Assembly: GCA_938091115.1 (NCBI GenBank)
Contig: CALKNI010000092.1
Location: 1-64,000 of the forward strand
Origin: an uncultured Pirellulaceae bacterium
GTDB taxonomy: Bacteria > Planctomycetota > Planctomycetia > Pirellulales > Pirellulaceae
DNA: 64,000 nt
Direction: 5' to 3'
Part shown: piece by piece, positions 1-64,000 of the stretch
Layout: each line of letters begins with the position of its first letter
Position numbering within the stretch: position 1 is the stretch's first letter
Position numbers and translations under genes: made by a program
The notes under the pieces: model-generated
Told to the model about the DNA's origin: nothing
Databases searched by the model: none
Seen by the model: the letters and a program-made list of their open reading frames with translations, nothing else

Positions 1-19
1 CTCAAACTTGGATTTATTA

Positions 20-778
20 ATGAATAATAAGTTACTTGCCGTCGCGGCTTCCGCCGTCATTGCTATTGGAGCGTTTTCGAGCGTTCTCCAAGCAGATGTT
101 TATTTCACCGAAGGCTTTGATTACGCAGACGGGTCTTTAACGACTGTTTCAACGGACTGGACCAGCCACAGTGGAACTGATGGGCAGATCCAAGTGTCTG
201 GCGGAAAAATCACTCTGACCGACTCACAGTCGGAAGACGTAAATCGCTTGATCGGTACCACGGTAACGACGGGAACAGTGTTTGCCGGATTTGATTTCTC
301 TGTTTCGGCATCTAACCCCGGCGGAACTGATTTTGAGTACTTCGCTCACTTTGGAAATGGCTCTTCAAATTTTACCGCTAGAATGGACATCAACACTGCC
401 GATGCCAATGGTTTTTTAGTCGGAATCAGTCACACAGCCACTGCTCAAGCTAGTTGGGGTTCAACTTTGGATTACGACACGGTTTACAGGGCAATCATCG
501 GGTACGACCGAGATTCAGGGCTTGCCAATCTGTGGATTGATGCCTCACTCGAATCGGACACATCGATTGTCACGACGACATCGAATGACAACGACGTTGA
601 GGGTTTCTATTTCCGAGAAGCAAGTTCATCGGTCAACGAGACGACTGTCGTGGACGACTTGATCGTTGGGTCGACTTTTGCTGATGTTGTCACCTTCAGT
701 GCAATTCCAGAGCCGAGCAGTCTTTTCGTTCTTGGAATGGTTGGCTTTGCGGGTCTAGCCCGTCGCCGAAGAAGCTAA
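20..778 (+). CDS. PEP-CTERM sorting domain protein (secreted, unknown function)
   Basis: ORF 8..778 with likely ATG at 20; N-terminal signal peptide; C-terminus IPEPSSLFVLGMVGFAGLARRRRS is a PEP-CTERM signal (PEP motif, TM helix, Arg cluster). Confidence 0.85.
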   Translation: MNNKLLAVAASAVIAIGAFSSVLQADVYFTEGFDYADGSLTTVSTDWTSHSGTDGQIQVSGGKITLTDSQSEDVNRLIGTTVTTGTVFAGFDFSVSASNPGGTDFEYFAHFGNGSSNFTARMDINTADANGFLVGISHTATAQASWGSTLDYDTVYRAIIGYDRDSGLANLWIDASLESDTSIVTTTSNDNDVEGFYFREASSSVNETTVVDDLIVGSTFADVVTFSAIPEPSSLFVLGMVGFAGLARRRRS

Positions 779-805
779 GGCGTCATCGTTGAAAATACAC
801 ACGAC

Positions 806-828
806 GCAGCCATCCATCGGGTGGTCGC
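806..828 (+). terminator. Rho-independent terminator after the PEP-CTERM gene
   Basis: CCATCC-ATC-GGGTGG stem (one G-T wobble) followed by TTTTTTT. Confidence 0.6.
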
Positions 829-859
829 TTTTTTTATGCGCTCTCTTTAGCTTTGTTAG

Positions 860-1501
860 TTGAGATTTAGATTGGTAAATGACTATTTGATTTTGATTGA
901 CGGATACAATCTGATTTTCCAGTGTGGGCTGGAAGGCAGGTCACGTACACCGGCGTCACTGCAACGGGCGAGGCGCCGGTTGACCGGGGAGTTAAAGGTC
1001 AACTTGGCTGGTCCGCTACTGCGACGCACGGCAATTATCTTTGATGCGACTCGGTTGCCTGTCGGAGAGTCTCAGGCGATACGAATCGAGGATGGTTTGA
1101 CAATAATTTATGCGCTCGACCATGAAGATGCGGATACGCTGATAGAATTGTTGATTCAAAAGAATTCCACTCCCAAAAAATTGACGGTTGTTTCAAGTGA
1201 CCATCGGCTTCACAAGGCGGCGATTCGAAGGAAATCAACTCCGGTTGATAGCGACCAGTGGTTCGATCAAATTACCGGTGAATCGCCAAATCAAAGGGCG
1301 AACAGGCCAGTCGAGGCAGAGGGCAAGCCGTCATTCGAGGATCTCACTTACGTTGATTGGATGGCTGAATTCGGATTAGATCAGCAATCGTCTAGCAAAA
1401 ATCAAAGTTCTGATGGACGGCCTGAGTCAGAATCACCGTCTAATTACGATCCTTTTCCGCCTGGTTACGCGGATGATTTGCTGGACGGTGACCAGTCGTA
1501 G
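860..1501 (+). CDS. NYN domain (YacP-like) putative RNase
   Basis: N-terminus LILIDGYNLIF and later TVVSSDHRLHKAA match the NYN/YacP PIN-like nuclease pattern. Confidence 0.75.
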   Translation: MRFRLVNDYLILIDGYNLIFQCGLEGRSRTPASLQRARRRLTGELKVNLAGPLLRRTAIIFDATRLPVGESQAIRIEDGLTIIYALDHEDADTLIELLIQKNSTPKKLTVVSSDHRLHKAAIRRKSTPVDSDQWFDQITGESPNQRANRPVEAEGKPSFEDLTYVDWMAEFGLDQQSSSKNQSSDGRPESESPSNYDPFPPGYADDLLDGDQS

Positions 1502-1568
1502 CGGGTGTTGTATTGCAACGGCGGGCAGTTGAAGGGTGATTTCTAGGTGCGGCAAATTGGGGGTAGTA

Positions 1569-2156
1569 ATGGCTGATTTTGATATTGCGTATGGAGAGAC
1601 CGAGTTGCGTGAGGGTGGGTACGTCAACGACCCCGTCGACCGCGGTGGCGAAACCCATCGTGGAGTAGCGAGAAAGTTCAATCCAGACTGGGAGGGGTGG
1701 GCGTTGGTGGATCGCCTTAAGCGGGAGAATCCTCAGGATTTTAAGGCAGCGATCAATGAAAATGCAGAGCTCAGTTTATTGGCAAAGGAACTGTTTCGCG
1801 TAAGGTATTGGCTGCCCATTCGTGGGGATGAGATTCCAGATCAGCACATCGCAAACAAGGTGTTTGATACGGGGGTGAATCAGGGGGTCGCGCGATCCGT
1901 ACGCTATCTTCAGGTTGGGTTAAATCGTCTCAATCGGAATGAGAAAGATTATGCAGATATTCAGGTCGATGGAAAATTTGGAGATCGTACGTTGGCGACA
2001 ATTGGGGCGTTTCTTAACTTGGAGAAAGGACGCCCCGACTACTTGTTGAAAATTCTCAATTTAATGCAGGCTGCTCATTATCTTGATGTGATGAATCGAG
2101 ATTCGACCCAGGAGCGGTTTGCTCGGGGTTGGCTGAATCGCGTTAATCTCTGTTGA
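1569..2156 (+). CDS. Glycoside hydrolase family 108 / peptidoglycan-binding protein (phage-type N-acetylmuramidase)
   Basis: GETELREGGYVNDPVDRGGETHRGVA resembles the GH108 E-G-G-Y-x-N-D-P-x-D-x-G-G-E-T motif; C-terminal part resembles PG_binding_3. In-frame ATG at 1569 preferred. Confidence 0.75.
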   Translation: MADFDIAYGETELREGGYVNDPVDRGGETHRGVARKFNPDWEGWALVDRLKRENPQDFKAAINENAELSLLAKELFRVRYWLPIRGDEIPDQHIANKVFDTGVNQGVARSVRYLQVGLNRLNRNEKDYADIQVDGKFGDRTLATIGAFLNLEKGRPDYLLKILNLMQAAHYLDVMNRDSTQERFARGWLNRVNLC

Positions 2157-2245
2157 TTGCAAAGTGCTAACGTGCGGTAGGGATCGGTTTTTTCACCCGC
2201 CGGCGAAACGCTGGTTATGATTTCACGGTTTGCTATGGGGATCGC

Positions 2246-3547
2246 CTACCGACTGAGAGTGATCGCTTTGTCCGAGATATCTTTTCGACACCAGGCTCCA
2301 TCCCAACGAATACACTTAATTGCCTTGTAGGCTTGGAGTTTTGCGGTGGCTACGGAGTCTCCGAGGGCGGTAACGCCCAAGACTCTACCGCCGTTGGTGA
2401 CTACGTTCTGTTCGTCGTCCAAGCGGGTGCCGGCGTGGAAGACTTTGACGTCTTCGATTGCCGCTGCTTCCTCAAGACCGCGGATGATTTTCCCTTTTTC
2501 ATACTGCCCCGGATAGCCGTCGGAAGCCATTACCACACAAACACTGGGGCGTTCATCCCATTGCAGAGGTCCAATTTCGCCGAGTCTGCGATCGACTGTT
2601 GCTTCCATTAGGTCGAGGAAGTCAGTTTTAAGACGCATTAACAAGGGTTGGCACTCGGGGTCACCGAATCGAACGTTGTATTCTAAAACTTTAGGCCCTT
2701 GGGGCGTCATCATCATCCCAGCATACAAAATGCCCCGGAATGGGTTCCGTTTTCGTTTCATGACGTGTACGGTTTGAACCAATACGTTCGACTCAACCCA
2801 GCGAAGCGTTTTGTCGTCAATCGACGGGGTTGGGCAGTAGGCGCCCATGCCCCCTGTGTTGGGGCCGGTATCGCCGTCGTGAGCACGTTTGTGGTCTTCG
2901 GCAGGCGGAAGTGTGAGAATCGTTTGTCCGTCAGTAATTGCCAGAATACTGGCTTCGATTCCTTGAAGCCGGTCCTCAATGATCATCTTATTGCCGGCGT
3001 CGCCAAATTGTTTTTGCCGGGCGATAATGTCGATCGCTTCCAGTGCTTCATCCCGAGTACTGCAGACAATGGCACCTTTGCCTGCGGCCAATCCATCTGC
3101 TTTGATGACGACTGGGCAGTCATCAGGTGTTTCGCTGTATCGCTCATTGATGAACCGCTCGGCGGGTTCAGCGCTGTGAAATTCTTGGAAATCAGCGGTG
3201 GGTACGTCGGCTGCCCGGAGAACGTTTTTGCAGAATACTTTACTGCCTTCGAGCTGGGCAGCAGCTCGCGAGGGGCCAAAGACTTTCAGGCCAGCATCTT
3301 CAAAAGCGTCGACAATTCCATTGCAGAGCGGGATTTCCGGACCGACGACCGTAAGTCCAATTTCATTTTGTTTGGCGAAGTTAACCAGTTCGGTGATGTT
3401 GTCGGCCGCAATTTCGATGTTTTCCACATCTTGTGCAGTACCGGCATTACCAGGGGCAACGAAAACCCGATCCGCTCGAGGGCTTTGCGATATTTTCCAT
3501 GCGATGGCGTGCTCACGCCCTCCGTTACCAACAACGAGAACTTTCAT
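2246..3547 (-). CDS. purD: Phosphoribosylamine--glycine ligase
   Basis: [50 protein letters not shown] are PurD signatures. Confidence 0.97.
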
Positions 3548-3647
3548 GATGTTACGATTTTCTTGAAATGGTTGACTCTAAACAGGCATCATTTGACTGA
3601 AGAACGATTTTAAGGGATTGAAAGATGAATGACAGGGGCAACAATGG

Positions 3648-3681
3648 AATTGGGCCTGGTTCATGAAATCCAGGGCCAATT
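3648..3681. promoter_or_regulatory. 12-bp inverted repeat in the divergent purD / cupredoxin intergenic region
   Basis: AATTGGGCCTGG-N10-CCAGGGCCAATT, one central mismatch, followed by TTTTG on the + strand. Confidence 0.4.
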
Positions 3682-3755
3682 TTGTTACAATAGGTTCGTC
3701 GCTTTAAGCGTCTTACTAATATATGAAAATCCTAATCCACATTCAGGAATCGATA

Positions 3756-4559
3756 ATGAAGCGAGTTTTTTGCTGCACACTGTTATTTGTTTTTTGCGTT
3801 TCGATGAGTTCTGTGGCGTTGGCACAGGATGGTTGGGGGAATCTAACCGGTCAAATTGTAATTTCTGGGGAAGTGCCCGAAAACCAGCCGGAAGACGTCA
3901 AGGATAACCCTGATAAAGCGGTTTGCTTGGTTGACGGAAAAATTCCGCTTGATGATGGGGTTGTGGTCAACGACAAGAACCAGCTCCGCGATGTCTACGT
4001 GATGATGTACACAGGGCGGGGAGCAGATACCCCCGACACTTACCACCCTTCTTATGATGCTCAAAAAGAAGTCAAGCTGACACTGGACAACGTTAAGTGC
4101 CGGTTTGTTCCCAAGGCTAGTTTTGCCAGACCAGGTCAAACTCTAATACTCAAGAACAGTGATAACGTCGGGCACAACTGTCGCATTGCGACAATGGAGC
4201 ATGAGCATAACGTCAACATTGTGAAAAATGCTGCGTCTGAAATTGTTTTAGGGGAAGAGAGCGACAAGATTCCGGGTGAAGTGAAATGCGACATCCATCA
4301 ATGGATGGACGCGATCATACTAATCCGAGACAATCCCTACGTGTCCATTTCTGACAAAGACGGAAAGTTTAAAATTGAGAATATTCCTGCGGGCGACTGG
4401 AAGTTCCAGTTTTGGCATAAAAAGGGAGGTTATCTAAAGACCATTGAGGTAAAAGGGTATGAGCCGGACCGGCGCGGTACAATTGAAACAACGATTAAAT
4501 CCGGCGAAACTCTTGATCTTGGTACTCTTTCGTTACCAGGAGAAGCGTTGACTAAGTAG
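3756..4559 (+). CDS. Secreted cupredoxin-like protein with C-terminal carboxypeptidase-regulatory-like domain
   Basis: Signal peptide MKRVFCCTLLFVFCVSMSSVALAQ; possible Cu ligands NSDNVGHN and CDIHQWM; C-terminal GKFKIENIPAGDWKFQFWH beta-domain. Confidence 0.7.
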   Translation: MKRVFCCTLLFVFCVSMSSVALAQDGWGNLTGQIVISGEVPENQPEDVKDNPDKAVCLVDGKIPLDDGVVVNDKNQLRDVYVMMYTGRGADTPDTYHPSYDAQKEVKLTLDNVKCRFVPKASFARPGQTLILKNSDNVGHNCRIATMEHEHNVNIVKNAASEIVLGEESDKIPGEVKCDIHQWMDAIILIRDNPYVSISDKDGKFKIENIPAGDWKFQFWHKKGGYLKTIEVKGYEPDRRGTIETTIKSGETLDLGTLSLPGEALTK

Positions 4560-4664
4560 TGAGTGTCACGGTTCGCTCCAAAACAGATTGACCGATAGTC
4601 AATTGCTCGTTCGAATGGGTGTCTGAATGACGGGGCGGGTTTGTGTATGAGACTAATTGAATCC

Positions 4665-4696
4665 ACACCCTTTTGCCTCGTTTGGCAAAAGGGTGT
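4665..4696 (+). terminator. Rho-independent terminator
   Basis: Perfect 13-bp stem ACACCCTTTTGCC-TCGTTT-GGCAAAAGGGTGT followed by TTTTTGT. Confidence 0.85.
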
Positions 4697-4760
4697 TTTT
4701 GTATAATTAAAAAGGCGAGCACGCCGCCCTGCTTTTTTGAAACGGCCAATTTTTAGAGGG

Positions 4761-4928
4761 ATGGATTTTTTGATGGTGATCCGCAATTCGTGTTTTCTGA
4801 TCGTGTTGATCGTTTTAATGGGCAGTTTTGTTGGTTGTTATCAGCGTACCGTGGCACCTTCGTTGACTTTTGATCAAAAAAATGCCGAAACTCTCGATAA
4901 TGAAATTAAAAAAATGGAGTGGGATTAG
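4761..4928 (+). CDS. Small putative lipoprotein
   Basis: Hydrophobic leader and lipobox-like GSFVGC; about 55 aa; SD-like AGAGGG just upstream (ATG at 4761 or 4773). Confidence 0.5.
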   Translation: MDFLMVIRNSCFLIVLIVLMGSFVGCYQRTVAPSLTFDQKNAETLDNEIKKMEWD

Positions 4929-5127
4929 TCGTTCAGTCGCTGTTTTGGGCGAATCCGGTGGCTCAGGTTAAGGAAATGGGCTGAGAACGGGTTTTACAAT
5001 AGTTCTGTGACAATTTGTCCGGTCGACAAATTGGCAAAATCAGACAAAATACAGTATTGCTCTATCGTTAAATTCTGCGCCGTTCCGCTAAGAACTGTTA
5101 GGCCAATCTTGAAAGATTGGGGATTTC

Positions 5128-6411
5128 GTGTTTCGACTGTTTTTCCAACTCACAATCATCAGTTCCGCATTGCTGGTAACGGCAGGTTGCGAGAGATCCG
5201 AATCCCCTGTTTTTCGTTTCAACTCTGTCGAATGGGTGAAACAGGAAAAAACGCATCTCGCTGATGGTGAGCATTTCTCAGAAGAATACAAGACGGAAAT
5301 CGGAACGATCATGACGGCGCTGTTCGGGACGCCGGACGATCCCAAGTTTCCATTCTTTCTTGGCGATGAAGACCCTGCTCACGATATCATAACAATTGAC
5401 AATCTTAGAATGGCGGCGGGACCGACTCGCGTGGATAAGCGAGAGCCTGCCTCTGGTTTATATCGGGAGCACTGTGCTCATTGTCACGGGATTACAGGGA
5501 ACGGAGCCGGTGATACCGCCGCGTCTCTGGAGCCATATCCTCGTGATTTCCGGTTGGGAAAATTTAAATTCAAATCAACACCGCTTAGGTCACCACCTAC
5601 CGATCACGACCTAACGGAGATTTTGGTCAATGGAATTCCCGGATCAGCGATGCCATCGTTTAGGACCTTGCCGCCGGAGCAGATTCAGTCTTTAGTCGAG
5701 TACGTCAAATACCTGACAATGCGAGGACAATTTGAGCGTTTTCTGCTAGGCGAGTTGGCAGCCTTGGATGGTGAACCCTTGATTGATCTGAGTTTGGTTG
5801 ACAAACCTGACGGCGAAGAACCCTCGGACGATGATATTGAGGAATTCGAAGATCAGATGTATACAGTGATTGGTGAAGGTTTACAGGAGCGGATCATTGA
5901 TCGTTGGCTCCGGACTGAGCGGAAGGTCACCAAAATCGAACCAGCGCCACCAGAGTTCGACCTTAAACACGACGGGCACTCCCAGTTTGTTCAGCAAGGC
6001 AGGGAATTGTTTTTTGCCAAGGGCAATTGTATGCAGTGCCATGGAGATACTGGAGTCGGCGATGGTCAGTTAAACAATTTCGATGATTGGACGAACGATT
6101 GGATTAAATCTGCAGAGGTCGATCCTGAGGACCCGGCGACCTACTCTGATTTTTCTGCGGTGGGTGCGCTCCCACCTCGGCCAGTAAAACCGAGAAACTT
6201 GACCCGTCATTATTATCGCGGAGGCGATCACCCGAACGATCTTTATCTGAGGCTTAGGAACGGCATTGAGGGAACTCCGATGCCAGCTTCTACCGCAATG
6301 ACTTCCGATGAGATTTGGGCAGTTGTCGCCTACGTCCGGGCGATGCCCTACCTGGACTCAAACAAGAATGGGGCAGCAAAACCTGTGAATGAAAAGCAGG
6401 TGATGAGATAA
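5128..6411 (+). CDS. Diheme cytochrome c lipoprotein
   Basis: Lipobox LVTAGC; two CxxCH sites (CAHCHGITGNGAG, CMQCHGDTGVGDG) with downstream Met regions; stop overlaps coxB start. Confidence 0.9.
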   Translation: MFRLFFQLTIISSALLVTAGCERSESPVFRFNSVEWVKQEKTHLADGEHFSEEYKTEIGTIMTALFGTPDDPKFPFFLGDEDPAHDIITIDNLRMAAGPTRVDKREPASGLYREHCAHCHGITGNGAGDTAASLEPYPRDFRLGKFKFKSTPLRSPPTDHDLTEILVNGIPGSAMPSFRTLPPEQIQSLVEYVKYLTMRGQFERFLLGELAALDGEPLIDLSLVDKPDGEEPSDDDIEEFEDQMYTVIGEGLQERIIDRWLRTERKVTKIEPAPPEFDLKHDGHSQFVQQGRELFFAKGNCMQCHGDTGVGDGQLNNFDDWTNDWIKSAEVDPEDPATYSDFSAVGALPPRPVKPRNLTRHYYRGGDHPNDLYLRLRNGIEGTPMPASTAMTSDEIWAVVAYVRAMPYLDSNKNGAAKPVNEKQVMR

Positions 6412-7307
6412 TGAACCGTTTCTGGAGCGTATTGTTTCTTCTGGTTCCTATTTTGGGGATCGCCACGGTCCTGATGGCCATGTACGGGGTTGCGCCTTTA
6501 GAGTCAGCGTGGTTACCAAAGTCTTTGAGCGAAGCTGGAGACACCATCGATCAACTTTTCAATGGCATCCATCTGTTGTCGGCCTTCATTCTTGCAGGAA
6601 CTGTGTTCACGATTGGCTGGGCACTGTGGCGTTTTAGCGATCGGGGAGATTCCAACGAGAAAGCCCTCTACGTCACTCACAACACTAAACTTGAGATTGC
6701 GTGGACGGTGATTCCAGCTCTAATACTTATCTTTCTCGCATTTTTTCAAATGAAGTCTTGGGCTGAAAACAAGATGGATCGTCCTACCGTAACGGTCGAC
6801 GGAGTGACTGACTTTAAGCCCCCAATGGTCATGGTCAAAGCCAAGCGGTTTGGCTGGGAGTTTTATTATGCGGGCGACGACGGAGTTGTTGAGACCGAGG
6901 ATGATATTTTTGTGGAGAATTTACTCGTTCTTCCGGCGGGTGAAGAAATTGTCTTGCAGATGGAGAGTCGCGACGTAATTCACAGTTTTTATGTTCCTGA
7001 GTTGAGGTTGAAGCAGGATATTGTTCCAGGGATGACTCAATTCGTTTGGTTCAATGCTCGCGAAGAAAAAGAAATTGAAATTATGTGTACCGAGTTATGC
7101 GGCTGGGGGCATTACATGATGAAGGCAAAATTGGATTTTGTTTCGCGGGCACAGTTCGATGCCTGGATCGAGGAACAAAAATCTGCTTACTCGCCAGAGT
7201 TCAAAAATGCGGCGGAGCTCTCGGCGTTGCTCCGAGACTCAAATAAGTCGTTTGCTGCGAAATTTTCGAATGATGCCAGACCGCAGTTAAAATTAAAGAT
7301 TAATTGA
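6411..7307 (+). CDS. coxB: Cytochrome c oxidase subunit II
   Basis: Two N-terminal TM helices; CuA ligands H (VIHSFYVPELRLKQD) and CTELCGWGHYMM. Confidence 0.96.
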   Translation: MNRFWSVLFLLVPILGIATVLMAMYGVAPLESAWLPKSLSEAGDTIDQLFNGIHLLSAFILAGTVFTIGWALWRFSDRGDSNEKALYVTHNTKLEIAWTVIPALILIFLAFFQMKSWAENKMDRPTVTVDGVTDFKPPMVMVKAKRFGWEFYYAGDDGVVETEDDIFVENLLVLPAGEEIVLQMESRDVIHSFYVPELRLKQDIVPGMTQFVWFNAREEKEIEIMCTELCGWGHYMMKAKLDFVSRAQFDAWIEEQKSAYSPEFKNAAELSALLRDSNKSFAAKFSNDARPQLKLKIN

Positions 7308-7332
7308 GAATTTGATTGGGTTGGATCTGTAA

Positions 7333-9072
7333 ATGGCAGAAGTTACTGTTGAAAATTCGATTACACCTGACCAAAAGGGGAATGTTCTTTCTCGGTTTGT
7401 CTGGACTTACGTTTTTGCAACGGATCATAAGGTAATTGGTCTACAGTTTCTTTTTTCATCATTGATTTGGTTTTTTGTAGGTGGATTTCTAGCTTTAGCG
7501 GTTCGCTGGCAATTAGCCTGGCCCTGGTCGGACATGCCAATTTTTGGACATATGCTGTTTGCTGAATCGGGAGGGCAAATGTCGCCCGGTTTCTACAATA
7601 TGTTGTTCACGATGCATGCGACAATCATGATTTTTTTCGTGATCATTCCAATTCTTGCGGGTGCATTTGGAAACTATCTGATTCCGTTGATGGTCGGTGC
7701 GGAGGATATGGCATTCCCGCGATTAAACATGATGAGTTATTGGTTCATGTGGCCAGCATTCGTCTGTATCATCCTCAGCTTTTTCATGCCCGAATACGGT
7801 GCTGCGGCGGGGTGGACTTCTTACCCGCCGTTGAGCGTGTTTCAGGGGGATGCACAGTCGTTGTGGCTGTTGGCGATGGTGTTTGTTGGGATTTCATCCA
7901 TGATGGGATCGATCAATTACTTGACAACGATTATTCAAATGCGGGCACCGGGGATGACAATGTTCCGAATGCCAATGACCGTTTGGGGGATGTTTATCAC
8001 GGCAATCATGCAAGCCTTTGCCCTGCCCGTTTTGACTGCCGCCCTACTTATGCAGTTGTCCGATCGGTTGTTAATGACTGGCTTTTTTCTTCCAGAGAAC
8101 ATTGCAGTTAACAATGGTGTTGCGACCAGTGGTGGTGGGCAAGTATTGCTTTGGCAACACTTGTTCTGGTTCTACTCGCATCCGGCAGTCTATATCATGA
8201 TTCTACCGGCGATGGGAATGGTTTCTGACATTATCTCTTGCTTTTCAAGAAAACCGCTCTTTGGGTACCGGCCTATGGTGTACTCGATTACCGCAATCGC
8301 CGGACTCGGTTTTATCGTCTGGGGTCATCACATGTTTATCTCCGGGATGAATCATACGTTGGCCATGAGTTTTATGGTTTCGACGATGTTGATCGCATTG
8401 CCGAGTGGGATCAAAGTTTTTAACTGGATTGGAACTTTGTGGGGTGGGAAACTGCAACTGACGACTCCGATGTTGTTTTGCGTTGGGTTCGTTTCCATGT
8501 TCGTCATCGGAGGTTTGTCCGGGATTGTGATGTCGGCACCGCCGGTGGATATCGTAATCCATGATACCTACTACATCGTCGCTCACCTTCACTATGTCCT
8601 CTTCGCCAGTAGCGTATTGGGTGTCTTAGGGGCAATCTATTTTTGGTTTCCGAAAATGTTCGGTCGAATGATGAATGAAAAGTTAGGGAAGATTCATTTT
8701 TTTCTGACTTTTGTTTTCTTGAATGGCACATTTTTCCCGATGCATTTTCTAAGTCGAATGCCTCGACGCGTGGCTGACCCTTACATCTACGAGGGGCTTA
8801 AGGATCTGTTGCCGCTTAACCAGTTCATGACGATCTGTGCGATCGGGATGGGACTGACGCAACTTATCTTTGTGGCTAATTTTTTTGGCAGTATGTTCTT
8901 CGGGGCGAAAGCCGGTCGCAATCCGTGGAATGCAAATACGCTTGAGTGGACGACCGTTAGCCCACCTCCGCACGGAAATTTTGATGTTCAGCCTGTCGTT
9001 CGCCGAGGCCCTTACGAATATAGTCATCCTTCTACAGAATGCGATTTTTTCCCACAAACCGAAACGAGTTGA
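7333..9072 (+). CDS. coxA: Cytochrome c oxidase subunit I
   Basis: WQHLFWFYSHPAVYIMILPAMGMVSDII, HDTYYIVAHLHYVL, multi-TM; heme-copper oxidase signatures. Confidence 0.98.
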   Translation: MAEVTVENSITPDQKGNVLSRFVWTYVFATDHKVIGLQFLFSSLIWFFVGGFLALAVRWQLAWPWSDMPIFGHMLFAESGGQMSPGFYNMLFTMHATIMIFFVIIPILAGAFGNYLIPLMVGAEDMAFPRLNMMSYWFMWPAFVCIILSFFMPEYGAAAGWTSYPPLSVFQGDAQSLWLLAMVFVGISSMMGSINYLTTIIQMRAPGMTMFRMPMTVWGMFITAIMQAFALPVLTAALLMQLSDRLLMTGFFLPENIAVNNGVATSGGGQVLLWQHLFWFYSHPAVYIMILPAMGMVSDIISCFSRKPLFGYRPMVYSITAIAGLGFIVWGHHMFISGMNHTLAMSFMVSTMLIALPSGIKVFNWIGTLWGGKLQLTTPMLFCVGFVSMFVIGGLSGIVMSAPPVDIVIHDTYYIVAHLHYVLFASSVLGVLGAIYFWFPKMFGRMMNEKLGKIHFFLTFVFLNGTFFPMHFLSRMPRRVADPYIYEGLKDLLPLNQFMTICAIGMGLTQLIFVANFFGSMFFGAKAGRNPWNANTLEWTTVSPPPHGNFDVQPVVRRGPYEYSHPSTECDFFPQTETS

Positions 9073-9127
9073 GCGAGCTCAATTCATATTACATTCCACA
9101 AAACTCTGAAAAGACGAGTTAACTCGC

Positions 9128-10048
9128 ATGTCAGCAATGTCAACGAACCCAGAAATCACGACGGCCAAAGAAACCACTAGGTTGCAAACCTATGTAGCGC
9201 TGACGAAATTGCGAATTTCGGTAATGGTATTAATCACATTCGCGGTTGCGGCGGTGTTAGCTGCGTATTTCGCGGACCAGACAATGGGCATCGGCACAAT
9301 GTTTGGTGCTTTGGTAGGAATGTTGATGATTGCGTCGAGTGGCAATGCCATGAATATGTACCTCGAGCGCTACACTGATTTTCTGATGCCCAGAACTGCC
9401 TCACGCCCCCTGCCCTCTCAGCGATTGTCATCTACAGAGGTTGCAATGTTTGTGGCAGTGACTTTTGGTGTCGGGGTCGCGTTTCTTTACGGGATGGTGA
9501 ATTGGCAGACGGCGGTTTGCGGTATTGCAAATTGGTTACTTTACGTTGTTATCTACACGCCACTCAAGCTAAAAACGCCGCTTAACACCGAGATTGGTGC
9601 CATCGCTGGAGCGATGCCCATAATTATGGGATCACTGGCCGCCACAGAAACTGTTGGCTTGGTGTGTTGGTCTTTTTTTGCTGTGCTGGTTCTCTGGCAG
9701 TTTCCTCATTTTATGGCGATCGCATGGATGTATCGTGATCAGTACCGCAAGGGTGGATTGAAAATGATTACTGTCACCGAGCCAACTGGTCGAGTCGCAG
9801 GTGTGAAATCGGTAGTCACAGCGGCGATGCTCATTGCTGTCAGCCTACTTCCGATTCTGGCTTTGAGGACGCAGGTTCATATTTGGATTTTCGCAATCGC
9901 CTCTTTGTTGCTTGGGGCTTATTATTTCAAAGCTGCTTGGGCATTTCGTCTCGATCGTAGCGATCAGGTGGCTAGACAGTTGCTGCGTGCATCATTGCTA
10001 TACCTTCCTGCTTATATGCTGGTCTTGATTCTTGCTTGTTTGACTTAG
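9128..10048 (+). CDS. ctaB: Protoheme IX farnesyltransferase (heme O synthase)
   Basis: UbiA-type prenyltransferase: YTDFLMPRTASRPLPSQRLSS, YTPLKLKTPLNTEIGAIAGAMP, WQFPHFMAIAWMYRDQYRKGG. Confidence 0.95.
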   Translation: MSAMSTNPEITTAKETTRLQTYVALTKLRISVMVLITFAVAAVLAAYFADQTMGIGTMFGALVGMLMIASSGNAMNMYLERYTDFLMPRTASRPLPSQRLSSTEVAMFVAVTFGVGVAFLYGMVNWQTAVCGIANWLLYVVIYTPLKLKTPLNTEIGAIAGAMPIIMGSLAATETVGLVCWSFFAVLVLWQFPHFMAIAWMYRDQYRKGGLKMITVTEPTGRVAGVKSVVTAAMLIAVSLLPILALRTQVHIWIFAIASLLLGAYYFKAAWAFRLDRSDQVARQLLRASLLYLPAYMLVLILACLT

Positions 10049-10115
10049 TTTTGAGAATTGTATTATTACGACGTGTCGAGTTGGTGAATTTTAGACCTTA
10101 GATTTTTATAGAAAA

Positions 10116-11393
10116 ATGAATTCAAAAGTGAATCCGTCCGAAGCAATGAGCACCGCCAACGGTGTTGGGGATGAGGGTTCGCATGGGCATATTAAATTGA
10201 AGTACCAGCCTGCGGTGCCCGTGCCCAAAGGCAAACTTGCCGTCTGGCTATTTCTGTCGACGGAAATAATGTTTTTTACGGCCTTGATTGGTACCTATAT
10301 TGTACTTCGGTTCGGAGCGCCAGAGGGAAGTTGGCCGACTCCCAAAGATGTCCGTGTTCTCGAATGGCTAGGTGCTGTTAATACGTTTGTTTTGATCTGT
10401 TCCAGTGTGACGATTGTGTTTGGGATGGAGGCGGCGAAGCATAACCTGCCTGGCAAGGCAAAGACCTGGTTAGTTGCTACGTTTGTTCTGGGATGCGTAT
10501 TTTTGGGAATCAAGGCGTATGAATATAACTCCAAGTTTGAACACGGAATCCACCCGGGGACTCCACGAAGTTTGCTTTACGATCGCGCCGACCTAAGTTA
10601 TCTCTCTGCCCTAAAGGCGAATTTAGATGCGGAGATCTTAAGCATTGAGAAAACGAAAACTGCCTTGGTTTCTGAGGCCGAAGCAGAACATGGTCACAGC
10701 GGCGGTTTGGATAATCTAGTCTTGATTCGATCAGGTCTGGTTCAATGGACTCAGAAAACGGTTGGTGAATCTGAGAGCCCGATAATGAGAGAGTTAGCTC
10801 TTGAAAGTTTGGCTCACCAGATTAATCCTCGCGGTCCCAACCCAAGAGTGGATGCCTATCTGGCGGGTGAAACTGTTGATGTAAGAGATCGAATCGCTAA
10901 ATTGCAGGGCCAACAGGAGGCCGTTGACGAGGAAGTCCGGGAGATACAAGCGACAGTCAATGCGTTGTCTGAAGAGCTTGAAGGTGAGCTAGATGAGGAA
11001 AAAAAGTCAGATATCGAAAGTAGGTTAGCGACGGCGACTGAAAAATCGAAGACGGCTGCGACGAAGGCAACCGAGGTTGTTGACCTGCTCGCACCTTTAG
11101 AAAGTCGGGTTGCTGCCTATGAGCAGTTTAATGGAATTCATGACGGGCTTAATGAGCATTTTCATCTGAGACTCCCGATGGTAATTCCCAGCGGTAACAC
11201 GTGGGCGAATACCTATTTCTTAATGACCGGTTTTCATGCTTTGCACGTACTGGGAGGCCTTGTCGCTTTTGTTGTTTTGTTAATGTTTCGGTTGGATCGT
11301 TCCCGAGCTGGTTTGATGGAGAACGTCGGTTTGTACTGGCATTTCGTCGATATCGTTTGGATATTTTTGTTCCCTCTGCTTTACTTATTTTAA
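10116..11393 (+). CDS. coxC: Cytochrome c oxidase subunit III with a large soluble insertion
   Basis: Subunit III helices at both ends ([58 protein letters not shown]) with about 190 aa of coiled-coil-like sequence between. Confidence 0.92.
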
Positions 11394-11397
11394 ATTC

Positions 11398-11817
11398 ATG
11401 ATTGAAACAGACACCCTCGATCACCATTCGGCGCAGGATTCAAACACAAAGGTTTTTGTGTTCGTATTTCTAATGTTGTGCGTGTTGACGGGGCTTTCGT
11501 TTTGGGTCGCCAACTCCTATTTGATGGAGAATAAGGTAGTTGGCTGGGCGGCAATGATGATGGTTTCAGTAGCCAAGGCATTGTTGGTCATTTTGTTTTT
11601 TATGCACCTGTGGTGGGAGCGTGCGTGGAAATATGTACTCACAATTCCAGCCTTGATCATGGGGGTTTTACTAGTTTTGTTGCTGGTTCCGGACGTTGGC
11701 TTTCGTACTATGACCTACTCAAAAGATCGCCGAGAGAATGCTCCTAAACCTGTTGTCGGTGAATCCGCTGTCAGCGAAACGGTTGTAGGAACTTCTGAGA
11801 CTCTAAAACTAGATTAA
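11398..11817 (+). CDS. Cytochrome c oxidase subunit IV-like
   Basis: Three-TM small protein after coxC (KVFVFVFLMLCVLTGLSFW, AKALLVILFFMHLWWERAWK) typical of caa3-type subunit IV. Confidence 0.85.
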   Translation: MIETDTLDHHSAQDSNTKVFVFVFLMLCVLTGLSFWVANSYLMENKVVGWAAMMMVSVAKALLVILFFMHLWWERAWKYVLTIPALIMGVLLVLLLVPDVGFRTMTYSKDRRENAPKPVVGESAVSETVVGTSETLKLD

Positions 11818-11838
11818 GGCAAGGTTTGGCAAAAAAAT

Positions 11839-13101
11839 ATGTTTGCACGAGTGAGAGTGTTTCTATGGGTTTTGGTAGTGCTGTCTGCTGCGGGAGTGAT
11901 TTATCTCCGTTCTGTCGACAGTGGCACCGTTAATCAGCGCCGGGTAGCGTCTATCGATAAGGATGAAGACGACAGCACAAATCTTCAGCTTGACAGCACC
12001 GGAAGAGCGTTTGCCAAGGTTCCATGGGAACATTTGCCCAGTGTCGATCGTTTTGAACTTATTGATCAGGATGGGAACAAATTTGATTCGGCGGATCTAG
12101 CAGGGCAGGCTTACGTTGTCAGTTTCTTTTTTGCAAGTTGCCCGACGTTTTGTATGGATCTAAATAAAGAGATAGACCGTGTGAATTCAGCATTGAAGGG
12201 AACAGATGTGCGTTTCTTGACGATGACGGTCGATCCGAAAAATGATACTCCTGAAGTTTTAAACAGGTATGCGGAGGGATTTGGGGCGAAGCCTGATCGC
12301 TGGGCATTTCTAACTGGACAGAATTACCAATTAGTCGAAATTGGTGAGAACATGTTCAATGTGCCAGTGAATCCTGAAACACACACCGATAACATTCTTT
12401 TGGTTGATAAATGGGGGCGTTATCGCGATCGGTTTAAATGGGATCAACCCTACGATATGAAGCGATTTATCAGAGTAGCAAAAGAAGTTGCTGCCGAAAC
12501 GAAACCGCCACTCGGGGAAAAAGTAGAAACTAGAAATGTTTTAGCCGGAGTAGAGCGGGCAGAGCTAAACGACATTCGCTGGGTTCGTGATTTTTTCCTG
12601 ACCGAACGGACCGGTGAAAAGTTCTTTTCTCGCGATTTGACTGGCGAGGTCTGGATTGCAAATTTCTTTTTTAGTAACTGTCCGGGCGTGTGCAAGGCTC
12701 AGAATCAATACCTTCGTAACTTGCAAAAACGGCTTGGAGATGATTGCCCTAGGATTGTTAGTATTACAACTGATCCTGCGCGAGACACGGTAGAGCATCT
12801 CCGAGAATATGCCGATGCCCTTGGGGCTGACCCGGAGAACTGGCTGTTTTTGACGGGAAATCCAGTGTTGATCAAGAGGATTGGAAGTGAGTTTTTCAAG
12901 GCGGATTCGGGAGATGAGCATCACTCGTCACTGCTGTATGTTGTTGACCGGTGGGGCCAGGTTCGTGGGAAGTTTGATTGGGAAAACGCTGCTGACGAGG
13001 TGGAGATGATCAAACTGGTTAAAGTGCTTGAAGGTGAAGATCGGCCCAATGTTTGCGTTGACGAAGAAAAAGTAACAGTGAAACCTGAGGAACAAAAATG
13101 A
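11839..13101 (+). CDS. Tandem SCO1/SenC copper-chaperone protein (two SCO domains)
   Basis: Two thioredoxin-like domains, each with CxxxC and distal His: FFFASCPTFC...THTDNILLVDKWG and FFFSNCPGVC...EHHSSLLYVVDRWG. Confidence 0.92.
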   Translation: MFARVRVFLWVLVVLSAAGVIYLRSVDSGTVNQRRVASIDKDEDDSTNLQLDSTGRAFAKVPWEHLPSVDRFELIDQDGNKFDSADLAGQAYVVSFFFASCPTFCMDLNKEIDRVNSALKGTDVRFLTMTVDPKNDTPEVLNRYAEGFGAKPDRWAFLTGQNYQLVEIGENMFNVPVNPETHTDNILLVDKWGRYRDRFKWDQPYDMKRFIRVAKEVAAETKPPLGEKVETRNVLAGVERAELNDIRWVRDFFLTERTGEKFFSRDLTGEVWIANFFFSNCPGVCKAQNQYLRNLQKRLGDDCPRIVSITTDPARDTVEHLREYADALGADPENWLFLTGNPVLIKRIGSEFFKADSGDEHHSSLLYVVDRWGQVRGKFDWENAADEVEMIKLVKVLEGEDRPNVCVDEEKVTVKPEEQK

Positions 13102-13664
13102 GTGGAGAAGAGTTTTTTAAGCTTGAATCAAACCCAGCGCTTGGTAAAAAGCTGACGATCGTCAGTTGGGTTGTGACTGTCGCGGTCTGGGGTTTGGTTG
13201 GTCTCATGAGAAGTCCGACGAAAATTCCTTTGCCTGATGGTGTGACTTTGGATTTTTTGCCGATGGTGCATGCTGGATTGAATTGTCTGGTCGCTCTGTT
13301 TCTAATTTTGGCGTTGGTCTTTGTCAAACAGAGAAAGATTCAAATGCACCGGTTATCGATTTCAGCTGCGATGGTTTGCTCGGCGCTATTTCTTCTGTGC
13401 TACGTTGCATACCATTTTACTAACGAAGAAACCAAGTTTGGCGGCGAGGGATTCGCAAGAACTGCTTATTTTGTTTTACTGATTAGCCATATTGTTTTGG
13501 CAGCGTTAAGCCTTCCATTTATTTTACAAACGTGGATTTATGGATTCACCAATCAGTTTGAAAAGCATCGTAAAATGGCGAAAATGGTCTTTCCCGTTTG
13601 GCTGTATGTCGCGCTGACCGGGCCAATTTGCTATTTAATGCTGCAACCTTATTATGGGCAGTAG
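13098..13664 (+). CDS. DUF420 family membrane protein (CtaM-like)
   Basis: HAGLNCLVALFLILALVFVKQRKIQMHRLSISAAM, SHIVLAALSLPFILQTW; start overlaps the SCO gene stop. Confidence 0.85.
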   Translation: MSGEEFFKLESNPALGKKLTIVSWVVTVAVWGLVGLMRSPTKIPLPDGVTLDFLPMVHAGLNCLVALFLILALVFVKQRKIQMHRLSISAAMVCSALFLLCYVAYHFTNEETKFGGEGFARTAYFVLLISHIVLAALSLPFILQTWIYGFTNQFEKHRKMAKMVFPVWLYVALTGPICYLMLQPYYGQ

Positions 13665-13719
13665 GGTAATGGTGGTTAGAATTCCTGAGTTGATTGTTTG
13701 AGCTTGGAGGGCAGATGAA

Positions 13720-14010
13720 ATGGGCGACTTAAATTTAAGAAGATTCTCACGGATAGTTGGCTGTGCTTTTCAGGTTTTGGTTCTGCAGCTAGTGTTTTCT
13801 ACCAGTTTACTTGGCTGCCCCACCTGCAAAGACGGCCTGCACGCCGATGGTTCTGCGGCAGCTTATGCGATGAGTATTCTGTTTATGATGGGAATGCCCT
13901 TTGTTATTCTGTCCTGTTGGGTGACGACCATTGTCCGGTTAAGGCAAGGTATTCCTGAAGCTGAAGATCTTTCTACCGATGGCTCGTCTGATGAGCAGAC
14001 AGGCCTTTAG
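13720..14010 (+). CDS. Small membrane protein with extracytoplasmic CPTCK motif, end of cox operon
   Basis: Leader helix, LLGCPTCKDGLHADGSAAAYAMSILFMMGMPFVILSCWVTTIVRLRQG; same strand, closely spaced. Confidence 0.7.
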   Translation: MGDLNLRRFSRIVGCAFQVLVLQLVFSTSLLGCPTCKDGLHADGSAAAYAMSILFMMGMPFVILSCWVTTIVRLRQGIPEAEDLSTDGSSDEQTGL

Positions 14011-14038
14011 ACGCGGTGTGGCTAGGATTTCAACTGCC

Positions 14039-14062
14039 CGCCCTCTCAAAAGTGGAGGGGCG
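14039..14062. terminator. Hairpin between convergent genes, probable terminator
   Basis: CGCCCTC-loop-GAGGGGCG (one bulge) then TTGCTTTT; between + and - strand genes. Confidence 0.45.
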
Positions 14063-14069
14063 TTGCTTT

Positions 14070-14939
14070 TCAAGCCAACCAGCGAACGATATTTTCACCC
14101 ACTTCGTTAAATCTTGAAGTGTAAAAGTGGTCGGCTTCTTCGATTTCGTGAATCGTTAAAGAGTTCCAGCCATCTGATAAAAGTGCGAGGTCGTCCCGCA
14201 GGCCTTCAAAAGCAACGTTTTCATTGAGCTCTTTCTCGCCGAATAGCATCAGAGTGGGGATCTCAATTCGATCGATAAAATCGAGCCAATTAAATGACTC
14301 GGAGGGTCCATATTTATCGAGGTAACCTTGGGGACTCATCCAGGTAGGAAATGGAAACGGTATCTGAATTGGATTATTTGCTTGCTTCTGCTGGACCAGT
14401 GATTCACATTTTTTTATTGTTTCTCGAAACAGCTCGCCGCGAGGGGAGTCGCTTAGCTTGGCATGGCTAAGTCTAGTTGCTGATAGTGCGATAATGTTCT
14501 TGATACTTGGGTGCGATGCAAAGGCCTGGGAATAGATAGACTTAATTGCCCCAAGTGAGTGCCCGACTGAGGCGATGTTGGTATGGCCGCGTTTGACTAG
14601 AAAATCTGCCCACGCGGTGATGTCCATTTTGGAGTCTGCGACGTCCTCGAAAGCCGCGCCAACAGAGCGTGTCTTTCCTGCCCACGTGGAAGAATTGATC
14701 ATGTCATGACCACGCGTATTGGCGATGATAACATGGATCCCAATGGACTCTAGGACTTCCGCTAGGTGGAATAAAAGTCTTGAAGAATAAAAGTTTCCAC
14801 CGAGTCCATGTGTCAAAATGGCGGCGTTGATCGCGCCGGTTTCCGCATTGGTTACAAGCGTTTGCGTCGACTCGCGGTAAAACCCATGCAGCCTTACGAA
14901 ATCAGAAGTGATGGTTTGAACCAATTCGCCGTGCATCAA
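14070..14939 (-). CDS. Alpha/beta hydrolase
   Basis: ILTHGLGGNFYSSRLL oxyanion region, SVGHSLGAIKSIY nucleophile elbow (GHSLG), late EEADHFYTSRF His. Confidence 0.85.
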   Translation of the reverse strand: MMHGELVQTITSDFVRLHGFYRESTQTLVTNAETGAINAAILTHGLGGNFYSSRLLFHLAEVLESIGIHVIIANTRGHDMINSSTWAGKTRSVGAAFEDVADSKMDITAWADFLVKRGHTNIASVGHSLGAIKSIYSQAFASHPSIKNIIALSATRLSHAKLSDSPRGELFRETIKKCESLVQQKQANNPIQIPFPFPTWMSPQGYLDKYGPSESFNWLDFIDRIEIPTLMLFGEKELNENVAFEGLRDDLALLSDGWNSLTIHEIEEADHFYTSRFNEVGENIVRWLA

Positions 14940-15075
14940 AATCCTCGGCTCAATAAATGAAAAATCTGGGCTTGAATTGCTATCGTCGCGTCGGCGGAAT
15001 CAGGCCGCCATCAAAAAATTCTGTCTCTTTGGATTTCTAATTTCTGGGCCGCCTGTTTTCCTTTAGACAAAAAAA

Positions 15076-15098
15076 GCCTCAACCGGTTTGGCAGAGGC
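15076..15098 (-). terminator. Rho-independent terminator for the 15139..15600 gene
   Basis: On minus strand GCCTC-TGCCAAACCGGTT-GAGGC followed by TTTTTTT. Confidence 0.65.
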
Positions 15099-15138
15099 AT
15101 GATTTGCATTGGAGTGGATACCTCGCGGTAGCCGTTTT

Positions 15139-15600
15139 CTATTGGTTATCACCGGGGTGTAGGCTCAATTGTGAGAGCAGCTGTAAAACCCCATTTAGGT
15201 GAGCGAGACGTGGTCCGTAACGATCTACAAATTCGTTCAAAACGAATTCGCTGTCCATCATTTCTTCATGGTTATCGTTGACATCAATTGTCAGTGTTTG
15301 CAAGAACTCTGTTTGAACTTGCGAAAGTGCCTCAGCGGCCGCGCGGCAGCGTCGAGCCAGCAGGGGATTCGCGTCTTTCCAGTGAGATAGCTCATTCGAG
15401 CGTTGACGTTGACTGGCGTGCATTTGGTCGATCATTTCTTCCATCAGTTCATTCTGGCGGTCCTGCCCGGCTACAAGTTGCTGAAGAATAGCTGCGATTT
15501 CATTTTGACCTGCTCCCGAATGAGGGGCGGCAGAATCGCTAGCACTTTGGGCAACGTCAATCCGGAAAACTGGGGAAATATCTTGTGAATCGTGAGGCAT
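15139..15600 (-). CDS. Hypothetical helical protein
   Basis: 153 aa ORF with predicted long helices; followed by a terminator on the same strand. Confidence 0.6.
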   Translation of the reverse strand: MPHDSQDISPVFRIDVAQSASDSAAPHSGAGQNEIAAILQQLVAGQDRQNELMEEMIDQMHASQRQRSNELSHWKDANPLLARRCRAAAEALSQVQTEFLQTLTIDVNDNHEEMMDSEFVLNEFVDRYGPRLAHLNGVLQLLSQLSLHPGDNQ

Positions 15601-15913
15601 ATGATCAACGCTCCGGGAAGTTTTTTATGAATACCTAACTAGTATAAACCGCGCTATGGAAAGTGTCGAGCTTTTGCTTGAGTATTCATTATTTTTGAAA
15701 TATCACTTGAGTGAAAAAATAGACTGACCCGAAAAGTTTTTCATTAAGCTGTTAAGAGAATCCATGTGTGCCATTAATTCGGTTTGGAGCAAGCCCTCGG
15801 TAAGACGTTGGTAATCTAAAGTGAAAAACCCGAATCCGCCGATGTCACATGAGCGTTCACGCGCCAACCAAAGTTTTAAGAGCAGCTATTTGACAAAAAA
15901 AATATTTTGGTTG

Positions 15914-15940
15914 TTGACAAAAAAACAAATTCTGTATGCA
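15914..15940 (+). promoter_or_regulatory. Candidate sigma70-type promoter upstream of 16004
   Basis: TTGACA, 15-nt spacer, TATGCA; a second TTGACAAAAAAA copy at 15890. Confidence 0.3.
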
Positions 15941-16003
15941 TCGAATTTTGGTTGAAATTCATTTTTGCGACGTGAATTTGGATAATTCATAAGGACAGAG
16001 CTT

Positions 16004-16537
16004 TTGACCCAAGCGACTACCCATTCACTTAAAACATTCGGTTTTATGACCGTTGTTGAGTTGCCTTCATTAGGGCATTGCGGCGGATTATTGGTTGTTT
16101 CAAAAATTGGAAGGCCGATTGAATTTCATTGCACCGCACCAGTGGCAACTAATCGTGCCCAGCAGATCATGTACGGTGAAACTTATAGCGGTTTTCTATT
16201 TTCTGATCAGATAGGAATGGCGTTAATTGACAAAGCACGCGAGCGACCGTCAATATTCCTGACGGACCGTTCGGAGATGTTGCCGCTAACAGAGCTGATT
16301 GATAATCCGTTGGTTTTTGCCGAACCGGTTGATTCCAAAGGGGAGTTTGATGGTTCCGGGTTGGAGCATTTTGATCTTTCCGGGCAGTCAGTCTACTGCG
16401 TCAATTATCGTGGAACGAAAGCGACTGCAATCGCCGAGGGTGTACAAGAATTTGCTAGTCGACTGCCACTCGACGAGCCATTTGAAAGAATCCGGCAGGC
16501 AATTGAGGAGGCTCATTCCGTGCTTCGTGCGGCGTGA
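16004..16537 (+). CDS. Conserved-looking hypothetical protein upstream of SNF2 helicase
   Basis: 177 aa, TTG start with upstream AAGGA; ends 34 nt before the preferred helicase start. Confidence 0.7.
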   Translation: MTQATTHSLKTFGFMTVVELPSLGHCGGLLVVSKIGRPIEFHCTAPVATNRAQQIMYGETYSGFLFSDQIGMALIDKARERPSIFLTDRSEMLPLTELIDNPLVFAEPVDSKGEFDGSGLEHFDLSGQSVYCVNYRGTKATAIAEGVQEFASRLPLDEPFERIRQAIEEAHSVLRAA

Positions 16538-16571
16538 TCAGGTTTCTCTCAAATCTTTAGAAGCGGTTTCG

Positions 16572-18461
16572 ATGGATCAATATTTTAAATTAACCGAATC
16601 GCTCGACATCCAAAGTGCCTCATTGGAGAGTCCGCAGAATCAAACGCTTCGACCGGATGCGAGGTTTCCTAAAATAAACCCCGTTGTTTTGGAAACGACT
16701 TCGTGGAACGAGGCAATTGAAACTCAGTTGCCAGATCTTTTAAGCAGTTGGATTATGGAGTCACCGAACAGGCCTCCAGTCGTTTCTGCCAGATTCAAAG
16801 GTCGTCGAATTAAAACCAGCAGTTATTATTTTTCCGAGACTGGACCGGCGAAGCGTGGTAAACAGTCGTCTATCGCTGCGGATCTTTTTGATCCTTACGC
16901 GCCGAAAGTCTTAAAGGATTCGGTTAGTGAAGAAAGCAAGTCGGGCGTAAAGCTAAAAGAAAAAAAAGCAGCTACGAGAACCCGTATGAAGGCGCCAGCG
17001 GATGTCATCAAGCTGGAAGATCGCTTGTTTTATCTTTTACAGCCTCCGTTGGAAAATCTTCTCGACGGCAAGACGATGGAGTTTCCATTTGAGCCGTTTC
17101 CATTTCAGTATGCGGGAATTGCATTCTTGTTCCCTCGCAATAGTGCAATTCTGGCTGACGAAATGGGGCTGGGTAAGACAATGCAGACAATTGCAACCGT
17201 TCGGATGTTACTTCGGGCTGGTTTCATTAAGAGCGTTTTGATTATTTGCCCGAAGCCATTAGTGACCAATTGGCAGCGAGAATTTAAATCTTGGGCTCCT
17301 GAGATCACCGTGGCAGCCATTAAAGGGAACCAGCATCAGCGTGCCTGGCATTGGAAGACTGAGTCGGCGATGGTCAAGCTGGCAAATTATGAGCTTTTGA
17401 CACGCGATGAAGCGTTGGTCACAGCTCCGGAAAATGAATATGATTTGGTGATTCTTGATGAAGCTCAACGAATTAAGAATAAAGCGAATGCGACGAGTGA
17501 GGTTGTGCACCGGATCAATCGGAAAAGAAGTTGGGCATTGACCGGTACCCCGATCGAAAATGGGGTGGAGGATCTCGTAGGGATTTGCGAATTTGCAGCC
17601 AAGGGAGCGGTATCGAGCGGGATGACGGCTCGGGAGATGCGTGGGCGAGTGAAGGATCTGATTCTTCGCCGCACAAAAGATGTGGTCATGAAAGATATGC
17701 CCCCAAGATTGATGCGGGATGCGGAATTGGAACTTTCGCCGGAGCAGCAAATTAGTTACGACGGCGCGGAAAAGGATGGAGTTCTGAGGCTCAATGACAT
17801 GGGGGATGAATTAACGATCAAGCATGTTTTCGAATTAGTTTTACGATTGAAGCAGATCTGTAATTTTGATCCCGCGACTGGCATGAGTAGCAAGATAGAG
17901 CGTCTTAAAGCGGATATGGAAGAGGTGGCCGCAAGCGGTCAGAAGGCAATTGTATTTAGTCAGTGGGTGGATTCACTTGAGGTCATTGGCAAACAACTGA
18001 TGGTTCACAAACCGCTTGAATATCACGGACGTATTCCATCTAAGCAGCGTGATCCAATTTTAAAAGAATTCAAGGAAAATCCAGACCGCAAGGTTCTTTT
18101 GATGAGCTACGGAGCGGGAGCTGTTGGTTTGAATCTCCAGTTCTGCCGTTACGTATTTTTGTTCGACCGTTGGTGGAATCCGGCAATCGAAGATCAGGCG
18201 ATTAACCGAGCTCACCGAATTGGGGCGGCGGGAAGTGTGACGATTACCAGAATGATTATGGCGGGTACAATCGAACAGCGAATCCATCAGATTTTGGAAG
18301 AAAAGCGAGAGCTGTTCCGAGAGATTTTGTCGGACGGTGATGCACCTGCAAAGCGAGGTTTGTCACGCAACGAAATTTTTGGGTTGTTTGATTTAACGAC
18401 GCCCAAGGGTAAAATCACGCCAGTCAACGAGGTTGGGGACGAGTTGGGAAAAGCAGCTTGA
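16572..18461 (+). CDS. SNF2-family DEAD/DEAH-box helicase
   Basis: ILADEMGLGKTMQTIATV (Walker A), LVILDEAQRIKN (DEAQ), ALTGTPIEN, LMSYGAGAVGLNLQFCRYVFLFDRWWNPAIEDQAINRAHRIG. ATG at 16572 fits better than the track start at 16299. Confidence 0.95.
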   Translation: MDQYFKLTESLDIQSASLESPQNQTLRPDARFPKINPVVLETTSWNEAIETQLPDLLSSWIMESPNRPPVVSARFKGRRIKTSSYYFSETGPAKRGKQSSIAADLFDPYAPKVLKDSVSEESKSGVKLKEKKAATRTRMKAPADVIKLEDRLFYLLQPPLENLLDGKTMEFPFEPFPFQYAGIAFLFPRNSAILADEMGLGKTMQTIATVRMLLRAGFIKSVLIICPKPLVTNWQREFKSWAPEITVAAIKGNQHQRAWHWKTESAMVKLANYELLTRDEALVTAPENEYDLVILDEAQRIKNKANATSEVVHRINRKRSWALTGTPIENGVEDLVGICEFAAKGAVSSGMTAREMRGRVKDLILRRTKDVVMKDMPPRLMRDAELELSPEQQISYDGAEKDGVLRLNDMGDELTIKHVFELVLRLKQICNFDPATGMSSKIERLKADMEEVAASGQKAIVFSQWVDSLEVIGKQLMVHKPLEYHGRIPSKQRDPILKEFKENPDRKVLLMSYGAGAVGLNLQFCRYVFLFDRWWNPAIEDQAINRAHRIGAAGSVTITRMIMAGTIEQRIHQILEEKRELFREILSDGDAPAKRGLSRNEIFGLFDLTTPKGKITPVNEVGDELGKAA

Positions 18462-18558
18462 TCCGGGAGTAGTTCACGATTTGTTAATCTGTTTTACTTT
18501 CGTAAGTGGTGGAGTGGTTGCGATGAGCATCTGGTAAAGGGATAAGCACGGCACTGCG

Positions 18559-19719
18559 ATGTCAAATACTTCAACTAAATCAAAACCGAAACCTAATTGG
18601 TACCCGCCCTGGGCACCAAGGTTTTGGAATGGAATGCGGCTGGGCGACTACCTGCGGTTGATGAAAGAAAACCGATTTAAGATCCATCCGTTAAGATATC
18701 CAATGTTTGCCCTGGGGGGTGGGTGTGCGTTGATGAATTCGATCCTAGCTCAGGTTCAGGATGTCACTCACGGGAGTGTAATCGAGTCGGTTCAGCTAAA
18801 AAAGCCGCCAGTTTTTATTATCGGTCACTGGCGATCAGGTACGACATTGATGCATGAGTTAATGTCAATGGATTCGCGTTTAGCATTCCCAACCAATTTT
18901 GATGCATTTATTCCCAATCATTTTCTTGCATCTCGATTCTTTTTTTATCCGTTTTTAAAATTGCTGATGCCCCGTCAACGCCCCATGGACAACATGTCGA
19001 TGGGTGTTGGATCCCCTCAAGAAGATGATTTCGCGTTGTGTGCTTATGGTGCGCCAACTCCTTACCGCAGAATTGCGTTTCCCAACCAACCGAGTCGAGA
19101 GCATCTGAATCTCAAATTATCCGATGCTGATCACGAGGTGCAGGAAAAATTGCACGGGGCAATGAATTATTTTCTAAAGGCGCTGACCGTTAGGTATGAA
19201 TCCCAATTGGTTCTGAAGTCGCCGCCTCATACTGGGCGTTTAGAGCAGTTGGTCGAGTGGTTTCCAGGGGCGAAGTTTGTGCATATGGCACGGCATCCGC
19301 ACAAGTTAGTGCCTTCCACGATGAGGCTTTGGAAACTGTTGGATTCGCTTCAGGGTTTTCAGATTCCAAGATACGATGATACTTGGCTCAAAAACTATAT
19401 TTTCGAATGCAAGGATTTAATGTATTCGGCGTACTTTAATCAACGTGATTCAATTCCCAAAAATCAATTGGTTGAAGTGAATTTTGAAAATCTCACAATC
19501 CAGCCGATTGCCGAGATGGAACGAGTTTATGGTCAGCTTGAGATGGATGGATTTTCAGAGTTAGAACCAGCGTTGGTGGAGTATTTTGAACGTAAAAAGA
19601 ACCATCAGAAAAATCCATTTACGATTGAGCCTTCGCTTGAGCTTGAAATTGATAACAATTGGCATCGCTATATGGATGTGTTTGGATATTCAAGTCCGTC
19701 TGGTCAGAGTGCGGGTTGA
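18559..19719 (+). CDS. Sulfotransferase family protein
   Basis: PPVFIIGHWRSGTTLMHELMSMD (PAPS-binding loop), FVHMARHPHKLVPSTMRLW. Confidence 0.88.
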   Translation: MSNTSTKSKPKPNWYPPWAPRFWNGMRLGDYLRLMKENRFKIHPLRYPMFALGGGCALMNSILAQVQDVTHGSVIESVQLKKPPVFIIGHWRSGTTLMHELMSMDSRLAFPTNFDAFIPNHFLASRFFFYPFLKLLMPRQRPMDNMSMGVGSPQEDDFALCAYGAPTPYRRIAFPNQPSREHLNLKLSDADHEVQEKLHGAMNYFLKALTVRYESQLVLKSPPHTGRLEQLVEWFPGAKFVHMARHPHKLVPSTMRLWKLLDSLQGFQIPRYDDTWLKNYIFECKDLMYSAYFNQRDSIPKNQLVEVNFENLTIQPIAEMERVYGQLEMDGFSELEPALVEYFERKKNHQKNPFTIEPSLELEIDNNWHRYMDVFGYSSPSGQSAG

Positions 19720-19761
19720 CCCTCTGACATTATTGCTAGGAAGGCTGCTGTTGGATGGAGT

Positions 19762-20514
19762 TCATCTTAATCGGCTCAATTCCTGCCTCCGCCGATGAAT
19801 CTGAGGATCGCCGTTTTGCATTCTTATTTCGTCCCGCAATTGCTGGTCCGTCATTTTTAACCGATTTTCATGGCTGACAAATTTCATAAAGAAGTCAAAG
19901 GTTGATGCAAACAAAAGCGTTATTGCGACGTGCAACGAGACACCAATTACGAGGCCTAACATTTTGGAGGCCATTAAATCGATTGGCAGATTTGCTAATT
20001 GAAAAAAACTATCTTGTTGAATCCAAACGCTCGTTCCGCCCGCGATTCCCGCGAGAATTGTTTTAGGAACCCCAGTGATAATTGTGAAAAAGCCACTGAT
20101 TGAAAAAATATTTTTCCATGTGCCGGAAGCTAATCGTGTCGGATCAAGGGAGACTCGTTTGGGTAATAAGAGTGGTCCAGATTGAATCCAGTGGGAAATT
20201 ACTCCAGCGACAACTAAAAGGCACAACAGAGGTGCGAGTTGCGTAACAACTCCCAGGATTGCGTGTTGGATTTGTTCAGTAAAATCTTGACTTGACATGC
20301 TGAGGTTACCCGGAGCCATTGTCCAAGTGTCAGCAGTCCAGTTGCGAATCCAGTGGCCTACATTACCGAGCATGTAATAAGTGATCGCAATCGCGCCCAG
20401 CATCTGTAGGGCGGCTGCCAGTTCGTGGCTCTTGACGACATCGCCATCCTGTCTTGCCTGTTGCCGTCGGCTAGGAGTTGCTTGGTGGATTCGGTCTTGG
20501 ACTGACTCACTCAT
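19762..20514 (-). CDS. flhB: Flagellar export protein FlhB, lacking the C-terminal autocleavage domain
   Basis: ATPSRRQQARQDGDVVKSHEL N-terminus, four hydrophobic segments, KMTDQQLRDEIRMQNGDPQIHRRRQELSRLR then stop; no NPTH. Confidence 0.88.
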   Translation of the reverse strand: MSESVQDRIHQATPSRRQQARQDGDVVKSHELAAALQMLGAIAITYYMLGNVGHWIRNWTADTWTMAPGNLSMSSQDFTEQIQHAILGVVTQLAPLLCLLVVAGVISHWIQSGPLLLPKRVSLDPTRLASGTWKNIFSISGFFTIITGVPKTILAGIAGGTSVWIQQDSFFQLANLPIDLMASKMLGLVIGVSLHVAITLLFASTFDFFMKFVSHENRLKMTDQQLRDEIRMQNGDPQIHRRRQELSRLR

Positions 20515-21283
20515 TTTTGGCGACCTCTTTGATCGAAGATTGCATAGAATCTGTGATCATCGAAACGAAGTGTTCTAGATCGTCGACAAATAGCCAAACG
20601 CTTCCTCCTAACGTCAAAAACACGGCAAGAAACATCACGATGAGATTGGAACTGAGCCCCATGCCTAAGAGGTTCATCTGCGGGTAAGTTCGGCTGACGA
20701 ATCCTATTGCTATGGTCGCGATGAGCATTGCAGCAACTGCAGGTGCAACGCCGCGAAGTGTTAGTATGAAGCTTTGTTGTAAAAGCGTGATTAAAATTTC
20801 GCTTACCTGATTGGTCGCTAATTCGGTCCCAAGTGGTAGGTAAATAAATGTATCGAGAAGAGCTGAGACGACTAATTCCGGACCGCCAGCTAAGGCAAAT
20901 GCAGCCAATGAGAGCACGGCAAACATTTGGCTGATGGTAGAAGAGTTTTCGCCGGTTTGGGGATCTAGAGTATTTGAAATTTGAATGCCAGCCATTTGAC
21001 CAATAACGGTTCCAGCAAATTGAGCAGCTGAAAACATTATCATGACTCCCAATCCTAATAGAGAGCCAATAACAACTTCACAGAAGATTGCAGAAAAGAG
21101 ACTCTCAAGATTGGTTGGTTCAAATTTGGGTGGAATGATCAACGGAAATGCAGTCAGACTTAAAAGCACTGCAATTCCAAGGCGAATTTTTAGTGGCACA
21201 ACTCGACTGCCGAATATCGGAGCTGTCATCACTAATGATACAACCCGGGAGAACGCAAGGAAAAAGATCAATGCCGAATCCAT
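20507..21283 (-). CDS. fliR: Flagellar biosynthetic protein FliR
   Basis: FSRVVSLVMTAPIFGSRVVPLKIRLGIAVLLSL; FliR TM pattern; 8-nt overlap with flhB. Confidence 0.93.
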   Translation of the reverse strand: MDSALIFFLAFSRVVSLVMTAPIFGSRVVPLKIRLGIAVLLSLTAFPLIIPPKFEPTNLESLFSAIFCEVVIGSLLGLGVMIMFSAAQFAGTVIGQMAGIQISNTLDPQTGENSSTISQMFAVLSLAAFALAGGPELVVSALLDTFIYLPLGTELATNQVSEILITLLQQSFILTLRGVAPAVAAMLIATIAIGFVSRTYPQMNLLGMGLSSNLIVMFLAVFLTLGGSVWLFVDDLEHFVSMITDSMQSSIKEVAKNE

Positions 21284-21285
21284 CG

Positions 21286-21852
21286 TTACCCGCCTTTTTC
21301 AGTCCGGGGTATTTTGGATACGCGATAATGAGGTAGTGAGAATGGGTTGTTGGAGACGCCGGAGGGGGCGAGCGAGTCGCCTTTGGGGTGTGTCGGCAGC
21401 GATTGCTCAAGCTTTTGAAATTCTCCGATTAGCGAGAAGATAGAATTGTCTGGATTTGGATGAGTGGTATCTTGATTGGTGGCGTTTTCGTTTTTTGTCG
21501 CAATGGTATCAGAGGTGTGCTCGGTTGGGTTGCGTTCCGCCTCTAATGCTGAATTATTGGCGAATAGAGTGGGTGGTGGCGAATTGGACCATTGAGTCAT
21601 TGGCTTTTCAAATGAAAGCCGAGCAAAATCAGTCATGCGTTCGGTAAGCCAGGGCAGGCAGATCCCAATCACGGCAACCAGTATCAGGATTTTGGGAACG
21701 AACGACACAGTTTGATCCTGAACCTGAGTCATGGTCTGAATGATGCCAATGATTAAGCCAACGAGCAGGCTTGTTACGAGGATTGGACCTCCAACTAACA
21801 TGCATGTTTTCATGGCTTCGCGACTGAAGTCGATTGCATCTTCGGGGTTCAT
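21286..21852 (-). CDS. fliQ: Flagellar biosynthetic protein FliQ with long C-terminal extension
   Basis: DFSREAMKTCMLVGGPILVTSLLVGLIIGIIQTMTQVQDQTVSFVPKILILVAVIGICLPWL; about 100 aa polar tail follows. Confidence 0.92.
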   Translation of the reverse strand: MNPEDAIDFSREAMKTCMLVGGPILVTSLLVGLIIGIIQTMTQVQDQTVSFVPKILILVAVIGICLPWLTERMTDFARLSFEKPMTQWSNSPPPTLFANNSALEAERNPTEHTSDTIATKNENATNQDTTHPNPDNSIFSLIGEFQKLEQSLPTHPKGDSLAPSGVSNNPFSLPHYRVSKIPRTEKGG

Positions 21853-21922
21853 CTTGTGATCCAGTGAGATCGCGTAATTAGACGGAAGGACGGAAGGGAA
21901 TTCGTTGTCTTGTTAACCTTGG

Positions 21923-22981
21923 TCAGGTGATTGGGATGAAGCTCTGAAGTAACATTCCCACAACCAGATTCCAACCGTCAACTAAAACGAACAGGATCAA
22001 TTTCAGAGGAAAGCTAACCATGGTGGGAGGCAGCATTAGCATCCCGGTGGAGACAGTGACGGAAGATACAACCAGGTCGAGAACTAAGAATGGAAGGAAG
22101 ATTTGGAATCCAAGTAAGAATGCAACCTTGAGTTCGCTAACCATAAAGGCAGGTAGCAGTACATTGATTGGGACATCTTGCGCACTGGTGGGTGCTGCCT
22201 CCGAGTATTCCGGTACGTATTTATAAAAGACCGCAATCGATTCCGCGTTTCCAGCGGCTTCAATTTGATTGGCCATGAAGGTTTTTACCGGTGCGATGCC
22301 GCGAATCCACGCTTCTTCCCAACTGATGCCATTTTCTGTTTGTGTATATGGATCGATTGCTTCCTGTTTTACTTCGGTCCACACAGGGGTCATGATCAAC
22401 AACGTTACGAACAGTGAAAGAGCTGTCAAAACTTGAGTTGGTGGTAATTGTTGTGCGCCAAATGCCTGTTTAAGCAGTGTCAAAACCACAATTACTCTTA
22501 CATAGCAGGTTGTCATTAAGACAATCGCAGGAGCTAGACTTAAAGTTGCAAGAATTAGGGCAACCTTAATCGATGAAGTTAAACCTGCAGGAGATGTGAG
22601 TTGGTCAGTCGGTGAAGATAGAAAAGAAGTGAGCGAAGGTTGGTCGGAAGCAGCAGCGGTTTCAGGTGAAGGAGTCTGTGGAAGTGTATTGGAAGAGGAG
22701 TTGTTGGCTGCTAATCCAAGTTGATTCCTCACCTCGCTAGGCAGCTGATCTGTAGCTGTTAGCGCCTGCGATTCTTGAACATTTAGTAATTCTGCGCCGG
22801 TCATCTCTGCGTCAACACCGGTGGAATCGAATTCAGTATGCGGAAACGATTCTGTGATTGACAATTGCCCTGAAACGGATTGGGTGTTAATAAAAAAACC
22901 AATGCTTAACACGGTTATTGCGCAACACCGCAGAAAGGCAGTTTCAGGAATCGTTTTGGAATGATGATTGTGCAATGTCAA
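21923..22981 (-). CDS. fliP: Flagellar biosynthetic protein FliP with N-terminal extension
   Basis: LAPAIVLMTTCYVRVIVVLTLLKQAFGAQQLPPTQVLTALSLFVTLLIMTPVW, FLLGFQIFLPFLVLDLVVSSVTVSTGMLMLPPTMVSFPLKLILFVLVDGW. Confidence 0.96.
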   Translation of the reverse strand: MTLHNHHSKTIPETAFLRCCAITVLSIGFFINTQSVSGQLSITESFPHTEFDSTGVDAEMTGAELLNVQESQALTATDQLPSEVRNQLGLAANNSSSNTLPQTPSPETAAASDQPSLTSFLSSPTDQLTSPAGLTSSIKVALILATLSLAPAIVLMTTCYVRVIVVLTLLKQAFGAQQLPPTQVLTALSLFVTLLIMTPVWTEVKQEAIDPYTQTENGISWEEAWIRGIAPVKTFMANQIEAAGNAESIAVFYKYVPEYSEAAPTSAQDVPINVLLPAFMVSELKVAFLLGFQIFLPFLVLDLVVSSVTVSTGMLMLPPTMVSFPLKLILFVLVDGWNLVVGMLLQSFIPIT

Positions 22982-23002
22982 GAATTAAAAATGAATTACT
23001 GA

Positions 23003-23851
23003 TTAGGCTTCGAATACCGAGTTGTTTGAATTGCCAGATAGGTCGAGCGTTCGGAGGATATTCGCAAGGTTGTTTTGTTGCTGTGCCTGAGATTGGGCTG
23101 AAGGAGACGGTACCGCAGGCCCGGCGGCAGCAGCAGGTCTCATTTTCGGTTGAAAAGGATGTCGGCGGCCACTGCATAACGCGACTAGGTACTCAACTTC
23201 ATTTGGGTCTGTGATTTCCCCGATTGCCTGAGAGCCCTCTGCGCTATTGATTATTAGTAAGAGTTTGCTGCCCAAGCGAATCAGTTGTAGCTGCCGCTTC
23301 GGACCGAAGGGAATTTGTCCCATCAGCTCAAGGACTTCTCGTGGTAGGTTTTGATTACTGGACGGACTTAGTTTTCGCATGATCCAAACGAATCCGAAGT
23401 AAAGACCAAGAACCAGGGCAAGGCTGCCGAGCATCCTTCCGACGTCAGAAGAGGCGGTCAGTGTTTTGAATTTTCCGATCCAGGATTCAACATCTGTGAA
23501 TGCGGTGCCAAAACTTGATAGTTTCGTAACGGTCGAATCTTGCTCATTCTTGACGGGCGCTAGTGAGAAACCAGGGTCGGGGTTTGGAGGGAGTGCAGGA
23601 TCTGCAATGTGATTTGCTTTGTTATTCCCATCCCACTCTTCGGGGTCAAACTCCGGAAATTCTATTTTAATAGTACCCGCTTCAATTGGAATTTTCGCGG
23701 CCCCATTTTGGAAATTGGTTTGCGCGAAACTGCAACTTTCGGGCACGATCCAGGGGGACAATAAAATCAGGAGGCAGGCAAGTGAACTGCAAGATTTATC
23801 GGATCTGCCGAGAGACAAAGTTGTTTTGTTGAATTTGAAAATTTGTCTCAT
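23003..23851 (-). CDS. fliO: FliO-like flagellar biosynthesis protein
   Basis: Signal/N-terminal helix, TM GSLALVLGLYFGFVWIMRKL then REVLELMGQIPFGPKRQLQLIRLGSKLLLI; sits directly upstream of fliP. Confidence 0.82.
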   Translation of the reverse strand: MRQIFKFNKTTLSLGRSDKSCSSLACLLILLSPWIVPESCSFAQTNFQNGAAKIPIEAGTIKIEFPEFDPEEWDGNNKANHIADPALPPNPDPGFSLAPVKNEQDSTVTKLSSFGTAFTDVESWIGKFKTLTASSDVGRMLGSLALVLGLYFGFVWIMRKLSPSSNQNLPREVLELMGQIPFGPKRQLQLIRLGSKLLLIINSAEGSQAIGEITDPNEVEYLVALCSGRRHPFQPKMRPAAAAGPAVPSPSAQSQAQQQNNLANILRTLDLSGNSNNSVFEA

Positions 23852-23878
23852 CTCAGAGGCCTTGTCGGACGATAACGA

Positions 23879-24124
23879 TTATAGGTCAGTGTGAAATAAT
23901 CTTTGAATTACGCACGTAAAAAAATAAGAGTGATCGCCTGGGCGTCGCTCAATCTCTCCAGAAGATCGCGGGCACGACTTTTCGCGGAATTTGCCGTGGC
24001 TCGCAAGATCAATTGACGCTAGCATTTGCCAGACTCGGAAAAGCTCTTTTTGCTTTGCGGGTGATCCGGTGAGTTGCGAAGTGATGCAACGAAGCGTTTT
24101 GTTTAGGCAGCGTCTCGTATCCAA
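23879..24124 (-). CDS. Small ORF of uncertain function between fliF and fliO
   Basis: 81 aa; ATG overlaps the end of the FliF-like ORF; reading frame may be disrupted (see findings). Confidence 0.35.
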   Translation of the reverse strand: MDTRRCLNKTLRCITSQLTGSPAKQKELFRVWQMLASIDLASHGKFREKSCPRSSGEIERRPGDHSYFFTCVIQRLFHTDL

Positions 24125-25617
24125 GACTCGATGACCCTTGCTGCCGCATCTGGATCTTTTTCAATCAATTGCGTTAGTCGAGTTTCTGAATCGGGTGAAG
24201 ATTCAGAAGCACTCACAGGGATCGCATTGGAGTGCTGGGTGCTTCCTGAGAATTGGGAAGTGTTGGCCAGTGGAAGTGGATCTGAACCTCGCGAAATAGA
24301 TACCAGAAGAATCAAACCTACCAGTAAGACAACGCCCGATGGCCAGTTTTCGGTGGCGATTTTTTTAAGTCTTACATCCAAGGGGACTGTGGAAGTTGTG
24401 GTTGCTGGAATTAAGTTAAAAGCAATCAAGTCATCGCATTTCAGATCGGGTGTAGATGAAAGAGATGATTCGATCTTTTGGGATATTTCGGATTGGAATT
24501 TTTTAAATTGAGAGGCGAATACGTCTTGATTCAAATTACGAGAATTTTGATCTCTCAGAGCAGTTTGAGTTTGCGAGGATTGGGTACGTTCGATTATCAG
24601 TTTCTCAGGAACATCGATGGAGATTGAAACGAGCTTAGTCATTGTCTTTGGTGTTGAGTCCGTTTGAATCTTACCTGTTGGCTTTGGATAGACAGCGGTT
24701 TCAAGTTTTATCACGTCGTTAGCTCCAGCCTGAAGAATTGAAGGTTTGCGAGCATTTAATCCTTGGGGCGGTGCTTCTACTACTTGTTGGTTTAGAGCAG
24801 AATTGGAAATGACCTTATCAATGCTTACGGTTACGGTTGCTTTGATTTCTGGATACATGGTAAGCGCATCATTAATTTGAGTTTCACAATAACGCTGTGC
24901 CTCGGAAATGTCAGTGGCGACTTGGATTGAGTTGTTGGTGTTGGGTGACTGGGATTCGTTATGAATCAGCCCTGTTTTAAGGTCAATCATGACAATGTCT
25001 TTTAAATCGACGCCGGCTGCGACTTGAATGATCGCCTTGATTGTTTTTACACGTTCTTCTGTTAGAGGAAGGTCATCTTTGGTGGCAAGAGAAATGGTGG
25101 CTCGGTTTTGTTGTTTTTGAAAGGTTGAAAATCCGATTGGTTTATCCATTTCAAAGATTGCCTCTAAGATGTATGGCAATCTGAGGATGGTCTTCTCAAT
25201 TTTCTTTTTCTTGGCTTCGAGCGTCATAGCATCGCGAGTGGATTTTGGGAGAAAGATGCTAGGGGCATCCTTACTTTTGTCATTCGATTTTCGGTAGTCT
25301 ACAGGTTCTTCGTTTTGCCTCACAATCGCCTTGATATATTCAAGTCGTTGGTTGGTTGGAACCAGTAGCTTACCTTCGGTGTTTGTTTCGAATTCTTCGA
25401 GACCCTCGCGGATTAGGGCAAATTCAAGGCGATATAATTCGCCTTCGGTCAATTTAGCATTCGGGTAAAGTTCGCATAAGCGTGATTCGCTAGTCTGTTG
25501 TTTGACTTGAAATGCGGCGAGGGTAGCGAGCATGATAATGCTGACAGAGAGTGCCCGGATACGCCGCTGTTTGGCAAATCTGATTACGGTTTCGATTGTG
25601 ATTGGCTTGGTGTCCAT
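24103..25617 (-). CDS. fliF: Divergent FliF-like (MS-ring/YscJ family) protein
   Basis: N- and C-terminal TM helices, YscJ-like region LTEGELYRLEFALIREGLEEFETNTEGKLLVPTNQRLEYI; cluster context; ATG at 25617 preferred over TTG at 25647. Confidence 0.7.
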   Translation of the reverse strand: MDTKPITIETVIRFAKQRRIRALSVSIIMLATLAAFQVKQQTSESRLCELYPNAKLTEGELYRLEFALIREGLEEFETNTEGKLLVPTNQRLEYIKAIVRQNEEPVDYRKSNDKSKDAPSIFLPKSTRDAMTLEAKKKKIEKTILRLPYILEAIFEMDKPIGFSTFQKQQNRATISLATKDDLPLTEERVKTIKAIIQVAAGVDLKDIVMIDLKTGLIHNESQSPNTNNSIQVATDISEAQRYCETQINDALTMYPEIKATVTVSIDKVISNSALNQQVVEAPPQGLNARKPSILQAGANDVIKLETAVYPKPTGKIQTDSTPKTMTKLVSISIDVPEKLIIERTQSSQTQTALRDQNSRNLNQDVFASQFKKFQSEISQKIESSLSSTPDLKCDDLIAFNLIPATTTSTVPLDVRLKKIATENWPSGVVLLVGLILLVSISRGSDPLPLANTSQFSGSTQHSNAIPVSASESSPDSETRLTQLIEKDPDAAARVIESWIRDAA

Positions 25618-25667
25618 CAGATTGTCAGTACGTTGGAGATTGCTCAAGTGCGTCAGGGCTCGTTAGT

Positions 25668-26192
25668 TTAAAATTTCGAAAACCGATTTTCTGGGGTTTG
25701 GTTTTTGTATCGTCGCGGGACGGTGAGGACGTGAGCGGTTCCGCCTTGCGGGCAATTCCATGTGTCGATTTGGGCGCCTTGAGAAATCGCGGTCCGGTGA
25801 GCGTCTCTCAGTTGTTTTGATGCGGGGAATGGGATGATCAAGGGAAGCATTTGATCGGCATGGTGAGCAGTTGTCTCAACGTTACCAAGGGGCATGCCCA
25901 AAGAATCGGCGACCTCAAGTTCCCATTGGTACTTTCCATCGATTAGTGTGACTGAGATTTCACCGCCGTGTGTCATTGGTTCAAGTGCATTTTCTATTAG
26001 AGATGACACGATAGATTTGATCTTCGAGGTGGCAACACATGCCTCTACTAAATCAAAGTCTGTTTCGAGTAAGACGTTTTTGTTTGTCATTTCAGGACGA
26101 TAGCTCTCGAGGACATCCTGAATTAATTGTCCAATGTTTTGAGCGTAGGCTTTGTCACCTTCGGGCATTACTCGGCTGGGATTCAATTCCAT
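25668..26192 (-). CDS. Histidine-kinase-like ATPase (HATPase) domain protein
   Basis: SIVSSLIENALEPMTHGGEISVTL (N box) and ELEVADSLGMPL (G1-like); short stand-alone domain. Confidence 0.6.
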   Translation of the reverse strand: MELNPSRVMPEGDKAYAQNIGQLIQDVLESYRPEMTNKNVLLETDFDLVEACVATSKIKSIVSSLIENALEPMTHGGEISVTLIDGKYQWELEVADSLGMPLGNVETTAHHADQMLPLIIPFPASKQLRDAHRTAISQGAQIDTWNCPQGGTAHVLTVPRRYKNQTPENRFSKF

Positions 26193-26450
26193 GGACGTTC
26201 GATCAGTTGATGATTATTTGTGCAAAAAAAGCGTTGATTGAAACGCAATTTGTCGGCAGCATCAGGGACGACTTTTAGCTGAAACGCAGCGATAGAGTCA
26301 AGGCATCTTTTACTTGATGCAATTTATTGCTCTAGAGTGAGTCGTTAAGCAAAGGCCGGCTTTAAGCGCATGATCAACGTAAAATCTGGCAAGAAGCGAG
26401 CCGAACAGAGAGGCAAAGCATCGGCGGTATGTCAATCTCAAATCGATGTG

Positions 26451-27188
26451 CTAACCCACTGTAGAGTCGATCGTTTCCATGATCCAGCGATTCATGTCCG
26501 ATAGCGTTTTTTCGTTAGTGCAGGTTTCGGTTGGGTACTGCCGCAGTGTTACTGAAAAACCTGCAATGTGCAGTAAACGAAGTTGCTGGCACAATTGGCT
26601 TTGCTCGAAATTTTTATTGGTTCGACCGTGTGCCCAGAATACCGGCAATTGTCGACTTTCCGCCCAGCAGCCCAGCGGTTTTTCATGTTCGGGCAACGGC
26701 CCGTTCATGGAAATTACTCCAGCAAAAAGTTCCGGTCTCTCAAAAGCAATTCGAAAGGCCATCGTTCCACCAGTGCCTGCACCTCCAATGAAAATCCGGT
26801 TAGATGCGATGTTGTAGCGCATCGAGGCGGCATCGATCGCGGCAAGAATGGAATCGTGTGCGAGGTCAATTGTGTCGACTTCTTGTTCCCAGAAATATCC
26901 AGCTTCGAAATTCCCAATGGGAGATTGTGGGGCGATACCGACAAAATTCCGGACGCTGGCATGAGGCATAATGCGTTGGATTTCGCTGGACTGCGACCCG
27001 TCTGAATGGAGCCAAACAATTAGTGGGTAAGCGTAGTTCTTTTCATAATGGAGAGGCACAAACAAAGAGTACTGATCGGAACGATTAGTGATTTTATCGA
27101 ACTGATCGAGCGATTTAGGAGTCGAATCTTTGGACGAGATTTCATCCGAACCGACCGAGGCCAGAGGGCTAAGTTTGATTCTATTCAT
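26451..27188 (-). CDS. Alpha/beta hydrolase (esterase/phospholipase type)
   Basis: YPLIVWLHSDGSQSSEIQ, FIGGAGTGGTMAFRIAFERPELFAGVISMNGPLP, PVFWAHGRTNKNF; ATG at 27188 (MNRIKLSPLAS). Confidence 0.8.
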   Translation of the reverse strand: MNRIKLSPLASVGSDEISSKDSTPKSLDQFDKITNRSDQYSLFVPLHYEKNYAYPLIVWLHSDGSQSSEIQRIMPHASVRNFVGIAPQSPIGNFEAGYFWEQEVDTIDLAHDSILAAIDAASMRYNIASNRIFIGGAGTGGTMAFRIAFERPELFAGVISMNGPLPEHEKPLGCWAESRQLPVFWAHGRTNKNFEQSQLCQQLRLLHIAGFSVTLRQYPTETCTNEKTLSDMNRWIMETIDSTVG

Positions 27189-27288
27189 GCGTCTGTCGTA
27201 TTTCCTTGACTGACGAGTGTTTGAGCTTTCCAAGGTCTCAGTTTTTAAATAACTTGGAAATGAAAGTCAACTGCATACGCCGCAAAAG

Positions 27289-27328
27289 AGGGTGTGCGGC
27301 ATCATGCCAAAAGAGATGGGCACACCCT
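27289..27328. terminator. Hairpin between mdh and the hydrolase, probable terminator
   Basis: AGGGTGTGC-N22-GCACACCCT, T-rich on both sides. Confidence 0.55.
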
Positions 27329-27457
27329 TTTTAATTCATGATGGCTGCTTTCACGAGCTAGCAAAATAAAAGGACTTTCGAATGGAAAAGCCAGTCATGA
27401 TCTTGGTCGAACACGACTGGCTTTGGCTGGACTTTGTTAGCTCGTAAAAATCTTGCG

Positions 27458-28435
27458 TTACAGTAGATCTTTCACTTCATCGCGTTCTTCTTTAAGTTCT
27501 GCCAAGGTGGCGTCCATTTTTTCGCGGCTAAATTCATCGATCTCTAAGCCTTGTACAATTTTGTATTCACCATCGTGACAGGTGCAGGGAAAAGAATAAA
27601 TTAGGCCCTCATCGATTCCGTAGCTTCCATCGCTTGGAATGGCCATGCTTACCCAGTCCCCCTCGTCCGTGCCGGCTTCCCAGGTTCGAATATGATCGAT
27701 CGCTGCGTTTGCGGCAGAAGCTGCACTTGAGGCGCCACGAGCTTCGATGATCGCAGCTCCCCGTTTTTGAACGGTAGGAATGAACGTATCCCGATACCAG
27801 TCCTGCTCAATTTGCTGGGCAGCTGATTCGTCGGCAATGGTGGCGTGGCTAATGTCTGGGTATTGCGTGGAGGAGTGATTTCCCCAAATTGTCAGTTTTT
27901 TTACGTCGGAGGAGTGTTTTCCAGTTTTTGAAGCTAGTTGGCTCAGAGCGCGATTGTGATCAAGCCGGGTCATCGCAGTGATGTTTCCATGTTTGATCGA
28001 AGGAGCGTTTGCCATGGTAATTAGTGCGTTGGTGTTCGCCGGATTGCCAACGACGAGGACCTTGATGTCCTTTTTGGCGTGGTCGTTTATCGCCTTTCCT
28101 TGCACCGAGAAAATCTTCGAATTTGCGGTTAAAAGGTCTTTTCTTTCCATCCCCTTTCGGCGGGGCATTGCACCGACGAGAAGGGCGTAGTCTGCATCAG
28201 CGAAGCCGACATTGGGATCATCGGTGGCGACGATTCCGTGAAGTAGAGGAAAGGCACAGTCATCAAGTTCCATGACGACCCCTTTGAGCGCATTCATTGC
28301 GGGAGTAATTTCAAGTAGCTGCAGAATGACCGGCTGGTCAGGGCCTAGCATTTCACCTGCGGCAATACGAAACAGCAAGCCGTAACTGATCTGACCTGCA
28401 GCGCCTGTGACCGTAACTCGAACCGGACTTTTCAT
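27458..28435 (-). CDS. mdh: Malate dehydrogenase
   Basis: [65 protein letters not shown]. Confidence 0.96.
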
Positions 28436-28487
28436 TAAATTTTCCTTGATTTAAGTGGCGAATGAACTGAGATAAAATTGGGACTAA

Positions 28488-28513
28488 CGAGATTTTGATA
28501 ATTCAAAATCTCG
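28488..28513. promoter_or_regulatory. Perfect 10-bp inverted repeat upstream of mdh
   Basis: CGAGATTTTG-ATAATT-CAAAATCTCG, about 52 bp upstream of the mdh start. Confidence 0.5.
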
Positions 28514-28724
28514 TGACAGTTCGGAATTATCGTTTTTAGAAATTCTCTTGTCTTAGAGATCCCAGATTTATGAGTGATTTGATGTATGGGGCATTAATTG
28601 GTTTAAAAGAACAACCCTGTGTTGTGAATTTTGATTGTTGGAAACGTCTCTTTCAAGGGGAGAGCCGCTGTTTGGCCCTGTAGATCGTCGAATTTCGTTG
28701 GATTAAATTCAGTCGAAGCTGCAA

Positions 28725-30137
28725 TCAGCCGTCGATACCAGTGATGTCAATTTTATCGGGAAGGTTCTCAAGAATATTCTCTAGCTGGGGTTTTTGCTTT
28801 CGATCAACAAAGCGAAAATAGCAGATTAAGAAAATAATCATCGCTACAACGCCAAGAACGAAAAACAGTAGCCCCCGGTCAAGCACGTCGATACCCGATT
28901 CGGCCATAATAGGCTGCTTTGCAATGATCAAAGGGCTTAACTGGCCAGTTGACTCGACGGAATCGGTACGGGCGGATTGGTATTTCCAAAACCGAAAAAA
29001 GTAGCCGTCGATTACGCATTGCTTCCGTTCGATATCTTGAGGCGACATCCCATCGGGCAGTTCAGTACAACAGACGGTGATTGGGAATCGCTGGTAGTCG
29101 AGTTCGCTTCCGTCTTTTCCACGAATAATGATTTTTGCTCCACCTAGATCGGGGAAGATCATGAGTTGGTAATATTTTGAAATTTCCAAACGATCCTGAA
29201 TGTCTTGGTGGGGAATACTGACTGGTGAGCAGGATCGAATGACCCCTTGAAGGTGGACTGCGTTGCCAAAGTGATCAGGTGACCCTGAAAAAATGTCACT
29301 GAAGCTAAGGACTTCTGTTGGTTCTTTAAATAGTTCTACCGGCGTTCCATCGAAGCGATTCATCGCGGCAAGCATTTGGAAAAACGCTTCAGCATCTCGG
29401 CCCATAAGTGGGCGGGCATTGTTCTCTTGGATCGAGTCGAGTAGCCCTAGATCGAATCCGAGTTTTGAGAGTTCGACTTGATTGGCTGAAATCTTATTTG
29501 TTTTTTCTTGGGGGTACCATTGAATCCTGTCAGTAATAAATACTAGCCGGGAACCCTCGGCATCAAGAATTCTGGAATAGAGAAACCCGGAGATGCGGAT
29601 GGGTTGATTGAGTTCTGTGTCGACAGGGAGTGCCTTGGGAACAGTTCGGGACAAGACGATCAATTTTTGCGGAGGCTCTTTGCCGTCATCTGTCGAATGC
29701 GGAATTGTCTCACAATGGCAAATATAAACGCCTTTGATTTCGTCATCAGATGAGCTTTGCTTAAAGGCAAATTTTTCAATTTTGGTTAAACGTGCCGGAC
29801 GATTAAATGTCCAGAAACGAAAATCTTCGGTATGAGATGTCATGTCTCGCCAGCTTGTATTTTGGGAGAACTGGCTGTAACGGGCGCGACTCTTGGGGGA
29901 TGTGTTTCTCACGCGGTACAAGAGTTGCTTCAGCATGGGCGCTTCGAAGTCAGCCGGTTGGTCGTCGTCTACTTGGTAGGACTCACTGAGTGAATAGCCG
30001 GACAGTTCAAGTGGAGTTTCATCGTGTTCTTGTTTTCCACTGACGGTCAGCGGCAGAACAAGCAATAGGCTGAAGGTGACCCATGAAGGTGGCCAACCAA
30101 ATGCGTTTTTCAATTTCATGTAATTGGCTTCAATCAT
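28725..30137 (-). CDS. Membrane-anchored hypothetical protein (paired with upstream gene)
   Basis: N-terminal leader helix, large extracytoplasmic region, C-terminal TM GLLFFVLGVVAMIIFLICYF; 8-nt overlap (ATGATTGA) with upstream ORF. Confidence 0.8.
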   Translation of the reverse strand: MIEANYMKLKNAFGWPPSWVTFSLLLVLPLTVSGKQEHDETPLELSGYSLSESYQVDDDQPADFEAPMLKQLLYRVRNTSPKSRARYSQFSQNTSWRDMTSHTEDFRFWTFNRPARLTKIEKFAFKQSSSDDEIKGVYICHCETIPHSTDDGKEPPQKLIVLSRTVPKALPVDTELNQPIRISGFLYSRILDAEGSRLVFITDRIQWYPQEKTNKISANQVELSKLGFDLGLLDSIQENNARPLMGRDAEAFFQMLAAMNRFDGTPVELFKEPTEVLSFSDIFSGSPDHFGNAVHLQGVIRSCSPVSIPHQDIQDRLEISKYYQLMIFPDLGGAKIIIRGKDGSELDYQRFPITVCCTELPDGMSPQDIERKQCVIDGYFFRFWKYQSARTDSVESTGQLSPLIIAKQPIMAESGIDVLDRGLLFFVLGVVAMIIFLICYFRFVDRKQKPQLENILENLPDKIDITGIDG

Positions 30138-31647
30138 CGGGGTTGGTTTCGTAAAGTGCCATGATTTTTTCCCGATCAGTTTGGACTTCAGGGCTTTTTA
30201 CTAAAGCGCCCAGCGAGTCATGAATGCGTTTTTTTGTTGATTTCCCCGGAGACTGTCGTTTGGTTCGGGAGGTTTGGAATGCAAACCAGGCAATAAATGT
30301 TGCTCCCAACGGAATCACAACAAATGCTGTTATTAAGGTCGTTGGTGAAGGTTGCCACTTGTCAAGGAGCGGCATGGGAGCCGAGGCAATAGTTAGCAGG
30401 TTGGGCGCAATGATCACTGGACATTCTTGAACTGAAGAGTCGGCAGCGACATAGCTACGAATTTTAAAAAAGTAGCCTGGGATTTGAACCAGTTGATTCA
30501 CGTCCATGAATTCATTGCCAAGTTTCGGGAAGCTCGCAGGTATGTGTTGGGAATAAACACAATACGGGCCGAGTTTGGATTCGCGCGGTCGGACCCACAG
30601 GATGTAATAGTGTTCGATTCCCAGAGCGGTGTCTGCCGGCAGTTTCTTTTTTCGAGCCGAACGAACCCAGCCTTCAATAGCAATTGGTTTACCACGGTAA
30701 ATGTCCGGTTGTCCCATGAGTTCGATTCGATTGACAGAAGCGGCGTCGACTAATTCATCATGAGCAGCATTTGGGGAAATAACTTTCTCCCATGTACGAA
30801 TCCAGCTTCCCGAGTCGCCAGTCCAGCCAAGTGAGGTGCGGTCTTTTACTTGTTGAAGCAAGAGATCGTCGATCACTACTTGTAATCGAATAATCGCGTT
30901 CTGCTGGTTTAAGGTTGTGTCTCTCCCCGAAGATGATTCCGACAGTGCGGGAAAAACTTTGTCGGCCCAGATGGTCTGCGATTCATTAAGTTGCTCCAAG
31001 AGCTCAATCTTTTTGGAGGTTCCATCGGTTGCAATGGCGAGTTTGTCAAATAAGGATTGCTCAAAAGAATCGTGCTCTCGTTTAATGAGTTGCACGATTG
31101 ATTGGGCTTCCGCCTGTTGATCCTCAGAGGTCGCGATTCCGTTTCGAATCCGGAAAGTCAGTTGTAAAAAGCACTTTTGCGAATCGGGGGAAAGTTCTCG
31201 GAACAGTTGTTCCCAGAATTGAACGGCAGCGGTTGGATAGTCTCCTTGATAGGTTCCAACGACAGCCGAAGCGGATTGGCTAGACAAAGGGCTGACTGAA
31301 AATGACCGACTAAAATTTTTTAGGTTTGGGTTTTCCGGGGTGCTGCGAGGATTGGGAGCAGTGCTTCTATCTTCCGTGTTGTTCTTGAATTCGATCGTGG
31401 TTGAGGGGGCATCGGAATCATTGCCTAATTCGATTGTTTTGACGGAGGTTGACTGCCGTTCAAAGCCCATCCATTCCCAGCGTTCAGGTTTTCCGGCTTC
31501 ATTCATGGCGACGATGATCAAGATTAACATCGAGAAAAGCATTAAAAGCCTTAACCGGATCGCTTTGGAGGTTTTGTCAATCGGCGGCACAATCGATTCA
31601 GGGCGAGCCAGTTGGTTGTTCTCTCTGGAGGATTGGTCGAATCTCAT
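30130..31647 (-). CDS. Membrane-anchored hypothetical protein (possible paralogue of neighbour)
   Basis: N-terminal TM LRLLMLFSMLILIIVAM, large extracytoplasmic region, C-terminal TM TTLITAFVVIPLGATFIAWFAF. Confidence 0.8.
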   Translation of the reverse strand: MRFDQSSRENNQLARPESIVPPIDKTSKAIRLRLLMLFSMLILIIVAMNEAGKPERWEWMGFERQSTSVKTIELGNDSDAPSTTIEFKNNTEDRSTAPNPRSTPENPNLKNFSRSFSVSPLSSQSASAVVGTYQGDYPTAAVQFWEQLFRELSPDSQKCFLQLTFRIRNGIATSEDQQAEAQSIVQLIKREHDSFEQSLFDKLAIATDGTSKKIELLEQLNESQTIWADKVFPALSESSSGRDTTLNQQNAIIRLQVVIDDLLLQQVKDRTSLGWTGDSGSWIRTWEKVISPNAAHDELVDAASVNRIELMGQPDIYRGKPIAIEGWVRSARKKKLPADTALGIEHYYILWVRPRESKLGPYCVYSQHIPASFPKLGNEFMDVNQLVQIPGYFFKIRSYVAADSSVQECPVIIAPNLLTIASAPMPLLDKWQPSPTTLITAFVVIPLGATFIAWFAFQTSRTKRQSPGKSTKKRIHDSLGALVKSPEVQTDREKIMALYETNPDD

Positions 31648-32138
31648 CGATTTGCCTTGTTGGTTGCGCGTTTTACAATATCTATTGATTCGGCCTTGAT
31701 CGCCGTAGTTTGGTAATGCGAGAGGATGAATTATTGCAAAAATTCAAGGTCCGAGAAGGTGGACATGGGATAGATGTGGTTTTTGGTAAACAGATCGGTA
31801 CGGTGAATCGCTAAGAATTAGAAGCGATAAACCCCGACCTACCCTATTCTTTAGATCAGCATTGTCCAAAAAAATTAAATCTGACTGCTGAATTGTTTGA
31901 TTTTGCGTCTAAATTGTCGACGATTAGGGTTGGGGCGAGCGGAGTTGTCTTTGGAAGTGGGTTCGACTGTGGTGTGGTGCTTTCATTGTTGTTTGTAGAT
32001 TTGCAACTTCGTATGATTGCTTCGCGAGGTTAAGTAGTAGAAACTATAGCTCACAATCCCTCGGCCTCCGGGCGGTGGCGGGTGCTTTGGTTGACAACTG
32101 GTTGTTTAATAGCCAACTATTTTTAAGGATTTCGGGCT

Positions 32139-35100
32139 GTGAAGAGAATTGCGTTACCTGTGAAGAGCATTGCGTTAATTGTCGTAATTGTAACGGGATT
32201 CTTTAGTTCACAAGGACGTGCAGACGAACCTGCCCAAGCCTTTCTGGATGCCCTTCGTGATAATAATTATTATGATGTCGCGATCGATTACCTTGAGGGT
32301 TTAAAAAATAGCAAAGCTATCTCTAAGGAATTTAAAGACGCGTTGCCGTTTGAAATGGCGCAAACTTTGATTGGAAGCACTGCTCGGATGAGAGATTTGG
32401 CTTCGGTCGAATCGCGGCTTGACCAGGCACAGCAGCTGTTGACTAATTATGCAGCCAACAACCAATCGCTAGAAGTCTCTGCGAAAACGTTGCATTATCA
32501 AGGTAATCTTCTCTATCGCCGGTCTAATATCTATTTAAAACAATCAGAATCGGATCGCTTGACATCTGCCGAACGAGAAGTGTTGTTCGGGAAAGCAAGA
32601 CAAAATCTGAAGGCCGCCCTTGCTAGTTACCAGAAAGCCAGAAAACAGGTTCGTCGATTGATTGATCCTGAGAGTGATGATGCAATTCAAATTGACCCTG
32701 AGGATCCATCCACGCTTCGCCGAAGAGATCAGTTTCAGGCGACTTATACTCAGGTGCGAGTGAGCATTCCCAAGGTAACCGAGCAACTTGCCGACACCTA
32801 TTTAGAAAATAATGCAGAGCAAAAGAAACTTTTAGCAGAAGCTCGTGATGAGTACGAAAAGGTGTGGGAAGCATATCCCAAATTCATAGCCGGCCTTAAA
32901 TCTTGTGTTTATTCTGCACGCTGTAGTCACAAGCTCGGGGACAACAAAAAAGCGTTAGACCTGTTGAATGAAGTATTTATTCTCGGCGACAACAGCATTC
33001 TTAAACCGATCAAATTGGAATCGTATCTATTGGCGTCCGATTGTTGGTCAGCGTCCAAAAAATACCCCTATAAGCAAGTCATCGAAATTCTGGAGCCGGC
33101 GGTCAATTCGTTAAATAAAGTCGAAGTGCGACAGGCGGATTGGTTGAGAGTACAGCTAGAGTATTCGATTGCAAAGCACGAAAAAGCAAAAGAAGTGAAG
33201 GCTGCAGGCGGTCCTCGGGCGACGAGTGATTCGAACCGGATCGACCGTGCGGCGGCCAAAGTCCTTCGTAACGTAGCTCGCGTTGCGAGCCCTTATCGAG
33301 AACGCGCCAAGGAGCTGCTTGCAGAGTGGAATGTTGATTTTTCCGAAGTTGCCGAAGGAGATGCAGGCCCTCCTGAATCATTTGATGACGCACGGCAAAA
33401 GGGCAAGGACTTTGTGACGGATCTGGAGTCTGTCGTGGGTGAGGCGAGCTTAGCTAAAAAGAAAGCTGCAGCCGCCCAGGGTTTAGAAAAAGTGGAACTG
33501 GACGCGGAATACAAGGAGGCTGCTGAGGTGGCGTTGCGGCAAAGTGGCGAGGCACTGGGAATGTTTGATCTGGCATTACAGTTGGCTGAAAAATCTACTT
33601 TGCGAGCCGATATTAACAATGTGCGTTATCTCCAGTGTTACTGTTACTTTGCCACCGAGCGATACATTGAATCAGCTTTGATTGGCGAGTTTTTGCTCAA
33701 GAAATACCCGAATGTCGAAGGTACGCGATCGGCGATGACATTGTTGATTCAAAGCTATTCGATTTTGCTGGATAAGGCCCTGGAAAGCGACAAAGATTTT
33801 GAGCGATCGAGGCTGAATGCTGCGTGCGATGCTGTTTTACGACGCTGGCCAGGAACAACCGAAGCGGGGGTCGCGGCCAGTACCATGACTCGATTAGCGC
33901 TAAACGATAAAGATTTTGATAGCGCTAGGACATACTTTAATCAGATTCCGAAGGATGCTGTTTATCGGCCAATCATGAGTGTCAAGCTAGGGCAACGGCT
34001 CTGGTTTGATTATAAAGCAAAAGCTCGAGTTGCCGGAGCAGACCCGAAGCAACTCAGGTCGCAGATGGACAAAGCGACGCAGTTGATGGCGGACGGGGTC
34101 AATAAAACTGTATTTGATGAACTTAATTATGAAGTCGCTCTGGGAGCTTTGTTACTAGTCGATGCAAGGCTAAAGTCCGGGGAAGTTGATCAAGCGATTG
34201 CCCGGCTTGAATCTAAAGAGATCGCACCGTTAGATTTGCTAAAACAACAGCACCCAGCGATCACGGGAACGGCGACTGGTGAAATTTACCGTCGCGAAGT
34301 ATACAAAACTGCGATTAAAGCGTATCTAGCGGCAATGAAGGGAGCGGATGATCAGCAGCAATGGATCGACAAATCCCGTGGCGTGATTGACGCGATGAAG
34401 GCCGACATCAAGGATAGCAATGACCCGAATGATGCGGCGCGAGTGGCGTCCATTTACCAACTCATTGCGATTCAGCTCAAGGAACAGTTTCAATTGCTGG
34501 AAGAGCCTGAAAAGAAACGGAAATTTGCGACCACGCTATCGGGTTTTTTAAGCGGAATTCAATCCGAATCGAACGATGCTAAGACTATTTTGTGGGCCGG
34601 CTCTACCTTGCTTTCGGTTGCTGATTCTTTGGCAAAATCAGGAATGGATGATTCTTCCAAAGAAATGGCGAAAGAGGCTCAAGTTGCGCTGACCCGAGCT
34701 CAGAAGATGGGGTTTGCAGGCGATCCAAAAGAAGCAGTAATGATTGCTGAGTTGAAGCGTCAACGAGCGCTTGCCGCCCGGCGAAGTGGTAACTTTGAAT
34801 CTGCAATGAACGAGTTTTTAGAAATACTCAAAGAGTCGCCGAATTCCCTGAATGTCCAAATTGATTCGGCAGAAACGTTGCAAATGTGGGCGAAGGTTGG
34901 GAAAAATCAAAAGCGATACATTGAGGCAGTCAAAGGACGAGACCCATACAAAAATCCCAAAACAAAGCGTACGCAAAAGCGAATTTGGGGGTGGGAGAAA
35001 ATTGCTTTGGCGACTCGTAGTAATGAAAAGTTCCGTAGCACTTTTTATAACGCGCTTTATCATGTTGTCGAATGTCGACTTGAATATGGTATTTTGGCCA

Positions 35101-35237
35101 AAAATCAATCTGCCATTAAAGCGGCCGGTAGTGAGATTGCAAAGGAAAGAAAACGTGATGCTACGTTTAGTGGTAGCGAGATGTGGAAGCAGAAGTTCTC
35201 TGAGCTGGAAGCAAGGGTTCAGCAGAACATCAACTAA
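32139..35237 (+). CDS. Large secreted TPR-repeat protein
   Basis: 1032 aa; signal peptide to FFSSQGRADEP; repeated helical A-x3-Y/A patterns such as ARDEYEKVWEAYPKF, AMNEFLEILKESPNSLNVQ. Confidence 0.85.
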   Translation: MKRIALPVKSIALIVVIVTGFFSSQGRADEPAQAFLDALRDNNYYDVAIDYLEGLKNSKAISKEFKDALPFEMAQTLIGSTARMRDLASVESRLDQAQQLLTNYAANNQSLEVSAKTLHYQGNLLYRRSNIYLKQSESDRLTSAEREVLFGKARQNLKAALASYQKARKQVRRLIDPESDDAIQIDPEDPSTLRRRDQFQATYTQVRVSIPKVTEQLADTYLENNAEQKKLLAEARDEYEKVWEAYPKFIAGLKSCVYSARCSHKLGDNKKALDLLNEVFILGDNSILKPIKLESYLLASDCWSASKKYPYKQVIEILEPAVNSLNKVEVRQADWLRVQLEYSIAKHEKAKEVKAAGGPRATSDSNRIDRAAAKVLRNVARVASPYRERAKELLAEWNVDFSEVAEGDAGPPESFDDARQKGKDFVTDLESVVGEASLAKKKAAAAQGLEKVELDAEYKEAAEVALRQSGEALGMFDLALQLAEKSTLRADINNVRYLQCYCYFATERYIESALIGEFLLKKYPNVEGTRSAMTLLIQSYSILLDKALESDKDFERSRLNAACDAVLRRWPGTTEAGVAASTMTRLALNDKDFDSARTYFNQIPKDAVYRPIMSVKLGQRLWFDYKAKARVAGADPKQLRSQMDKATQLMADGVNKTVFDELNYEVALGALLLVDARLKSGEVDQAIARLESKEIAPLDLLKQQHPAITGTATGEIYRREVYKTAIKAYLAAMKGADDQQQWIDKSRGVIDAMKADIKDSNDPNDAARVASIYQLIAIQLKEQFQLLEEPEKKRKFATTLSGFLSGIQSESNDAKTILWAGSTLLSVADSLAKSGMDDSSKEMAKEAQVALTRAQKMGFAGDPKEAVMIAELKRQRALAARRSGNFESAMNEFLEILKESPNSLNVQIDSAETLQMWAKVGKNQKRYIEAVKGRDPYKNPKTKRTQKRIWGWEKIALATRSNEKFRSTFYNALYHVVECRLEYGILAKNQSAIKAAGSEIAKERKRDATFSGSEMWKQKFSELEARVQQNIN

Positions 35238-35255
35238 TGTTTTTAGAGAGTAACC

Positions 35256-35270
35256 TGCGGTTTCCGCAGA
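35256..35270. other. Intergenic hairpin between the two TPR genes
   Basis: CTGCGG-TTT-CCGCAG; no T-tract on the coding strand. Confidence 0.35.
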
Positions 35271-35308
35271 TAAAAAAACGATAGGAAAATTGAGGTCAGA
35301 GTTTTTCA

Positions 35309-36373
35309 ATGAAGCAAATTAAAAAGACGATCTTTGGTCGAATAAAACTAATCCTTGTTCCCACCCTTTTTGTGGGATTCGCAAATTTCGCTAATAGTCA
35401 CGGACTATTAGCTCAAGATGGTGTGTATCAAGTAAAAGCGTCTGGTGGTAATTCAAAAACCAGTGGTAAGATTACGGGGATATCTCCTGATGGTGTGACC
35501 ATTGATGGTAAGCTCGTGCCAGCGAGCAAAATTGATCGAGTCTCGTTTTCAAGGGAACCTGCGGATATAAATCGGGCTAGAGATCAAATGGAAACCGGAC
35601 GATTTTCCGATGCAATTGAGTCCCTAGGTAAAATTGATGCGGCTAAGCTGACGCCGCAAATGAAGGCCGAAGTCGACTTCATTCGGGCCTATTCCATGGC
35701 TCAAAACTCATTGCGAGGCGGTGGTACCACACCCCAAGAGGCCGGTGGAGTTGTTGCTGCTTTTATCAAAGAGAATCCGACCAGTTGGCATCTTTATCCA
35801 GCGATTGAACAATTAGGGAAGTTGTATTTTTCGATAGATCGGACAGATTTAGCCATGGTGCAGTTTGCGAAACTAAGTCAAGCCTCTTGGCCAAAATGTC
35901 GACTTAACGGTGCGCTTCAGTTGGGGATGTTGGCAACCGACAACGCCGCCGATGCGAACGCGGCATTTGATTCAATTCTCAGTGATAATTCTAATGACGA
36001 TGTGACGCAGCTTTACAAACTTCTCGCCAAATGCGAGAAGGCTCGCGTGGCCGGAATGGGAGCGGATCCAGCTGCCAGTATCTCCCAACTTAACGAAATG
36101 ATTGCGACGGAGAACTCGGACAACAAACTGTTGTTTGCCCATCTTTACAATGCCTTAGGTGCTGTCCATCAAAAGAATTCGAAATGGAAAGAGGCAAGAA
36201 CAGCCTATCTCCACACCGATCTGCTGTTTGCTACCGAAGGGGAGCTTCACGCAGAGGCATTGTTTCATTTGTCCAAGATTTGGGCTCAATTGGATGAAAC
36301 TGACAGAGCGGCGATGGCGCGAGACACGCTTAAATCCCGTTATCGTAATTCTTATTGGGCGGGAAAATTATAA
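35309..36373 (+). CDS. Secreted TPR-like protein
   Basis: Signal peptide; DINRARDQMETGRFSDAIESLGKIDAAKLTPQ and KWKEARTAYLHTDLLFATEGELHAEALFHLSKIW helical repeats. Confidence 0.8.
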   Translation: MKQIKKTIFGRIKLILVPTLFVGFANFANSHGLLAQDGVYQVKASGGNSKTSGKITGISPDGVTIDGKLVPASKIDRVSFSREPADINRARDQMETGRFSDAIESLGKIDAAKLTPQMKAEVDFIRAYSMAQNSLRGGGTTPQEAGGVVAAFIKENPTSWHLYPAIEQLGKLYFSIDRTDLAMVQFAKLSQASWPKCRLNGALQLGMLATDNAADANAAFDSILSDNSNDDVTQLYKLLAKCEKARVAGMGADPAASISQLNEMIATENSDNKLLFAHLYNALGAVHQKNSKWKEARTAYLHTDLLFATEGELHAEALFHLSKIWAQLDETDRAAMARDTLKSRYRNSYWAGKL

Positions 36374-36394
36374 AGCCCTAATTGGCGAGGGCTT
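36373..36394 (+). terminator. Weak terminator-like hairpin between TPR gene and exbB
   Basis: AAGCCCT-N8-AGGGCTT then GGCTCATTTTG; limited T-tract. Confidence 0.35.
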
Positions 36395-36477
36395 GGCTCA
36401 TTTTGTGTGATATACTTAGAACAACTGAGTTTTAACATCAGACTTTTCATTGACATGATTTTTGGAGACAGGACGCT

Positions 36478-37317
36478 ATGCAGTTTATTAAGGGGTCGAA
36501 AGCCAGTCGTGGCGTCTTTGCCTGGACACCTCGAGTACTGATTTTTTCAATCATATTTTCGGTATTCGCGTTTCAACCGCTACTTTCCGTTTCGTCGTCA
36601 CGGGTGCTTGCTCAGGACGCTGGTCAGCCCGCCGCTGAGCCCGCCGCTGAACCGGCCGCTGCAACCTCACCGGCGGCGACGGAGGAATCGCTTCTGGGTT
36701 GGTTAACGGATTCATTAGGTTGGACCTACATTCTTGTTTTTCTTTCCCTGTCGTTCATTTTGGTTGCCCTGTTCATTATGAACTTGCTATCGGCGAGGCG
36801 AGAATATGTTTGTCCCCAACATTTAATTGACGGGTTTGAGGCCCATCTAGAAGAGAAGCAATATCAAGAAGCGTATGAGTTAGCCAAAACCGATGAGTCT
36901 TTTCTTGGAAATGTTCTCTCGGCTGGATTGGCAAAACTCTCGAGTAGCTATTCGGCTTCGGTTGCAGCAATGCAAGAAGTGGGAGCCGATGAAAACATGA
37001 AACTTGACCACCGGTTGAGTTATCTTGCTTTGATTGGAACGATTAGTCCCATGATTGGTCTTTTTGGAACGGTTCATGGAATGATTAACTCGTTCTATGT
37101 GATTGCCAACGGCGGCGGTACACCCGATCCGAACAAGCTTGCCGAGGGTATTTCCACGGCTTTGTTGACCACCTTGATCGGATTGGCGATCGCGATTCCA
37201 GCGATTGCTGCTTACAACATTTTGCGAAATAGAGTTCAGCGACTTGTGCTTGAAGTTGGAATCACAAGTGAGAATTTAATGGGCCGATTTGAAAAAGTGG
37301 GAAAGAAAAAAGACTAG
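36478..37317 (+). CDS. MotA/TolQ/ExbB proton channel family protein
   Basis: Three TM helices; MKLDHRLSYLALIGTISPMIGLFGTVHGMINSF, GISTALLTTLIGLAIAIPAIAAYN; AEPAAEPAAEPAA linker after leader. Confidence 0.94.
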   Translation: MQFIKGSKASRGVFAWTPRVLIFSIIFSVFAFQPLLSVSSSRVLAQDAGQPAAEPAAEPAAATSPAATEESLLGWLTDSLGWTYILVFLSLSFILVALFIMNLLSARREYVCPQHLIDGFEAHLEEKQYQEAYELAKTDESFLGNVLSAGLAKLSSSYSASVAAMQEVGADENMKLDHRLSYLALIGTISPMIGLFGTVHGMINSFYVIANGGGTPDPNKLAEGISTALLTTLIGLAIAIPAIAAYNILRNRVQRLVLEVGITSENLMGRFEKVGKKKD

Positions 37318-37350
37318 GCTGATTCCTTTTCTGTTTGTTTCGGTGGTGCC

Positions 37351-37791
37351 ATGAGATTATTTAAGAAAAAAAGTACTGAGATTCTCGAAGGCGATTTGAC
37401 GCCTATGATCGATATGACATTTCAGTTGATCGCCTTTTTCATGCTTCTGATAAACTTTTCGGAAGTGGATCGAGCCGAGGAGATCTTGTTGCCAAGCAGT
37501 GTGCTTGCTGTCCCGCCAGAGGTTCGCCCGGACTACCAAATTATTTTGAATTTGGAACCAAGCGGTGTGGTGGTCTTCGAAGGACAAAAAAATGGGATTG
37601 ACCTATTGAATCCGTTGTTGTCCCGTCAGGTTGATGCGGCCGCGCGAGAAGGTATCCGCGATCCTGCTGACATTGCCGTGATCATTCGATCGCATGAAGA
37701 TACACCGACTGGGGTTGTCCAGGAATTGATGGCTAAGTGTCAGGAATCTGAACTGCAGAGCTTTAGCCTCCGCGTCAAAAATCAAAAGTAA
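37351..37791 (+). CDS. ExbD/TolR family protein (first copy)
   Basis: EGDLTPMIDMTFQLIAFFMLLINF TM with conserved Asp. Confidence 0.92.
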   Translation: MRLFKKKSTEILEGDLTPMIDMTFQLIAFFMLLINFSEVDRAEEILLPSSVLAVPPEVRPDYQIILNLEPSGVVVFEGQKNGIDLLNPLLSRQVDAAAREGIRDPADIAVIIRSHEDTPTGVVQELMAKCQESELQSFSLRVKNQK

Positions 37792-37808
37792 ACCAGTAGA
37801 GTACGTCC

Positions 37809-38303
37809 ATGCAAATGTCAATTTCGGAACCTGAAGAAATCAAAATCAATATGACCGCGATGATTGATATCGTGTTTCAGTTGCTGGTATTCTTCATCAT
37901 GACATTCAAAGTCGTGGCGATGGAAGGTGACTTTAATATTAAAATGCCACTTGCTTCTGAATCTGCCGATTCACTTGATGAAGAGCTGCCCGATCTGATC
38001 ACGGTACGACTCGAAGCTGGCGAAAATGGAAACATCTCGAGCATCATTGTCGATGACAGTGAAACGCTTCGCGAAGCGACTATGTTTCCCGATCTTACGA
38101 ATATTGTAGAAGATCGATTGGCGGGTGAAGGGAATCCCGAGCAGGGTTCTGAAACCGAAGTTGAGTTTGATATTGATTACAATTTGAAGTATTCGTATAC
38201 GGTTAAAGCGATCGCTGCGGTTTCCGGAAAAGTAGTGGGAGACGGTAAATTAAAACCGCTTATCAAGAAGGTCAAATTTAAAGATGTAGGGAATGGACTT
38301 TGA
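37809..38303 (+). CDS. ExbD/TolR family protein (second copy)
   Basis: IKINMTAMIDIVFQLLVFFIMTFKV TM with conserved Asp. Confidence 0.92.
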   Translation: MQMSISEPEEIKINMTAMIDIVFQLLVFFIMTFKVVAMEGDFNIKMPLASESADSLDEELPDLITVRLEAGENGNISSIIVDDSETLREATMFPDLTNIVEDRLAGEGNPEQGSETEVEFDIDYNLKYSYTVKAIAAVSGKVVGDGKLKPLIKKVKFKDVGNGL

Positions 38304-38420
38304 TTTGGATTAGGCTGGTTCCCGCTTTGGGTTCAGTTAGATTTGCGATTATTTCGTTTGGGTAACCTGTGACTCCGAAAAATCGTCCTTTTTTATTACA
38401 CTGCGAAGCTCGTCGAACGC

Positions 38421-38453
38421 AAAGCCGAAGATACCATTAGGTGTTTCGGCTTT
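38421..38453 (+). terminator. Rho-independent terminator after the Exb operon
   Basis: AAAGCCGAA-N15-TTCGGCTTT followed by TTTTG. Confidence 0.8.
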
Positions 38454-38466
38454 TTTTGTTTGTGAA

Positions 38467-39417
38467 ATGAAAAAATTAAAAAAGGGTAAACTTCGACGAT
38501 TAGCAGGAGCCGCAGTTCCTGATGCCAATGCCGCGGTTCGTCAAGCGGAAGCGTTCACGCTTTATCTTCGAGCCGAATGCCATTTGGCGGAAAATACTGT
38601 GGCGGCATATTCACGGGATATGCGACGATTCATTGGATGGCTTGAAGGTCGGAAAGTAGGTGACTTGACGATCACGGAGTTGTCTGATTTTGTGGGTTTC
38701 TTGAATACCCAGCAATTGGCTCCGGCTTCGATTGCGAGGCATATCGTAGCGGTCAAAATGTTTTTCCGTTATCTCCAACTTGAAGGTTTGCTGGTCGATA
38801 ATAAAGTTGAGTTGTTGGGGAGTCAAAAATTATGGCATCGAGTTCCTTCGGTTCTGTCACCCAGGGAGGTCGAGCGATTTCTTAATGGACCTCGGCGAAT
38901 CGAGATTTATTACTTCCGTGACCGTGCGTTGTTGGAAATGTTGTATGCCACTGGTTGTCGAGCTTCAGAAGTTTCCAATTTGCGCCTGCGTGATTTACAT
39001 CTTGATGAGCGATATTGTAAGTGCGAGGGAAAAGGCAATAAACAGCGGATGGTTCCTCTCGGAGATGCAGCGATTGAGGCAGTGACTGCCTATCTCGATA
39101 GACAACGTCCGCGGCTGGAAGCCGTGCGTTCCATTGAAGTCGACTGGTTGTTTCTTTCTCGCGGCGGCCGGCGATTGAGACGAGAGGCCGTTTGGGAATT
39201 GGTTAAGAAATACGCCTTGATCGCGGACGTTTCGGTTTCCATTAGCCCCCACACGTTGAGGCATAGTTTTGCGACGCATCTCCTGGCGGGGGGAGCAGAT
39301 TTGCGACAAGTCCAGGAAATGCTTGGCCATGCAAGTATTGCGACAACGCAAATTTACACTCACGTTGACCAGTCGCGTTTGAAAAAAGTACATCAGCAAT
39401 ACCATCCACGCGCCTAA
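38467..39417 (+). CDS. xerD: Tyrosine recombinase XerD/XerC
   Basis: R (YATGCRASEVSNL), HTLRHSFATHLLAGGADLRQVQEMLGHASIATTQIYTHV. Confidence 0.88.
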   Translation: MKKLKKGKLRRLAGAAVPDANAAVRQAEAFTLYLRAECHLAENTVAAYSRDMRRFIGWLEGRKVGDLTITELSDFVGFLNTQQLAPASIARHIVAVKMFFRYLQLEGLLVDNKVELLGSQKLWHRVPSVLSPREVERFLNGPRRIEIYYFRDRALLEMLYATGCRASEVSNLRLRDLHLDERYCKCEGKGNKQRMVPLGDAAIEAVTAYLDRQRPRLEAVRSIEVDWLFLSRGGRRLRREAVWELVKKYALIADVSVSISPHTLRHSFATHLLAGGADLRQVQEMLGHASIATTQIYTHVDQSRLKKVHQQYHPRA

Positions 39418-39492
39418 GCTCAGTAGATCCTTGCGTCTGTGTTCAGCCTTGGAAAGGTCTGCTGAGTCAAAGATCTGAGGCAGTGGGCTGCG

Positions 39493-40383
39493 TTATTTGT
39501 CGGTTCTAGTGGCTACGACAATTCGATCATGGCCACTGTAATCTTTCATAACGCGCACTTCTGAGTAGGCTTGATTGTTTCGTACTAAATCGACGCAGCG
39601 GTCCATGATGATGGGGCTTGTTTCGAACATCAATGCGCCCTGGGGAAGTAAAAACTGGGCAGCATCGTTAACGAGCCTCTGAATGATTTCAGTTCCATGA
39701 TCTCCGGAGAAAAGCGCGATGTTTGGTTCATGGTTTTTGACTTGATCATTCACCGTGGAAATTTCGAGTTTACCAATGTAGGGAGGGTTGCTGACAATCA
39801 AGTGGACTGGGTTACTTCCAAGCGGTAACGCATCCAGCAAGTCACCTGCAAAGAAATGCATTTTGGAATCGACGGCGTGATGAGCTGCATTTGATTTCGC
39901 AATTTCGAGTGCAGGCTCGGAAATGTCAGTCGCTGCAATTTTGCAATTTTCGATCAGGGTCGCAAGCGTCACGGCGATACAACCACTACCTGTTCCTACA
40001 TCGATGATCCGAATTGGATCGCTGTTTAAATTCTTTGCGAATTCCACAGCGGCAACAACTAGGTGTTCGGTTTCCGGTCTTGGAATTAATACATTTGAAT
40101 CGACTTGAAAGCGAAGGGAGTAAAACTCACGGTGCCCGGCAAGATAAGCAACGGGTTCTCCAGCCGCACGACGTTTGACCCAATCGCGGAATTCAATCAA
40201 TTGTTGAGCAGGGGGTTGCTCGTCGAAACGGGTGTAGAGTTGAATTCTCTGGCAATCTAAGGCTTCCGCGAGCAAAACTTCAGCTTCCAAACGTGCGTTC
40301 CCGATCGTCGATTTTGAGAAAAAATCGCTCGTCCAGTCTAATAGCTGCTTAATAGTCCAAGTTTGTTCAGGTGTATCGGGCAT
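39493..40383 (-). CDS. prmC: Peptide chain release factor N5-glutamine methyltransferase
   Basis: IIDVGTGSGCIAVTLA, LIVSNPPYIG (NPPY), RRAAGEPVAYLAGHREFYSLRFQV. ATG at 40383 preferred over 40416. Confidence 0.94.
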   Translation of the reverse strand: MPDTPEQTWTIKQLLDWTSDFFSKSTIGNARLEAEVLLAEALDCQRIQLYTRFDEQPPAQQLIEFRDWVKRRAAGEPVAYLAGHREFYSLRFQVDSNVLIPRPETEHLVVAAVEFAKNLNSDPIRIIDVGTGSGCIAVTLATLIENCKIAATDISEPALEIAKSNAAHHAVDSKMHFFAGDLLDALPLGSNPVHLIVSNPPYIGKLEISTVNDQVKNHEPNIALFSGDHGTEIIQRLVNDAAQFLLPQGALMFETSPIIMDRCVDLVRNNQAYSEVRVMKDYSGHDRIVVATRTDK

Positions 40384-40435
40384 GCGTATTTCATTCGAAA
40401 ATATGGTCGCCGTCACTGCGGCTGGGCTTCCGCAA

Positions 40436-41509
40436 TTATTCTAGAGACATCGACGATCGTAACGTTTGACGATCGTGATCGATCAGTGCATCGGTCAAAA
40501 ATTGCACGGAACCCGAGATGATTTGGTCAAGTTTATAGAGAGTCAAATTAATCCGATGATCGCTGACCCTGTTCTCCGGGAAGTTGTATGTGCGAATCCG
40601 CTGGCTGCGATCTCCAGAACCGACAAGACTTTTTCGCTGGTCGGCTCGTTGTTGATTCTCCTGTTGCTGAAGATGGTCGTATAGCTTCGATTTTAGAATG
40701 CGCATTCCCTTCGCAAGATTTTTATGTTGAGAACGTTCTTCAAAACACTTTACAACAACACCAGTTTCGTGGTGGGTGATCCTCACTGCTGAGGCGGTTT
40801 TGTTAACATGCTGTCCGCCGGGCCCACTACTGGCTGCATATCTTTCTACGGTATAGTCTTCCGGCTTTAATTCGATTTCAACATCTTCGGGTTCCGGAAG
40901 CACAGCGACGGTAGCCGCTGAGGTGTGGACGCGGCCTTTCGTTTCCGTGTCAGGTACACGTTGTACGCGGTGACCACCACTTTCATACTGAAGTTCTCGA
41001 TAACACCCTTCCCCTTCGATAGAAATTGTGACTTCTTTGAAGCCTCCCAGTTCTGTGGTGCTTGATTCAAGGGCAGAAAATTTCCAGCCCTTCACTTCGC
41101 AGTGCTTACTGTACATCTCGTAGAGGTTGCGGGCGAACAAGGCAGCCTCATCGCCGCCGGTTCCTGCGCGAATTTCCATGACACAGCGAGAGCGATTGGC
41201 ATCTTCACCGCCAATTGTCATTTCTAGCAGCTCATCCCAATAACTTTCGCGAGTTTCTAGGGTGGTCTTGAGTTCTTCTTCAGCCATTTCTCGTTCTTCG
41301 AGATCACTGGAATTTGCCATCTCCCGAAGCTCTTCAATCTCGCCAAGGAGATCGGTGAATCGTCGATATCTTGTTGCGAGTTTCGCAAGGGATCCATGCT
41401 CCCGGGCGACTGCTGCCATTTTGGAGGAATTGGATTGGACTTCCGGGTCGCTTAGCTGTTGTTCGAGTTCTTCAAATCGCTTCAGTTTTTCATCGAGCAT
41501 TTCGCGCAT
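40436..41509 (-). CDS. prfA: Peptide chain release factor 1
   Basis: [44 protein letters not shown] (GGQ), [25 protein letters not shown]. Confidence 0.97.
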
Positions 41510-41774
41510 TTTGTTTGCCTTTTTAGTGGGTGCATTACGAAACCAAACGAGTTGGTTTGAAATGCCAGAGGGATTAGGTCAACGACGGTGCAACTTGCTC
41601 GCCGGCTAAGACTCCAAAAGCGATTCAACAACAGTGCTAGATGGACGAAGGATGAATTGGGATTTGTTGAGTGGCATATTTCCGACCGTTTAAGACAGTA
41701 AAAATATATCAATCGGGAAAAATAAGAACAAGCCGAGGGAAGTGAGAATGGTCCGATCTAAGAAATTCAGTGGC

Positions 41775-42719
41775 CTAGAGATTTTTTTCCTTTAGCCGTT
41801 CTGCGAATATGGCATCAATGATTAGCTGTAAAGAGTGGTACATCACAATTGGGATGATGTTGAATCCTAAATTGACTGCGGTGGAAAGCCCGATCATGAG
41901 AGTTTTTTGGCTGCCAGAGAAGCCAACTGCGATTTGTTTCGGGCGTGGAAGCCCGATTATCTTGGTCGTAAAAATTCCCAGCCAAAAAACGGTTACGTGT
42001 ACCGAAACCAAGATGGCCGCAGTAATTAAAAGGTCTCTAATCGAAATCATCGAATCAGTTTGTTTTTCGAATCGAAGTCCCATTTTTACCGCTCCAAGAA
42101 AAACCATTGCAAGAACGCCAATAAGCGCAAGCCTGCTAAGTAATGGTTTTGCCTGCGTGGCCCAAGCAGCCGACAAGCGATGGCGGCGAACAAGTTGTGC
42201 CAAGGCAATTGGAACAACGACGTACAAAAATAATTTGTAAACGGTGCCTACGAGTTGAGCCGATTCAATTTGGTCGCCAGTTTGCAGAAAGATCCAGAAT
42301 GGCATTACAAAAAAACAGGTAGCATTGGTCAGAATGGTCACCATTACCGCCACGCTGTCGTCTCCGCCTGCATAGCGGGTGAGAACCGCTGCGGACGCGA
42401 GCGTGCTGGGGGTTGCCGCGGTAATGATGATACCCGGTCCCAGTTCTGTTCCTGCCAGGGCAGCTAGCGGCCAGACCAGCAATGGAATTAGAATTAGATT
42501 GAAGGCCGTTCCAAGTAATGGCGCAATGGGGCGTGCGCAAGACTGTTGTAATTTTCCAAACTCCAGCGGCCAGGCCATTAGAAACATCGTTGCTGAAACG
42601 ACCGACCATTTTAGCCATTCGATCTCGGCGAGCGTTTCAAAAGGATTGGCAAATTGAAACCCCAACGCCATTAATAAAAGAAGGGAGGCTAAAAACCAAT
42701 GTTTTTGAATAAACTTCAT
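41775..42719 (-). CDS. Bile acid:sodium symporter family (SBF-like) transporter
   Basis: Multi-TM; GTELGPGIIITAATPSTLASAAVLTRYAGGDDSVAVMVTILTN; start at MKFIQKHW (42719) avoids overlap with aroC. Confidence 0.85.
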   Translation of the reverse strand: MKFIQKHWFLASLLLLMALGFQFANPFETLAEIEWLKWSVVSATMFLMAWPLEFGKLQQSCARPIAPLLGTAFNLILIPLLVWPLAALAGTELGPGIIITAATPSTLASAAVLTRYAGGDDSVAVMVTILTNATCFFVMPFWIFLQTGDQIESAQLVGTVYKLFLYVVVPIALAQLVRRHRLSAAWATQAKPLLSRLALIGVLAMVFLGAVKMGLRFEKQTDSMISIRDLLITAAILVSVHVTVFWLGIFTTKIIGLPRPKQIAVGFSGSQKTLMIGLSTAVNLGFNIIPIVMYHSLQLIIDAIFAERLKEKNL

Positions 42720-42864
42720 GGGTGAATCGGTGTGGATGTTTGTGACAGCGGTTCTATTCGAACGATTGTAATCCCTGCTGCCAACCACACTTGATTGGTT
42801 TAGAATAGAGGAGGCTCGAGAATCGAGCGATTTCATTTCCCTCCTCAGAAACCCAAACAAGAAC

Positions 42865-44004
42865 ATGCTTCGATACTGGACTGCCGGCGAATCCCATGGA
42901 AAATGCCTTTTGGCTTTAATTGACGGATTTCCTGCTGGATTTGAGATAGACACCGACAAAATCGATGAATTACTGGTCATGAGACAGGGCGGTTACGGCC
43001 GTGGAAAACGTCAGACGCTTGAGCAGGATCATGTCGATATTTTAACTGGGGTATGGAAGAAGGTTACCTTAGGGGCCCCAATTACGCTTAAGGTGCCCAA
43101 CAATGATTACAAGTTGGAGCGGCTCAAAGAATTACCTCGCCCACGTCCTGGGCATGGAGATTTGAGTGGTTCGTTAAAATATCTTAGCTCGATGCGGGGG
43201 ATTTTGGAGCGGGCGAGTGCCAGAGAAACCTGCGTTCGGGTTGCCGCCGGAGCGCTGTGCCAACAGCTGTTGGAGTATTTTGGGATTCAAACACTCGGCT
43301 ATGTCGTGCAACTTGGTGGATTAAAAATTCCAGCCAAAGATGGAACTCTTGCGCAGAGAAAAACCTGGCGCAACGAGAGTGAGATTTATTCGCTCAATCC
43401 GGATCTCGACTGTCAGGCCAAGTCATTGGTGGATAAAACCAAAAAGGCGGGTGACACACTCGGTGGAGTTGTCGAAGTCGTGGTCGAGGGGTTGCCCTTT
43501 GGGCTCGGTACCCATGCACAATGGGATCGCAAGCTCGATGGAAAACTTGCCCAAGCTGTGATGGCGGTTCAGGCGATCAAAGGCGTTGAAATTGGAATGG
43601 GCTTTGAGGCGGCTAGGTTGCCAGGGAGTCAGGTTCACGATGGAATTCAATACGAGGCGAGTAAGAAATCGACAGCGAATTTGGGGTATGTTAGACCAAC
43701 CAACAATGCTGGAGGCCTGGAAGCTGGAATGACGAATGGCCAGCCTTTAGTCATCCGTGCTGCGAAAAAACCGATTAGCACATTGCAAGCACCGCTACAA
43801 TCGATCGATATGGAATCCAAGGAGCCAAGTAAAGCAAGCTACGAGCGTAGCGACGTTTGTGCTCTTTCTGCCGCGAGCATCATTATCGAGGGCGTGGTTG
43901 CGTTTGAGATTGCCGCGGCGATGGTGGATAAGTTTGGGGGTGATAGCATTCAGGAAATGAAGGCACGTTGGGACCTTTTTCATGAAATGGCTGGGGAAAA
44001 GTGA
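42865..44004 (+). CDS. aroC: Chorismate synthase
   Basis: WTAGESHGKCLLALIDGFPAGF, RQGGYGRGKRQTLEQD, RASARETCVRVAAGA. Confidence 0.97.
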   Translation: MLRYWTAGESHGKCLLALIDGFPAGFEIDTDKIDELLVMRQGGYGRGKRQTLEQDHVDILTGVWKKVTLGAPITLKVPNNDYKLERLKELPRPRPGHGDLSGSLKYLSSMRGILERASARETCVRVAAGALCQQLLEYFGIQTLGYVVQLGGLKIPAKDGTLAQRKTWRNESEIYSLNPDLDCQAKSLVDKTKKAGDTLGGVVEVVVEGLPFGLGTHAQWDRKLDGKLAQAVMAVQAIKGVEIGMGFEAARLPGSQVHDGIQYEASKKSTANLGYVRPTNNAGGLEAGMTNGQPLVIRAAKKPISTLQAPLQSIDMESKEPSKASYERSDVCALSAASIIIEGVVAFEIAAAMVDKFGGDSIQEMKARWDLFHEMAGEK

Positions 44005-44172
44005 CAAATTGTTATTGGTGTTTTCAGCCAAAAACATCAAGATTAGGCAGGTAGAGGAAGCCTGCTTGGGCAAGGTTTCAGTCCCTGTTGTACGGTCACT
44101 GACGATCGAGGCGTTTTTCACGTCCGTCATCTTCTATATAACTATCAATTAGCTGGCAAGGAAGTCAGGAGC

Positions 44173-45243
44173 ATGAGCGACAATCAGCGAAGAGCTGTCT
44201 GCCGAATTTTGTTTCTGATTCTGTGCGCTCTTCCCACTGCCTCGGTCGGCTATTGGATTTTTCACCCGCAAACCGCAGTGACTTGGGAGCGTGAGATACA
44301 GGCAAATCTAGGCCTTACGACTCGGATTGATTCGGTGGAGACTTCTGGTCCCTACACGGTCATTCTGCGAGGTGTAGAGTTTCTGAATGTTGACGGTGAG
44401 CCGATTTTGGAGACGGTTGAAACTAGAATCGAATTCGGTAGACAATTTGATCGTGTTGTGCTGCCTAATAAAGTGACGGGAGTTTCCGACAAGGGGATTG
44501 GATTATTCATTGAAAATATTCGTCAGAATATCGTCCGAAAACGCTCGATCAAGAAAAGGTTGTTAATTGAATTTGAGCAGGATCTGGTTGTTAAGAAGCA
44601 AATGGCGGTCGAGACTGACCGGTTGTTTGCAAGAACAAGTTCATTTTCTTTGAATCCCGCAATTCGCTTGGGAGAACAGATTGTCCTATCTGATTTTCGG
44701 ATCGAATTTAGCAATTCGAAAACGGATGAATCTGAGGTTTTTGCAGCAGCAAGATTTAAAATTGGAAATGAAGGTGAATCAAACGATTTCGGTAAATCTG
44801 TCGAGTTGGAATTCAATCGAAAGGATGCGGATGGTGTTGGTTTTCGTTTAAATACCAATGGATTAGCAATTCCTTGTTGGCTGCTGAAAAATAGTTTTGT
44901 CGACCTACCGGCTACTCTTGGCCCGGATGCTTTGTTTCAGGGCGAAATTATTTCTGCGCCTCAAGCGAGTATTTCTCTTGTGTCACTGCAAGGCTGGTTT
45001 GAGCAAGTCAGTTTGGCGGCATCGGTGTCGCAGGATGCCGTCGAGTCGGCGTCGGTTCAGTTGGTCGAATGTGAATTCGAGGGAGGCCTGTTGTCTCGTT
45101 GGCAAGCGAATCTGTATCCCAATTCTCAATCTCCACCACGACCGATCGACGGTGAGTATCTGTTCACCTATACCCGCAATCTTGACATTGCGGGTGCCAT
45201 CAACAAGGCGTGGATTGATTACTCTGCTGAAGTTGAGCAGTAA
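44173..45243 (+). CDS. Hypothetical membrane-anchored protein
   Basis: N-terminal TM, 356 aa intact ORF, no recognised motif. Confidence 0.7.
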   Translation: MSDNQRRAVCRILFLILCALPTASVGYWIFHPQTAVTWEREIQANLGLTTRIDSVETSGPYTVILRGVEFLNVDGEPILETVETRIEFGRQFDRVVLPNKVTGVSDKGIGLFIENIRQNIVRKRSIKKRLLIEFEQDLVVKKQMAVETDRLFARTSSFSLNPAIRLGEQIVLSDFRIEFSNSKTDESEVFAAARFKIGNEGESNDFGKSVELEFNRKDADGVGFRLNTNGLAIPCWLLKNSFVDLPATLGPDALFQGEIISAPQASISLVSLQGWFEQVSLAASVSQDAVESASVQLVECEFEGGLLSRWQANLYPNSQSPPRPIDGEYLFTYTRNLDIAGAINKAWIDYSAEVEQ

Positions 45244-45277
45244 GTTCGATTTTTCCGAAGATTAGAATGCAGGTTGT

Positions 45278-48200
45278 TCAGCTGATTATATTCTTGTCAG
45301 CAGACTCACGGGCGTAGCTCATCCAGAATTTCACTGGAATGAAAACGAACGCGGCAACTATGACGTGAGCTACTGCAACTAAAATGATCTTTTGAATGGT
45401 GTCATCTTCAGTTCCGGCATAGGCGTGTAGTCCGACTCCCATCGAATTGACTCCTTTCCAAGACCAAAGAACGATCACGTTGCCGAGCACCGCCAAAGCC
45501 GCAATTCCGCGGTCTTTTACAAGACCGCCCCAGCGAGCGTGAAGGACGACTGCATTCCACAGCACAATCATTAGTGCACCATTTTCTTTCGGGTCCCAGC
45601 CCCAGAACCGTCCCCACGAATCGTCACCCCAGAGACCGCCTAAAACGGTGCCAAAGAAACTTAAAAACAGGCCGAAACAAACGATACCGTAAATAAGGTT
45701 GACGAAGGATCGACGTCTTTCCGCTGTTGCGAATGCTGGTGTTACCAGCAATCCAATCAGATATGCAAAGCCAAGCATTCCTGCTGCAAAGGTCGCGCTG
45801 TATCCAAGTGAAATGCAGATCACATGGGTGGAGAGCCAAAACTGAGTATCTAAAACTGCCACCATCACCGTAAACGTATCGCCATCAACAATGGTCATTG
45901 TCCACGCCCAAATTAACGCCAGTAAAGCTCCCAACGAGGCAACGACATTGCCAATCCCAAGTTTTGTTATCCGCTCAACGATTAACATTAAAATGACCAT
46001 GCCCATAGAGACAAATAAGGCAGACGAATAGAGATTCGTGACCGGGGGGCGACCGGAAATGATGACACGGAAAATCAGACCTGTGATTTGCCATCCAAGT
46101 CCCAGGATGATCAAAGAACTTGAGACACGATTCCAGAGTTGGTGGAGTCCAATCCAGCCAAAACAAGCAGTTATAAACGCCAGTAAATAAATCGCTGTGG
46201 CAAGATAAAACGGTGAATAACTGTTGTAAATTTTCTCAACGCTAAATTTTTGGCTGCTATAACCAGTTGGCTGTGCTTCTTCAATTTTAGCCAGATAGTC
46301 CTCGACGGCCGTGTTGAAGGCTGTCGAGTCTTGAGCTAGGTAGGCTGGGCGAAGTTTCGACAACAGTTCTACAAACTCGTCGTTATTTTGCTGGAGCTCA
46401 GTGTTTCCATTGTTTAATCTCAAAATGTTGGCGGCTAGATCCTTTTCAGCGAAGGCGATGTTCTCAGCGAGAAGCGAATCAATCAACGGATTTTCATTGT
46501 CTTCAATCGATTCGCGAATCGCCGCGGGGATTTGATCCCAGTTTTCCAACAGTGATTTTGCAATTTGTTCTCTGTCGGTGGTTCCAAAAGCTCCTCCAAG
46601 TTGCTGCCGGATAACGGGATCCTCCAACAGGAAACCAATATTAGCAGCTCTTACCACGCGGGGTTTGATGATTGGTGCGATCTCTAATGCCACAATGGCT
46701 TTGCTCAATTCAGTTGTCGTTTTGCAGTCAAGCTTAACTGCAAGGTCAGCTAACCAGGCTCTTGTTCGACTCGAATAAAACGACGTCCAAGGGAGGTCGG
46801 GGTCTGAGGTGGGAATTATCAAAGGTATTAAGGGAGACTGAATGTCACGATCTGCCTCTTGGAGCCCCTCGAGGATGGTGAGTTCGTCTAAATTGCGGTT
46901 GTTGACGGGGCCGAACATCAGTTTCATTCCATAAACTCTCTGTAGAGCATCCCGGACACTTAAGAGCCGTTTTTGGAAAACAGTCCAATCTTCGTCCCTC
47001 ACTTCTCGATCGGGCAGTAGGTTTTTAAGTTCGTTGTCTGCGAGCAATATCTCTTCAAACGTGTACTTGAATTTCCTTGCTCTTGGTTCGGTTAAAGTTG
47101 AAGGAAGGCTAAGTGCATTGATGATACTTAAATCTTCAATTCGAAAAATTCGATACTGATCGAATCCTTTTGATTCAAATAGATTGTCTGCCAGCCAGCG
47201 AATTGCTGGCTGGTTTTTATTGTTACCATCTGCGACGGCTTCCCGTTTACTTAATTGCCTTGCTGTATTTCGAGCGAAGGAATCGAGAGGTTGGACTCGC
47301 CCATTAATTGTGATTGGAATTTCACCGAATCGGTCGAGCTTCATGTTTTCAACAACAGACTTTCTAGAATCGGAAGCGCCCTCTTTCAGAGTCCATCCTG
47401 CCATCAGTAAGCAGATCGCGATGGGAATGATCCACTTTCGATTTCCCGAGCTGTAGGCTGCGAATCGCCCAGTGCTGCGATAGGGTGAAGTGATTTCATT
47501 TTCGCGTTCTGGGGACTTGATTGGCCGAGGAGATTTTCTGCTCTTTTCTAAAAATCCAAGAAGTGAACTGCCGAATTGGGCGAGTAGGCCAACGACTGAA
47601 AACATGCAGCAAACATAAGGAATCATCCAGCCTTTGTTTTTTACGATCTGCAGAATTGAAATTTGGTCCCCGTTGGGAAGCTCGCTCATTTGACTTTGAT
47701 AAAAAGTTTCACCGGAATATCTAAGTGGGTTGTTCATCCAGATGAGCTGCTCACTCGAAACTCCCGATTCGAAGTCCTCTAACTGAATTTCGGAACCAAA
47801 AAATCGTGGCGTTGTTGTGCCGATGTAGTTTTCACGTTGAGCATCATTGAGCGTAATTGCGTAGGGTTTGTATTCGGTTTTGAAACGTAAGGCTATTTGG
47901 TAGGTCTTATCGCCGACCGTGACTGAGTTGTCACGACTGGCATCCCTAAGTTGAGTGATTAGATAGATGCCGAGAGATTTTCCATCTTTAATTAACTCAA
48001 CGTAAGCGGACGCGAAATCGACAGCCTGGTCGGTGTCTGTACCTGTCGAGACAGGGAGAGATTTGGCTCCCCATTCCAGACCGATTCCTGCATTACTCAC
48101 GGATTCGCTATTGTTGATTCGGGCAATGTCGGAGTTTGGTATGTACTCAATGCATTTTACATCAAAAGGAATTTCTTCTGAGACGATTAAATCCTGCTTC

Positions 48201-49171
48201 TCAAGTAACTTGCCCGGGATGGCAACGATCTTGTCGAGTTTCGGGTCTGAGACATCAATGATAGCCATCTCGGTAGCGCGAATGTCCAACGCATGGCTCA
48301 TGGTCTGCCCTTCGGCGATTGACATTCGCTGCTCTTCGTTCGTTGTGGTGACGTAGATTTCATTGAGCATCAAACCAGCGACACCAAGGTGAAGAAGGAC
48401 AATCCCAGCTTTGCGGCGGAATAGGATGACACATGCAGCGTAAGAAACTAAGGCAGCAACGGTGGCTTGAATGAGTTGCCATAAAATCCTCATCGCAGAG
48501 TCGCCGATGAACGCATCCTCACCTAATAACATCGTACCCCCGAAAACGGCAATCAGAGTAACGGCGGAAATGCCCAGTAATATTCGCTCAATCTTGCGAT
48601 TTTTCCCAATCGTGGCGCACGCATAAACGCAACCAATTCCGAGCATTAAAACACCGATTTGCATGGTGGTCCAAAGTTGTTGCCAAGAGAGCGGCGGACT
48701 ATTTTGAAGACCATCACTACCCTGTCCACTGAAAATAATGGCCCATGTCAGAAACGCCGCGAAAGCCGTTGCCAGTAGCCCAACCAGCAGTTTTTTTCCT
48801 TTCGCCTGAAGGCGGAATCTGAGAATGTGCGCAGCAGAAAGATTCATCAGCATCAGGACCAGGACTGTCAGTCCACTCGGGAGATAAAAACTGCCGGGGA
48901 TGTTTTGATGATCGGGAAACCAGCGAGGTACAAAAAATGTCTGGAAAGGCACGTCGACAAATAGGTTGTCAAAATGTTTCATCTTGACGATGTAGACGTC
49001 ACTTCGCGTCTGGTCCAAGGTTGCGACGAAGGTAATGAAGACCGCAAGTACCAATAGAAACACGGTCAGTTTCAATGAAGCCAATGGCATAATGACAGCT
49101 TTGGCGATGTCGATGAAACTTATCGAATGTGTGGCGGTGGATGCCTTGCTGCTGACGGAATTCGTAGCCAT
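45278..49171 (-). CDS. Fused ResB-CcsA (CcsBA-type) cytochrome c biogenesis protein
   Basis: N-terminal ResB-like domain; C-terminal CcsA with WGRFWGWDPKENGALMIVLWNAVVLHAR (WWD) and VNSMGVGLHAY. Confidence 0.93.
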   Translation of the reverse strand: MATNSVSSKASTATHSISFIDIAKAVIMPLASLKLTVFLLVLAVFITFVATLDQTRSDVYIVKMKHFDNLFVDVPFQTFFVPRWFPDHQNIPGSFYLPSGLTVLVLMLMNLSAAHILRFRLQAKGKKLLVGLLATAFAAFLTWAIIFSGQGSDGLQNSPPLSWQQLWTTMQIGVLMLGIGCVYACATIGKNRKIERILLGISAVTLIAVFGGTMLLGEDAFIGDSAMRILWQLIQATVAALVSYAACVILFRRKAGIVLLHLGVAGLMLNEIYVTTTNEEQRMSIAEGQTMSHALDIRATEMAIIDVSDPKLDKIVAIPGKLLEKQDLIVSEEIPFDVKCIEYIPNSDIARINNSESVSNAGIGLEWGAKSLPVSTGTDTDQAVDFASAYVELIKDGKSLGIYLITQLRDASRDNSVTVGDKTYQIALRFKTEYKPYAITLNDAQRENYIGTTTPRFFGSEIQLEDFESGVSSEQLIWMNNPLRYSGETFYQSQMSELPNGDQISILQIVKNKGWMIPYVCCMFSVVGLLAQFGSSLLGFLEKSRKSPRPIKSPERENEITSPYRSTGRFAAYSSGNRKWIIPIAICLLMAGWTLKEGASDSRKSVVENMKLDRFGEIPITINGRVQPLDSFARNTARQLSKREAVADGNNKNQPAIRWLADNLFESKGFDQYRIFRIEDLSIINALSLPSTLTEPRARKFKYTFEEILLADNELKNLLPDREVRDEDWTVFQKRLLSVRDALQRVYGMKLMFGPVNNRNLDELTILEGLQEADRDIQSPLIPLIIPTSDPDLPWTSFYSSRTRAWLADLAVKLDCKTTTELSKAIVALEIAPIIKPRVVRAANIGFLLEDPVIRQQLGGAFGTTDREQIAKSLLENWDQIPAAIRESIEDNENPLIDSLLAENIAFAEKDLAANILRLNNGNTELQQNNDEFVELLSKLRPAYLAQDSTAFNTAVEDYLAKIEEAQPTGYSSQKFSVEKIYNSYSPFYLATAIYLLAFITACFGWIGLHQLWNRVSSSLIILGLGWQITGLIFRVIISGRPPVTNLYSSALFVSMGMVILMLIVERITKLGIGNVVASLGALLALIWAWTMTIVDGDTFTVMVAVLDTQFWLSTHVICISLGYSATFAAGMLGFAYLIGLLVTPAFATAERRRSFVNLIYGIVCFGLFLSFFGTVLGGLWGDDSWGRFWGWDPKENGALMIVLWNAVVLHARWGGLVKDRGIAALAVLGNVIVLWSWKGVNSMGVGLHAYAGTEDDTIQKIILVAVAHVIVAAFVFIPVKFWMSYARESADKNIIS

Positions 49172-49220
49172 GGGGACGCTCTATTTCTGATCCAAGTTAT
49201 AATTGGTTGAATTTGAAAAA

Positions 49221-50333
49221 TTACTTTAACTGCAGGGTGTTGAGAAACGACTTGAATGAATCGCGGTTTGCATCAACTAAATTTTTGTTGCCCGACAATT
49301 TGAGGAACCAGGCTGAATCTCCAAGTTTGACCATGGCCGCAATTGTGCCAACATCAGAGGAGGAATTAAGGTCGATAAGGTCGACAATCTTCCCTTGGAC
49401 GCCGTCAATGTTGATGTCCGAAACACGGGCGCTAAGGTCGGGCTCAGAGAGTTCTCCTAAGCCAACCTGATTTTGCCAACGCTGGACATTGGGTTCCCAT
49501 GTGTTCGCAGAAGCTGGCATTTCAATGACAGTGATTTGCGCCTTTTTGCCATCGGTCTCTTTGGTGAGCCTGACTCTTACCATTGAATTGGTTGACCCGG
49601 TGTCCCAGCCTACCGGTGCTTCAAATTTAACTTTTTGAGTTGGTGTCTGTTGAGGCGGGCCCGCAGGTTGTCGTGGCGGTTGGGCTCCTCCAGCAAATGG
49701 AGGAGTCATCTTGCCAGAGCCGCGGCCTGTTTTGTCGAACAAAAGAAAATCAGAACTTTCATTTTTGATTGTTGTCTCAAGATTCTGAAGATTTGTTGGT
49801 GGAAGTCCAATTTGGCCAAGCCAGCGGTTCGCATTGAGTAGTAAATCCTGGTTTGGGCCTAAGCTCGATATTGCCAATTCCAAAGGAGGTGAAAATGAGC
49901 CGATCTTAAGTGTTGCGTAACGCATTGGTTTTTCAGCGCCGGTAGCCCAGTCGCTCGGCAGGTCCCAGGAGGGGTTGTTGCCATCAAATTGAATTGTGTC
50001 GAGAAAAGGTCTCCACGAATTTTCTGTGGCAGCCAACTGCTCTGCCGGTCCTGAAATTTTGAAAAACCAAGTTGCTTCGGGGTTTTGAAATATGGCGACA
50101 ACCATCCGAGTCGGTTGCCCAACGCCTTCTGTGGGTGATTTGTTTGTAGATCTCGGGTCTTGTCGGAGTTTGGCGAGGCCAGACCGCTCCTTGGGAATTA
50201 AACTAACTTTAATATCCTCATCTTTTGAACATCCTAGCGGTAGCGAAAGGAGAACGGGTGTTAAGAGGGCGAGGAGTGTAATTCTATTCAATTTATTCAC
50301 GCGATAACCGATTGTTCCTTCAGTGTTTTCCAA
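49221..50333 (-). CDS. Putative lipoprotein upstream of ccsBA
   Basis: Lipobox LSLPLGC; intact 370 aa ORF; two similar regions (see findings). Confidence 0.75.
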   Translation of the reverse strand: MENTEGTIGYRVNKLNRITLLALLTPVLLSLPLGCSKDEDIKVSLIPKERSGLAKLRQDPRSTNKSPTEGVGQPTRMVVAIFQNPEATWFFKISGPAEQLAATENSWRPFLDTIQFDGNNPSWDLPSDWATGAEKPMRYATLKIGSFSPPLELAISSLGPNQDLLLNANRWLGQIGLPPTNLQNLETTIKNESSDFLLFDKTGRGSGKMTPPFAGGAQPPRQPAGPPQQTPTQKVKFEAPVGWDTGSTNSMVRVRLTKETDGKKAQITVIEMPASANTWEPNVQRWQNQVGLGELSEPDLSARVSDINIDGVQGKIVDLIDLNSSSDVGTIAAMVKLGDSAWFLKLSGNKNLVDANRDSFKSFLNTLQLK

Positions 50334-50754
50334 TTGTTCAATCTAAAAAATGAACGATCTTTGTCCAACTGGAATACTGTGTGTTTCATTGTTTAAGATG
50401 TTTTAAACACAATTTTGATTGGTTTAAAAACGCGCTAGTTTAATTATAAGAACCGAGTAACTGTCGCTCTATATCACGAGTTTCGCAAAATGCGGGTGTA
50501 GTCAATTTGTCACACCATTGGTGCTTCTGACTTCTCCGAAATTGAATTCGTAGAGGGGGTTGCGGGAGTTGGAAAACTGATGCTCCTAAGTAATGATCTT
50601 TGCTTGATTCGACAGGATTGCTAATCAAAGCGGCAGGTTCTAATTGTCCGTCTTTTAGACACATTTTATCGAATTTCTGAAAAGAGAAAGCAGTCCGGCT
50701 TGTTTGAATTGGCTTTGAACGATTTTTATTGACAAGTTGTGGAACGGGTTACTG

Positions 50755-52101
50755 TTACATTGCCTGGGTAGCCGAAAGAACCTTTCCCAAACAAATTCCA
50801 AATCCAATGCGCCGATGTTCATTAGATTCACAGAATCCACGAAAAATTACAGTGTCGCCGTCAGCTAGGAATTTTCGTTCCTCTCCAGTTGGAAGTTTAA
50901 TTGGAGTTCTCTGGCTCCCCGGTAGTGCATTTTGCTGATCACCGTCCCAGGTCAGCTCAAGCATGCATCCTCTTGAGTCGCGAGTTTGCCCGCTGACGGT
51001 TCCACTTCCCAGCATATCGCCAGGACGTAAATTGCAACCATTGCTGCTGTGGTGCGTCAGCATTTGAGCAAAGGTCCAGTATAGATTTGTGAAACTTCCT
51101 CGCGTGAGGAGTTGAGGTTCGAAACCCTGTTGCTGCATTTGCTCGGTTAAAAGGTAGACCTCTAGTTGAAGATCAATTCCTCCGAATTGCGAATTGGTGT
51201 CGCTCGCGAGGTAGTCTAAAGGGCGTGGATCCTCAGCGTCTCTTTGGAACTCGGCACATCGGAAAGGCGCGAGTGCTTCCATTGTAACAACCCACGGTGA
51301 GATGGTACTGGCGAATGATTTTGCCAAGAAGGGCCCAAGGGGTTGGTACTCCCATTTTTGGATGTCCCGAGCGGACCAATCGTTGAGTAGCGTCAGTCCA
51401 AACATATGGGATTCAGCGTCTTCGATTAAGACAGACTCGCCAAGCTGGTTTCCTTGGCCCACGAAACAACCAACTTCCAATTCATAGTCGAATAGCTTAC
51501 ACGCCTCGCGAGTAGGAGCGGTGCCAGGTTCGGCAGGAGTAAGTTGACCGACAGGGCGGCGAATCGGTGTGCCGCTTACGACAATACTTGAGGCTCTACC
51601 GTGATACCCGATTGGGATATGTTTGTAATTGGGTAACAGGGGATTGTCAGGCCTAAACATGCTGCCAACGTTGGTCGCGTGAAAGACCGAAGCGTAAAAG
51701 TCCGAATAGTCACCGATGTTGCAAGGAAGTAAGAAGTCAACACTGGTTTGCGGAACAAGTGCGACGCTTGCTAATTTATCTGCTTCTGGAGAGCCCTGAC
51801 TAAGTAACTCAACTATCCTCTTCCGCAATTGACTTTGTTGCACAGGAGGGAGCGCCATCAGTGGGTTGAGGTTCACGTGTTGAAGGACTGTTTCAAAATC
51901 GGGACTCAGCAGACCAGCTTCGGCACATGCCCGTAGGTTGAGGATTTGATCGCCAATCCCAATTCCGATCGACGCAGGATTATCGGAGGTCTGGAATACG
52001 CAATAAGGCAGATTTTGAATTGGGAAATCAGTTTCGGGTTGATTGGCGCTTTCAACCCAGGAAATCAAATCTTGGGAGTGGGTTGCATTCAGGGCGTACA
52101 T
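50755..52101 (-). CDS. Fumarylacetoacetase
   Basis: DFYASVFHATNVGSMFRPDNPLLPNYKHIPIGYHGRASSIVVSGTPIRRP, LLNDWSARDIQKWEYQPLGPFLAKSFASTISPWVV. Confidence 0.95.
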   Translation of the reverse strand: MYALNATHSQDLISWVESANQPETDFPIQNLPYCVFQTSDNPASIGIGIGDQILNLRACAEAGLLSPDFETVLQHVNLNPLMALPPVQQSQLRKRIVELLSQGSPEADKLASVALVPQTSVDFLLPCNIGDYSDFYASVFHATNVGSMFRPDNPLLPNYKHIPIGYHGRASSIVVSGTPIRRPVGQLTPAEPGTAPTREACKLFDYELEVGCFVGQGNQLGESVLIEDAESHMFGLTLLNDWSARDIQKWEYQPLGPFLAKSFASTISPWVVTMEALAPFRCAEFQRDAEDPRPLDYLASDTNSQFGGIDLQLEVYLLTEQMQQQGFEPQLLTRGSFTNLYWTFAQMLTHHSSNGCNLRPGDMLGSGTVSGQTRDSRGCMLELTWDGDQQNALPGSQRTPIKLPTGEERKFLADGDTVIFRGFCESNEHRRIGFGICLGKVLSATQAM

Positions 52102-52160
52102 AAGATGTTGCTCTTTCTTGTTTGTGAGGCAAATCGTTAGTAGGGCAAATCGGTTTGGTC

Positions 52161-53135
52161 TTAATTCGGGAAAAGAGACGCGTGGCTCTGCCCCGGGATG
52201 GCTTGAAGTTCAGTCGTTGGTTCAAGGAAGGAACATGAGCCAAAGGAAAGTATTGATTTGCTCCGTAGCGTTTTAATCCGATCGGCTTGAACCTTGAAGT
52301 TTCCCCAGAAAATTTCATTGTCGTTGACTCCGAACAGAGTTGGTTCTTTTGCGGACAAGATTTCTGTTAGCTCGTCGATACTAAGTGCGTGTTCCCAACT
52401 CATCATAGTAGCGTAAAAGACATTTAGAAAACCGAACATTGTTGCGGTTTGTGAGTCTGCTTCATAAGTTAATCGATAATCGCTGCGAACAGGATGATGA
52501 AGCCCTGCGGTTGCTTTAAAGGCTACTCTTGCTTTACTGCAATTCCAAATGAACCTAGCCAATTCTTCAGGGGTGGGAATTAAACTAGCAGACGTTCCCC
52601 CGGTACGGATTTTAGCAAAAAGGTCTTTATTCGAAGTGTCATTTTTTAGCCGATGCACCAAATCACTGGGATCGCTGGCGTGTGGGAATTCCAGAAATGA
52701 TTGAATGCCTGTTGGGAGTCGCTCGAGTGTGGCTTCCAGGTTTGCAAGATTGGGTGTTTTTACTTCAATCGCATCAACCATGTCGTTTGCGATATTCTCT
52801 TGGTTGTTGGAATTGTTGAATTTTTGAATGAGATCGATTGCAGACTCAAATTTTTGAAAACTTTCTTGCGCATCAAGGTTTTCAATTGGCGGCACGAGTG
52901 CACTGATTCTCCAGGGGCGAGCGGGCGAAGAGATTTCGCTTACTTGCGAATTTCGGAGCTCGCCATATTCCCCGAGTCGCGATGCGGGAATAATTAACCG
53001 GCCTAACATTGAATGTTCGGTCGAATGGACATACTGATGGTAGTTGGCAACCACAGCATCCATCGCCAGGGATGCTGGTGGGAAAAGCCCCGCATAGTCA
53101 ACCGATTCACGCATCAATTCGGACATTTGATTCAT
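52161..53135 (-). CDS. Hypothetical protein adjacent to fumarylacetoacetase
   Basis: 324 aa intact ORF; MRESVDYAGLFPPASLAMDAVVANYHQYV; 59 nt upstream of the FAH gene, same strand. Confidence 0.75.
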   Translation of the reverse strand: MNQMSELMRESVDYAGLFPPASLAMDAVVANYHQYVHSTEHSMLGRLIIPASRLGEYGELRNSQVSEISSPARPWRISALVPPIENLDAQESFQKFESAIDLIQKFNNSNNQENIANDMVDAIEVKTPNLANLEATLERLPTGIQSFLEFPHASDPSDLVHRLKNDTSNKDLFAKIRTGGTSASLIPTPEELARFIWNCSKARVAFKATAGLHHPVRSDYRLTYEADSQTATMFGFLNVFYATMMSWEHALSIDELTEILSAKEPTLFGVNDNEIFWGNFKVQADRIKTLRSKSILSFGSCSFLEPTTELQAIPGQSHASLFPN

Positions 53136-53293
53136 GAGGAGCTACTCGTTTTGAAAATGGATTTAACAGTCGAAATCGTACTATTGATGGTGCGATTGGA
53201 CAACGACCGACAGCCGTTTGTAAGCCAAAACGGCGGCTTAAAGGGACTGGCGAAAACGAACGGACTCGTCTTTCGAAAATCGCATTAAAAAAA

Positions 53294-53313
53294 CCCCCGG
53301 AATTAGCCGGGGG
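53294..53313 (-). terminator. Rho-independent terminator for the HTH gene
   Basis: CCCCCGG-6-CCGGGGG; minus strand followed by TTTTTTT. Confidence 0.8.
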
Positions 53314-53358
53314 TCATTTAGTTTGTAGATGAGAGCCCACGATATGGACTTTAGGCGT

Positions 53359-54519
53359 TTAGCCGTTCATACCAACTAGCCCGAGGAAGAAGTTCATAAC
53401 ACTTCCATTAACAACTTCATCGTTGGGAAGCCCAAGGTTCTGAATTAAGCCGTAGGCAATCATTCCGCCCGCCACGAGCAAGAAGGCAACGAGGCCGAGA
53501 CTTAGTACTTGCCAGATTGTGTAGGGCGCTTCTGGTAGAGCTGCCGGTCCAACTGCGGCGGGCATCATACCGCCGTCGTTATAAGGCATACCTCCGTCGA
53601 AACCACCTTCATCCATTATCATCGGTTGAGCTGGGAATGCATCGCTGTCTCCAAGGCCAGAAGAGGACGATTCCTCCGCGTAAATTTCGGAGTCTTCAAG
53701 TGCAATGACTTGTGATCCACTTGAATCATCTTCGTCCATCGACGCTTCCAGAGGCGTCAGGTTAAAGTCGTCTTCCTGCATCATAGTTGCCGCTTCAGAG
53801 TCGGCAGCACTATCCAGGACGATCATGTCATCATCTTCAGGCAGTTCTAGAGAATCAATGTCAGAACCTCCGAGTTCCAGAGGTTCGTCACCTAGGCCAA
53901 TTACACTCGCGCTGGAATCAAGCATGATTTCGGAATTTGAATCGCTGTCGTCGAGAATCAAATCACTGTCTGCGAAGTCGCTATCTAACTCGGCACTCTC
54001 TTCAAAAGAAGTGCTGTCAGCAAGCGACAGTTCATCCGAGAATAGATCGTCTTGTGATAAAAGAATGTCTTCTTCTGATAAAAGAAGGTCTTCTTCTTTT
54101 CCAGCACCTAGCATTTTTCCTGTGTCCGACGCACTGTCAGCTTTCTCAGGGTCATCATCAAGGAGGTCAGCCGAATCGCCTGCATTCTTACTGCTTTCCG
54201 AAGCAAGACTGAGACTGCTGCTGCCAAAAGACAGGCCGTCATCCAAAACCTCGCCGCTTTCTTCAAGCTTGATCGAGCCACTTAACTCGCTTGCTGGCAA
54301 TTCGAGCTCAACAGAAGAGTCTTCCTCGTAGGCGGCACCGCCCTGCTTCAGGGTGATATTTAACTCACCGGCAACTCGCTCGAGTTCTGTTTGCTTGAAC
54401 TTCCAATTCGCACCGTCTTTATATCCGAAAATTTCGTTGTTTGAACGAAGCTCGGTCAGCTGCTCTACAGTCATACCGAGCATGCTTGCGGCTTCGTCCA
54501 TCGGAATAAGATTTGACAT
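53359..54519 (-). CDS. HTH (excisionase/MerR-like) protein with acidic linker and C-terminal TM helix
   Basis: N-terminal MDEAASMLGMTVEQLTELRSNNEIFGYKDGANWKFKQTELERVA; Asp/Ser/Glu-rich middle; TM IWQVLSLGLVAFLLVAGGMIAYGLI. Confidence 0.85.
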   Translation of the reverse strand: MSNLIPMDEAASMLGMTVEQLTELRSNNEIFGYKDGANWKFKQTELERVAGELNITLKQGGAAYEEDSSVELELPASELSGSIKLEESGEVLDDGLSFGSSSLSLASESSKNAGDSADLLDDDPEKADSASDTGKMLGAGKEEDLLLSEEDILLSQDDLFSDELSLADSTSFEESAELDSDFADSDLILDDSDSNSEIMLDSSASVIGLGDEPLELGGSDIDSLELPEDDDMIVLDSAADSEAATMMQEDDFNLTPLEASMDEDDSSGSQVIALEDSEIYAEESSSSGLGDSDAFPAQPMIMDEGGFDGGMPYNDGGMMPAAVGPAALPEAPYTIWQVLSLGLVAFLLVAGGMIAYGLIQNLGLPNDEVVNGSVMNFFLGLVGMNG

Positions 54520-54994
54520 GTGGTTACAGCTCCATTAGTTGGCAACGCCAATCAATTTTCGGGGTCTATCTCTAGGTTGTATCTTGCCCAGTCTTCTTAA
54601 CCGGGGTGATTTAATGTCCCAAGTATAACTTGGTTAAACGGTCGGCGGTCGAATCTCATCAACCGAAACCCATAAATTTTCATATTTTTGGGTGAATCCA
54701 CCGGTGAATGCTGGAATTGGGATACGTCGCTACATTTTAAAAGTAGATTCATGCAAATCCGAACATGAACCCTTTTGTTCTTCGGCACTACGGATAAATA
54801 AGATTGAGAAATGATGGTCTGCCGCGCTATTCGGCACAGACGGCGGATTGATTTACTCTCAAGAACTGAATCATTGTGGCAGTCGATATAATCCGGAGGC
54901 TTTGCGGATTTAGTAGACTAATCTTAATCGCTGCAAGCTGACCCGGGTTCGTCCATGAACGGGCTAGGTTGGCGAGGGATTGGAGCGCGAGAGT

Positions 54995-55843
54995 CTAACT
55001 GCTAGCGCTTCGGTAGCTCTTTAAAGCCTGTTTAAATACCCAGCGACTTGCCATCAGGCTCCAGATGGAACCGACGATTGCGTAGGCTGCCAATCCCCAT
55101 TCCCATGATTTCCAAGGCGTACCCAAAGGCTGAGCCAAAATTCGAGCGGGAATGTTGGATACGACTAATATGGGTACGACGAAAGTGAACGTCCCCCACA
55201 GTGCCATACCGACACCACTGCGCTGATAAATTTCCATGGGGTAGCGATAGAAATTGGTGATGTAGAACCAGAAGTTGTAGAGGTTTTGGTTTCTGCCAAA
55301 CCAAATACTGGTTGAGGCGAGACAGATCATCACACTGTACATTACCACTGCGCCGCAACCAATGAAAAAAAGAAATGCGGGGATGCTAAAAACAGAAAAA
55401 TAGATCTCTCGTTCTTGCATCAATTCACGCAGTGAATGTGCGATTAACATGACTCCTAGAATTCCATTTGGTAATTGGGACCAGTTTATTCTTGGAAAAG
55501 AAATTAAGAACTGAGTATCGATCGGTTTCAGTAATGCGAAATCGAGATTGCCGGTGCGAATCAATTCGCTAAATTCTGCGGCATTCGCCATAAATAAAGT
55601 TTGTATCAGACTGTTGATGATCCAGATGGTGCCGAGAAATAAAAAAAACTCATGCTCATGCCAGCCAGAGTCTAATCCAATTTCACCAGTGTGTTGGTAA
55701 ATGATCTTAAACAACCCCCAATTCATACCGGCCCACGCCATAGATGAAAGGCACTGCAAGATAAAATTCAATCGAAATGACATATCTCGCACGAGCGAGT
55801 TTCTTGCAAATGTCAAAAATACTTTTAGGTACGAGGGGTGCAC
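54995..55843 (-). CDS. ABC-2 type transporter permease
   Basis: Six-TM protein with ELIRTGNLDFALLKPIDTQFLIS motif; next to second permease and ATPase. Confidence 0.88.
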   Translation of the reverse strand: MHPSYLKVFLTFARNSLVRDMSFRLNFILQCLSSMAWAGMNWGLFKIIYQHTGEIGLDSGWHEHEFFLFLGTIWIINSLIQTLFMANAAEFSELIRTGNLDFALLKPIDTQFLISFPRINWSQLPNGILGVMLIAHSLRELMQEREIYFSVFSIPAFLFFIGCGAVVMYSVMICLASTSIWFGRNQNLYNFWFYITNFYRYPMEIYQRSGVGMALWGTFTFVVPILVVSNIPARILAQPLGTPWKSWEWGLAAYAIVGSIWSLMASRWVFKQALKSYRSASS

Positions 55844-55938
55844 TATGATTTATTAATTAAGTGAAATCGGTATTCGGTAAATTGGTAGTCAATAAAGGTC
55901 GCTAGCTAAATTAAAAAAGTAAGATGTCGGATTGTAAC

Positions 55939-56814
55939 TTAACCACCGTAACCACTGTAACGCTTTATGCCGCGGTGCCACAAAATCCTTGAGAGCACGA
56001 TGAAGAAAACAACCCAGCCAACTTCAGCCAACAGACCACGATACATTTCGGGCCCCTCTATTTTCTCAAGAAATACGGCTGCCGGAAAATAAGCTAGATA
56101 TTTAAATGGAAGGTACTCGACCAGCTGCCGAATATTGAATGGTTCCGCGGGTAACAATTCTAGTGGAAACATGTGTCCTGAAAGTAAAAAGTTCATCAAC
56201 ATGTATATGAAAGTCAGGGAGGTGACTTCTAAAAACCAAAAACCAACCAGACCGATACAGCACTCGAGATAAAAACCAAGAAGAAAAGAGAGGACCAGCG
56301 AGGCGAAAAATACGGCAAGTGCATTTGGTGGTGGCCACCCTTCGATGAAAAAGTCACGGCACAGGAAAAAAACCAAAGCAAACGGCAGTGTTGCTATTAG
56401 GTAATAAACCAGTTTGTGTGCGAGCCGCTGCATTAACAAACAGCCTTGCATATCGACCGGTTGGATCAGGAATTTTTTAACTTCGCCATTGCGTATTTGA
56501 TTCGCAATCCCACCGGTAAGGCCCGGCATGCTCGAAAAAGCACGGCTAATGATGACGAGCAGGTAGTAAGCAACCATATCTCCGTATTTATAACCTGCGA
56601 TATTCCCATCCGGCCCTGTCCCGGAGTTCGTGGTATCAGTATTGGAGATGACATCGTAAATCGCCCACCACAAGAAGATTTGCGTTAGTGTTGGGAGAAA
56701 CCGCATGAGGGTTCCAAGCATAAAATCTGCGCGGTAAATCAAACGCTCGTTGATCGAGATTTTGAAAAATGTCCACCAGATTACCGCGGATTCGAGCATT
56801 CGAGACGTGTTCAA
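55939..56814 (-). CDS. ABC-2 type transporter permease
   Basis: Multi-TM; IANQIRNGEVKKFLIQPVDMQGCLLMQRLAHKLVYYLI motif parallel to neighbouring permease. Confidence 0.88.
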   Translation of the reverse strand: MNTSRMLESAVIWWTFFKISINERLIYRADFMLGTLMRFLPTLTQIFLWWAIYDVISNTDTTNSGTGPDGNIAGYKYGDMVAYYLLVIISRAFSSMPGLTGGIANQIRNGEVKKFLIQPVDMQGCLLMQRLAHKLVYYLIATLPFALVFFLCRDFFIEGWPPPNALAVFFASLVLSFLLGFYLECCIGLVGFWFLEVTSLTFIYMLMNFLLSGHMFPLELLPAEPFNIRQLVEYLPFKYLAYFPAAVFLEKIEGPEMYRGLLAEVGWVVFFIVLSRILWHRGIKRYSGYGG

Positions 56815-56933
56815 ATAAAGACGATGGTATTAAACAAAGGGGGTGAAATCGAAAATGGAAAATTATATGGAAAACTAAGGTTCGTCGACAAACAGTTCGC
56901 TGCGGCGTGAGCGTCGCTTAAATCCAATAGGCG

Positions 56934-57950
56934 TCATTGCGAGTTAGAGTGTGTTGCCTCACGCCGACTTTTTTCTTCCGCTTGTGAAAATACATTTGAA
57001 ATCACTTCTTCGAGAGGCGGATCTTCGACAACGATGTCGTCAACAGCATGTTCAGCCAAGATCTGGCTAAGCACCCGCCCTACCCCGTCCCGGTTTACGC
57101 GGAATTTAATTTTAGGCGCGTCAATTTCAATGAGATTAGGGATTTTTGAAATAGCTTCGAGGGAACGGTCGTCGTGCATCTGGAGCGTGACTATTTTATC
57201 TCCACTAAACTGATCTACGATGTCTTCGAGTGAGCCATCATGATAAATCGAGCCATTGGCGATGATGACAACACGCTTACAAAGTGCTTCAATATCCTTC
57301 ATATAATGACTGGTAAGCAAAATTGTATTGTTTTGTTCCTGTTGATACGATTTCAAGAATTCCTGGATTTTGTGTTGCGCGACAACATCCAGTCCAATTG
57401 TCGGTTCATCTAATAAAAGTACATCTGGTTTGTGGATGAGCGCGGCGATCAATTCCATTTTCATCCGTTCGCCAAGCGATAGCTCGCGAACGGGGCGCCC
57501 GAGTAAGTTTGTGACGTTGAGCATTTCGCATAACTCGTCACGTGTCCGTTCGAATTCATCTTTGGGGACACAGTAGATGTGTTGATTCAGACGGAAGGAT
57601 TCCATGGCCGGCAAGTCCCACCACAGTTGATTTTTTTGTCCCATCACCAAAGCAAATTTGCGACGATATTCGTTTTCACGTTCCCAGGGAACGTGGCCTA
57701 ATACCCGGGCGGAACCCTGATCGGGGTTGATCACTCCCGACAGCAATTTGAGGGTGGTCGTTTTACCCGCCCCGTTTGGACCGAGGAAAGCGACGAATTC
57801 TCCTTCTTCGACTGTGAGGTTGATGTCCTTGACGGCATGGACTTCCCGATATTCCCGGTGAAAAAGCCCGTGGATCGAAGCGATTAAGCCCTCTTGTTTT
57901 TGATAGACCCTGTAGGTTTTTGATAAGTTTTTTATTTCGATGGTTGGCAT
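56934..57950 (-). CDS. ABC transporter ATP-binding protein
   Basis: FLGPNGAGKTTTLKLLSGVI (Walker A), ELSLGERMKMELIAALIHKPDVLLLDEPTIGLD. ATG at 57950 preferred. Confidence 0.96.
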   Translation of the reverse strand: MPTIEIKNLSKTYRVYQKQEGLIASIHGLFHREYREVHAVKDINLTVEEGEFVAFLGPNGAGKTTTLKLLSGVINPDQGSARVLGHVPWERENEYRRKFALVMGQKNQLWWDLPAMESFRLNQHIYCVPKDEFERTRDELCEMLNVTNLLGRPVRELSLGERMKMELIAALIHKPDVLLLDEPTIGLDVVAQHKIQEFLKSYQQEQNNTILLTSHYMKDIEALCKRVVIIANGSIYHDGSLEDIVDQFSGDKIVTLQMHDDRSLEAISKIPNLIEIDAPKIKFRVNRDGVGRVLSQILAEHAVDDIVVEDPPLEEVISNVFSQAEEKSRREATHSNSQ

Positions 57951-58236
57951 TTCCGGATTATAAATCGGTTTGCCGGTAACCAAAAGGCGACTAAAATTTG
58001 GCGTAGATGTTTTCCTTTTGAAAACGAAGGATGATGACGACGCTCGCGGACGTTACGCCAAACTTCTCCGGGGCGATATCCGCCCTAATAAGAGTCCTTT
58101 TGTTTCCTCCTTTCGAAATTTCACGTTTGCCGTTTGAGTTTGCGTGGATTTATCTTGCGGAATTAGATTGAGGTTTTCGTTTCTCCGGCGGCGGGTTACA
58201 TTTTTAGCGACGACACTTTACCAAGGGATAGCTAAC

Positions 58237-58728
58237 GTGAATCAAGATACCCTTCGAATTGGAATCGGTCACGATACGCATCGGCTGAAACCGGGCGGCC
58301 CGTTGCGAATTGGCGGGATTGATATTGATCACAGCCACTCTCTAGATGGGCACAGCGATGCCGACGTGCTGCTGCATGCGGTGACCGATGCGATTCTTGG
58401 GGCAGCGGCGTTGGGTGACATCGGTGAGTTGTTTCCCGACACAGATCCTCAAAATAAGATGAAGGATTCCGGAGAAATGTTGAAAACCGCATTTGCAAAA
58501 GTGACGAGTGCTGGTTTTAAAATCAATAACATTGATTGTATTATCTTTGCTCAGAAACCAAAGTTGTCGCCAGTCAAAAGGAAGATCGCAAACCGGATTG
58601 CGGAAATTTTAGAGATCAACTCCGATCAAGTTGGAGTCAAAGCAAAAACCGGCGAAGGAGTGGGAACCGTTGGACTTCATGAAGTCATTATGGCGGAGTG
58701 TATCGTGCTTTTGTGTAGGACGGTGTAA
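58237..58728 (+). CDS. ispF: 2-C-methyl-D-erythritol 2,4-cyclodiphosphate synthase
   Basis: IGHDTHRLKPGGPLRIGGIDIDHSHSLDGHSDADVLLHAVTDAILGAAALGDIGELFPDTDP; GTG at 58237 likely start. Confidence 0.95.
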   Translation: MNQDTLRIGIGHDTHRLKPGGPLRIGGIDIDHSHSLDGHSDADVLLHAVTDAILGAAALGDIGELFPDTDPQNKMKDSGEMLKTAFAKVTSAGFKINNIDCIIFAQKPKLSPVKRKIANRIAEILEINSDQVGVKAKTGEGVGTVGLHEVIMAECIVLLCRTV

Positions 58729-58731
58729 TCG

Positions 58732-59241
58732 ATGGCGCGATCGAAAGAAACACGCGTTCTCGGAATTGATCCGGGGTTGAATATCACCGGGTACGGGGTG
58801 ATCTCGATTTGTGATAAAGAAATATCGGTAGTTGAAGCTGGGGTCATTCGAAGTAAGCGTACAGACAGTTTCCCAAACCGTTTGAACAGTATTCACCAAG
58901 GAATTACTGATGTGATTGAATCACTCAAGCCCGACTGCGTTGGCTTAGAGGACTTGTACAGTCACTACGAACGTCCCCAAACGGCTATCATTATGGGGCA
59001 TGCACGAGGGGTGATCAGTTTGGCCGTAGGACAAAATGAATTGCCATTGCACGGTTATGCTGCGACACAAATTAAAAAAGTACTCACTGGGAATGGGCGT
59101 GCTCCCAAGGTGCAGGTTCAACATGCAGTTGCACGACAATTAAATCTATTGGAAATTCCCGAACCGGCTGATGTTGCCGACGCGTTAGCGATTGCACTTT
59201 GTCATTATTTTTTATCGCTGCGTACAGCAACTCTTACTTAA
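58732..59241 (+). CDS. ruvC: Holliday junction endodeoxyribonuclease RuvC
   Basis: VLGIDPGLNITGYGVI, VGLEDLYSHYERPQTAIIMGHARGVI, ADVADALAIALCH. Confidence 0.95.
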   Translation: MARSKETRVLGIDPGLNITGYGVISICDKEISVVEAGVIRSKRTDSFPNRLNSIHQGITDVIESLKPDCVGLEDLYSHYERPQTAIIMGHARGVISLAVGQNELPLHGYAATQIKKVLTGNGRAPKVQVQHAVARQLNLLEIPEPADVADALAIALCHYFLSLRTATLT

Positions 59242-59265
59242 ACATAAAGTTATGAAAGAGACCTC

Positions 59266-59895
59266 TTGATTACCAAATTAACCGGCCAGCTTTTGGCATT
59301 ACAGGAAACAACAGTTTCGATCGAAATCGACCCCTTTGAATACGAAGTGGCGGTTCCTGATTTTACTCGCCGGCATCTTCAAATGAGCCTTGATGAAAAG
59401 GTCACTCTCTTCACAATTCAATACATCGACGGCAATCCGCAAAAAGGAGGACGGATGACCCCTCGGTTGATTGGATTCAATAGCCAGATCGAGCGTCAGT
59501 TTTTTGAATTGTTTTGCTCCGTGCCAGGACTCGGTGTGAAAAAGGCGCTGAAGGCAATGGTTCGACCTGTCCAGGATATTGCGAAGTCGATTGAAGACCA
59601 AGATGTTAAGTCGCTCACGACGCTTCCCGGGATAGGGCCGGCGATGGCCGAGAAGATCGTTGCTCAATTGCGGCGGAAAATGGCTAAATTTGCACTGCTG
59701 GTGCAGCAGGACCCGACACAGCAAGCGAGTGATGTTGAGCGAAACATCGTGGACGAAACATTTCAAGTTCTGTTGGCGCTGGGGCACAGCGAGATTGATG
59801 CTCGGAAGCTACTCGAAGAACCGCTTGCCGGAAAGCAAAAATTCAAAGATGTCGAGGCCCTACTGCAGGCAGTCTACGAACAAGCTAATCGATGA
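59266..59895 (+). CDS. ruvA: Holliday junction DNA helicase subunit RuvA
   Basis: [21 protein letters not shown] (TTG start), [13 protein letters not shown] and [20 protein letters not shown] HhH motifs. Confidence 0.93.
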
Positions 59896-60000
59896 TTTGG
59901 GCTTATTGATGATGAAACGCTGGATAAAGCTTCTTCTGCATTCACTAATTTAAGCGAGCCTTGTCAGTGCTATCTGAGCTCACTGGTATTGAACCAGCAA

Positions 60001-60030
60001 AAAAGCCATCGAAGAACTTCGATGGCTTTT
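60001..60030. terminator. Bidirectional terminator-type perfect palindrome
   Basis: AAAAGCCATCGAAG-AA-CTTCGATGGCTTTT between convergent ruvA (+) and 60068..60391 (-). Confidence 0.85.
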
Positions 60031-60067
60031 GAAATTTTGCTCGATAAAGCTGTCTTAAACCCTTTGT

Positions 60068-60391
60068 TTAAAACACATCGGTCAGGAAGTGGTGACCGAA
60101 ATGGTAACGTCGAGGTGACGGATAGTAGTTGTGCCACTGCTTGTTGTAAACTGGTACTCGCATTTCTGCGGGGTAGCGATGGTACAGGCTGTCAGCACTA
60201 CGGAAGTACTCGTTCCCCCAGTAATTCTGTGGGTAAGTAACATACGGATAGTGATAGAACCGGTCCATGTTACGTGAGCCTTGTTGGCCCCAACTGGCAC
60301 CGTAGGCGGGTTGTTGAGCTTGTGCTGTTGACTGACCGATTACTGCGAAAGCACATACGCAAATTGCAACGGCGAATAGACGACGGATCAT
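60068..60391 (-). CDS. Small secreted Tyr/His-rich protein
   Basis: Signal peptide MIRRLFAVAICVCAFAVIGQSTAQAQ; mature part rich in Y/H/P; SD GAGGAGG upstream of ATG at 60391. Confidence 0.75.
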   Translation of the reverse strand: MIRRLFAVAICVCAFAVIGQSTAQAQQPAYGASWGQQGSRNMDRFYHYPYVTYPQNYWGNEYFRSADSLYHRYPAEMRVPVYNKQWHNYYPSPRRYHFGHHFLTDVF

Positions 60392-60411
60392 GGAGTTCTT
60401 CCTCCTCAATA

Positions 60412-60431
60412 GCACTGTCAACGAACAGTGC
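60412..60431 (-). promoter_or_regulatory. Hairpin in the 5' UTR of the small secreted protein
   Basis: GCACTGT-CAACGA-ACAGTGC directly upstream of the SD. Confidence 0.45.
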
Positions 60432-60497
60432 AAATGGACGGGTTTTGGCTGACTGAGGTTTTACGGTAATTGTGTTTTCTTGTTGATTCGACAGCGG

Positions 60498-60737
60498 CTA
60501 GTCAATCGGATCAAGAATCTGTTTCCAGCGGGGTAAATCCGCCGTGAAACTGATACCAGCTAGAAAAGCTGCATTAACCGTTTGTTCGACATTATCAATA
60601 CATAAATGCCAGCAAGAAATGATTAGCCCGTAAAGTTTACCTAGGTTGGTGCTGCCATTTTTAAAAGTCCTTACTTTGGCGGGGTAATTGCCCCCGATCA
60701 CGCCAACAGTCGCGTTCAAGAACCAAGCCGGCAGCAA
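60498..60737 (-). CDS. Small hypothetical ORF downstream of the RND gene
   Basis: 79 aa, TTG start, 10 nt after the RND stop; no motif. Confidence 0.3.
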   Translation of the reverse strand: MLPAWFLNATVGVIGGNYPAKVRTFKNGSTNLGKLYGLIISCWHLCIDNVEQTVNAAFLAGISFTADLPRWKQILDPID

Positions 60738-60747
60738 CAGTGGTTGG

Positions 60748-63072
60748 TTACTCTTCCGATTTATTATCGGCTTTTGCCTGTTTTTTACCGGGAAACGTCT
60801 TCAGAATTGCCGGTAAGAAAACCAAGTCCCCAAAGAGTGCCGAAGCAACAGTAATTGCGCCCATCGAAGCAAAAATTCGATGCTCTCTCGCTTCGCTGAG
60901 CATTACTGTCATGAAACCGCAAACGAGGACAAGGGTCGTCATTATCAGAGCGGTGCCGACAGAGGTAAATGCTCTTCGGATTGCCTCAGACTCATCACCG
61001 GTCTCCTTTTTTTCCTCAACATAACGCGTTAAAAAATGAATTGTATCATCCACAGCAATCCCGAGGCAGCAGGTGAACGCACAAACGGTGACGATTTCCA
61101 ACGCTTGCCCTGTGAGCGCCAAATACGTGCCTGCGACGCAGAGCGGAAACAGGTTGGGAAGAATTGAAATGATTCCAATTCTCAGTGAACGGTAAACACA
61201 AGCCAGAATGAAAAAAATGATGATCGCTGCCGTTCCAAGGCTGGTGGCGAGATCAACGACGATTTGATAAATATTTTCCCAGCGCCAAATAGGCGCCCCG
61301 CCGAGAGTCATTGAAAAGTCCGGGTAATCGGCGATGATCTTATTTGTCCCGTCCTCAATTCGCTGAAAGACTGGGCCGTAGGTTGCAATTCCTAAATCTT
61401 GTACCCGAAATTTGACTTGAGCGCTCCTGTTTTCGGGGGTGTAATAACTTCTTTTTAAAGGAGGGGGTAGCAAATCGAGCATGGAGATTCGAGTTGCCGC
61501 AGGTCCAGAACCCGGTAAGGCTTCAAGAAGGTTGTAGATTGAAATGGGGTGGCCAATCAATTTTTCTGCTGCAAGTAATTTGTCAATGTCTTGAAGGATT
61601 TGAATTAGTTCAATATTTTTTTCTTGTTCATCATCCTTGGCGTTCCATTCGATGGTGATTGTGGCTTGGCTCAGTCCACCCATGGCCACGTCCATCTTTT
61701 GGTTGGCGATCGCAGGTTCGGTATAGGTTGGCAGTAAATCCCCTTGTCGATCGTCTGGTCGTAGAGTGAGCGAAATCGAAAATAGAACGAGCGAAAGTAG
61801 AATGCCAATAGCGCTCATGCGGCGCGGGTGTCGCAGTACTAGATCAACGATGCCACCAATTCGATTGATATTGCGATCGACATATCCTTTTCCGTGACCA
61901 ATGTGAATTCTTTGGCCAAGCCATGTGGAACAAGCAAGCGGAATCGCTAAGACGACTGAAAGAAATGCCAAGGCGACACCAAAAACGCAACAGTATCCAA
62001 AATCGCGAACCAGTTCATGATTTGCTAATGCGAGTGAACCAAAGCCAACGGCAGTTGTGAGTGAAGTTAAAAAGCAAGCGAGTCCAACTTTGCGAACGCC
62101 CTCCCGCGCGGCATCGAGTCCTTTCAACCCCGTTGCTCGCTCATGTCGGATCTGAACCATGAGGTGCACCCCGTCGGTAAACGCAACCAATGCAACCAAG
62201 ATTGGCAAGACAACGTCGATGAAGGGGTTCATCTGTAGATCGAGGTAGCGGACAAAGCCAAGCGTCCAGAAAACTCCAAGAAAAGGTGATGCGGCGACGA
62301 TACCAACGGCAACAATTCCTCGGAACAGCACCATGCTCATGAGTATGATCATCCCGTAAGCAATTGACTGATATTTCAGTTGGTTATCCTGTTGAGAGCT
62401 TCTGGCCGTTAGGCGAAACGGAACCCGACCGGTTACAAAAAAGTCCATTTCAACATCGGGGTGGTTCGCCAGTTCTTGCTCGGCTGCCTCACGGATTCCA
62501 GAGATGAAAATACTCTCGTCATCGACGAACAGGTAGTCGAATCGCACCATTAGTAGCAGGGTTTTGCCATCCTCAGATAAAAATTGTCCGTTAATAAGCG
62601 GATGTTCGCGGGCATTTTGCTTCGACTTTTCGAATCGTTCGGGGGCTGCTTTTTTGTTGGGAAGCAGCGGTTCATTGAGTCCAAAAATGTTGAGACTTGG
62701 AATTTTATCCATCCAGAGAATGTCTTCGACATAATCTTGTGCCTCCAAATGTTGCACGATAGACCGGATTGCGTCCGCTCCCTGGCTTGTGAAAAACTGT
62801 TCGGATTCCACTACAATTACGACATCGAATCCAGAGGTTGGGATGGTCTCGACATCCGGTGGTCTTTCAGACCCGAGATTTTCAGTGTTCCTCTTTCGGG
62901 TTTCATAGGAGTTCTCGAGCGGCCGATCAGAGCTGATCCCAAGAAATCTTGTGACCTTCTCAGGTGCGAGGTAGCCACCCGTGGCAATCAAACTGAGCGT
63001 CACCAACAAAAGCGAAGAAAGCCAACGACGGTCGACAATCCAAGAAGTTGCTAAACTAAATTTAGTAGACAA
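60748..63072 (-). CDS. MMPL/RND superfamily transporter
   Basis: 774 aa, two TM bundles; IDVVLPILVALVAFTDGVHLMVQIRHE and CLGIAVDDTIHFLTRYVEEK. Confidence 0.9.
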   Translation of the reverse strand: MSTKFSLATSWIVDRRWLSSLLLVTLSLIATGGYLAPEKVTRFLGISSDRPLENSYETRKRNTENLGSERPPDVETIPTSGFDVVIVVESEQFFTSQGADAIRSIVQHLEAQDYVEDILWMDKIPSLNIFGLNEPLLPNKKAAPERFEKSKQNAREHPLINGQFLSEDGKTLLLMVRFDYLFVDDESIFISGIREAAEQELANHPDVEMDFFVTGRVPFRLTARSSQQDNQLKYQSIAYGMIILMSMVLFRGIVAVGIVAASPFLGVFWTLGFVRYLDLQMNPFIDVVLPILVALVAFTDGVHLMVQIRHERATGLKGLDAAREGVRKVGLACFLTSLTTAVGFGSLALANHELVRDFGYCCVFGVALAFLSVVLAIPLACSTWLGQRIHIGHGKGYVDRNINRIGGIVDLVLRHPRRMSAIGILLSLVLFSISLTLRPDDRQGDLLPTYTEPAIANQKMDVAMGGLSQATITIEWNAKDDEQEKNIELIQILQDIDKLLAAEKLIGHPISIYNLLEALPGSGPAATRISMLDLLPPPLKRSYYTPENRSAQVKFRVQDLGIATYGPVFQRIEDGTNKIIADYPDFSMTLGGAPIWRWENIYQIVVDLATSLGTAAIIIFFILACVYRSLRIGIISILPNLFPLCVAGTYLALTGQALEIVTVCAFTCCLGIAVDDTIHFLTRYVEEKKETGDESEAIRRAFTSVGTALIMTTLVLVCGFMTVMLSEAREHRIFASMGAITVASALFGDLVFLPAILKTFPGKKQAKADNKSEE

Positions 63073-63142
63073 AACAGGACGCTCTTTTGTTGGCTGACAG
63101 TGGAAGCAAAATTGGCGGACTGGCCGGTCGCTTTTGCTACAG

Positions 63143-64000
63143 TTAGTTGCCAGCTAGTTTTTTTCTAAAATGACTTAACGCCAGTTGGCGGATTTCTTCT
63201 TTGGAGAGCTTCCCGTTTCTATCGAGATCGAGAGATCGAAATCCGTTTTCCCTAACGGCCGATGGTAGCTCACCAAAAGACACGGCTCCATTGCCATCTG
63301 CATCGTGATTTCTGAAATAAGCAGCAGTAAAGTCTTCAGCTTTGCTGAGTATCTCTGGGGAGTCAGGCCGAGTTAGAACATTTTTTCGCGATGATGAGTT
63401 TCTCGGGATCACTACAAATGCGAAGGCAACGGCCATTTCTTCGTCGGTTTGGTCACCCCACATTACCTGTTTTGTGGGGTTGGGATTTGCTGGGTTCTCG
63501 CTGGAATTGTCAAACGTCGCTGTGAAATTCAGAGATTCAATATCCTGAAGGGAGATTGGATTCTTGAATTCATAGATATGCTGCCAGTTGAAATCGTAGT
63601 TGGGAACGCTTAGCAAAATCGGGTCTCGCTCAATCAAATTGGCTTGCGAGAACGTTGCATTGAGGGCAAACGACTTTCCACGAAAGTGCATGTGCGGCGA
63701 TATTCCGAGAAGCTTTCCTGATTTGGGGAGCTTTTTAAATTCCCCCGGAACAGCAGTGCTGGGTTCGCCTGCGTTAATTACAAAATCTTGATCCATGGCG
63801 ATGATTGTCAACAGTTGACGTTCAATCAGTTCTTCATTTCCAAAAACTAAACCAATGCGGGTAACGTCCTCCGTAGCCTGGCCATTCGTGGTGTAGTGTT
63901 GCTGGAAAATAAGTTTCGAACCGGCGGGAATCAATCTCCCCTGCCTCGGGTCATAGGTGGGCGGTTTTTGCCCTGGCACAAAAGCCGCCAGCCAGCCAGC
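63143..64000 (-). CDS. PHM-like (copper type II monooxygenase-like) domain protein with C-terminal EF-hands, 5' end outside window
   Basis: AGWLAAFVPGQKPPTYDPRQGRLIPAGSKLIFQQHYTTNGQ, ISPHMHFRGKSF; EF-hand-like DADGNGAVSFGELP and DLDRNGKLSKEEIRQLA; frame open to window edge. Confidence 0.75.
   Translation of the reverse strand, partial: AGWLAAFVPGQKPPTYDPRQGRLIPAGSKLIFQQHYTTNGQATEDVTRIGLVFGNEELIERQLLTIIAMDQDFVINAGEPSTAVPGEFKKLPKSGKLLGISPHMHFRGKSFALNATFSQANLIERDPILLSVPNYDFNWQHIYEFKNPISLQDIESLNFTATFDNSSENPANPNPTKQVMWGDQTDEEMAVAFAFVVIPRNSSSRKNVLTRPDSPEILSKAEDFTAAYFRNHDADGNGAVSFGELPSAVRENGFRSLDLDRNGKLSKEEIRQLALSHFRKKLAGN

Follow-up and report, generated by a model that had tools for sequence, protein, structure and literature searches.

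Introduction

The autocleaving C domain of FlhB is regarded as universal in flagellar and injectisome exporters. In injectisomes, SctU keeps the NPTH domain and SctN keeps the ATPase, and it is known that removal of the FlhB C domain after autocleavage permits late secretion. In the flagellar system, the early substrates FlgB, FlgD and FlgE dock on this domain (PMC9307174). Salmonella strains in which FlhB stops at residue 258 or carries a deletion of residues 270-383, and which are also devoid of the rod/hook genes and Flk, secrete FlgM constitutively; FliK is dispensable for FlgM secretion in these strains and the hook protein is not secreted (PMC13344023). Late secretion without the C domain required the removal of flk and raised expression (PMC13344023). 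Protein export is also possible in the absence of the ATPase (PMC4230889). Non-flagellated Lysobacter enzymogenes keeps the export apparatus including FliI and exports introduced flagellin, and a truncation of FlhB is not mentioned in the parts of that report considered here (PMC7277350).

The window analysed in this study is a stretch of 64,000 nucleotides from the genome of a marine planctomycete of the genus Mariniblastus. The genome is a draft of 232 contigs and 88% completeness. The window contains an flhB gene that codes for the four-helix part of the export gate but not for the C domain. We consider it probable that this gene encodes an intact FlhB-deltaC of a flagellum-derived, non-flagellar export apparatus.

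Results

FlhB ends ahead of the autocleavage domain

The ORF has an ATG start and encodes 250 aa with the C-terminal end ...QNGDPQIHRRRQELSRLR-stop. Residues 6-248 correspond to positions 1-237 of the 335 positions of the Pfam profile PF01312 (E 3.8e-44), in agreement with the initial annotation, according to which FlhB ends before the autocleavage domain. TIGR00328 (NCBIfam flhB) scored 130.8 bits, below its equivalog cut-off of 349, and TIGR01404 (SctU) 108 bits versus a cut-off of 358, the NPTH domain being missing. In the numbering of the aligned PDB chain the protein ends at about residue 249. Its stop codon is separated from the end of the convergent sulfotransferase gene by 42 nt, as had been stated before, and because of this short distance there is no sequence for a C domain at the flhB locus. 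A second PF01312 match was not found in the own genome at E ≤ 10. An AlphaFold model of FlhB-deltaC (pLDDT 82.6) yielded one convincing match in Foldseek, which was also the best one: 6s3l_K, the FlhB of the FliPQR-FlhB complex (probability 1.00, TM 0.72 by target), in line with a membrane part wrapped around the FliPQR gate.

The other genes of the operon are listed in Table 1. The FliF-like protein itself matched no Pfam family. FliQ has 188 aa in the window, about 100 aa above the usual length, 180 aa in G025 and 93 aa in G005. A conserved 153-aa protein is encoded at 15139-15600 (-) and was found near the operon at eight genus loci; it matched no Pfam family, and a role as cargo is unsupported.

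Table 1 Features of the export operon and its surroundings in the window.
Feature	Position	Strand	Characteristics
FlhB-deltaC	19762..20514	(-)	four-helix gate part and linker helix; without NPTH/E motif and C domain
FliR (export gate)	20507..21283	(-)	PF01311 E 1.4e-48; 8-nt overlap with flhB start
FliQ (export gate)	21286..21852	(-)	PF01313 E 1.4e-26, residues 6-77; C-terminal extension of ~100 aa
FliP (export gate)	21923..22981	(-)	PF00813 E 2.2e-65
FliO	23003..23851	(-)	PF04347 E 4.9e-6
FliF-like ring protein	24103..25647	(-)	cluster and position of PF01514-matching proteins (G005 E 1.5e-8)
HATPase-domain histidine kinase remnant	25668..26192	(-)	operon head; G053 ortholog PF02518 E 2.3e-22; position conserved
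Sulfotransferase	18559..19719	(+)	ortholog L067:8341-9489 matches PF13469 E 1.1e-31

A comparison of FlhB lengths among relatives, as suggested in the initial annotation, revealed the short form in 27 of the 28 Mariniblastus genomes (60 related genomes surveyed). The ORFs code for about 250-285 aa, and the proteins stop just past the helix '..MTDQxLRDExRxQxGDPQ..'. The 28th genome (G010) has a 42-aa piece alone at the flhB locus.

The short FlhB is not accompanied by a flagellum of its own

Flagellin (PF00669), rod/hook proteins (PF00460) and FliI (TIGR01026) are present in exactly the same nine members of the genus, and none of them was detected in the 19 members that have the short system alone, the own genome included. 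Absence of FliI means absence of a TIGR01026 match at E ≤ 1e-100, a threshold that the divergent FliI of G041 passes with 2.5e-135; the genus-wide statement on missing flagellar parts covers these three profiles. An own flagellum served by the short FlhB was therefore ruled out, and the short-only genomes probably have no need for a change from early to late substrates. The earlier suggestion that substrate switching works differently here thus pointed in the right direction but missed the cause, namely that this FlhB serves no flagellum.

Eight of the nine flagellated members have a full-length NPTH FlhB in addition to the short one, and the genome of the ninth (G008) consists of 1060 contigs. 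A second full-length flhB, which the initial annotation had considered, is absent from the own genome; some sister species have one, as part of a separate flagellum. FlhA is encoded twice in the flagellated members, and FliG in most of them. The second-system copies of the genus form one clade in the FlhB and in the FlhA tree (support 100 in both); the flagellar copies form a separate clade that includes one G035 copy, again with a support of 100 in both trees.

Throughout the order (197 genomes), flagellin was found in 1 of 23 short-only genomes versus 106 of 121 genomes with full-length FlhB (Fisher p 4e-15, uncorrected for kinship), and the FlhB of the sole flagellin-bearing short-only genome is a 195-aa fragment. 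Five genomes of other genera (G158, G174, G185, G197 and G035, the last with the loci L203 and L204) have two FlhB genes, one of them short, plus flagellin. Two FlhA genes are present in G035 as well, and the coexistence of both systems is therefore not confined to Mariniblastus.

Components retained by the short system

The components recognised by sequence are FliF, FliO-P-Q-R, FlhB-deltaC, FlhA, FliG, FliA and FlgM. In the own genome, FliA (TIGR02479, E 3.5e-78) and FlgM (TIGR03824, E 6.7e-10, 39.6 bits versus a cut-off of 40.75) are encoded on contig C68. The own assembly contains no FlhA. The gene would be expected past a contig end: C68 stops at the expected flhA start, the point at which G022 has flhA. 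Its absence is therefore probably a matter of the assembly, and a genuine loss was discarded. In seven other genus members examined, FlgM is located near the short-system FlhA, and its N-terminal part is as conserved as its sigma-binding part. No obvious sigma-28 promoter was seen in the aligned upstream regions of FlgM.

FliP, FliR and the membrane part of FlhA are conserved at about the flagellar level, the membrane part of FlhB somewhat less. The docking domain of FlhA in the short system shows 39-49% identity versus 65-76% for the membrane part, whereas both parts of the flagellar FlhA are at 66-71%. The docking domain is relaxed, and docking to FlhA may therefore also have changed.

The fliG gene of the genus adjoins genes for a lipoprotein and for a GspD-type secretin of 1179 aa, and PilM-like genes are frequently found there as well; type II-like genes are present, too. 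In the own genome this locus is on contig C163 (L096:1911-7572), and others are L098, L102, L104, L113 and L114.

Derivation from a flagellar operon

In the flagellated genome G052 the flagellar operon of the order reads histidine kinase ... FliF-FliG-FliH-FliI-FliJ ... FliN-FliO-P-Q-R-FlhB, followed by sulfotransferase, FlhA, FlhF, FlhG and FliA. The system in the window has the same frame, with the kinase remnant, FliF, FliO-P-Q-R, the short FlhB and the sulfotransferase, and the FlhA-FlhF-FlhG-FliA end of the operon persists in other families. Intermediates are G053, G054 and G028, which are devoid of flagellin and rod genes and have FliG-H-I-J-N and a full-length FlhB. The sulfotransferase gene adjoins flhB in several families (window 18559-19719 (+), L132:3245-4534, L072:8299-9471, L115:3542-4669), and this neighbourhood is also present in one flagellated genome. 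Two genomes from other families that have a short FlhB (G056 and G038; L111:7444-9900, L073:4865-6763) encode FliF and FliG as a single fused ORF.

The N-P of the autocleavage site is kept in all flagellated genomes examined, be it as NPTE, NPTH or NPTQ. In flagellated Pirellulales the motif is nearly always NPTE and not NPTH (L002-L061 loci, e.g. L132:2094-3176), with NPTH in G045 and NPTQ in G181 as exceptions; no paper found in the open-access literature searched names NPTE in FlhB. Six of eight full-length FlhBs examined from genomes without flagellin have lost the N-P motif, reading NQAE (G053), DAEG (G054), SPTE (G028), TPGG (G029), SPAG (G102) and QGTA (G103). NPTE is retained without flagellin in G146 and in G048, which still has rod/hook genes. 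G071, a sister of G053 in the same genus, has flagellin and has kept NPTE. That the motif erodes before the domain disappears is the expected pattern when switching has become irrelevant.

It is quite possible that all truncated forms descend from one old non-flagellar FlhB lineage that was spread by descent and transfer. This would concern the history only and would leave the mechanism unchanged. AU tests did not reject a single clade of the truncated-type FlhB (p 0.69) or of the corresponding FlhA (p 0.34 and 0.53). In the unconstrained FlhB tree, however, parsimony counts five changes and some truncated forms sit among flagellar ones, although long branches weaken the trees. The shared synteny including the sulfotransferase also speaks against one old lineage, as does the occurrence of truncated and flagellated full-length members together in families f1, f2, f3 and f17. 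Taxonomy favours several independent truncations, but a single origin is compatible with the AU tests. Low-scoring FlhB matches elsewhere in the phylum (E 1e-37 to 1e-52; G245, G273, G331, G347, G362, G416, G484, G493 and others) may represent further truncated FlhBs.

Discussion

A proposed gate in permanent late mode

The gene content of the short system matches that expected of a late-locked gate: the FlhB C domain and the rod/hook genes are absent, FlgM and sigma-28 are present. We assume that the C domain, which docks early substrates and takes part in switching, was left without a job when rod, hook and filament had gone, and that it was lost because there was no hook or filament left to order, presumably the autocleavage motif first and the whole domain afterwards. 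The remaining gate would run on the proton gradient in the absence of FliI and would need neither FliK nor a hook ruler. Being fixed in the late mode, it would pass late-type cargo on through FlhA, with FlgM as the likeliest candidate besides other sigma-28-controlled proteins, and through the export of FlgM the sigma-28 output could report a working gate. The sequences show the gene content, the selection, the association with missing flagellin and the series of degeneration; secretion, its direction and its cargo are inferred. We tentatively propose that the Pirellulales have a natural, conserved, ATPase-free and rod-less type III gate with a permanently unswitched FlhB-deltaC, which could serve as a dedicated secretion system, possibly with a recruited secretin, and in which sigma-28 would be gated by FlgM export.

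Alternatively, the gate may no longer secrete at all and may have become a membrane scaffold or an ion-conducting complex that perhaps aids a type II or type IV pilus-like machine. Such a role would fit to the relaxed docking domain of FlhA next to a well-kept membrane part and to the giant GspD-type secretin and PilM-like genes beside fliG, and in non-flagellated Lysobacter the retained flagellar export genes have an effect on twitching (PMC7277350). The Lysobacter apparatus, however, still exports flagellin (PMC7277350). The retention of FliA and of FlgM with a conserved N terminus would make little sense without export, and FliP, FliR and the membrane part of FlhA have remained near flagellar conservation. 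We regard a non-secreting gate as rather unlikely.

It is improbable that the system is a remnant still in decay after the loss of a flagellum, even though losses across the order were stepwise (rod/hook/filament, FliHIJ, FlhB C domain) and the conservation of FlhB and FliF is low. The parts with low conservation are not pseudogenes, and the short FlhB is intact in 27 of 28 species. Its pairwise dN/dS within the own subclade has a median of 0.066 (range 0.04-0.11), compared with 0.025 for the flagellar flhB of the same species; a value of about 0.07 means that the gene is under purifying selection. Moreover, flagellated sister species have kept the system alongside a separate, complete-looking flagellum.

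Natural cleavage of FlhB makes a split form conceivable, with the C domain encoded elsewhere and assembling in trans, as the initial annotation had proposed. We consider this very improbable. A C-domain profile built from 18 full-length Pirellulales FlhBs, strongly degenerated ones included, was used to search 34 genomes. No stand-alone C domain was found in the 25 short-only genomes, among them the own genome and one closed genome (best E 0.17), whereas all nine control genomes with a full-length FlhB scored 1e-27 to 1e-48. Within the reach of sequence analysis these results refute the proposal. Virtually no credence can be given to the removal of the C domain by an assembly error or a recent frameshift, for which the draft state of the genome (232 contigs) would speak, because independently assembled sister species have the identical end point and the short FlhBs of named relatives (Mariniblastus and other Pirellulaceae/Planctomycetaceae metagenome genomes) are 83-94% identical across all 250 aa; a simple frameshift had already been judged unlikely. 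The short FlhB looks like a working, stripped-down part of an exporter and not like a broken or split gene.

Comparison with described export systems

With canonical flagellar export the short system shares FliOPQR, FlhA, the membrane part of FlhB, FliF, FliG, FliA and FlgM, and its gene order is that of flagellated Pirellulales. It differs by the lack of the FlhB C domain with the autocleavage site, and flagellin, rod/hook proteins and FliI are undetected in the short-only genomes. The engineered Salmonella FlhB-deltaCCD has a near-identical cut site and likewise no rod/hook in the presence of FlgM and sigma-28 (PMC13344023). The planctomycete form, in contrast, is natural, long conserved and also devoid of FliI. 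Lysobacter enzymogenes resembles the planctomycetes in that an export apparatus is kept without a flagellum and a new role is suspected (PMC7277350); the difference is that Lysobacter has kept FliI. Injectisomes and other non-flagellar type III systems (Abby and Rocha, PMC3459982) also have a flagellum-derived gate without flagellin, and a secretin partner is possible in the present case, too; the planctomycete FlhB, however, lies far below the SctU cut-off and has no NPTH domain. A report on a short-FlhB export system in planctomycetes was not found in the open-access literature searched.

Evolution has here removed a domain that was regarded as universal. Hook, filament and ATPase have gone as well, yet the membrane gate is under strong selection. 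Many species thus seem to be the natural counterpart of the Salmonella construct by which removal of the domain was shown to fix the gate in the late mode. They offer a minimal gate for asking what FliPQR, FlhA and FlhB need to move a protein, and a graded series from the flagellum to something else, in which first the motif is eroded, then the domain is lost and then the ATPase. If our reading is true, the short-FlhB system would be a further case in which evolution has turned the flagellar export machinery into a system dedicated to secretion.
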